Of a DNA stretch of 35,260 nucleotides, positions 1 through 35,260 are shown in pieces. The stretch is from Anaerolineae bacterium (GTDB lineage Bacteria > Chloroflexota > Anaerolineae > Aggregatilineales > Phototrophicaceae): positions 1-35,260 of the forward strand of contig JALHNB010000067.1 of assembly GCA_022843745.1 (NCBI GenBank), written 5' to 3'. The position numbers and the translations under genes are program-made. Each line of letters opens with the position of its first letter. Position 1 is the first letter of the stretch. The notes under the pieces are model-generated. The model was not told where the DNA came from. It did no database searches and worked only from the letters and a program-made list of their open reading frames with translations.

Positions 1-1
1 T

Positions 2-2110
2 TGGCTTTTTCCTAAAGGAAATGCTGACCGTATTGAGATTATTTCGATAATTGCCTGTCATCATAAGGATGCCGAAACGCTATTTGATATGTATGGCGGT
101 AGGCACGCCCTGAGAGATGAAGCGACTGTCATACGCGAATCGTCATTGCAATTGATTCCACATCTGGCTCGGCAGATCAACCCGAAGACCCGCTGGCATT
201 TGTGGCGCTGGCTTAACGAATGTGGCGAGTCATGGGCTAGTACATTGGGCATCGAAATATCTGATATGCCCCAACTTCTTCCGTTTGAACAGGCTTCCAC
301 AACTAATTTGGAGCGATCCATCTTCCAGGCATTACGCGAATTCGCAGTGATTCGAGAAACACGTTTACCTGAAGAAAAAAACAGCGCACATCTCTACCGT
401 GGCCTCATCCTGACCTCTGACCACGCGGCATCAGCAGGGACACCACCATTCCCTCTGCTCCGATTGACAAAAGATGTCGCTGCTAACCCGCTCCCAGAAC
501 TTGCGAAATGGCGTTCGCATCAGCGCGAGGCCGATCAAGCAGGAGAGGGTTCGGCATTGATGATTGCGCCTACCGGGAGCGGAAAAACCGAAGCAGCCCT
601 GCTATGGGCTGCCCGTCAGATTGAACTACGTCCAGCGTCGAGATTGTTTTATACTCTGCCGTATCAGGCCAGCATGAACGCAATGGCTGAACGTTTGCAG
701 ACTCGGTTTTTTGACCCCGAAAATGATTTGGAAAAGGATCAAGTTACAATCCAGCACAGCCGGGCGACGCTCAGGTTGTATCAGGAGATGATGGAAGCCG
801 ACAGCGGCATAAATCCGAAGGTTGCGACGATAGGGGCAAAGAAACTGACCAATTTGGCAAAACTTAACTACTACCCAGTACAGGTGTTCAGCCCATACCA
901 AATGCTGAAAGCCGCGTACAGCCTGAAGGGCTACGAGGCGCTGCTGGTTGACTACACCAACGGCCTGTTCATTTTTGATGAGATTCACGCCTACGAACCC
1001 AAACGACTGGCGTTGATTATCACGATGATGGGCTGGCTTGCACACAATTATCGCGCCCGTTTTCTAGTGATGACGGCCACACTACCACTAATGATCGAAA
1101 CCGCATTGAAGCGCACCCTGCCTAACTGTGCTGAAATTCTGGCCGATGCGCAAGTTTTCGAGGACTCACGGCGGCATACAGTAGAGCTTCATGATGGTGA
1201 TTTGCAGGAATATCTCGATCAAATCGCGGTCAAAGGTCGCCAGGGCAAAGTATTGATCTGCTGCAATCAAGTGTCACGAGCACAGGATGTCTATCGTCGA
1301 CTGCAAGATGACTACAATTATACCCGTGACGATATGATGCTCCTACATGGACGATTCAATGGCAAAGATCGGACATCTAAAGAAAAGCAATTGGCAGAAA
1401 TTGTTGGTGTAGGCAAGTCGCGCCGCCCATATATTATCGTTGCCACACAGGTCGTTGAAGTCAGCCTTGATATTGACCTCGATACGATCTACACCGATCC
1501 CGCGCCGTTGGAAGCTCTATTGCAGCGCTTCGGGCGTGTTAACCGGGGTCGCAAGGAAAAAGAACTATGCCCCGTGCATGTGTTTCATCAGCCATTTGGA
1601 GAGAGAGAATCGAGACCCTACGATTATCTGCTGGTTGAAGAAAGCCTGAAAACTCTGGAGCGATACTGCGGAGGTGGCGAACCGATTGATGAATCACTTG
1701 TTACGAAGATGCTGGGCGAAATCTACCAGCGCAAAGAAATCATAGATCAATGGCAGAAGGACTATGACAGCGCGGAACGCAATTTTCAGGGCGTTCTTGA
1801 TCGCATGAAGCCTTTCCAATCGGCGGATATAAGCATTTACAAGCAGTTTTATGAGTTATTTGACGGAACGCAAGTGCTGCCTGTGGACTGCGAAACCGAA
1901 TATTATGACGCTCTCGAAAAGAGAGATTTTCTCGCAGCCAGTCAATATCTTGTCAATATCAGTTACGGGCAATATTGGGGATTAAGAAGTAAAGGGTTAG
2001 TAAAGGAACGAGAAAAAGAAGAATATGCCGATCACGTAAATGTCGATTACAGTGAGGAATGGGGATTGAACATTGCAGGCGCATTAGAGGCAAAGGACGC
2101 GGATGTATGA
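2..2110 (+). CDS. cas3: CRISPR-associated helicase/nuclease Cas3 (5' end outside window)
   Basis: Cas3 is recruited by Cascade to unwind and degrade the targeted DNA. The frame is open from base 2, before the first ATG at 89, so the gene starts upstream. The partial HD nuclease part shows the metal-binding pair in IIACHHKD (about 50-70) and the later LTSDHAAS motif (about 410-435). The superfamily 2 helicase follows: Walker A APTGSGKT at 566-589, a DEIH box near 978-989, MTATLP near 1070-1087, VATQVVEVSLDID near 1438-1476 and motif VI QRFGRVNRG near 1520-1546. The C-terminal part after about 1650 is less conserved. The stop overlaps the cas6 start as ATGA. The HD motifs argue against a subtype I-D Cas3', which lacks them; the exact type I subtype cannot be read because the effector genes lie upstream. 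Confidence 0.95.
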   Translation, partial: WLFPKGNADRIEIISIIACHHKDAETLFDMYGGRHALRDEATVIRESSLQLIPHLARQINPKTRWHLWRWLNECGESWASTLGIEISDMPQLLPFEQASTTNLERSIFQALREFAVIRETRLPEEKNSAHLYRGLILTSDHAASAGTPPFPLLRLTKDVAANPLPELAKWRSHQREADQAGEGSALMIAPTGSGKTEAALLWAARQIELRPASRLFYTLPYQASMNAMAERLQTRFFDPENDLEKDQVTIQHSRATLRLYQEMMEADSGINPKVATIGAKKLTNLAKLNYYPVQVFSPYQMLKAAYSLKGYEALLVDYTNGLFIFDEIHAYEPKRLALIITMMGWLAHNYRARFLVMTATLPLMIETALKRTLPNCAEILADAQVFEDSRRHTVELHDGDLQEYLDQIAVKGRQGKVLICCNQVSRAQDVYRRLQDDYNYTRDDMMLLHGRFNGKDRTSKEKQLAEIVGVGKSRRPYIIVATQVVEVSLDIDLDTIYTDPAPLEALLQRFGRVNRGRKEKELCPVHVFHQPFGERESRPYDYLLVEESLKTLERYCGGGEPIDESLVTKMLGEIYQRKEIIDQWQKDYDSAERNFQGVLDRMKPFQSADISIYKQFYELFDGTQVLPVDCETEYYDALEKRDFLAASQYLVNISYGQYWGLRSKGLVKEREKEEYADHVNVDYSEEWGLNIAGALEAKDADV

Positions 2111-3069
2111 GCCAGGAATATTTGATGCGCGGGTTGACGGTTCAACATTTTCTATTCACTGTTCGCCCCATCGAAAGTATTGTCTTTGGAGATCAGACAG
2201 GTTCAGCGCTACGTGGTGCGCTCTATCAGGCACTTTCTGAGAATTTTTGCAGTGAGCGCGATGGCATTGTTACGCCCGGACACCAGGAGCGTTGTCCGGT
2301 TTGCTGGTTGCTGGCTTTTGAAGATCAAACAGCACGTCGAGGACGTGATATACCCCGACCCCTCACGATTGAGCCACCGGATCAGCACCTATATCACAAA
2401 GATGAGCGTTGTACCTTCGGATTTACATTGATTGGTCGCGCACAAAATCTTTTTCCTTATCTAGCACGTGCCGTACAAAAGATGGGCGACTATGGTGTAG
2501 GTAAAGGGCGTGGCCGCTACAAACTCGAAATGATTAGTGAGCACACTCCATTGCTAGATGCAAAACGTGATCTGATGAACCAAAATGTCGTGCGGCAGCC
2601 AACACTACAAATCACACCCGGCCATATTCGTGAAGCCACATTAAATCGACCATCGAACCGAGTGACGATTCAATTGCAGACACCCCTTCGGCTCATTGCG
2701 GCAGATCATCTTGTCAAAACCCCCGACGCAGCCGTTTTTGTGCAGCGATTAATCGAGCGCTGCCAGAGCCTAGCTGCTTACTATGCAGAAAATGATTCGT
2801 TGCCAACTCGTGAAGAATGGTTGCAGACTATGTTTGACCTAAAAAAACAGGCAGAGAGCCTCTCTATTGCCTATGATGATACAGAATGGTTCGACGCATG
2901 GAGTGGCAGCAGAAGAAAAAAGACATATACGCCAATTGGTGGGTTGGTCGGTGTTTTTCGTTGGGAAGGGAATGTAGAAGCGCTATACCCCTGGCTGTTG
3001 TGGGGGCAAAGCCTTCACGTTGGCAAAGATACCGTGAAAGGAAATGGTTGGTACAAAATTACGGGCTGA
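2107..3069 (+). CDS. cas6: CRISPR pre-crRNA endoribonuclease Cas6
   Basis: Cas6 cuts the repeat RNA to release crRNAs that keep an 8-nt 5' handle. The ATG at 2107 overlaps the cas3 stop in an ATGA, giving 320 residues; an ATG at 2059 in the same frame would lie inside cas3 and is less likely. The protein has a CPVCWLLAF motif near residue 60, a glycine/basic stretch (YGVGKGRGRYKLE) near residue 130, and a C-terminal RAMP fold with GGLVGVFRWEG and the closing glycine-rich segment LHVGKDTVKGNGWYKI, as in the PF10040 Cas6 family. It is translationally coupled to cas3. A terminator follows at 3101-3127, so cas1-cas2-cas4 may form a separate transcript. The catalytic histidine was not assigned with certainty. 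Confidence 0.9.
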   Translation: MSQEYLMRGLTVQHFLFTVRPIESIVFGDQTGSALRGALYQALSENFCSERDGIVTPGHQERCPVCWLLAFEDQTARRGRDIPRPLTIEPPDQHLYHKDERCTFGFTLIGRAQNLFPYLARAVQKMGDYGVGKGRGRYKLEMISEHTPLLDAKRDLMNQNVVRQPTLQITPGHIREATLNRPSNRVTIQLQTPLRLIAADHLVKTPDAAVFVQRLIERCQSLAAYYAENDSLPTREEWLQTMFDLKKQAESLSIAYDDTEWFDAWSGSRRKKTYTPIGGLVGVFRWEGNVEALYPWLLWGQSLHVGKDTVKGNGWYKITG

Positions 3070-3100
3070 TGACATTATGGTTATTTTAGTAGTGACATTA

Positions 3101-3127
3101 ACGAGAGGCTTATGCCCTCGTTTTTTT
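3101..3127 (+). terminator. Intrinsic terminator after cas6
   Basis: ACGAG at 3101-3105 pairs with CTCGT at 3117-3121, with a GG/CC pair inside the loop side, and a run of seven T follows. It lies 32 bp after the cas6 stop and about 80 bp before the cas1 start, so it separates the interference/processing genes from the adaptation genes. Confidence 0.6.
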
Positions 3128-3208
3128 ATGCCTCTCCGAATCTTGCGGTACTTGCAATAGTGACGCGCTACATTGCAACCAACGCATACTGGAATCGGGG
3201 GTAATACC

Positions 3209-4228
3209 GTGCCTATTGTTTCGCACCTTATCGCAGATCAATTCGGTTCTCACGTTGGTAAATACAGTGAACGCATAAAGGTTACTCAGAAAGGTGAAAC
3301 GCTGGTGCAAGCGCCGCTTCTCCACTTGGAGTCGGTTCATATTCTCAGTATGGGCGTTAGCATCTCTGCTGATGCTCTCGAAGCGTGCTGTGAGCGTGGC
3401 ATTCCAATCTATTTTCTCGATGGGCGTGGCACGCCTTATGCCAATATCTATTCTGCTGGATTGACCGGAACGGTGATTACCCGACGGGAACAGCTTCGTG
3501 CCTTTGATGATTGGCGGGGTGTTCGGTTAGGCTTACGCATCGCCGAAGGCAAAATCCAGAATCAAGCCATTACGTTGAAATATCTTGCCAAAACCCGCAA
3601 AGACACACCCGTTGGAGAGGAATTACGACTTGCCGCTGGTGATGTGCTCGATCACCTTAGCCGTCTGGACAACCTTAAGGTTCGGTCACTGGAAGAGTTG
3701 CGAGGGAGTTTAATGGCTGTTGAGGGGAATGCCGCCCAGGTCTATTGGGCAGCAGCACGAATGGTTGTTCCCAAAGAATATAGATGGGAACGACGTGAAG
3801 GACGCGGTGCATCCGATCCTGTGAACAGCCTCTTGAACTATGGTTACGGGATTCTCTATAGCCAAATCGAGCGTGCTTTAGTATTAGCTGGCCTTGATCC
3901 ATATGCAGGTTTCATACACGTTGATCGTCCAGGAAAACCCAGCTTAACCCTTGATGTGATTGAGGAATTTCGACAAGTTGCTGTGGATCGGGTCGTTTTT
4001 GGACTGGTTGCCCGAAATTTTATTGTTGAGCAGGATGAGAAAGGTCATATGAGGCAAGAAACCCGACGAGCATTTGCTGACCACATTCTTCAACACCTGG
4101 AATCGGGCGTTCGTTTTGAAGGACAACGGCATCCTCTCCGTCAGGTCATTCAGACTCAGACACGTCGCGTCGCAAGCTTTCTTCGCCAAGTTAACGAGGA
4201 TTACATACCATTCAAAGCGGAATGGTAA
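3209..4228 (+). CDS. cas1: CRISPR adaptation integrase Cas1
   Basis: Cas1 joins new spacers into the leader end of the array together with Cas2. The GTG at 3209 is preferred because GGGGG lies at 3197-3201, 7 bases upstream; this gives 339 residues. A TTG at 3173 in the same frame lacks a ribosome site. The N-terminal beta domain runs to about residue 75. The helical C-terminal domain has the metal site: E172 (in VEGNAAQVYW), H237 (in GFIHVDRPGKPSL), D249 and E252 (in LTLDVIEEFR), matching the E/H/D triad of the family. It is followed 3 bp later by cas2 and then cas4, so the three form an adaptation module just before the array. Confidence 0.95.
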   Translation: MPIVSHLIADQFGSHVGKYSERIKVTQKGETLVQAPLLHLESVHILSMGVSISADALEACCERGIPIYFLDGRGTPYANIYSAGLTGTVITRREQLRAFDDWRGVRLGLRIAEGKIQNQAITLKYLAKTRKDTPVGEELRLAAGDVLDHLSRLDNLKVRSLEELRGSLMAVEGNAAQVYWAAARMVVPKEYRWERREGRGASDPVNSLLNYGYGILYSQIERALVLAGLDPYAGFIHVDRPGKPSLTLDVIEEFRQVAVDRVVFGLVARNFIVEQDEKGHMRQETRRAFADHILQHLESGVRFEGQRHPLRQVIQTQTRRVASFLRQVNEDYIPFKAEW

Positions 4229-4231
4229 GCC

Positions 4232-4483
4232 ATGCACTTGCTATTGATCTATGACATTACCAATGATCGTATTCGAACCAAAGTTTCAGCAGCCTGTGAA
4301 GACTATGGCTTGGATCGTATTCAATTCTCTGCATTTTCTGGGCAGCTTAGTCGTACCCATCAAGAGGAGTTAATCCTGAAAATCGGCAGTTTGTTGGGTG
4401 AAGAATCAGGGCGTGTGCAGCTTATACCTATATCTACAACCGATTGGGAAAAACGATTGGAGATTGTCAACGATGTTGGATGA
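4232..4483 (+). CDS. cas2: CRISPR adaptation protein Cas2
   Basis: This is an 83-residue ferredoxin-fold protein that bridges the two Cas1 dimers during spacer acquisition. The N-terminus HLLLIYDITNDRIRTKV is the family's first beta strand with the conserved YDI motif. A central FSGQLSRTHQEEL segment follows, and the typical VQLIPI strand is near the end. Length is within the normal Cas2 range (about 80-100). The ATG lies 3 bp after cas1, and the 3' end overlaps the cas4 start by 11 bp, indicating translational coupling. Confidence 0.93.
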   Translation: MHLLLIYDITNDRIRTKVSAACEDYGLDRIQFSAFSGQLSRTHQEELILKIGSLLGEESGRVQLIPISTTDWEKRLEIVNDVG

Positions 4484-5057
4484 TCGGCTTCTGTTTACGG
4501 TTACTGATCTGAAGCAATTTACCTACTGTCAGCGAGTCATATTTTACGAACGCTGCTTACCCCATATTCGTCCTCGAACCTTCAAGATGGATGCAGGACG
4601 TGATACTCACGAAGAAGAGGAAAAACGGGCAGTGCGGCGCAGTCTATCCGGTTATGATGTGTTGTCAGGTAAGCGTTTTTTTAATGTCCGCGTGATAAGC
4701 GAGTCACTGGGCTTAAGTGGCGAAATTGATGAAGTTGTTCGCACCTCGGATGGCGAAGTGTTTCCTGTGGATTACAAACTTGCCAAACAAGCAAGTCCAC
4801 ACTATAAGCTGCAGCTTGCCGCTTATGCAATGCTATTGGAAACAGCGGAGAATGTAGCTGTCAAACGTGGCTACATCTATCTCATCCGCACTCGACAGTT
4901 GGTTAAAGTCGCGATCACTTCCACTTTGCGTACACAGGTGGAAACAGCACTCACGACGATGCAGCAAATGATCGAGCAGGAACGGATGCCGGGGGTAGCA
5001 GTGAATCCTAATTACTGCGCAGCCTGTGAGTTCCGACGCTTTTGCAATGATGTTTGA
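4473..5057 (+). CDS. cas4: CRISPR-associated exonuclease Cas4
   Basis: Cas4 trims prespacers and helps select the PAM during adaptation. It has 194 residues from the ATG at 4473 inside the end of cas2. One cysteine is near the N-terminus (FTYCQRVIFYERC) and three close the C-terminal iron-sulphur site (CAACEFRRFC). The RecB-type nuclease core shows GEIDEVV, then VFPVDYKLAK (D and K of the catalytic set) and QLAAYAMLLE (QxxxY motif). Length and cysteine layout fit the Cas4 family. It is the last cas gene before the leader and array. Cas4 with a PF10040-type Cas6 and an HD-containing Cas3 is compatible with several type I subtypes. Confidence 0.93.
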   Translation: MLDDRLLFTVTDLKQFTYCQRVIFYERCLPHIRPRTFKMDAGRDTHEEEEKRAVRRSLSGYDVLSGKRFFNVRVISESLGLSGEIDEVVRTSDGEVFPVDYKLAKQASPHYKLQLAAYAMLLETAENVAVKRGYIYLIRTRQLVKVAITSTLRTQVETALTTMQQMIEQERMPGVAVNPNYCAACEFRRFCNDV

Positions 5058-5224
5058 CGAAACTCTCCCCCCAATCTTGACAGAAACCGAGTTACGAAAT
5101 TGTTGAAGCGAGTTTCCAGATTTCTTCATTGGCACAAAAAACATGGATACAATAAAATGGGTTTTAAGCGCGAAAAAATAATTGTAGGTCATTTTTATCC
5201 TGCGATCCCTGGAAATCATAAGCG
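5058..5224 (+). promoter_or_regulatory. CRISPR leader
   Basis: This is an AT-rich, gene-free stretch between cas4 and the first repeat. The degenerate repeat is at the other end of the array, which places the leader here. A TACAAT at 5148-5153 could be the -10 element of the pre-crRNA promoter; no good -35 is spaced properly (TTGGCA at 5129-5134 is too close). A TTGACA also occurs at 5077-5082 without a matching -10. The leader role is well supported; the exact promoter is not. Confidence 0.7.
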
Positions 5225-7148
5225 ATTTCTAGGTCTACGACCCGACTGAGGGTACTGAAACGCTTGCGCTCGAACACCTGCAAGACCACGACATCTTTAT
5301 TTCTAGGTCTACGACCCGACTGAGGGTACTGAAACAGTTGACGCGGCGGCTGGATGAACAATCAGGAGACGATTTCTAGGTCTACGACCCGACTGAGGGT
5401 ACTGAAACTAGGATTTCCACGTCGGCAGGAAGCGCACGAACTTATTTCTAGGTCTACGACCCGACTGAGGGTACTGAAACACAGGCCGGGCGCTCTCGCT
5501 GCCATCCCGCCGCATGATTTCTAGGTCTACGACCCGACTGAGGGTACTGAAACCAGAGGTTTTCGAGTTGCGGAATACTGTGGTTACAATTTCTAGGTCT
5601 ACGACCCGACTGAGGGTACTGAAACTTCGCCAATAATGACGTACTCTGAAAGCAATTTGATTTCTAGGTCTACGACCCGACTGAGGGTACTGAAACCTGT
5701 TGGAAATCGTCGCGTAGTATTGGTCGCTGAGATTTCTAGGTCTACGACCCGACTGAGGGTACTGAAACTTAACGACATGGAACGCAGCAACCGATTGTTT
5801 ATGATTTCTAGGTCTACGACCCGACTGAGGGTACTGAAACTTCGGATGCGGGCGGCGTTCCTGGAAGGGGAGGCGATTTCTAGGTCTACGACCCGACTGA
5901 GGGTACTGAAACATGTTTTGCCGCTGCCAGATGAGCCAGCAAAGATAAATTTCTAGGTCTACGACCCGACTGAGGGTACTGAAACAAAAGTGGCAAGGTT
6001 CACAGTCACTTTATTATCACAATTTCTAGGTCTACGACCCGACTGAGGGTACTGAAACTTCGACCTGCCGATAGAGTGGCCTCGTTACGTGGGTATTTCT
6101 AGGTCTACGACCCGACTGAGGGTACTGAAACTTCTCAACTTCATAAAGTGTTGACATATCCACCAATATTTCTAGGTCTACGACCCGACTGAGGGTACTG
6201 AAACAGTGTAACCCAGGCAGCGGGCGAGAATCCAAACGCATTTCTAGGTCTACGACCCGACTGAGGGTACTGAAACAGTTTCTTGAGGATGCGTACCGCA
6301 AGAGTAATCACATTTCTAGGTCTACGACCCGACTGAGGGTACTGAAACGATCAGTCGGTGGTGACGGTGTGAAGGCAGGCTTGAATTTCTAGGTCTACGA
6401 CCCGACTGAGGGTACTGAAACTTCGTGCATCGTTTTCGATGATTGAAGCCACCGAACATTTCTAGGTCTACGACCCGACTGAGGGTACTGAAACTGTAGC
6501 ATTCGCACGTCGGGCAGAAGCCCATCGTCATTTCTAGGTCTACGACCCGACTGAGGGTACTGAAACACTGGTGGAAACGCAGCACCGCCTTCACGTTGCC
6601 GAATTTCTAGGTCTACGACCCGACTGAGGGTACTGAAACGCAAAACAAGCCGGTCAGTCGCCGATTGAATACCTATTTCTAGGTCTACGACCCGACTGAG
6701 GGTACTGAAACGAATGACGCGCGATCTGCTGTTCTATCGCATGGAAATTTCTAGGTCTACGACCCGACTGAGGGTACTGAAACTGCCGGATGCGCGAATT
6801 AAATAGGACGTGCTGGCGCATTTCTAGGTCTACGACCCGACTGAGGGTACTGAAACCATCTTTATCACGCTGGCTTGCATGTCGGCTGAGGAATTTCTAG
6901 GTCTACGACCCGACTGAGGGTACTGAAACTTCCAACTCCCCCACACCCGGCCATCCGGGGCAATATTTCTAGGTCTACGACCCGACTGAGGGTACTGAAA
7001 CATTAGGAATGTGGACGTTTACATGAACACTATCCAAATTTCTAGGTCTACGACCCGACTGAGGGTACTGAAACTTCCAGCGAAGTGCGCGATGTGACGC
7101 AGATCGGCATGATTTCAAGCTCTACGACCCGACTAAGGGTACTGAAAA
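5225..7148 (+). CRISPR. CRISPR array, 27 repeats of 37 bp, 26 spacers
   Basis: Twenty-six identical 37-bp repeats start ATTTCTAGGTC, carry a CCCGACTGAGGG hairpin, and end in ACTGAAAC. A final degenerate copy lies at 7112-7148 with four changes, including the last base. Spacers are 34-37 bp and all different. Examples of repeat starts are 5225, 5299, 5372, 5444, 5517, 5589 and 5660, with the last perfect copy at 7038-7074. The ACTGAAAC 3' end resembles the type I crRNA handle, so transcription is on the + strand, in the cas gene direction. Minus-strand ORFs here are repeat translations, not genes. Confidence 0.99.
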
Positions 7149-7269
7149 ATGCCTGTGTTCGGATTTGCGTTCCCAGGAATGTGGATTCCCAAATCCATGA
7201 TCCAATATCTTTGTTCATTCAGATCCATCTTTCCCATACTTCTTTCCCTTCCCTTCCTTACTCTGTACA

Positions 7270-8253
7270 ATGACTCTGTCCATGCGAAGTGAAAACGAGC
7301 AGCGCCCAGTTGAGCTTGACCTTACTCTTGTGACCAGATACGCTGCCACATTTATCTCCCGTACTGACCTCTACCCTGTCCAACAACCGGATGGGCGTTA
7401 CATCACCCTTCATAAGCCGCTGGGACTGAGCCTCATAATGCAGCACCTTTTGGGGCAAATTACGTTAGGCGCATATCTGCTCGATGTCACGAGTACGGCC
7501 AAGTCGATTTGCTTGGATGCCGATACCGATGAGACTTGGCAAGGGCTTCTCACTCTCGCACGCTCTCTGCAACAACAGAATATTCCAGCCTACCTTGAGC
7601 TTTCAAGACGTGGCGGACATCTCTGGTTGTTTACAGAGCCGCTGGATGGCTCGTTTGCTCGACGTTTCGGGAAGCAACTCCTAGCCGAGCATCAACTGTC
7701 GAGTGTTGAACTCTATCCCAAACAAGATCAACTCGTTTCTGGCCCTGGCTCACTCGTTCGCCTGCCTCTGGGTATTCACCGCCTGACCGGACGCAAATAT
7801 CACTTCATCACACCCGATGGCGAACCACTTGCACCGACTTTTCGCGAACAAATTACACTGCTTGCCTCCCCTTCTCGCGTTCCATTCGGCTTCATCATGT
7901 CTTTGCTTGTCAAAACACTCCCCTCTGTCGAAGCACCAAAACCGATACTAGAACGCAATCCCACCTCCCCTGCCCCCGGACATACCTTGTCTGAGCGTAT
8001 CAAAGCCCGAATTTCGGTGCTGGATTTCATCAGCGAGTATGTGCAACTAGACACCAAACACACGGGTTTTTGCCCCTTCCACGACGACCAAAAGCAAAGC
8101 TTTAGCGTCAACGTGGAGCAGAACTATTGGCACTGCTTCGCTGGCTGTCCAGGACAGACGGTGATCGACTTCTGGATGCTGTGGCGTGCCAAGTATGGAC
8201 AGGAGGGTAGTTTTACCGCCACGATCAAAGAACTCCGAGACATGCTGTTTTGA
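7270..8253 (+). CDS. Archaeo-eukaryotic-type primase fused to a CHC2 zinc finger
   Basis: This is a probable DNA primase of a mobile replicon, 327 residues from the ATG at 7270. The N-terminal two thirds look like an archaeo-eukaryotic primase (AEP/PrimPol) domain: an acidic pair D83/D85 in ICLDADTDE, a histidine H117 in SRRGGHLWLF, and a third segment SLVRLPLGIHRLTGRK near residue 165. The C-terminus is a DnaG-like CHC2 zinc finger with C268, H271, C289 and C293 (CPFHDDQ and HCFAGC). The two halves come from different primase worlds, so the protein is a chimera. No helicase domain is present. The 3' end enters the first 8-bp repeat array, and the AAA ATPase gene follows. The 121 bp between the array and this gene hold only a pyrimidine-rich stretch. 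The primase call is good; the exact family is inferred. Confidence 0.75.
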   Translation: MTLSMRSENEQRPVELDLTLVTRYAATFISRTDLYPVQQPDGRYITLHKPLGLSLIMQHLLGQITLGAYLLDVTSTAKSICLDADTDETWQGLLTLARSLQQQNIPAYLELSRRGGHLWLFTEPLDGSFARRFGKQLLAEHQLSSVELYPKQDQLVSGPGSLVRLPLGIHRLTGRKYHFITPDGEPLAPTFREQITLLASPSRVPFGFIMSLLVKTLPSVEAPKPILERNPTSPAPGHTLSERIKARISVLDFISEYVQLDTKHTGFCPFHDDQKQSFSVNVEQNYWHCFAGCPGQTVIDFWMLWRAKYGQEGSFTATIKELRDMLF

Positions 8254-8283
8254 CAGCATACTGTCGCGACAGCATGACAGCAC
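8244..8283. repeat. 8-bp iteron array A (5 units)
   Basis: Five consecutive 8-bp units start at 8244, 8252, 8260, 8268 and 8276. Three read GACAGCAY. Two are inverted and imperfect (GCTGTT, ACTGTC), and the centre is a perfect 12-bp palindrome CTGTCGCGACAG at 8261-8272. The array spans the primase stop codon (8251-8253) and lies before the ATPase gene. The same unit is used in arrays B and C, which suggests one DNA-binding protein for all three. Confidence 0.85.
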
Positions 8284-8376
8284 CTTCTCATTTTCCCTGT
8301 TGATTTGTCCGTAAAGGTATGTCCATAATCAGACTTTAAGGGGGTTTCTCTGAGTCTACTCACTACCGAACCATAC

Positions 8377-9180
8377 TTGGAAGTTTACGGCCTGTCAGAA
8401 GCGCCGTACTCAACCAAGCCTAATGAACGCTACCTTTACCTGACACCAACTCACAAAGAGGCGATTGCGATGGTGGCGAAAGTCATTCGGGATCGTGAAG
8501 GCGGTGCAGTTGTGTATGGCAAGTTTGGTACGGGCAAAACCACCCTCATGCGACGGCTCTACTCCGAGATGCGCGACTTCCCCGACCAATTTCAGGTCGG
8601 TGTCATCGAGAATGCTGGACACTGCCCAACAGAGTTTCAACTAGCTGGCGAGATTATTGAAAGCTTTGGTGCGAAGAGTACACACAATGACCGTAAAGGA
8701 CGCTATGACCAAGTGAAGGAACTGCTCTTTGAGAACTACCACCGCAAGATTACCTCGATTCTGTTGATTGATGAAGCCCAAGAACTCCCTGCAAAAGTCC
8801 TGGAGAGCCTGCGCGGGTATCTCAACTTCGAGACGAGCGACGAGAAAATCTTGCAGATCATCCTGTTTGCCCTGCCAACTATTACCCGCAAGCTGGCCTA
8901 TGCCAAAACGCTGCGTAACCGCCTCTGGCGAACCGAACTGAAGGAAATGACACGCGCCGAGTTAACCGAGATGTTGCGTTGGCGCTTCACTCAGGCTGGA
9001 GGAAAAGTATTTCCTTTTGAGGAATCTGCCGTCAACTACCTGTTTGACCTCACTCAGGGACATCCCCGTAATTCGTGTGGATTGGCACAACTAGCACTGG
9101 AAGTGGCCGCACTGGGAACAGGCCGGATTACTAAAGAAGTGATTATTCAAGTTCAACAGAAACGCTTCTTGGAAGACTAA
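8377..9180 (+). CDS. ExeA/TniB-like AAA ATPase
   Basis: This is an AAA+ ATPase of 267 residues from the TTG at 8377. The opening LEVYGLSEAPYSTKPNERYLYLTPTH (split here by meaning) follows the ExeA pattern FFGLxxxPF...LFLSPSH. Walker A is VVYGKFGTGKTTL (about residues 46-58), Walker B is SILLIDEAQELP (about 127-138), and an arginine-rich segment KTLRNRLWRTEL follows. Relatives serve in transposition (TniB, IstB-like), secretion (ExeA) and helicase loading. The start is uncertain: no ribosome site precedes the TTG, while AAGGGGG at 8338-8344 sits 5 bases before an in-frame CTG at 8350 that would add nine residues. The gene lies between the primase and the small DNA-binding protein (3-bp gap), so a role in replication or segregation of the element is inferred. 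Confidence 0.8.
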   Translation: MEVYGLSEAPYSTKPNERYLYLTPTHKEAIAMVAKVIRDREGGAVVYGKFGTGKTTLMRRLYSEMRDFPDQFQVGVIENAGHCPTEFQLAGEIIESFGAKSTHNDRKGRYDQVKELLFENYHRKITSILLIDEAQELPAKVLESLRGYLNFETSDEKILQIILFALPTITRKLAYAKTLRNRLWRTELKEMTRAELTEMLRWRFTQAGGKVFPFEESAVNYLFDLTQGHPRNSCGLAQLALEVAALGTGRITKEVIIQVQQKRFLED

Positions 9181-9183
9181 ACT

Positions 9184-9618
9184 ATGAGCAGCATCTTTGC
9201 CCGACTACTCGAAGAAGGCGGTAAACAACAGCAGCAGTTGAAGCAGCTTGTGGCCGAACCGAAAACGGAAGCAGTGGTATTTGAAAAGCCAGAAAGTGAC
9301 AGCACGACAGCACGACAGCAAGCTGTCCAAACAGCGCCACAGCATGACAGCACGCTGTCACGACAGCACGACAGCACCCATGAATACATCGCTTCCTTTC
9401 TCCATGCTAGGGCGCAGAACAAAACGACTCTCCGGTATCCCCAAGCGCTGATGAACGAATTGGATGAGGTCATCTACCAGTGTAAAAAGACCTACAAAGT
9501 GAGCCTTTCAAAAAATGAGATTTTCGTTCTAGCTTTGGGTTACGTCATGGGAGATTTCAAACGCCACGCCACTCGCAGTGAGTTATATAAAGAACTCATC
9601 CAAGACAAAGAAAAATAA
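9184..9618 (+). CDS. Small protein with RHH-like C-terminus, carrying an iteron array in its gene
   Basis: The protein has 144 residues. Residues 1-38 are charged and Q-rich (KQQQQLKQL). Residues 39-66 are a Ser/Thr/Gln/His linker encoded by the 8-bp repeat array B. Residues 75-140 resemble a ribbon-helix-helix domain: strand KTTLRYP, helix QALMNELDEVIYQCKK, turn, helix SKNEIFVLALGYVMGDF. It starts 3 bp after the ATPase stop. RHH proteins usually bind short tandem sites as dimers or filaments (omega, ParG, CopG), so it is the obvious candidate to bind arrays A, B and C and to regulate or segregate the element. That role is inference. The RHH assignment rests on pattern only, not on a profile hit. 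Confidence 0.6.
   Translation: MSSIFARLLEEGGKQQQQLKQLVAEPKTEAVVFEKPESDSTTARQQAVQTAPQHDSTLSRQHDSTHEYIASFLHARAQNKTTLRYPQALMNELDEVIYQCKKTYKVSLSKNEIFVLALGYVMGDFKRHATRSELYKELIQDKEK
9298..9377. repeat. 8-bp iteron array B (10 units), inside a coding region
   Basis: Ten contiguous 8-bp units start at 9298, 9306, 9314, 9322, 9330, 9338, 9346, 9354, 9362 and 9370. Six are direct GACAGC, two are inverted GCTGTC (9322 and 9354), and two are degenerate (AACAGC, CACAGC). The phase never slips. Because 8 is not a multiple of 3, the translated linker shows a loose 8-residue period (DST, ARQQ, QHDST). Bases 9306-9336 are identical to 9646-9676 of array C. Confidence 0.92.
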
Positions 9619-9629
9619 CCTTTTGATTT

Positions 9630-9693
9630 GCTGTCACGACAGCATGACAGCACGACAGCAAGCTGTCCAAACAGCGTGACAGCCTGACAGCAA
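9630..9693. repeat. 8-bp iteron array C (8 units)
   Basis: Eight units start at 9630, 9638, 9646, 9654, 9662, 9670, 9678 and 9686. Five are direct GACAGC, two are inverted GCTGTC (9630, 9662), and one is degenerate (AACAGC at 9670). It begins 11 bp after the stop of the RHH-like gene and ends about 43 bp before the first hairpin of the structured region. A 31-bp stretch is identical to array B, implying duplication or strict site conservation. Confidence 0.9.
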
Positions 9694-9736
9694 TTTACCC
9701 CTTGTATCCATCTTTTCCTCGTGTTGTAAATGACTG

Positions 9737-10560
9737 ACTTGCAGTTCGCTGCAAGTGGAACGCCACCATCACGGCGAACGAGTGATGGCCGACTGACCGA
9801 AGCAACCAACCGACGATGAACCGTTTCTCAAGTCTTTACACACTTGAGATAAGGAAGTGCGAAAGCATTTCCGAGGACACCTCACGCGATTTGATGCGTT
9901 GTATCGAAATTGAAAAAACGATGCGACGCATCGCGTAGGAAGCATCAGAGGGAAGGGAAGCGAAGGGAGGGAAGGATACCGAAGGAAACTCCAAATGCGC
10001 AGAGCGCATTTATAGGAGAAAGGCGTTTACCACTTCATTTTGAGGTGTATTTTGCTATGCCTAACGCTACGACTAGGCTAGTCGTAGTCTCGGACTGGAA
10101 TAGTCCAACCTCGAAAATACAATACCCGTGGCTTTGTCGGGCAGGGTACTCGCATCCCGCCTCGGTCTCGCCTGGAATTAGGCGAGCTTCGGCACGGATC
10201 ACTTCGACCCCACCGCTCCGCATCCACCACCCCGTCGGCCTTTTGGAAGGACACCAAAAGCCCGACTACCCACCCCGCCGTCGCCAGCCACACGCAGAAA
10301 GATTCTGTAGGGAGTAACGTGTGTCTGTGGCTGGCGGTTCCCTCGTTCTGCTTGATCCCGACAACCCTGAAAAGTACGCTTGGGTTGCCGGGGCAGAACA
10401 TCGGCGGACGCGGGCGGGGTGACGAAATACGCGCCACCCGCCACGCTCGGTGTGGGTAGTCGGCCTACGGCGCGACGGGGTGTTCCGCCTGACGGCGGGG
10501 CGAATGGCCTTCGGCCAAAAGATGTTGGCGAATATCGAGGTGGGTAGCCCAGGGGAGACA
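9737..10560 (+). ncRNA. Candidate large structured non-coding RNA (about 0.8 kb)
   Basis: There is no credible protein here, but perfect stems occur throughout. Examples are 9737-9756 (8 bp, UUCG loop), 9766-9788, 9826-9849 (8 bp), 9853-9872 (8 bp, GAAA loop), 9884-9936, 9989-10018, 10067-10087 (9 bp), 10092-10106, 10167-10186 (7 bp), 10234-10266, 10282-10336 (11 bp) and 10345-10399 (17 bp with mismatches). A 12-bp long-range helix joins 10262-10273 to 10452-10463. The UUCG and GNRA loops read correctly on the + strand, giving the likely sense. A purine-rich segment (9937-9990) lies in the middle. Size and setting recall GOLLD/ROOL-type ornate RNAs of mobile elements, but I do not recognise a family. 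No group II domain V or RNase P core was seen. Ends are approximate and no promoter was found. Confidence 0.7.
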
Positions 10561-10664
10561 CCGCCGCTTTATCAGCCGTTTACTAGATTACCAACAATGG
10601 ATGAATGACCTACAGTAATCTGCCTACTTGACTCACATTATCTGTTTGCTAGACTCATAATAAT

Positions 10665-10988
10665 ATGAACTCGGCTCTTCGAAACTCATCGTTTTTGAGG
10701 TTTCGGCTCATCACGGCTTGGATGGGGTTTGCCACTGCCTACACACTCTATGGTCGTGAGGCTGACCTGCAACGTCTCGTTGCGTGGGCGACGCGCAAAC
10801 GCCTGTCTCAACCGCGTCAAATGTATGAAAATCGGCTCACTGAAACACAGATGAAGCTTTCCCATATGCAAATGCACTCGCCCCAAATTCTCGCTTTGGC
10901 GCGTTTGTGTTATACGATTACTGATTGGCTGTTTCCGCCTCCCAAGTATCCACACAAGGGAAGCGCAAGCGGATACAGACAAGGGTAA
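10665..10988 (+). CDS. Hypothetical protein, 107 residues
   Basis: I do not recognise this ORF. It starts with ATG at 10665 just after an AT-rich stretch (TTGACT at 10628-10633, CATAATAAT at 10656-10664) that could hold a promoter, though the spacing is poor, and there is no clear ribosome site. The sequence is rich in Arg, Leu and aromatic residues, with a hydrophobic segment LITAWMGFATAYTLYG near residues 16-31 and probable helices after it (QRLVAWATRKRL, ILALARLCYTITDWLF). It ends in a basic, low-complexity tail. It lies between the two structured RNA regions and could be a real small element protein or chance. The 104 bp before it hold nothing else I can identify. Confidence 0.35.
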   Translation: MNSALRNSSFLRFRLITAWMGFATAYTLYGREADLQRLVAWATRKRLSQPRQMYENRLTETQMKLSHMQMHSPQILALARLCYTITDWLFPPPKYPHKGSASGYRQG

Positions 10989-11049
10989 GTTGCATTTTAA
11001 GAATAAAACGACCTACACTATGACATAACAAAACACGAAACTATCAAAC

Positions 11050-11178
11050 GCCCCCGATTAAGTGCTGAAACACCAATCGAGGGCTAACCCATCACGCTGG
11101 GCTTAGCAGTATGAGAGGCTGAAGCGATTCTAGCTATTTCAGTCGTCAATTGCGATTCCCAGCAGTTGGCGACTTTTT
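11050..11178 (+). ncRNA. Chain of four hairpins ending in an intrinsic terminator (small RNA or leader)
   Basis: Four stems follow each other: 11050-11084 (CGATT with AATCG plus outer GCCC pairs), 11083-11107 (GCTAACCC with GGGCTTAGC, one bulge), 11119-11142 (CTGAAGC with GCT...TTCAG) and 11141-11174 (AGTCGTCAA with TTGGCGACT, 9 bp). The last is followed by TTTTTATTTT, a good intrinsic terminator. No ORF is present. It could be an independent small RNA of the element, or the attenuator of the operon that begins at 11217. Adjacent stems share a base or two, so exact borders are soft. Confidence 0.5.
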
Positions 11179-11216
11179 ATTTTAAGGCAGCTTATATCTT
11201 GTCTGGAAAGGAGAGT

Positions 11217-11465
11217 ATGAATGATCGAACCCAACTTGCTTTATTTGATCTGCCACTCAAATCGAAGGAGAAGACGAGCCATATTGTTTATATTCCCCCA
11301 TCCCTTGAGATCGTAGATAAATATGCCTACACCGTCTGTCGAATATACAAAGAACAATTTGGAACAAACTGCACGACAACTGAGTTTCTACAAGGATTTC
11401 GTGCCTTTGTCCGAGCAGTCGTGAAAGCCAAAGCCAATCAGTTAAACAAAGGAAAAACAATATGA
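11217..11465 (+). CDS. Small RHH-like protein upstream of the recombinase
   Basis: This is an 82-residue protein starting at the ATG at 11217, with AAAGGAG at 11207-11213 just upstream; the frame is open further back but without a ribosome site. After a polar N-terminus (LALFDLPLKSKEK), the segment SHIVYIPPSLEIVDKYAY, a second helix and TTTEFLQGFRAFVRAV resemble a ribbon-helix-helix fold. The layout matches the C-terminus of the 9184-9618 protein (strand, PxxL, long helix, tyrosines, EF/EI helix), so the two may be distant paralogs. Its stop overlaps the recombinase start as ATGA, so it is co-translated and may act as a regulator or directionality factor. Function is not known from the sequence. 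Confidence 0.55.
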   Translation: MNDRTQLALFDLPLKSKEKTSHIVYIPPSLEIVDKYAYTVCRIYKEQFGTNCTTTEFLQGFRAFVRAVVKAKANQLNKGKTI

Positions 11466-13243
11466 AGCGCAAATCATCAGACCGTAGTTCACCAAAGCGA
11501 AGTGTTGCCCTCTGCTATATCCGATTATCATTTACCCGCGATGCAGATGACACAAACAGTCCAGATCGCCAACGCGCCAACATTCAAGTTGTATGTAACA
11601 AATATGGTTGGACACCCGAATGGTATGAAGATGTAGGAGGTCACAAATCTGGCAGATATGAGAAAAACCGTCCCCAATGGCTAGCGCTTAAAGCCCGCTT
11701 GGGTGACCCAGATGTCATTGCCTTAATTGCCAATGATCTTTCTCGCCTTCATCGCAAAGGTTGGCGAGTGGGCGATCTCATCGAATATCTCAACGAATGT
11801 GGCGTGAATTTGGTGCTTGCAGCCCCAGGTCGAGAAATTGATACCACGACCATGAAGGGCAGGATGTTTCTTCAGTTTGGTGCAATTGTTGATGAATACT
11901 ACGCTGAAGACATTTCCCAACGAGCCAAAGACAATATCGCCTATCGTAAAGGTCAGGGGAAGAGTATTGGCATGACGCCTTTTGGGACAATTCGCAATGC
12001 AGACGGCTATCTTACCAGAAGTCCCGAAGGAGCTTGGGTACTTCCGAATGGTTCGTTGGTTGCTGGGACGATGACTGACAATCCACCGCAAGAGGGTGCC
12101 ATCTGGCGTAGCTACTATGAAGCAGCAGAGCAAATTTTAAGGCTGTATGCTACAGGAGGATATGGTCTTGAGAGAATTGCTTATCAACTCAATAACGATG
12201 GATGGGCATTTCGGGATCGTACAGGCACACCACGACCTATTAATCGCGACGATGCCCGCAGAGTGATCGCCAACTGGTCGGAATATGGTGGGATGCGTGT
12301 TGACCGCAAAGCCAAAGATCGTCCAGCCTATGAAAAATACAATGTAGATGAGCTTCCTTTGCGGAGTGACCGTGCTCTTTTCCCACTTGAACTGATCCGA
12401 GCCGTTGCCAAAGTTCGGCAGGAGCGGACAATGAAACCTATTGATCGCGGGGAGAAACTGATTTCGCATCCCTATCCCTTGAGTGTCATCACCTACTGTG
12501 CTCATTGTGAAAATCAGGCACGAGAAAAAAATCAACAGAATTTACGCACTACATTAACCGGAAGAACTGAACGGGATGGAACACGACGATATCGTCACCG
12601 CCGTGGCGTCAATTGTGGCTGTATCAACCAATCCGTTGAGTCTCAGATATTGGAGCAGGACTTCAGCCGCCTTATTAAATTACTTACGGTTACTCCTAAA
12701 GCGCTTGCTCTCATGCAGCAGTTAGCACGCGAGCTTAAACAGGGAAATGGCAATGGAAAAAGCAAAGAGGATGTGGAACGTGAAAAGCAGGAAGCCATTG
12801 CTTTGTGCAGAAGGCGTATTGATGCTGCCGTGACACTCTTTGGCGACGGAATGATTAATAAAGACGACTATCGTAGACGTATTGAGGCCAATGAGCGCGA
12901 GATAGTCCGCTGGGAAGCCAAAACGAGTGGAGATGAGCAAATTGCGATAGAGCTAGCCATGTGTATGGAAGCCATTGATCGTTTAAGTCGATTATGGGAT
13001 GCAAGCACGGATGAAGACAAACAAGGAATAACCCGCAGTTTGTTTGAATACATCGTCTACGATCTAGATAGACATCGGATTTTGAGTTTCCGACTCAAGT
13101 CATGGGCAGATCAATTCGTTATCTTACGTGGCAAACTCTATGAGGATGAGATCATATCGTACACAAAAGAAAATTCCGCAACGGTTCAAGGTTTGCGGAA
13201 TGTTATGCCCCATAGGGAATTCGAATCCCTGTTTTGGCCTTGA
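11462..13243 (+). CDS. Large serine recombinase (site-specific integrase)
   Basis: The protein has 593 residues. The resolvase catalytic domain fills residues 14-165, with the likely nucleophile S23 in CYIRLS, followed by SPDRQRANIQ and the conserved NDLSRLHRKGW segment. A recombinase domain (about 170-340) includes GKSIGMTPFG and the repeated-region signature RIAYQLNNDGW. A zinc ribbon (CAHC ... NCGC) and a coiled-coil region (about 430-510) follow, as in large serine integrases that insert and excise phages and elements. The ATG overlaps the previous small gene. The last 12 codons and the stop run into the 3' half of the tRNA-Glu gene on the other strand, which suggests integration there. 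No matching half-site was found at the other end within the window. Confidence 0.93.
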   Translation: MKRKSSDRSSPKRSVALCYIRLSFTRDADDTNSPDRQRANIQVVCNKYGWTPEWYEDVGGHKSGRYEKNRPQWLALKARLGDPDVIALIANDLSRLHRKGWRVGDLIEYLNECGVNLVLAAPGREIDTTTMKGRMFLQFGAIVDEYYAEDISQRAKDNIAYRKGQGKSIGMTPFGTIRNADGYLTRSPEGAWVLPNGSLVAGTMTDNPPQEGAIWRSYYEAAEQILRLYATGGYGLERIAYQLNNDGWAFRDRTGTPRPINRDDARRVIANWSEYGGMRVDRKAKDRPAYEKYNVDELPLRSDRALFPLELIRAVAKVRQERTMKPIDRGEKLISHPYPLSVITYCAHCENQAREKNQQNLRTTLTGRTERDGTRRYRHRRGVNCGCINQSVESQILEQDFSRLIKLLTVTPKALALMQQLARELKQGNGNGKSKEDVEREKQEAIALCRRRIDAAVTLFGDGMINKDDYRRRIEANEREIVRWEAKTSGDEQIAIELAMCMEAIDRLSRLWDASTDEDKQGITRSLFEYIVYDLDRHRILSFRLKSWADQFVILRGKLYEDEIISYTKENSATVQGLRNVMPHREFESLFWP

Positions 13244-13278
13244 GAGGGCCACGTCCTAGGCCTCTAGACGAATGGGGC
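13206..13278 (-). tRNA. tRNA-Glu (CTC)
   Basis: Read on the - strand, the acceptor GCCCCAT pairs with ATGGGGC, with A as discriminator. The D stem is GTCT/GGAC. The anticodon stem is TGGCC/GGCCA with loop CTCTCAA, giving anticodon CTC. The T arm is AGGGA-TTCGAAT-TCCCT. CCA is not encoded. Length is 73. Its 3' half overlaps the end of the serine recombinase gene on the + strand. Confidence 0.97.
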
Positions 13279-13356
13279 TAGGATATTGCTGAGTGACTTA
13301 AAAACACCACTCACCCATGCAATTCTATCCAGAAGCCCCCAAAACGCAATAGTCAA

Positions 13357-13989
13357 CTACTCGACTTTCTCATCCTCCGGTGTGAGCCAGTAGTTCCCAC
13401 CACCCCGTTCACGTCGCATGAAGCCAAAATCGATCAGACTACGACGCAAAACTGCGTAATCCTCGTGGAATTGGGTCAGGATTGTGTTAATTTCTTTCTC
13501 GTTGTAACGCATCCCCGGCTCAAATTTGGTCGATAACCACCGCAGGATCACCAGCAATTTTTTATCTTTCGTCGGAAATTGAGTCAGCCGTTCATTCTTT
13601 GTGTAATCGCGCAAGACTTTCTTATCGGCATCATCCCAGTCGAGTGCGTCAATCCAGGCATGATCCGCTGCCTTTGTCTCAGGCTCAGTCGGTATTGCTT
13701 CGATATTTGCCGCGTAGGACTTGAATTTCGCCAGACGTATCTCGTTGATACGATAAAATCGTTGATTACCTGCCATTCGAAGCCGCAGCAGCCCGGCGCT
13801 GTGCATCTTGCTGACATGATGCGAGATGGTCGGCTCGGAAAGTTCCAGCAAGCCCGCCATCTCCGTAACCGTACATTCCCGCTGGCTCATTAAACCCAGC
13901 ATCGTCAAGCGTTGTTCGTCTGCCAATGTTTTGAGCAAAATTAGCAAATCGCGCTGTTGTTCGGTATCCATCTCAATCACCTTAGCCAT
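13357..13989 (-). CDS. ArsR-family regulator with C-terminal DUF2087 domain
   Basis: The protein has 210 residues. Residues about 12-95 are an ArsR-type winged helix: LKTLADEQRLTMLGLM, the recognition region LSEPTISHHVSKMHSAGLL and the wing RMAGNQRFYRI. No metal-binding CxC of the classical arsenic sensors is visible. Residues about 132-203 match DUF2087 (RLTQFPTKDKKLLVILRWL, then YNEKEINTIL and VLRRSLIDFGFMRRERGGGNYW), a domain often attached to such regulators. The gene is read away from hem genes and towards the tRNA. Its start codon lies inside an inverted repeat that also covers the -10 box, so it probably represses itself. The 78 bp between it and the tRNA hold nothing recognisable. The ligand is unknown. 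Confidence 0.88.
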   Translation of the reverse strand: MAKVIEMDTEQQRDLLILLKTLADEQRLTMLGLMSQRECTVTEMAGLLELSEPTISHHVSKMHSAGLLRLRMAGNQRFYRINEIRLAKFKSYAANIEAIPTEPETKAADHAWIDALDWDDADKKVLRDYTKNERLTQFPTKDKKLLVILRWLSTKFEPGMRYNEKEINTILTQFHEDYAVLRRSLIDFGFMRRERGGGNYWLTPEDEKVE

Positions 13990-14040
13990 AATTCGATATT
14001 TATCTAATTTGAATTATATCGAATTAGTTTATGGTGTCAA
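13989..14040 (-). promoter_or_regulatory. Consensus promoter with overlapping inverted-repeat operator
   Basis: On the - strand, TTGACA (14035-14040) and TATAAT (14013-14018) are perfect -35 and -10 boxes 16 bp apart. An 11-bp inverted repeat, TAATTCGATAT at 13989-13999 and ATATCGAATTA at 14016-14026, overlaps the -10 box and reaches the start codon. It is a likely ArsR-type autorepression site. Confidence 0.8.
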
Positions 14041-14067
14041 GAAAAATATGATTTCAACGGGTGGTTT

Positions 14068-15123
14068 TTAATGCCTCTTTTCAAGCCACCCTACCGCATC
14101 TTTCGCAAAATAGGTCACGATCATATCTGCGCCCGCGCGTTTGATGCTGATAAGGCTTTCGAGCGCACAGCGTTCCAAATCCAGCCAACCGTTCGACGCC
14201 GCCGCGTGGAGCATCGCATATTCGCCACTGACCTGATAGGCCGCCGTCGGCAGGTTAAAAGTTCGCCGCACCTCTTTTAAAACGTCCAGATACGGCAGCG
14301 CGGGCTTGACCATCAGCACATCCGCACCTTCTGCCACATCGAGCGCCACTTCTTTCAAAGCTTCGCGAATATTGGCTGGATTCATCTGATACTGGCTGCG
14401 ATCTCCAAACTGCGGTGGGCTTTCGGCAGCTTCACGAAAAGGGCCGTAAAATCCGCTGGAATATTTGGCGGCATAACTCATGATGGTCACATGCTGAAAC
14501 TGATTCGCGTCCAGCGCCGCGCGAATGACCCCGACCATGCCATCGACCATGCCCGAAGGCGCAATAATATCTGCGCCAGCCTGTGCATGAACCACAGACG
14601 CGCGACCCAGCAGTTCCAGGGTTGGATCATTTAAAAGATAGCCATGTGGCAGATTGTTAGTGTAATGTTCGTTATCGGGGGTATTGATGATGCCGCAATG
14701 ACCATGATCGGTATATTCGCAGAAGCACATATCGGAAATCACGACCAGATCAGGCGCGATGTCCTTAATCGCACGGATTGCGCGTAGGATGATCCCGTCA
14801 GGATTATAGTTATCGCTGCCACAAGCATCTTTCGTTTCGGGAATGCCAAACAGGATCACCGCCGGAATTCCTAATGCGACGATACTGGGGATTTCAGCTT
14901 TCAAACGATCTATCGACCACTGAAATTGACCGGGCATGGAGCTAATCGGCTGCTGAATATTATTGCCATGTCGGATAAAAAGTGGATATATAAAGTCCGA
15001 CGGATTGAGTTCGGTTTCCTGTACCATGCGGCGCAAATTGGCATTCAGCCGCAGCCGCCGGGGGCGCACTGTCGGCACAGGGATTTCAGAAACCTGCGTT
15101 TGATCTTGTTTTGTTTTGAACAT
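14068..15123 (-). CDS. hemB: Delta-aminolevulinic acid dehydratase (porphobilinogen synthase)
   Basis: HemB condenses two molecules of 5-aminolevulinate into porphobilinogen in the cytoplasm. The 351-residue protein is of normal length with a TIM-barrel pattern. The catalytic zinc cysteines are in [14 protein letters not shown]. The two active-site lysines are in [16 protein letters not shown] and [12 protein letters not shown] (Schiff base). The allosteric/metal region RSQYQMNP is present. It follows hemD with a 38-bp overlap (the hemD stop is at 15086), so hemC-hemD-hemB are one operon. hemA and hemL are not in the window. Confidence 0.97.
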
Positions 15124-15904
15124 CGTGCCTCAATTCTGAATCAAAATAATGCTCAAGCGCCATCACCAAACCTGAAATCGTGTGGTCGTCTGGCATCACT
15201 GAAACGATAAATCCATTCTCGCGGGCAGCGCTGGCTGTTTTCGTACCGATACAGCCAACGCAAATTTGTTTCAGCAACGAGATATTGCCGTCTTCAATTT
15301 CGAACCGCGTCAGCAGATTTTTGACGGTGGATGGGCTGGTAAATGTTACGGCATCAACATCGCCGGATTTCAGCAGCGCGGGCAGATTCACACCGCCGCT
15401 GCCGACAACGGTCTGATACGCCTCAACAGTGACGACATTCGCACCCGCTGCCTTGAGCATTTGCGTCAGCACCTCATCTGCAAGCGCCGACTGCGGGAGC
15501 AAAATACGCGCACATGGCGCAAAATGCAACGTATTTGCCATTTGGTCAGCCGTATAAATATCGGGAATAAAACTGACCTCTAATCCAAGCAAGCGCCATG
15601 TGATTTCTGCCGTCGCTGGCCCAACCGCAGCGGTTTTAAGCGCAGGCAAATTTATCCCAAGTGTCGTCAAGCGATCTGCGACAGCTTGTACGGTGTTTGT
15701 GCTGGTGAGTACCAACCAGTCGAAAACACCATTTGCGGCATCACGCAAAGCAGAATCGAAGGGCGCAGAATCTTGCGGCGGTGCGATGTCGATACAGGGA
15801 TAGGCCAATGGAACAGCGCCCTGTTGGTGCAGGAGTTCTTCAAATTCTGACGATTGGTGCAAAGCGCGTGTAATCACAATTCGCTTGCCGTCTAAGGCGC
15901 TCAC
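15086..15904 (-). CDS. hemD: Uroporphyrinogen-III synthase
   Basis: HemD closes and inverts ring D of hydroxymethylbilane to give uroporphyrinogen III. It has 272 residues from a GTG that overlaps the hemC stop (GTGA). The two-lobed HemD fold is recognised from [20 protein letters not shown] at the start, [15 protein letters not shown], a TVEAYQTV hinge, [15 protein letters not shown] and [17 protein letters not shown] near the end. The family is poorly conserved in sequence, so the call also leans on its place between hemC and hemB. The 3' end overlaps hemB. Confidence 0.92.
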
Positions 15905-16830
15905 GGCAGATTCTCCAGCAAGCGGGCGACACCTTTATCCAACGCCATTTGCGCGAGGTCAGCGCCAAGCTGGTGGGCGGATACAGGATCGACACTGCCA
16001 CTCAAGGTCGCATCAATTTGCTGGCGTCCATCGAGCGCCGTCACCCGTCCGCGCAGAATCAGTTTATGGTCATCAATTTCAGCATATGCGCCAACCGGAA
16101 GTGAACATCCTCCGCCTAACGCCGCCAAAAATGCACGTTCTGCGATAACCGCTACTTCGGTTGAGAGGTGATTCAGAGGGGCAAGCCATTTCAGTGATTC
16201 GCTATCATCGCGGCACTGCACTCCCAGAGCGCCTTGCCCCGGCGCAGGCAGCATATTATCAAATGCGAGTCTTTCGGTGATTACCTGTGTCTGCCCCAGG
16301 CGTTCCAACCCGGCCACCGCGAGTACAATAGCATCGTAGCTGCCTTTTGGGTCAAGCGCTTTTCGTATACGTGTATCGATATTGCCGCGAATATCAATCA
16401 TGCGTAAATCTGGACGGCGGTGTAATATCTGCGCGGCACGACGATGACTGCTTGTACCGACTGCTGCTCCATGCGGGAGCGTCATCAGCGTATAGCCTGC
16501 CCTGCTGATAAGCGCATCGCCAGGATGAGCGCGTATTGGAATCGCGCCAATCGTTAATCGACTTGGGTTCTCTGTAGGTAAGTCTTTCAGGCTGTGAACT
16601 GCGAAATCAATTTCATGACCATATAAGGCTGATTCCAATTCCGCCGTGAACACACCCTTCCCGCCGATAAGAGGAAGTGGTGTATCTAAAGTTTGATCGC
16701 CGCGTGTCGTAATGACCTGAGTCCGAATCTCAAGACCCGACCATGCGGTCTGGAGTTGTTCTCGCACATAATCTGTCTGCCAGCGTGCTAATGTTGAAGC
16801 GCGTGTACCGAGGCACAGGATCGTATTCAA
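15901..16830 (-). CDS. hemC: Hydroxymethylbilane synthase (porphobilinogen deaminase)
   Basis: HemC polymerises four porphobilinogens to hydroxymethylbilane. The protein has 309 residues. It begins with a TTG at 16830, with AAAGGA about 6 bases upstream, and reads ILCLGTRASTLARWQ. Conserved parts are GDQTLDTPLPLIGGKGVFT, HSLKDLPTE, GTSSHRRAAQ, the IDIRGNIDTRI segment, APGQGALGVQCR, and LGGGCSLPVGAYAE, whose cysteine holds the dipyrromethane cofactor. It is the first gene of the hemC-hemD-hemB operon. The 50 bp before it towards the next gene are AT-rich and may hold the operon promoter, but no clear boxes were seen. Confidence 0.97.
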   Translation of the reverse strand: MNTILCLGTRASTLARWQTDYVREQLQTAWSGLEIRTQVITTRGDQTLDTPLPLIGGKGVFTAELESALYGHEIDFAVHSLKDLPTENPSRLTIGAIPIRAHPGDALISRAGYTLMTLPHGAAVGTSSHRRAAQILHRRPDLRMIDIRGNIDTRIRKALDPKGSYDAIVLAVAGLERLGQTQVITERLAFDNMLPAPGQGALGVQCRDDSESLKWLAPLNHLSTEVAVIAERAFLAALGGGCSLPVGAYAEIDDHKLILRGRVTALDGRQQIDATLSGSVDPVSAHQLGADLAQMALDKGVARLLENLP

Positions 16831-16881
16831 AATTGTCCTTTCCGATGCGTCGGCAACGATTTTACTGATTTCTCAGCGAAA

Positions 16882-17379
16882 TTATAGTGGTTGTTCCATC
16901 TTGGGCCGTTCACCGCGCTGCGGAAAACGAACCAGGCTGGCATTCAGACGAGCAGCAAAAGATTTGAGAATCGCTGGCGGTGTGTGAAAACGCAGACTGA
17001 CAATATTGTTCTCACGGGGCACCAGGACTTTAGTGGGCGGTTGAAATTCATCCATCAAATGTACCGTCAAACCAATAACGCTACCATCTTCCTGGCGAAT
17101 AACTTGAAAACTGACATCCGGCTCGGAAAAAGCGTAAATTTCATTCGAGACGGGTTTGCCTGCCGCCAACGCACGCATCCAGTCTACACAATCTTCAAGT
17201 TCCCAGGTCAGCGCACCTGCATCTTCAACTTGCCAACGCCACGCGCCAAAAACAGATTGCAATGCCACGCGGAAAATCAGCCAGTTGGCGTCAAAGGGGT
17301 CTTTCACATTATCGGGAAACTCGTATCCGGCGACAGAAATTTCCAGCTTAAAGCGATCATTTTCTAAAGTTGCAGGCAT
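16882..17379 (-). CDS. WapI-family-like protein, function unknown
   Basis: The protein has 165 residues. The ATG at 17377-17379 is chosen because AGAGGA lies about 9 bases upstream; the frame is open further to 17508 but that part is low quality and covers a promoter-like TATAAT (17419-17424, - strand). The protein has FKLEISVAGYEFP, DANWLIFRVALQS, a Trp-rich WRWQVEDAGALTWELEDCVDW segment (read as two halves) and an FQVIRQEDGSVIGLTVHL strand pair. This resembles the WapI family, small proteins first named as immunity proteins of a wall-associated toxin but widespread without one. No toxin gene is nearby, so an immunity role is not supported here. Confidence 0.6.
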   Translation of the reverse strand: MPATLENDRFKLEISVAGYEFPDNVKDPFDANWLIFRVALQSVFGAWRWQVEDAGALTWELEDCVDWMRALAAGKPVSNEIYAFSEPDVSFQVIRQEDGSVIGLTVHLMDEFQPPTKVLVPRENNIVSLRFHTPPAILKSFAARLNASLVRFPQRGERPKMEQPL

Positions 17380-17562
17380 TCTACTCGTCCTCTTGAAAAA
17401 CGAAACGGAAATGTCTTGATTATAGCGCAGGTTTGCCCCACAACGCGGTTCTGTAAACCCCCATTTCGTGGGGGGTAAAGCAGGCATATTTCCTTCTGAG
17501 CGATTCATGCTATGATGGAAATTATGCGATTATCGTCCCGCCTATTCAGGGAGTGAGATTGA

Positions 17563-18597
17563 ATGTCCGCAAATGTTGAAGCGATGATTCGCGAAGGTAT
17601 TAATGCGTATCGTGCAGGCAACCGTGATGAATCACGGACTTTGCTGCTCAAAGCGGTTGAACTGGACGAGCAAAATGAGCAAGCCTGGATGTGGCTCAGT
17701 GCTGTTGTGGATACCGTAGAAGACCAACAGACATGCCTGGAAAATGTCCTGTCAATTAATCCAAATAACGAAAAAGCGAAACAAGGCTTGCGAATTCTTA
17801 GCCAGAAAGCCGCGAGTAACGCCGCCACCAATACGCCATCGTCTTCAAATTTTGAAGATGACGATCTCTTTGCAAATATCAGCTTCACTCAACCGAGCAG
17901 CGCCAATGCCGGGCCTTTTAGTGCGCCCGATATGCCCGAAGAGGAAGAACTTCCCAGCCTCGATTGGGATATTCCCGCGACTGAAACCAGCAGCCCCAGT
18001 TCTTTTCGCCCGGTCAAAGAGCCAACATCGCGTGATTACGATGATTGGGTCGCTGGGCTGAATCTTCGTGGCGGCAATGAACCTGAGCCTGTGATTCCAA
18101 CTCCAAGTCCTATCGCATCCCCGTCGTCGCCATTTGTGATGAATGACAATGACAATCTTTTTGGGTTCGACGAAGATACAGACCTGCCATCATCCATTAA
18201 CAGTACGACGGCTGGCCCGTTTGACATGATGGATGATTTTGAACAACCCGATGCTTACACGCCTGAGCCAGTCTCATCCCGCAGCTTTATGGCATCTCCA
18301 TCGGCATCTTCTTCGCCTTCGTTCTCACCGTTGCGTGAATCCAGTGATGATCTACTGGGCGAAATCGAAGATGACGATTTGTTTGAGTCTGACCTGCTCG
18401 AAGATTACGATCAGGCAGAGATGGCGGATGTGGATCCACAGGAGTTCTTTAAACACATTCCCGCCGAAATCGGTGCAACACGACTGCCAGGGGTTAATGA
18501 ACGTTATCCGGTGCTGGCGGTACTTGGTATGCTGATTTTGTTGATTGCAAATGGCGCGGCGATTTATCTTGTATTCCAGACACTTACCAAAGCTTAA
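17563..18597 (+). CDS. TPR protein with acidic disordered linker and C-terminal membrane anchor
   Basis: The protein has 344 residues. Residues 1-80 form two TPR-like helical repeats (INAYRAGNRDESRTLLLKAV, AWMWLSAVVDTVEDQQTCLENVL). Residues about 85-300 are a long disordered stretch rich in Ser, Pro, Asp and Glu with repeated acidic patches (NFEDDDLF, GFDEDTDLP, DLLGEIEDDDLFESDLL). Residues about 317-340 are one hydrophobic segment, VLAVLGMLILLIANGAAIYLVF, ending in a short positive tail, so it is probably a tail-anchored membrane protein with the TPR side in the cytoplasm. Such TPR-linker-TM proteins are common in Chloroflexota (general impression). No function can be assigned. The 5' region contains a hairpin at 17457-17476. 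Confidence 0.75.
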   Translation: MSANVEAMIREGINAYRAGNRDESRTLLLKAVELDEQNEQAWMWLSAVVDTVEDQQTCLENVLSINPNNEKAKQGLRILSQKAASNAATNTPSSSNFEDDDLFANISFTQPSSANAGPFSAPDMPEEEELPSLDWDIPATETSSPSSFRPVKEPTSRDYDDWVAGLNLRGGNEPEPVIPTPSPIASPSSPFVMNDNDNLFGFDEDTDLPSSINSTTAGPFDMMDDFEQPDAYTPEPVSSRSFMASPSASSSPSFSPLRESSDDLLGEIEDDDLFESDLLEDYDQAEMADVDPQEFFKHIPAEIGATRLPGVNERYPVLAVLGMLILLIANGAAIYLVFQTLTKA

Positions 18598-18599
18598 TC

Positions 18600-18702
18600 T
18601 GGACAAGCAGCATTCTGCTGTGATAAAATTCTCACCTGCCTGCTCGTGAAAATTGAAAGGAGATCGCGGCCTCCGGGGTTTAGACTTCCGCCGCATATTT
18701 CG
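18600..18702 (+). promoter_or_regulatory. rpsT promoter and structured leader
   Basis: TGGACA (18600-18605) and TAAAAT (18624-18629), 18 bp apart, form a likely promoter. The strong ribosome site GAAAGGAGA (18655-18663) is 40 bases before the rpsT ATG (18703). Between them GCGGC (18666-18670) pairs with GCCGC (18690-18694). Folding this hairpin would bring the ribosome site to about 10 bases from the ATG. Confidence 0.5.
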
Positions 18703-18975
18703 ATGGCTAATCATAAATCTGCAATCAAGCGCATTCGTCAGAGTGTTAAGCGTCGTGTTTATAACCGTGTCTATCGCACCCGCACCCGTACCTTCGTCAA
18801 GAAGGCACTTGAGCTGGTGAAAGGTAATGATGTCGCGAAAGCGGCTGAAGCTACCAAGGCTGCTATTCAGGATTTGGATAAAGCCGCCAGCCGAGGTGTG
18901 ATTCACAAGAATAACGCAGCACGCCGTAAAAGTCGTCTGATGAAACAGCTTAACGCACTTCAATCCAAAAGCTAA
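18703..18975 (+). CDS. rpsT: 30S ribosomal protein S20
   Basis: S20 binds 16S rRNA early in 30S assembly. The protein has 90 residues and is very basic, starting ANHKSAIKRIRQSVKRR, with the typical ATKAAIQDLDKAASRGVIHKNNAARRKSRL end. The ATG at 18703 fits the family start exactly; the frame is open upstream to a GTG at 18646, but that part is leader RNA. It is a single gene with its own promoter and a strong terminator. The spacing of the ribosome site is unusual (see the leader entry), and S20 genes are often autoregulated through the leader. Confidence 0.97.
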   Translation: MANHKSAIKRIRQSVKRRVYNRVYRTRTRTFVKKALELVKGNDVAKAAEATKAAIQDLDKAASRGVIHKNNAARRKSRLMKQLNALQSKS

Positions 18976-19018
18976 CAAAAACAGTATTCGGTCTTTTGCG
19001 TCAAACTTTTTAATCACT

Positions 19019-19048
19019 AAGGACACTTTTTAGGTGTCCTTATTTTTT
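19019..19048 (+). terminator. Intrinsic terminator of rpsT
   Basis: AAGGACAC (19019-19026) pairs with GTGTCCTT (19034-19041), 8 bp with a 7-nt loop, followed by a T-rich TATTTTTT. It ends at the 3' end of the convergent regulator gene and stops rpsT transcription. Confidence 0.9.
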
Positions 19049-19751
19049 AATGTTCGAGTTCGGCGACCACTTCAGGGGTTAAAGTTTCGTAGTTCTCATC
19101 GAGATCGAAGCAATAACCTACCCCACGTACTGTGACCATATAAAGCGGATTATCGGGGTCAGCTTCGATAAATTGGCGTATCCAGCGAATATGGACATTC
19201 AAGGTGCGCGTATCGCCCATGTAATCCGTATGCCACACCTGCTCCATCAAGGATCGACGGTCAAAGGTTTTGCCTGGATTTGTCAAAAAAATCTCCATCA
19301 GCAGTGTGAGTTTGGGCGTAAGCTGATGTTCCTGGCCTTTGGCGACGAGGATACGGCGGGGAACATTGAGCGAAAACGGCCCACAGGCAATCACTTTGTC
19401 ATCCGTAAACTTGATCAATCTTTCAATGCTGTTAATGAGTTTCCGGGATGTGAAAGGCTGGTAGAGAACAACATCTGCCAAACTGGTATTTTTTTCTATC
19501 GCGCCGGGGCGAATATGGATGATGGGTATATCGGTCAACGAGTCTCGTAATTCACGCGTAATCCGATCACCGGGTGTTCGCATTGAAGCAGCATCTAGAA
19601 TGATGACATGGGGGCGCTCATGCACAGCAAGCTCAACCGCCTGAGCGCGATTACTGACCATGACCACCTGGTAGCGTTTTTTTAAGGCAGCCTGGATGGA
19701 GGCGTTTTGAGCCTGGTTGCGCCCAATTAGCAAAATTCTTGCTGCATCCAT
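19047..19751 (-). CDS. OmpR-type regulator with degenerate receiver domain
   Basis: The protein has 234 residues from the ATG at 19749-19751, with GGAGGTG about 6 bases upstream; a longer frame to 19787 lacks a ribosome site. Residues 1-120 have the receiver fold, but the acidic pair of the first loop is replaced (RILLIGRNQAQ instead of a DD motif) and the conserved lysine is Q (VVLYQPF). The phosphoacceptor aspartate in VIILDAAS is kept. Residues about 135-220 are an OmpR/PhoB winged helix (LTPKLTLLMEIFLTNPG, TRTLNVHIRWIRQFIE, YMVTVRGVGYCFD). It is probably a phosphorylation-independent transcription factor. No kinase is adjacent. It is divergent from the M20 peptidase gene. Confidence 0.85.
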   Translation of the reverse strand: MDAARILLIGRNQAQNASIQAALKKRYQVVMVSNRAQAVELAVHERPHVIILDAASMRTPGDRITRELRDSLTDIPIIHIRPGAIEKNTSLADVVLYQPFTSRKLINSIERLIKFTDDKVIACGPFSLNVPRRILVAKGQEHQLTPKLTLLMEIFLTNPGKTFDRRSLMEQVWHTDYMGDTRTLNVHIRWIRQFIEADPDNPLYMVTVRGVGYCFDLDENYETLTPEVVAELEH

Positions 19752-19918
19752 TAAGCACACCTCCTTGCGATCTACGATTATAATCAATCGTGCGAAAAAA
19801 AATTATAGCGTGAAGTTTAAGAAATGACCAAGAAAGATGTTTTTATTTAACATATCTGTACATTTTCGCACAATCAGGGATAATTACGTCCAGGATAATT
19901 TACAGCGGGATACCTTCA
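19752..19918. promoter_or_regulatory. Divergent intergenic region with an inverted repeat
   Basis: GTGCGAAAA at 19790-19798 and TTTTCGCAC at 19863-19871 are 9-bp inverted copies in the middle of the AT-rich gap between two divergent genes. A TATAAT occurs at 19777-19782 on the - strand and GATAAT-like boxes lie on the + strand, but -35 boxes are unclear. It may be a shared operator; this is weak. Confidence 0.35.
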
Positions 19919-21076
19919 ATGAAAGATGTGGCGCAGAAAATAGATCGTCGCCTGGATTGGAAAGTGATGCCAGAGATTGTTCAATACACTCTTGACCAAT
20001 CGATCGCTCTCCAACAAATTCCGGCTCCAACTTTTCATGAACATGCGCGCGCCGCTTACATGAAGGATCAGTTTCAGGCATTAAACCTGTTGGATGTGCG
20101 CATTGATGATGTCCAGAATGTCTCCGGTTTGCTACCCGGCAAAAAGCGCGACTTGCCTGCTGTTATGATTTCGGCACACACCGACACCGTATTCCCGGCT
20201 GAAACCGATCTCCAACTGCGTTATGAAGATGATCTGATCTATGGCCCCGGCCTGGGTGATAACTGCGTTGGAGTCGGAGGGATGCTCGGCTTGCTGGCAG
20301 CCATTCAACGCTGGCAGATTCAGCTTGAGCGCGATATCTGGTTTGTCGCGACCACAGGCGAAGAAGGATTGGGTGATCTGAGAGGCATGAAAGCGGCATT
20401 TAATCACCTTACTGCACATCTGGGCTATGTGATTAATCTGGAAGGATTGGCCTTTGGTCATATCTATCATGCTGGGATCGCTGTGAGGCGGTTGCATATC
20501 AGCGCCAGGACAGGCGGCGGCCATAGTTGGTTGCACTTTGGACGCCCCAGCGCGACTCACGCCATCGTCGAGTTAGGCGCTCGTATCCTATCGATCCAGC
20601 CGCCGCAATCGCCACGCACAACTTATAATATCGGACAGCTTGAGGGCGGACAGGGCATCAACGTCATCGCGGCGGAAGCAGGCTTGTGGCTGGATATGCG
20701 CTCCGAATCCTATGCCGCGCTCCAGGATTTGGAGAAACTGGTTCGCTCACATATTGATGTCCTCACAACACCCGATTTGACCTTTGATGTTGATGTCGTA
20801 GGAGATCGTCCGGCAGGCATCCTCTCGCCCGATCATGTACTTGTGCAAAGCGCGTTGAATGTTCTTTCACTGTTGGGTGTGCAGGGCATTCTCGAAAACG
20901 GCAGCACCGATGCCAATATTCCCCTCGCGGCGGGCTGTCCGGCTGTGACGATTGGCATCACGCGCGGCGGTAACGCTCACCGAACCGATGAATATATCGA
21001 ACGCCAGCCCATTGAGGCAGGACTGCGGCAGCTTATCCTGCTCACCCTCGCCACCGCCGGGTACTTAAATCCCTAA
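19919..21076 (+). CDS. M20 family zinc metallopeptidase
   Basis: The protein has 385 residues. M20 enzymes are dinuclear zinc exopeptidases or amidases of the carboxypeptidase G2 / ArgE / PepT group. Visible metal and catalytic residues are MISAHTDTVFP (H and the catalytic D), YGPGLGDNCVGVGG (bridging D), TTGEEGLGDLRG (catalytic E and ligand E), INLEGLAFG (ligand position), and near the end GNAHRTDEYIE (final H). The dimerisation domain in the middle includes HISARTGGGHSWLHFG. No signal peptide, so cytoplasmic. The ATG at 19919 is used although its ribosome site is poor (GCGGGATA); an ATG at 19967 is an alternative. The substrate cannot be told. Confidence 0.9.
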   Translation: MKDVAQKIDRRLDWKVMPEIVQYTLDQSIALQQIPAPTFHEHARAAYMKDQFQALNLLDVRIDDVQNVSGLLPGKKRDLPAVMISAHTDTVFPAETDLQLRYEDDLIYGPGLGDNCVGVGGMLGLLAAIQRWQIQLERDIWFVATTGEEGLGDLRGMKAAFNHLTAHLGYVINLEGLAFGHIYHAGIAVRRLHISARTGGGHSWLHFGRPSATHAIVELGARILSIQPPQSPRTTYNIGQLEGGQGINVIAAEAGLWLDMRSESYAALQDLEKLVRSHIDVLTTPDLTFDVDVVGDRPAGILSPDHVLVQSALNVLSLLGVQGILENGSTDANIPLAAGCPAVTIGITRGGNAHRTDEYIERQPIEAGLRQLILLTLATAGYLNP

Positions 21077-21133
21077 TGTTTTCGCCTGTAGTTTGTACTA
21101 CAATTGAATAATCGTTTCCAGGAGCGCAAATTT

Positions 21134-21979
21134 ATGGCACCAATTGACGTACTTGTCGCCTCACGTCGCGAAGAGGCAAGCCGCTATCATAAGAATCTTT
21201 CGGTACAAAGAGACCTGCGTTTGCAGATTGTTTCAGATACACGCGATGCGCTCAACATATTGTCCGACAAAGACAGCCACGTGGATGTGTTAGTCATCGA
21301 AAATCAGCTTGGCGGTGTATTTGAGCTTATCACTGAACTGCGCAATACCTACCCACGCCTGTTCATCATCCTCATTGATGATGATGCCGATTTTGGGCTT
21401 CCGGGTCTCGCGGATGAGATCAGCACCGACCCATTCAGCAACGATGACCTGCTCAAACGGATCACCCGCTTAATGTCAGATCGTCAGCTTGAAACGCTGC
21501 GCGCAGACAGCCTGCCCGCTGTCCGTGAATTTGCCAAGCGCCTGCGCAAAGCCGTTGGTGAATCTGGTAAGCAGCAAGCAGCAGTCGCCGCCTGCAAAGA
21601 CCTTAATTACGATTACGTCTCGTTCTACCGGCTCGAAAGCCTTGAACCTCTCCAGATCCCTCTGAAAGCACAGGAAGGGCCAAACGCAATTCAGGCTATT
21701 GCGCCTAAACAGGCCTCACCGGATGATCTCATTTCCTGGGTCGCTAAAAACGGTCAAAGCCGCATCGCCGCGCCGGAAGATGAGCCAAATTATCCGCTGG
21801 TTAAAAAATTCCGTATGGGAGCAGTCGCCTGTGTGCCGGTCATTTTTGGCACGACTCGTTATGGTGTGCTGGTAGCCTGCCGTGATCGCCCCGGCACGAT
21901 TACCCAGGAAAACGTCCTCATGTTAGAACTCGTCAGCGCCCAGCTCGGTGCTGCCGTCTCTAAGGAAATCGTCAACTAA
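21134..21979 (+). CDS. Pseudo-receiver plus GAF domain protein
   Basis: The protein has 281 residues from the ATG at 21134, with AGGAG 9 bases upstream; the ORF extends back to 21104 but without a ribosome site. The N-terminal 115 residues follow a receiver pattern with its key residues changed: no acidic pair (IDVLVASRREEASRY), a glutamate where the phosphoacceptor aspartate should be (VDVLVIENQLGG), and STDPF instead of the KPF lysine. Residues about 125-280 look like a GAF domain (CKDLNYDYVSFYRLE, then AVACVPVIFGTTRYGVLVAC). There is no output domain, so it may act by binding a partner or ligand. A TACAAT at 21099-21104 may be its -10 box. A perfect palindrome follows the stop codon. Confidence 0.65.
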   Translation: MAPIDVLVASRREEASRYHKNLSVQRDLRLQIVSDTRDALNILSDKDSHVDVLVIENQLGGVFELITELRNTYPRLFIILIDDDADFGLPGLADEISTDPFSNDDLLKRITRLMSDRQLETLRADSLPAVREFAKRLRKAVGESGKQQAAVAACKDLNYDYVSFYRLESLEPLQIPLKAQEGPNAIQAIAPKQASPDDLISWVAKNGQSRIAAPEDEPNYPLVKKFRMGAVACVPVIFGTTRYGVLVACRDRPGTITQENVLMLELVSAQLGAAVSKEIVN

Positions 21980-22007
21980 GTAGGGGCGCAATATATTGCG
22001 CCCCTAC
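21980..22007. repeat. 28-bp perfect palindrome (REP-like)
   Basis: GTAGGGGCGCAAT at 21980-21992 is followed by AT and its exact reverse complement to 22007. It starts at the base after the stop of the GAF gene. It has no T-tract, so it is more like a dispersed REP/BIME unit than a terminator, although it may still act as one or protect the mRNA 3' end. Confidence 0.85.
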
Positions 22008-22051
22008 CAGAAATACCGGTTTTTAGGATAGATACTAAATTTCGAACCGCT

Positions 22052-22087
22052 GAGGCGTTGAGATTATTTGTAATTCTCATTCGCCTC
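22052..22087. other. Intergenic hairpin between convergent genes
   Basis: GAGGCG (22052-22057) pairs with CGCCTC (22082-22087), and GAGATTA (22060-22066) pairs with TAATTCTC (22071-22078) with one bulge. It lies between the 3' ends of two convergent genes. Neither side has a clear T-run, so a terminator role is possible but not shown. Confidence 0.5.
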
Positions 22088-22117
22088 TACGTGTCAGCAG
22101 TTCACTAAATTTTTTGC

Positions 22118-23380
22118 CTACAATTCTGCCAACATTTCCCCAAAACGATCAATTTCAGCGTGCGTGTTGTAATGCGCCAGCCCGACCCGTACCATACCAT
22201 TTTCCTCATAGCCGAGTCGTTTCATAATCTCGACTGCATAATAATTCCCGTTCCAGGCGTAAATGGTATTGCTTGCCAGATGCTCGTTGATAGCCAGCGG
22301 GGTATAGCCCTCTTTTGTAAAAATCACCGTCGGCACACGCTCGTTCAAACGCTTCGGATCGGTAATGCCAGCGATACGCACCCCCGGTGTTCGCTGCAAA
22401 ACCTCGATCAGATGCGCGGCTAGCTCACGTTCATACACGCCCAACACAGTCATCGCGGCCTTCAAATCCTGCCGAGTACCCGAAAAATCTGAAAATTCAA
22501 CGCGATAATCAGCGCCATACTCGCGACCAATCTTTGCCAGGTATTCCAGCGCAGCGCCGACAGCGGCAATCGTCTCAAAGCTTGGCGTTCCCGTTTCCCA
22601 GCGATGCGGCGGCTTGTCCTTAGACGGACGAACTTTGTACACAGGCAAGCTCCCCAGAAGATCATAGCGTCCCCACATCACGCCAATATGCGGTCCAAAA
22701 TATTTATAAGCCGAGCACAGAAAGAAATCGCACCCAATCGCCTGCACATCAATGGGAATATGCGGTGTACTCTGTACCCCATCAATCACGTATAGCGCCC
22801 CGGCGGCGTGTGCCATATCCGCGATCTGCTTGACCGGATTAATCGTCCCGGCGGCATTCGAAGCGTGAACGGTAGCCACAATTTTGGTTCGCTCTGTCAG
22901 TGCTGCTTCCAGGCTGTCCATATCCAGTGTGCAGTCGTCGGTGTGAATATCCGCCCAACGCACAACAAGATTATAATCCTCAGCGATGCGCCGCCAGGGT
23001 TGGACATTGGCATCGTGATCCATGCGTGTCAGCACGATCTCATCCCCAGGGGAAAGCGTTTTACCCAGCGCACGGCTGAGAGCAAAATTGAGCGTCGTCA
23101 TATTCGCGCCGAAAACGATCTCATCAGCAGAAGGCGCATTCAAAAAATCAGCGGCAAGTTCGCGGACACGCTGCACCATCGCATCATTCTGGTGACTGCC
23201 AGCGAATATGCCACCGGAGTTGGCGTTCATGTGCGTATAATAGGCCGTTACCGCGTCAATAACGCTTTGCGGAACTTGCGTCCCTGCCGGGTTATCCAGA
23301 AACAGAGGTATTTTGCCGCCTTCTGTAGGTTGATGCAGCGCTGGAAATTGTGCGCGGATCGCTTCGACATCAAAAGTCAT
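22118..23380 (-). CDS. Cysteine desulfurase-like class V aminotransferase
   Basis: This is a PLP enzyme of 420 residues. The N-terminus reads IPLFLDNPAGTQVPQSVI, as in the VC1184-like subfamily of class V aminotransferases. Other marks are FGANMTTLNFALSRAL, the HDANVQPW segment (H of the cofactor pocket), YVIDGVQSTPHIPIDV (PLP-binding D and Q), and FLCSAYKYFGPHIGVMWG, whose lysine holds the cofactor. The C-terminal domain ends with GLAHYNTHAEIDRF. No clear active-site loop cysteine of SufS/IscS type was seen, so desulfurase activity is not certain. It has its own promoter region shared with the divergent kinase gene; no suf or isc genes are close. Confidence 0.88.
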   Translation of the reverse strand: MTFDVEAIRAQFPALHQPTEGGKIPLFLDNPAGTQVPQSVIDAVTAYYTHMNANSGGIFAGSHQNDAMVQRVRELAADFLNAPSADEIVFGANMTTLNFALSRALGKTLSPGDEIVLTRMDHDANVQPWRRIAEDYNLVVRWADIHTDDCTLDMDSLEAALTERTKIVATVHASNAAGTINPVKQIADMAHAAGALYVIDGVQSTPHIPIDVQAIGCDFFLCSAYKYFGPHIGVMWGRYDLLGSLPVYKVRPSKDKPPHRWETGTPSFETIAAVGAALEYLAKIGREYGADYRVEFSDFSGTRQDLKAAMTVLGVYERELAAHLIEVLQRTPGVRIAGITDPKRLNERVPTVIFTKEGYTPLAINEHLASNTIYAWNGNYYAVEIMKRLGYEENGMVRVGLAHYNTHAEIDRFGEMLAEL

Positions 23381-23644
23381 GATGATTCTTTCTGATGATA
23401 GTTGAAAATAACGATGGTGAGTCTAATTGAAAAAAAGGGAATTGTCGAAAATCGATGTATCCAGATCGGGCGTGGAAAACAAAATTTAACGTTCTGATTT
23501 GCATAATACTAATAAGTGGAATAAGGTAAAAAAGTAAATATGCTTCAGACATAGTAAAATCAGTTAAATATCTCAGAATTGATGGGCTAATAAAATTTGT
23601 TGCATTGCTCACAACTAATGAGCCGATAGAATTTGAGGAATCCT
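23381..23644. promoter_or_regulatory. AT-rich divergent promoter region
   Basis: This gap separates the aminotransferase gene (- strand) from the kinase gene (+ strand). It is AT-rich with several A/T runs, but no pair of boxes with proper spacing stands out. Minus-strand reading frames crossing it look like chance. Confidence 0.4.
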
Positions 23645-25249
23645 GTGAGTGAGCCGTTAAATCTTATCCTGCAAAATCGTCTGCTGACTGAGGAAGTCAA
23701 ACGCCGTGTCGATCAACTCGCGGCCATTAACACCGTTGCAACCACCGTCAGCCAAAGCCTGGACTTGAATCGCACCCTGCAAACCGCCCTGCAAGTCGTC
23801 CTGGCAATTGTTGAGGCCGAGGCGGGTGGAATCAGCCTGATAGACGAAGAAGCAGGCGAGGTTATCCTGCGGGCGCAGCATGGCTGGACTCAGGATTTTG
23901 TCACACAGCCGATGCGTATCCCCTTTGGCAAAGGCATGTCCGGGCAGGTCATTAAAAATGATCGGGTGATCGTCAACAACAATCTCGATGGCACTGAAGA
24001 ACTGGCTGTCCCCAGCTTCCGCGAAGAACATTTCCGTTCGATTGTGATGGCTCCTATGCACGCGCGGGGTGTCATCATCGGCATTCTGAGCATTATGAGC
24101 AGCAAACCCGGCAGCTTTGATGACGAAATTATCGGCGTTCTGGAAGCGATTGCCGATACGGTTGGCGTGGCGCTGGATAATGCCCGCCTGTATGAAACCA
24201 CTGTCGAAAAAGAAAATAGTTTACGTGCCGTCCTTCATGCCACGACGGACGGCATCATCGCTACTGACCAGAAGGGGCGCATCCGCCTGATGAACCAGGC
24301 TGCCCAGACGCTATTTAAAGTGAATGGTCGCGCCTTAATCGGGACACCGCTGCGGGAAATCCCGATTGAGCAGCACGTGCGCGATCTGCTGATACGCGCC
24401 CTCTCCGTTCGCTCTCAAGGCGAAAACGAATGTTTTGAAGTAAAGCTCGACAACGAAAAAAGCCTTCTGGTCACGGTTTCACCCGTTTATGTCGAACGTC
24501 AGGTTGATCAAAACAGCTACGATGGCTGGGTCATCGTTTTGCAGGATGTCACCCACCTGCGCCAATCAGAAATCGCACGGGCGCAGTTTATTCAGGCCGC
24601 CGCCCACGATATGCGCAATCCGCTGGGTCTGACTCTCAATTCCCTACACCTGCTCGAAAGCCTGATCGACACCCCGGATGCAGTTGTCAAAGAAGTGATT
24701 GTGCTGGCAACGCGGGGCGCTGAACGCCTGAAAGCCCTTATTGACGACTTGCTGAATCTGGAACAGATCGAAAGCGGCTATGGAATCTCCGAAAGCGAAG
24801 TGAATATCCCGGAGCTTGTCGGCGAAGTCAGCGCGGAGATCAAACCCGTCGCGGAAGCCAAGCATATCGCCTATCACGCCGAGGTGGAAGCCAATATGCC
24901 GATGCTGGTGGTTGATCGCCGTCTCTTAAACCGGGCACTGTACAATTATCTGGATAATGCGGTCAAATATACAAATGATGGCGGACAGGTCACACTCCGC
25001 GCCTTTATAAAGGATACAGTCCTGCATCTCGAAGTCACGGATAATGGCCCAGGCATCCCTGCCGAAGCCCAGGCCAAGCTGTTTGAACGTTTTTACCGTG
25101 CGCCAGAAACTGAGAGCATTCCCGGCACAGGATTAGGATTAGCCATTGTCAAATCGGTTGCCAGCAAAAACGGCGGCAGCGTCTATGTGCGCAGCGGGCA
25201 AGGACAAGGCAGCACATTCGGTATGAAACTGCCCATCAGCGCCCGATAA
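23645..25249 (+). CDS. Soluble GAF-PAS sensor histidine kinase
   Basis: The protein has 534 residues. The GTG at 23645 is preferred because GAGGAA (23635-23640) lies just before it; a TTG at 23633 is an alternative. Residues about 25-180 are a GAF domain (AEAGGISLIDEEAGEVIL, FGKGMSGQVIKNDR). Residues about 190-305 are PAS (GIIATDQKGRIRLMNQAAQ). Then come HisKA with H in QAAAHDMRNPLGLTLN, and the HATPase domain with the N box LYNYLDNAVKYTNDGG, G1 VTDNGPGIP, F box LFERFYRAPE and G2 GTGLGLAIVKSV. There are no membrane segments, so it senses an internal signal. No response regulator is next to it, so it is an orphan kinase here. Transcribed alone on the + strand. Confidence 0.93.
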   Translation: MSEPLNLILQNRLLTEEVKRRVDQLAAINTVATTVSQSLDLNRTLQTALQVVLAIVEAEAGGISLIDEEAGEVILRAQHGWTQDFVTQPMRIPFGKGMSGQVIKNDRVIVNNNLDGTEELAVPSFREEHFRSIVMAPMHARGVIIGILSIMSSKPGSFDDEIIGVLEAIADTVGVALDNARLYETTVEKENSLRAVLHATTDGIIATDQKGRIRLMNQAAQTLFKVNGRALIGTPLREIPIEQHVRDLLIRALSVRSQGENECFEVKLDNEKSLLVTVSPVYVERQVDQNSYDGWVIVLQDVTHLRQSEIARAQFIQAAAHDMRNPLGLTLNSLHLLESLIDTPDAVVKEVIVLATRGAERLKALIDDLLNLEQIESGYGISESEVNIPELVGEVSAEIKPVAEAKHIAYHAEVEANMPMLVVDRRLLNRALYNYLDNAVKYTNDGGQVTLRAFIKDTVLHLEVTDNGPGIPAEAQAKLFERFYRAPETESIPGTGLGLAIVKSVASKNGGSVYVRSGQGQGSTFGMKLPISAR

Positions 25250-25275
25250 CAACAGGTATCTAGTGAGACTACTCA

Positions 25276-26028
25276 TCAACGCCCGATAGCAGCACGGACT
25301 TGTTGGGCTGTCTTGCCAAAAACATCGCTATAAATGTCTTCCAGGCAGCGTGGACGTTCCAGCGTGACGGGAATATCGGCAATAATCTGGCCGGGTCGTT
25401 GGCTCATTACCAACACTCGGTCAGATAGCAATACCGCCTCGTTGATGTCATGAGTCACCATCAAAACGGTTTGCCGATATTGCGCCCACACTTCCAGCAA
25501 ATCCACGCTGATTTGTTCGCGTGTCAGCGCGTCCAACGCGCCAAACGGCTCATCCAGTAGCAGCACTTCGGGCTTTTGAATCAATACGCGACCAATCGCT
25601 ACACGCTGCGCCATCCCGCCGGAAAGCTCGCCAGGATACGCCAATCCAAAATCGCTTAAACCCAACGTAGGTAGCAAATTTTCAACGGCAGCGTAACGCT
25701 CCTGTTTGGATATGCCCCCCAGTTCAAGCGGCAGCGCGATATTATCCTGTACGGTTCGCCAGGGCATCAGATTCGAATCCTGGAACATCAAGCCCACACG
25801 CGAAGACGGCCCGGAAATGGGTATATCTCCGAGAAACGCTTCGCCGCGCGTCGGCTCTTGCAAGCCTGCTAAGATGCGAATCAATGTACTTTTACCGCAA
25901 CCACTTGGCCCCACAAGGCTAACGAATGACCCAGATTCAATCTGAAACGTCACTGGCCCCAACGCCGGGAGGACACCTCCCCCCGGCGCGTTGTAAACAA
26001 GAGTCACATTTCGAACCGATAACCCCAT
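25276..26028 (-). CDS. ABC transporter ATPase, probable riboflavin uptake
   Basis: The protein has 250 residues of the NrtD/SsuB/TauB type. Walker A is VGPSGCGKSTLI, Q-loop VGLMFQDSNLMPW, signature ELSGGMAQRVAIGR, Walker B VLLLDEPFGALDALT, and the switch histidine is in MVTHDINEAVLLSD. It is the third gene after permease and binding protein, 3 bp after the latter. It powers the transporter under FMN riboswitch control. The sequence alone would also fit pyrimidine, nitrate or sulfonate transport; the riboswitch decides for riboflavin. The 26-bp gap to the kinase gene is convergent and holds nothing recognised. Confidence 0.9.
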   Translation of the reverse strand: MGLSVRNVTLVYNAPGGGVLPALGPVTFQIESGSFVSLVGPSGCGKSTLIRILAGLQEPTRGEAFLGDIPISGPSSRVGLMFQDSNLMPWRTVQDNIALPLELGGISKQERYAAVENLLPTLGLSDFGLAYPGELSGGMAQRVAIGRVLIQKPEVLLLDEPFGALDALTREQISVDLLEVWAQYRQTVLMVTHDINEAVLLSDRVLVMSQRPGQIIADIPVTLERPRCLEDIYSDVFGKTAQQVRAAIGR

Positions 26029-26031
26029 ACC

Positions 26032-27153
26032 CTACTCCGCTGGCAGAAAATCGTTGGTAAAGGCCGCTTCCAAGTCGGTTTGTGTTTGCAGGAAGCCCAT
26101 CGTCGTCAATGTTTCTGCGGTCACTTCCCAGGAGGCAAGCTCACTGTAACCCAGGCGATCCGCGTCCCAGAGATCAATGGTGTTCAACAATACCCGGAAC
26201 TGTACGAGCGTTTCAGCGTCAAACTGCTCCGAAAGCCGTTCCAGCAGAGCGACACGGCTGGCAGCAATGGCTTCACGATCCGGGTTGGTAGCGAGAAATT
26301 CATCCTGAGCAGCGGACTCTGTTTTCAAGGCAGTCTCAAAAGCCTCGTCGGTCAACAGATTCTCGACGTAAAGTGCGCTGAACAGATAGGCTGATGCCGG
26401 ATTATTGATACTATCCTGCACACCGCCATCAAACGCAGCGACAACGTTCCGAACCAGTTCAGGATTCTCGGCAATGGTCGCCTCGTTCGTGATAAGCCCG
26501 TTCGACACCATGTCAGCAGCGTCCGAAATGGAAATCACATTCACCGCTGTCGTATCGCCGCATTGTCCTGCGTTGGCGCGATTCTGAATCTGAAGCGGCT
26601 CATTATTGATATAGACGACTGATGCTTCAACTCCACCCAGGCAAACCACTTCCGGCGCGTTAAAGCCGATAGCGTCAAGCTGAATATCGCTTTCCGTCAT
26701 GCCATTAGCGGCAAGCAGTGCGACGATTCCGGTATAGCTGGCACCAAAAAGACCCGGAATACCAACCTTGCGCCCCTTCAGATCGGCTGCGGTCACGATA
26801 TTATTTTGGCTCGGCGCGACCACGCCAACCGGAAATTTTTGAAACCATTCGTAGACATAGACCACCGGGCGCTCATTGGCACGAGCCAGAATCACCTGCT
26901 CACCGCCGATAACACCGAATTGTAGTTCGCCCGCCGCGATGAGATTTAAGCCGTCTGGCTCGTCACCGTGCTGGATGGTGAGGTTAACACCCGCATCGGA
27001 AAAATGGCCTTTTTCGATAGCGACGTATACCGGAGCGAATTGAATATTCGGGATAAACGTCATAAACAGAGTCAGATCAGTAGGGGTCTGCGCGCTCACG
27101 CCGGGGACGACAATGATGAGCAGCAAAAGCAGTAGAGCAAATTTACGCAGCAT
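26032..27153 (-). CDS. ribY: ABC substrate-binding protein, NMT1/THI5-like, probable riboflavin-binding RibY
   Basis: The protein has 373 residues. The ATG at 27151-27153 is chosen because AAGGAG lies 6 bases upstream; the upstream ATG at 27168 contains that ribosome site. It starts with a signal peptide (LRKFALLLLLLIIVVPGVSAQ). The mature protein has an NMT1/THI5-type fold: LTLFMTFIPNIQFAPVYVAI, KGHFSDAGVNLTI, ELQFGVIGGEQVI, DLKGRKVGIPGLFGASYTG. There is no lipobox cysteine, so it may be free or anchored through its signal segment. ThiY proteins of the same family bind a thiamine precursor. Here the FMN riboswitch upstream points to riboflavin, as in the RibXY systems described for Chloroflexi. 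Substrate remains inferred. Confidence 0.82.
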   Translation of the reverse strand: MLRKFALLLLLLIIVVPGVSAQTPTDLTLFMTFIPNIQFAPVYVAIEKGHFSDAGVNLTIQHGDEPDGLNLIAAGELQFGVIGGEQVILARANERPVVYVYEWFQKFPVGVVAPSQNNIVTAADLKGRKVGIPGLFGASYTGIVALLAANGMTESDIQLDAIGFNAPEVVCLGGVEASVVYINNEPLQIQNRANAGQCGDTTAVNVISISDAADMVSNGLITNEATIAENPELVRNVVAAFDGGVQDSINNPASAYLFSALYVENLLTDEAFETALKTESAAQDEFLATNPDREAIAASRVALLERLSEQFDAETLVQFRVLLNTIDLWDADRLGYSELASWEVTAETLTTMGFLQTQTDLEAAFTNDFLPAE

Positions 27154-27201
27154 CGAGAACTCCTTCATAGTGAAAAAACCAAAACGTCGTGCAGAAACGC
27201 G

Positions 27202-28026
27202 CTAAATTGTGCGAGCGCGACTTTGCCATGCCAGTACGTGTCGCTCAAGCAGCGTGACGAGCCAATACAGTATGCGTGCGATGATCGCTAATGTGATGAC
27301 AGCGACAATCACCAGGGCGGTGTCATACTGGCTTCGTGCCAGCGTAATCAAAAAACCCAGCCCTGCGTTCGCGCTGATAAACTCACCCACCACCGCACCG
27401 ATGACCGCCAATGTCGCACTGATTTTCAAGCCGCCGATCAAAACAGGCATGGCGGCGGGGACTTCGAGCTTGGTGAATGTTTGCCAGCGCGATGCCCGCA
27501 GCGCCCGCATCAGATCGTGCAAAGGCCGAGGCACATTACGGATACCGACGACGGTATTCATTAAAGTGGGGAAAAAGACGATCAAAGCGCTGGTGATAAC
27601 CTTGCTGGTCGGTCCGCTGCCAAACCAGATCACCAGAAGTGGCGCGTAAGCCACAATCGGTGTCGATTGCAGAGAGATAATCACGGGTGCAAGCGAATCT
27701 TCCAGGAGGGGGTGTTTAGCGATCAGATAGCCTAAAACCAGCCCCAGTGTTACCCCCACCCCTAATCCAGACAGCACCGCCGACAGTGTAGCCTGCGTAT
27801 GCAACCATAAACGACCATCGAGAAGTACAGCATAAAATTTTTCGGCAACATCTATCGGAGGGGGGATAATGAACGCCGGATAAATTTCGAGCATCGTCAC
27901 GATCTGCCAAAAAAGCAGCAGCATGAGCATGACCAAAGCCGGAATGAAGCGGCGCACCCATAACTTTTGAGCGCCAGCATCACGCTCGATAGGGTTGAGG
28001 ATTGTGCTTAATGTGGATTGTTGCAT
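27202..28026 (-). CDS. ribX: ABC transporter permease, probable riboflavin uptake RibX
   Basis: The protein has 274 residues from the ATG at 28024-28026. It belongs to the SsuC/TauC/ThiX family of binding-protein-dependent permeases, with about six membrane segments: VMLMLLLFWQIVTMLEI, the AVLSGLGVGVTLGLVLGYL helix, PIVAYAPLLVIWFG, ITSALIVFFPTLMNTVVGI, ISATLAVIGAVVGEFI and LVIVAVITLAIIARILYWLV. The EAA-like loop is LMRALRASRWQTFTKLEVPAAMP (shown in part). It is the first gene of the operon; the terminator and riboswitch are directly upstream, and its ribosome site (ACGGGG) lies inside the terminator stem. The binding protein gene follows after 48 bp. Confidence 0.85.
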   Translation of the reverse strand: MQQSTLSTILNPIERDAGAQKLWVRRFIPALVMLMLLLFWQIVTMLEIYPAFIIPPPIDVAEKFYAVLLDGRLWLHTQATLSAVLSGLGVGVTLGLVLGYLIAKHPLLEDSLAPVIISLQSTPIVAYAPLLVIWFGSGPTSKVITSALIVFFPTLMNTVVGIRNVPRPLHDLMRALRASRWQTFTKLEVPAAMPVLIGGLKISATLAVIGAVVGEFISANAGLGFLITLARSQYDTALVIVAVITLAIIARILYWLVTLLERHVLAWQSRARTI

Positions 28027-28027
28027 C

Positions 28028-28062
28028 AAAAACCCCGTTGCAAACTAGGCAAACGACGGGGT
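28028..28062 (-). terminator. Terminator of the FMN riboswitch expression platform
   Basis: On the - strand ACCCCGT (28056-28062) pairs with ACGGGGT (28032-28038), with a partial inner TGC/GCA pair, followed by five T, directly before the ribX start codon. The identical 8-mer AACCCCGT (+ strand) at 28116-28123 offers an alternative partner for the first arm, so an antiterminator is possible. Confidence 0.75.
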
Positions 28063-28152
28063 AGGGGAAAGCGAAATCGAACCGCTTAAAATGCGATTGA
28101 TTTAAATATAACAACAACCCCGTAGCGCAATATTCGCTCAGGTTGTCGTTTC

Positions 28153-28325
28153 ACCTTCTCCCATCCAGACTATTACTGTCGGCTCTGGCTTCGCACCAGA
28201 TCCACCGGCATGATTGGCTACTGCCTTTCATGACGCACCAACCTGTTACAGTTGGCGACACGGGTAGCGGGCTTGGTACTTGCGCACCTTACCGCCGGTA
28301 GGGAATTCCGCCCTGCCCCGAAGGT
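28153..28325 (-). promoter_or_regulatory. FMN riboswitch (RFN element)
   Basis: On the - strand P1 is ACCTTC (28320-28325) with GAAGGT (28153-28158). The conserved blocks are all present in order: CGGGGCAGGG, GAATTCCCTACCGGCGGT, AAGCCCGC, GCCGGTGGATCTGGTGCG, AGCCGACAGTAATAG and TCTGGATGGGAGAAGG. A variable hairpin arm lies between 28216 and 28258. FMN binding is expected to shut off the downstream riboflavin transporter genes. A likely -10 box TATACT is at 28346-28351, with a weak TGTAAT at 28369-28374 17 bp upstream. Confidence 0.96.
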
Positions 28326-28422
28326 TTACATATGAAATTATGACCAGTATAGCAGAAACTATATTGGAATTACACACAAAATTGGTTCTAAGCGTTTCGG
28401 CAATTCAACCAGTCAGCCTTTT

Positions 28423-28610
28423 AGTGCTGAGTAGAAAGTGCTGAGTGCTGAGGAGAGGCAGTAATGAGTTTAAATTAGGAAGTAATGAGCGACGAGTGAA
28501 AATCAGAAGTGATGGTAAAGGATTGAGGTCTGTGCAGCATATCATGTCCTGAGTACCGAATACTGAAGAAAGACACATTCTTAACCTCAGCACTCAGCAC
28601 TCAGCACTTT
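28423..28610. repeat. Inverted AGTGCTG heptamer repeats flanking a gene-free stretch
   Basis: The left side has AGTGCTGA at 28423 and two more heptamers at 28435-28453 (AAAGTGCTGAGTGCTGAGG). The right side has three inverted heptamers at 28585-28610. The outer 17 bases of the two ends are complementary. The 130 bp in between hold no ORF and contain degenerate remains such as TGAGTACCGAATACTGA. It could be a decayed miniature element or a site of heptamer expansion. The wider region 28326-28660 holds only this repeat and the riboswitch promoter. Confidence 0.7.
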
Positions 28611-28660
28611 AAACTGCGTACTCATTTTGCTGACAAGCTGAGACGCTGACTAGCTCCCAG

Positions 28661-29755
28661 CTATTCCGGTTTGAGGAGGGTGAAGAAGAAGTGTCCGCCC
28701 TTGCGTTTACCATTGTCTTCTGCCCAAATCCGGCCTTCATGCGCTTCGATGATATGCTTGCAGATCGCCAGCCCCAAACCAGTCCCTTCGCTGCCGGAGC
28801 GTGAAGCATCAATCTGATAAAAACGCTCGAAAATACGCTCTTTATATTCTTCCGGGACACCTGGGCCATTATCAGTCACGCAGAATTCAATCTCGTCGCC
28901 TTTGGATTCCGCATGGACAGAGATTGTTTCACCCGGCGGCGACCACTTAATCGCATTGTGAATCAGGTTAAATAGAACACGTTGAATTTTGTCCCGGTCA
29001 CAAAGGACGTACAAGTTTTTGGGGATATCATAGACGATATCGATTTCTTTTTCTTCGCTCTGGTCGTTTAAACGTTCAATCGATTCATGTACCAGTTCAC
29101 GCGCAGATACAGGCACCATCAGGAGTATCGCCTGCCCGGTTTCAATCATCGAAAGATCATACAATTCTTCAGCCATAAGCTGTAAAGCGTTCATCTCGCG
29201 TGAGATGGCTTTCAAAGTATTGATGCTTTGCTTGCGCTTCGGCTTTTCGTGTTCATCGAAGAGTCCATCAATTAAGGAACGGATTGTAGCGATAGGCGTT
29301 CGCAATTCATGAGAAATATTGCTCACCATGTCACGCCGCGAGCGATTGAGCCGCACCAGTTCCGTGATGTCCTGCAACGCAATGCCGATAAACACATTGC
29401 CATCTCGCTGAATGACCTGTGTACGCGCACGATATATATACCTATCGATGGTCAATTGTTCTTCAAAAACTTCCTCGCGATTCCTCAGCGTATCGCTGAC
29501 CATCATTTCCAGTTCCTGCGAACCCGTTACGTCACTCAGATTTTCGCCAATCGGTCTTTGACGCTGAAACAATTCCTCAGCGCTGTTATTAATAGCGATA
29601 ATCTGCTGTTTTTCGTTGATAACGATCAAGGCCTCATAGGCAGAATTTGCCAATGTCAGCATGAGCGACTGACGATAAGCAAATTCCTGCTCCTGCTGAA
29701 CAAGTCGCTGTTGCAGTTCCTCAATCGTTTGTTCGAGTGTTTTTTCGGGATTCAT
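28661..29755 (-). CDS. PhoR-like soluble PAS histidine kinase
   Basis: The protein has 364 residues from the ATG at 29753-29755; a GTG at 29791 inside the regulator gene is an alternative. The first 30 residues form a coiled coil (EQTIEELQQRLVQQEQEF). PAS follows (YEALIVINEKQQIIAINNSAEELFQ, shown in parts). HisKA has H in MVSNISHELRTPIATI. HATPase has the N box LFNLIHNAIKWSPPG, G1 VTDNGPGVP, F box IFERFYQID and G2 GTGLGLAICKHIIEAH. There is no membrane segment. It is read directly after its regulator gene (29766-30473), so the two are a pair. The signal is unknown. Confidence 0.92.
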   Translation of the reverse strand: MNPEKTLEQTIEELQQRLVQQEQEFAYRQSLMLTLANSAYEALIVINEKQQIIAINNSAEELFQRQRPIGENLSDVTGSQELEMMVSDTLRNREEVFEEQLTIDRYIYRARTQVIQRDGNVFIGIALQDITELVRLNRSRRDMVSNISHELRTPIATIRSLIDGLFDEHEKPKRKQSINTLKAISREMNALQLMAEELYDLSMIETGQAILLMVPVSARELVHESIERLNDQSEEKEIDIVYDIPKNLYVLCDRDKIQRVLFNLIHNAIKWSPPGETISVHAESKGDEIEFCVTDNGPGVPEEYKERIFERFYQIDASRSGSEGTGLGLAICKHIIEAHEGRIWAEDNGKRKGGHFFFTLLKPE

Positions 29756-29765
29756 CGTAGAATGT

Positions 29766-30473
29766 CTAGCCTTCAAACCGATAGCCGACACCGCGCACTG
29801 TCACGATCCGGCTGGGGTTTGAGGGATCATCTTCAATTTTCTCGCGCAGCCAGCGCACATGAACATCAACGGTTCGTTTATCGACAAAATAATCGTATCC
29901 CCACACTTTCGTCAGGATCAGATCGCGTGAAAGCACCGCGCCACGATTGCGCATCAACTCCGCAAGCAGATCAAATTCCTTGTTGCTCAATTTGATCTCA
30001 TCTTCCTCTTTGAAGAAACGGCGTCCGGTCAGGCTCAAGCGCAGATTATTCGAAATCATCTCGTCCTGCGCCACTGGTCGTCCCAGAGTTGTCGGACGGC
30101 GCATCACAGCCCGCACCCGCGCCAGGAATTCACCCAGGCTGAAAGGCTTCACGATATAGTCGTCCGCGCCGCTTTCCAGACCGACGATTTTATCGACCTC
30201 GGTTCCGCGCGCGGTAAGAATGATGATCGGGATATGCGCGGTGTTCGCGTCATGGCGCACAATCCGGCAAATGCTCAGGCCATCCAGCCGGGGCAGCATA
30301 ATATCCAACACAATCAGATCAGGATGTTCGCTGCGTATCTTTTCCAGTCCGTCTTCACCGTCGTTGGATGTGACAACATTAAAGCCATCACTTCGCAACT
30401 TTTCAGCAAGATTACGAGCGAGCGATTCTTCATCCTCAACAATAATCACTTTCGGCATTGCATCTCTTTTCAT
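29766..30473 (-). CDS. PhoB/OmpR-type response regulator
   Basis: The protein has 235 residues. The receiver has an intact acidic pair (VIIVEDEESLA), the phosphoacceptor D in LIVLDIMLPRLDG, T in IILTARG and K in YIVKPFSLGEF. The C-terminal winged helix reads LSNKEFDLLAELMRNRG, then WGYDYFVDKRTVDVHVRWLR and IVTVRGVGYRFEG. This makes a clear contrast with the degenerate receivers at 19047 and 21134. The ATG at 30473 has AGGA 5 bases upstream; an ATG at 30458 is also possible. It is first in a two-gene operon with the kinase. Confidence 0.95.
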   Translation of the reverse strand: MKRDAMPKVIIVEDEESLARNLAEKLRSDGFNVVTSNDGEDGLEKIRSEHPDLIVLDIMLPRLDGLSICRIVRHDANTAHIPIIILTARGTEVDKIVGLESGADDYIVKPFSLGEFLARVRAVMRRPTTLGRPVAQDEMISNNLRLSLTGRRFFKEEDEIKLSNKEFDLLAELMRNRGAVLSRDLILTKVWGYDYFVDKRTVDVHVRWLREKIEDDPSNPSRIVTVRGVGYRFEG

Positions 30474-30557
30474 ATTCGTCCTGTTTTCTTAATAGTGGAG
30501 AATATCAAACGATTGCTAAAAATATATTAAGGGCTGTAGCAACTTGCGTTAATGACA

Positions 30558-31523
30558 TTAACTCGTTATCGCTCTCACACCAGCCAAGGAGGTCGCTGCC
30601 CGCACTGCGTTTCGGATTGCTTGGGCAACGGCTTCTGCGGCATAAGCGCCAACAACGCTCGTATTAGCAGGAATCTCGCCCGTCGCCAACGCGAATATTG
30701 TGTCACCGTCGTACATTGTATGCGCCGGATTCACGGCTCGTGCGATCCCATCATGCGCCATTTGTGCGACTTTATTGACCTGCGCTTTGGTCAAACGAGC
30801 ATTGGTTGCTACTACGCCAATAACTGTATTTTCGCGACGATCTGGCCTGGACTGACGCGAAAAAGTTCGCATGACATCCAGCATCCCCACGAATTTATCG
30901 CTCTCCGGTGATTCACGCAGGCCAGCCATAATCTGCCCCTGCTCATCCAGAACATCCCCTACTGCATTAACGGCGATCAGGGCCGCAACGATCAACTCAT
31001 GGTCAATCTCGACACAGGCCGAGCCAATGCCGCCTTTTGTTGCGCGCTCATTACCCATCATTGCGCCAATTCGGCAGCCTGTCCCTGCACCCACTGTTCC
31101 TTGAAGCACTGGATCAGATGTCGCGGATTGGCAAGCAGCATACCCCATTGCAGCGTCAGGCCGGATTCCAGGCTGACCGATCCCAAGATCAAATAAAATC
31201 GCTGTGGGGACAATCGGCACGATGAAACCAGGAATGCCTTTATAGCCGAAACTGTGTTCTTCCAAATAGCGCATCACACCGTCAGCCGTTGCTAACCCAA
31301 AGGCGCTGCCACCTGATAAAACGATGGCATTGACCTGCTCCATCCCTTGAAGTGGGTGCAACAAATCAGTTTCCCGTGTCCCTGGCCCACCGCCCCGTTG
31401 ATCCACGCCGCCCATTGTGCCATCAGGGCAAATAATAACGGTGCAGCCGGTTGCGCCTTCGAGGTGGGTATGATGACCAACTCGAAAACCTTTTACAGCA
31501 GTCAGCGTATTATTCGTCGTCAT
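30558..31523 (-). CDS. P1 (DmpA/S58) family peptidase
   Basis: The protein has 321 residues from an ATG at 31521-31523 inside the end of the DUF2007 gene. P1 enzymes are Ntn-hydrolase-like aminopeptidases that cut themselves into two chains. The family marks are VGHHTHLEGATGCTVIICPDG, GGGPGTRETDLL, NAIVLSGGSAFGLATADGVM, VGAGTGCRIG and the cleavage region VIGVVATNARLTKAQVNKVA, with AHDGIARAVNP and DGDTIFALATG after it. The nucleophile is probably the Thr in VVATNARL, but this needs alignment. Start choice is soft: ATG 31529 is also in frame. It is coupled to the upstream DUF2007 gene. Confidence 0.88.
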   Translation of the reverse strand: MTTNNTLTAVKGFRVGHHTHLEGATGCTVIICPDGTMGGVDQRGGGPGTRETDLLHPLQGMEQVNAIVLSGGSAFGLATADGVMRYLEEHSFGYKGIPGFIVPIVPTAILFDLGIGQPGIRPDAAMGYAACQSATSDPVLQGTVGAGTGCRIGAMMGNERATKGGIGSACVEIDHELIVAALIAVNAVGDVLDEQGQIMAGLRESPESDKFVGMLDVMRTFSRQSRPDRRENTVIGVVATNARLTKAQVNKVAQMAHDGIARAVNPAHTMYDGDTIFALATGEIPANTSVVGAYAAEAVAQAIRNAVRAATSLAGVRAITS

Positions 31524-31818
31524 CTTCATCGCCAAAAATGATCTGATTGACATCATCGGGAAGGGCATCGGCCTCTTCAGGATAGAGAATATTCAGTGCC
31601 AGGTCATAATCCTTGGGATGAACCAGAACACGGATTTCGCCCAAACGTCCAATGTGTATGCCCATCGCGTTTGCGCCCGCTTGTTGATGTACCATGGCGG
31701 CAATATCTTCGCTTTGAAGCCGTCCAGCGATAATGTGCGCCTCGTGGAAATTATAGGTCACATAAGCAACCATCCATTCCGCGTCCGGGGATGACTGAGG
31801 AGTAATATTTTTGCTCAT
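31510..31818 (-). CDS. DUF2007 small protein
   Basis: The protein has 102 residues. WMVAYVTYNFHEAHIIAGRLQSEDI, then AAMVHQQAG and GEIRVLVHPKDYDLALNIL, follow the DUF2007 pattern, a small ferredoxin-like fold labelled as putative signal transduction without a known role. An acidic tail (EEADALPDDV, DEDDDE) ends it. The peptidase gene starts within its last codons (14-bp overlap). It is the first protein gene after the rRNA operon on the - strand. The 124 bp between it and 5S hold a purine-rich stretch and no clear terminator. Confidence 0.8.
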   Translation of the reverse strand: MSKNITPQSSPDAEWMVAYVTYNFHEAHIIAGRLQSEDIAAMVHQQAGANAMGIHIGRLGEIRVLVHPKDYDLALNILYPEEADALPDDVNQIIFGDEDDDE

Positions 31819-31942
31819 ATCCAGAAGTTTAACTCAGTTTGAAGCGGGATGCTATTGGGAAGAAAAGAGGAGGAAGAAAGTAGGGGGCAGGGGGAATAAA
31901 AACAGAGCGAGTGACGCGAGAGTAAAGGAAGTGAAAAAGGAT

Positions 31943-32059
31943 CGTTGGCAGTGGCGTACTCTCCCACACCGTCACCAGTGCAGTACCATCCGCGCTCGTG
32001 AGCTTAACTGCCGGGTTCGGGATGGAGCCGGGTGGACCCTCACGGCTCAAACCACCAAC
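31943..32059 (-). rRNA. rrf: 5S ribosomal RNA
   Basis: On the - strand the terminal stem GTTGGTGG pairs with CTGCCAAC. The body has the conserved CCCGAACCCGGCAGTTAAGC region and the GATGGTACTG loop E/helix IV part followed by GTGGGAGAGTA. Length is about 117. It follows 23S as expected. Ends are given to within a few bases. Confidence 0.94.
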
Positions 32060-32239
32060 AAATGCTCTCTCTCACTTCGCTTTACTCTCGCGCTCTCGCT
32101 CTGTCGTTGTCAACCGCAACTACAGATGAATACATGCATTTCTTCGACGTTTCTTGTCTTGCTTCTTGCTTCGTTGCGTCTAGGCTTCGAGTAACGCTTT
32201 GTCCAACTGCTCACAAAGCACCCATTTCTCCGTATCACA
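32060..32239 (-). other. 23S-5S spacer
   Basis: The 180 bp between 23S and 5S are pyrimidine-rich on the + strand (CTCTCGCGCTCTCGCTCTG) and contain no tRNA and no ORF that I believe. It is probably precursor RNA removed during processing. Confidence 0.6.
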
Positions 32240-35085
<2,846 letters not shown>

Positions 35086-35260
35086 ATGTGTTACGGAGAA
35101 ATCGATGTTTGTGTGTTGTTTTGCGTTACTCTTATTTTTGCATGTATTCATTTGTTAAGCTGCGTCCCTCTCGAAAGAGGGCGGTCGGGTTTTTGGTCTT
35201 CACCTCTGCCCGCTGCCGACCACAAGTTTTCACTTGTACCCGCCAGCCGATTGACGTTTC
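35086..35260 (-). other. 16S-23S spacer (partial)
   Basis: This is sequence upstream of 23S. On the - strand it has two neat hairpins: ACAAGT-GAAA-ACTTGT (35222-35237) and CCCTCT-TTCG-AGAGGG (35166-35181). No tRNA was found in the part present. 16S should lie beyond the right edge. Confidence 0.6.

Follow-up and report, generated by a model that had tools for sequence, protein, structure and literature searches.

A new modular class of large structured noncoding RNA predicted beside the partition genes of Chloroflexota mobile elements

The locus and its noncoding region

The window, that is, the whole stretch of 35,260 nucleotides that was analyzed, is contig C67 of a 7.96-Mb genome of an Anaerolineae bacterium; the features described below lie on its + strand unless otherwise specified. 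An AEP (TOTE-type) primase with a CHC2 zinc finger (7270..8253; Pfam PF22548 2e-22, PF01807 1.9e-13) is followed by an AAA ATPase (8377..9180; AAA_22 2e-16) in the partition-ATPase slot, a position held by ParA in L110 and others, and by a small adaptor protein (9184..9618), which occupies the same slot in relatives and for which no Pfam family scored below 0.001. A repeat search located iterons of GACAGCA units within the adaptor gene (9298..9384) and a second iteron cluster (9630..9692) between the adaptor gene and a predicted promoter (9702..9730). The noncoding RNA follows (9737..10560), and downstream of it are an ORF of 107 amino acids (10665..10988), with no family in Pfam or NCBIfam and, by eye, with counterparts in L110, L111, and L118, and the serine recombinase of the element (11462..13243; Resolvase 8.7e-20). 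The RNA had been described as lying between the replication genes and the integrase of an element, and this arrangement holds in the window, with replication and partition genes on one side and the recombinase on the other.

The iterons at 9298-9384, and those of relatives, encode the middle part of the adaptor, and the iteron word differs among elements. Adaptors of several relatives begin with an N-terminal SGLADSPFF peptide. Because the adaptors of relatives combine iteron-coded repeats with differing C-terminal parts, the adaptor is likely a centromere-binding protein.

Several further features of the window were recorded. A CRISPR-Cas locus upstream of the primase (89-7148) encodes a Cas3-like helicase, Cas6, Cas1, and Cas4 and has a 27-repeat array with repeat units of 37 nt; its 26 spacers, compared with all fetched loci, matched only their own copy (L156) and one 17-nt sequence, seen in two loci covering the same place, so that no spacer matched a relative over its full length. 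The sole tRNA in the window, a tRNA-Glu (CTC) at 13206-13278, overlaps the 3′ end of the recombinase ORF in the manner of an integration site. A second copy of the tRNA end of at least 13 nt was absent from the window and only a weak match of 23 nt was found elsewhere in the genome; there is no clear second att copy, which leaves tRNA-Glu a candidate integration site. An FMN riboswitch and the 5S and 23S rRNA genes (28149-28329, 31943-35083; − strand) indicate that ordinary chromosomal DNA lies on the right-hand side of the element.

Folding of the 824 nt from 9737 to 10560 gave −366.8 kcal/mol, compared with −296.8 ± 7.6 kcal/mol for 20 dinucleotide shuffles (z −9.17), and the same interval read on the − strand gave a z of −8.17. 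The minimum-energy fold contains 27 uninterrupted helices of at least 5 bp, 15 of them of at least 7 bp, in agreement with the preliminary description, which had counted at least twelve stems in about 820 bp; the long compound stem that it reported was recovered as an inverted repeat of 19 nt (10259-10277/10448-10466) with 89% complementarity. The UUCG and GAAA loops were also found, capping stems at 9737-9756 and 9853-9872, respectively, but their use as evidence for the + strand was dropped, since GNRA/UNCG loops in 31 relatives fell 15 times on the + strand and 16 times on the − strand, without strand bias.

The longest ORFs in the RNA region are of 135 amino acids (+ strand) and of 119 and 120 amino acids (− strand). 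In L110, the nearest relative (RNA 95.7% identical, 37 differences in 864 positions), single-base indels at 10212 and 10511 fall within the ORF frames of the region. The earlier statement that there is no believable ORF therefore stands for this pair, with short ORFs only and frames broken by the L110 indels, and as judged by the comparison with L110 the region would encode no protein. The boundaries drawn previously also proved good: the predicted start at ~9737 coincides with the start of the interval, the conserved core runs to 10482, and sequence identity to L110 extends beyond 10600. Taken together, the fold, the covariation described below, and the L110 comparison confirm the observation of a large, ornate structured RNA at 9737-10560.

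The predicted promoter consists of TTGTAT (9702-9707) and TGTAAA (9725-9730) separated by 17 nt, with TG at 9722-9723. Scored by a rule devised after these sequences had been seen, the layout TTGnnn-17-TnnAAA with an extended −10 reached at least 6 in 11 of 18 type-A loci, compared with 57 of 2000 random 80-mers; the remaining 7 type-A loci scored below the cut-off. A simple terminator lies 3′ of the core in 5 of the 21 copies checked, and the same test found none in the window copy.

Relatives and conserved structure

A blastn search of 101 genomes, including the genome of origin, resulted in partial matches in 5 other genomes and in a second, different copy in the same genome (C31, L003). 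Loci L012, L015, L035, L048, and L056 come from Anaerolineae, Chloroflexota. Models were then available for two kinds of RNA: R1, built on nine type A sequences (5′ domain only), and R2, built on three of type B. Within the order, R1 matched 14 of 154 genomes at E <= 0.1, of which 13 were counted and one (G043, E 0.05) was left out, and R2 matched 12 of 154; 20 of the 154 genomes contain RNA of type A or B, and 5 contain both types. In the class sample R1 matched 7 of 396 genomes at E <= 0.01, including two of a further family (G472, G486), and also matched G288 (23 bits, E 0.0065). In a phylum sample of 400 genomes R1 found only the genome of origin and a match of 26 bits (G756/L129), which forms 2 of 4 pseudoknot pairs and was called chance; in 298 class genomes R2 found only the genome of origin and a 22-bit match (G237), also taken as chance.

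The loci used comprise 17 of type A with a whole 5′ domain (window included), 3 of type A at contig ends, 12 of type B, and 9 with the core and neither 5′ domain. One more locus, G026:C80 (L005), is cut by a contig end and retains the 3′ part only. The 39 loci scanned for the core are all of these minus the 3 contig-end type A loci, plus L005; without the window they give 38 related loci, nearly all from one order of Anaerolineae (Chloroflexota). Distant blastn searches returned zero matches in a plasmid record collection and zero in 50,697 phage records, and scans of IMG/VR viral contigs with two RNA patterns and one adaptor protein gave zero relatives: the type-A two-part pattern and the adaptor protein had no match, and the two matches to the pattern GTCGGCCTNCGGCNNGACGGGG were rejected, as both lie within long ORFs. 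In genome contigs GTCGGCCTNCGGCNNGACGGGG had 45 matches, of which 5 from Anaerolineae/Chloroflexi contigs, including L035 and L048, were taken as true and the other 40 were set aside on organism alone.

The RNA is modular, with an exchangeable 5′ part that is of type A (with a pseudoknot), of type B, or replaced by an HTH gene in the same slot. The type A 5′ domain of the window begins with an H-type pseudoknot (9761..9788), in which 9761-9764/9773-9776 crosses 9766-9772/9782-9788 and both helices are 100% paired in 9 sequences. The 4-bp arm, which is outside model R1, is complete in 16 of the 19 distinct rows with bases there, 7 of these 16 being outside the original nine; the arm is incomplete in L126 (one gap), in L127, and in L129, the match called chance. 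The segment 9826..9872 holds a pair of covarying hairpins, 9826-9832/9843-9849 and 9853-9872, and a conserved GACACCUCA comes after it. The middle domain (10129..10226) has a covarying closing helix (10129-10132/10223-10226) and a conserved strand, GUCGGGCAGGGU, at 10137-10148.

The preliminary description had proposed looking for covariation among homologs beside similar primase and ATPase genes, and under shuffle controls base pairs were found to covary along the whole molecule. In the MAFFT alignment of nine type A 5′ domains, 23 pairs in four helices had 94.7% of cells paired and 18 of the 23 showed double changes, with none of 500 shuffles equal on these measures; for the count of further pair types, 75 of 500 shuffles did as well. 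Across 20 distinct type A rows the three modelled helices were 96.5% paired, and 12 type B rows gave 35 pairs, 90.2% paired and 21 with double changes (0 of 500 shuffles). A full-length alignment of 13 type-A RNAs supported 45 pairs by double changes, compared with a mean of 5.8 and a maximum of 10 in 20 column shuffles, and the complementary-strand consensus of the same 13 RNAs supported 40 pairs (energy −129.7 vs. −142.1 on the + strand). Significance in these counts was gauged by shuffles and slid partners that ignore kinship among the sequences, on structures derived in part from the very sequences counted; on this comparative basis the fold appears conserved and covarying.

Which strand is read was approached through the balance of G-U and A-C combinations. 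For the 5′ domains the counts were 16/2 (G-U/A-C) in the MAFFT alignment and 30/1 and 40/14 in alignments fitted to + strand models, and an automatic full alignment gave 42/20 in the 5′ domain and 25/11 in the middle. Because G-U outnumbers A-C there, the data point to the 5′ domains being + strand RNA. For the core, the automatic alignment gave 33/10 inside it but 11/16 in its helices, and fixed columns gave 2 G-U vs. 5 A-C in 306 cells; fixed columns are preferred to a figure of 8 G-U of 708, which is biased by stems chosen as contiguous with little weight for G-U. We cannot fully explain the missing G-U excess in the core; it would follow if each strand had two pairing partners, or from a role as DNA.

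The 3′ core (10228..10482) is a predicted four-way junction. Enclosed by helix A (10228-10237/10473-10482) and helix B (10262-10273/10452-10463) are hairpin 1 (10238-10261), hairpin 2 (10464-10472), and an inner stretch that spans 90-191 nt in a set of 29 cores. A UUGGCGAAU motif (10525..10533) lies 3′ of the core and is seen by eye in several relatives. In 17 type A/B sequences helix A is paired in 131 of 136 cells and helix B in 169 of 170, with 0 of 1000 strand shuffles equal, a lenient control in that the helices were picked by complementarity. At a score of at least 52, the descriptor scan recognized the core in 36 of 42 tests, equivalent to 33 of 39 distinct loci (L152 and L195 at 52 only), whereas 88 windows taken from other DNA scored 51.5 at most; these windows were used since the reverse-complement control, which reached 58.5, is uninformative for a self-complementary core that mirrors itself. 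The core was present in all 9 loci missed by both 5′ models. No core was called in L123, L116, L117, L108, L146, and L153 (the last at a contig end); L108, L116, L117, and L123 have a good type-A 5′ domain and enough sequence yet lack the core, and may be decayed or shortened forms, while L146 scores low.

Within the window core the word GUCGGCCU stands at both the A/hairpin border and the B/hairpin border. When the borders were compared across the 29 cores, the A/hairpin-1 word was found again where helix B meets hairpin 2 in the same element, over a mean of 7.6 nt, compared with a mean of 5.3 and a maximum of 6.2 when partners were redealt (0 of 1000 reached 7.6 nt). This set leaves out L110 (a near copy), L003/L006/L009 (the same loci as L121/L118/L119), L145 and L147 (in a different register), and the six loci in which no core was called. 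The recurring word is GCCGGGGCUUG in L114, GUCGCCCUU in L124, GUCGUCCUU in L152, and GCCUCGCUU in L196, so that with its two complementary strands the word varies in step at four places. The long-range form was the free minimum in 7 of the 8 cases folded and was 21-44 kcal/mol better than its pieces folded separately, and in such a model the junction could branch-migrate between the long-range and a local form.

Gene neighborhood, module exchange, and carriers

Where enough flank is intact, the order of the locus is ATPase, small adaptor, (iterons,) RNA, and then variable genes, the iterons having been read in part of the loci; contig ends truncate L123 and L151, and upstream of the RNA in L146 only a remnant is left. 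The ATPase is one of several ParA kinds or an AAA_22 protein, and the genes 3′ of the RNA include a recombinase, a replication-relaxation protein, or a HerA/TrwB-like ATPase. The primase is mostly upstream of the ATPase; it lies downstream of the RNA in L106, L107, L112, L116, and L117, outside the fetched flank in L114, L118, and L125, and ~9 kb off in L119. The link to tRNAs suggested at the outset did not prove general, the regular neighbor being the partition/iteron module.

Including the one in the window, 37 copies of the primase occur in 22 of the 154 genomes of the order. With six copies at contig ends left out (G059 twice, G060, G112, G028, and G022), 30 of the 31 testable copies have a type A/B RNA or core in the same locus, counting G050, where the RNA is ~9 kb off, and G067, where a contig end cuts it; the sole copy without RNA is a primase fragment (G101:C3:2174364). 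At the level of genomes (n = 154), 20 have A/B RNA by the two models alone, 22 have the primase, and 17 have both (Fisher p 1.6e-15), and G008, G024, and G026 have the RNA with no primase match.

Comparison of close relatives revealed exchange of modules around the RNA. Between the window and L110 the primases are 87% identical (genes 85%), so that the RNA is better conserved than the primase gene, and blastn found no similarity in the ATPase, the adaptor, or the iterons, similarity starting near the predicted RNA start. A second noncoding stretch downstream, at 10990-11185, is 90-100% identical to L110 over ~11001-11160 with flanks of 45-90%, folds with a z of −3.25, ends in a hairpin and a T run, had no Rfam match up to E 2, and is perhaps a small RNA of the element. 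L152 and L195, with closely related primases (tree path 0.13), share 87% identity over 721 nt of the 3′ part of the RNA and differ in their 5′ parts and ATPases. On a primase tree of 31 elements no fewer than 9 changes are needed for RNA type, against a mean of 13.6 in shuffles, and no fewer than 12 for ATPase kind, a reassortment that, as read from the tree, speaks against a specific RNA-ATPase partnership.

The 5′ part can also give way to a protein gene. In 7 of the 9 core-only loci (L186, L187, L188, L192, L193, L195, and L197) an HTH gene is found in place of the 5′ RNA domain; the three tested belong to HTH_36 (E 1.5e-12 to 8.4e-11) and have weak, sub-threshold matches to RepL or phage replication protein O. 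In the other two, L190 and L196, which share another 5′ region, the same pattern found no HTH gene.

The 47,669-bp contig G008:C2, which carries a type-A RNA and a HerA/TrwB-like ATPase, has ends that overlap by exactly 99 bp, as is typical of circular contigs, and is therefore probably a circular plasmid. In the same genome, the 2.7-Mb contig G008:C7 has a type-B copy accompanied by an ORF that by eye resembles a recombinase, and its fetched flank contains a tRNA. Taken together, these two contigs suggest that the elements probably occur in two states, as plasmids and inserted in chromosomes.

Classification and possible role

At gathering score, Rfam 15 found only rRNA, the FMN riboswitch, and tRNA in the whole window, all outside 9737-10560, and only a tRNA in six relatives; between 9500 and 10700, three chance-like matches far below cut-offs were obtained up to E = 5. 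The preliminary description had left open whether the RNA is GOLLD/ROOL-like or of a new class and had proposed Infernal searches for GOLLD, ROOL, OLE, HEARO, and group I/II introns, none of which matched in 9737-10560 at gathering score; the likeness to GOLLD includes size and carriage by a mobile element, and the alternative of a new class stands. ‘Chloroflexi-1’, as given in the available text of PMC2864571, is Rfam RF01698 and did not match the RNA. No Chloroflexota plasmid RNA of this kind is named in the available portions of PMC12286853, PMC12641628, PMC2864571, and PMC11109978. Within the literature searched, the terms used, and Rfam 15, the RNA is undescribed, the survey of 224 RNAs lying outside that literature. 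The ROOL and ARRPOF RNAs reportedly come from this survey.

By comparison we place the RNA in a new modular class of large structured noncoding RNA of the general kind of GOLLD, ROOL, and ARRPOF. GOLLD, in the sections of PMC12286853 available, likewise is ~800 nt, has an ornate fold, and belongs to mobile DNA with a conserved 3′ and a less conserved 5′ region; here, in contrast, there is no Rfam 15 match, the setting is the partition locus of plasmid-like elements and not phage tRNA islands, and the core is a four-way junction with a repeated word. ROOL, a large ornate RNA of mobile elements in the same text (PMC12286853), differs by the absence here of an Rfam 15 match and by hosts and gene context. 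The same text (PMC12286853) describes GOLLD and ROOL as RNAs of phages and prophages that often lie close to tRNA islands; phage or prophage carriage was not found for our RNA, blastn and IMG/VR being without relatives. ARRPOF is nearest in setting, being an ornate RNA named for a plasmid replication region that forms a ring-like homodimer according to the available text of PMC12641628; here it had no Rfam 15 match, although Rfam 15 may not include an ARRPOF model. The locus resembles ParABS-type partition loci in its ParA ATPase, small adaptor, and iteron repeats and differs from them in its large structured RNA and in that the ATPase can also be AAA_22. To our knowledge, no ParABS-type locus with a large structured RNA has been described, and we know of no link of ARRPOF to a primase, iterons, or an HTH protein.

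The reading that we favor, at a probability of about 0.6, is that the locus specifies a noncoding RNA of ~750-850 nt with its own promoter, a new class that serves the maintenance of plasmid-like/integrative elements of Chloroflexota. Comparison of the loci indicates a 5′ pseudoknot/hairpin domain with a + strand signature, a covarying four-way-junction core, a regular place beside iterons and partition/replication genes, and retention of the core amid exchanged partition genes and 5′ parts. The RNA would be transcribed as ~750-850 nt from its own predicted promoter and would serve element maintenance, the most likely task being replication, or control of it, at the neighboring iteron locus. 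We infer a role in replication because the primase and iterons are regular neighbors while the partition proteins are exchanged, and because in type C an initiator-type HTH protein is encoded where the 5′ domain would lie; the link between RNA and replication is thus one of neighborhood. The 5′ RNA domain would do the job done in type C elements by the slot-encoded HTH_36 protein, and the core would form local hairpins while being transcribed, its strands then exchanging into the long-range junction so that only the complete transcript would be active. More tentatively, and with less than even odds in our estimation, the large RNA would be the constant part of a plasmid maintenance system, its 3′ core shared by an entire family of Chloroflexota plasmids and integrative elements, with several kinds of partition ATPase, DNA-binding adaptors and their iterons, and the 5′ domain as plug-ins and with HTH_36 (replication-initiator type) able to replace the 5′ domain, and the core would be an RNA Holliday-like junction, one word matched in four places, acting as a branch-migrating switch.

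Other explanations account for part of these observations. The size and ornateness of the RNA are similar to those of GOLLD and ROOL, and it could, like them, be a self-assembling cage or ring with some other service (packaging, ribosome/tRNA capture, stress) and not replication, which we consider unlikely but worth keeping in view. The 3′ conservation, less conserved 5′ region, and mobile DNA of GOLLD (PMC12286853, as far as available), the ring-like homodimer of ARRPOF, named for a plasmid replication area (PMC12641628, likewise), and the high identity of the RNA between the window and L110 elements all agree with it; the regular neighbor here is a partition module, however, whereas the available text of PMC12286853 places GOLLD and ROOL in phages/prophages, in many cases near tRNA islands, and neither the blastn search of 50,697 phage records nor the three IMG/VR scans found a relative. 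Somewhat less probable again is that the structure, at least in its 3′ core, acts as DNA, either as single-stranded initiation/transfer hairpins for primase or relaxase or as inverted-repeat binding sites in an origin region. Iterons and an AEP primase adjoin the structure, the core is without an excess of G-U over A-C, and two directly repeated inverted repeats, whose word varies in step per element, resemble a protein site co-evolving with its protein. Yet covariation is seen in the outer segments of helices A and B, which can pair in the long-range form only, a form for which duplex binding sites have no need; moreover, the 5′ domains have the + strand RNA signature, a promoter-like site stands at the 5′ end, and simple terminators, where present, are 3′ of the core.

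Plasmid RNAs often control copy number, and the 107-aa-type gene lies downstream of the RNA in several elements, so that a cis-acting leader of a neighboring gene, or an antisense/copy-control RNA directed at it, was considered as well. We regard this as improbable, and slightly more so than a DNA role: the downstream genes vary (recombinase, replication-relaxation protein, HerA/TrwB-like ATPase) and leave no fixed target, and the copy-control RNAs known to us are smaller and without such a pseudoknot. That the repeats are due to chance or decay in GC-rich DNA, where both strands do fold well, is negligibly likely, given all the covariation controls and an RNA 95.7% identical between elements whose primase genes are 85% identical.

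For GOLLD, ROOL, and ARRPOF the structures are known and the function is not settled, and the new class, read as an RNA of element maintenance, offers a handle on this problem in its regular gene context, its probably circular plasmid carrier, its natural module swaps, and a protein gene that replaces an RNA domain. The role of giant RNAs of mobile elements would thereby become directly testable on a plasmid, and the core word kept in step would, if confirmed, be a new principle of RNA design.
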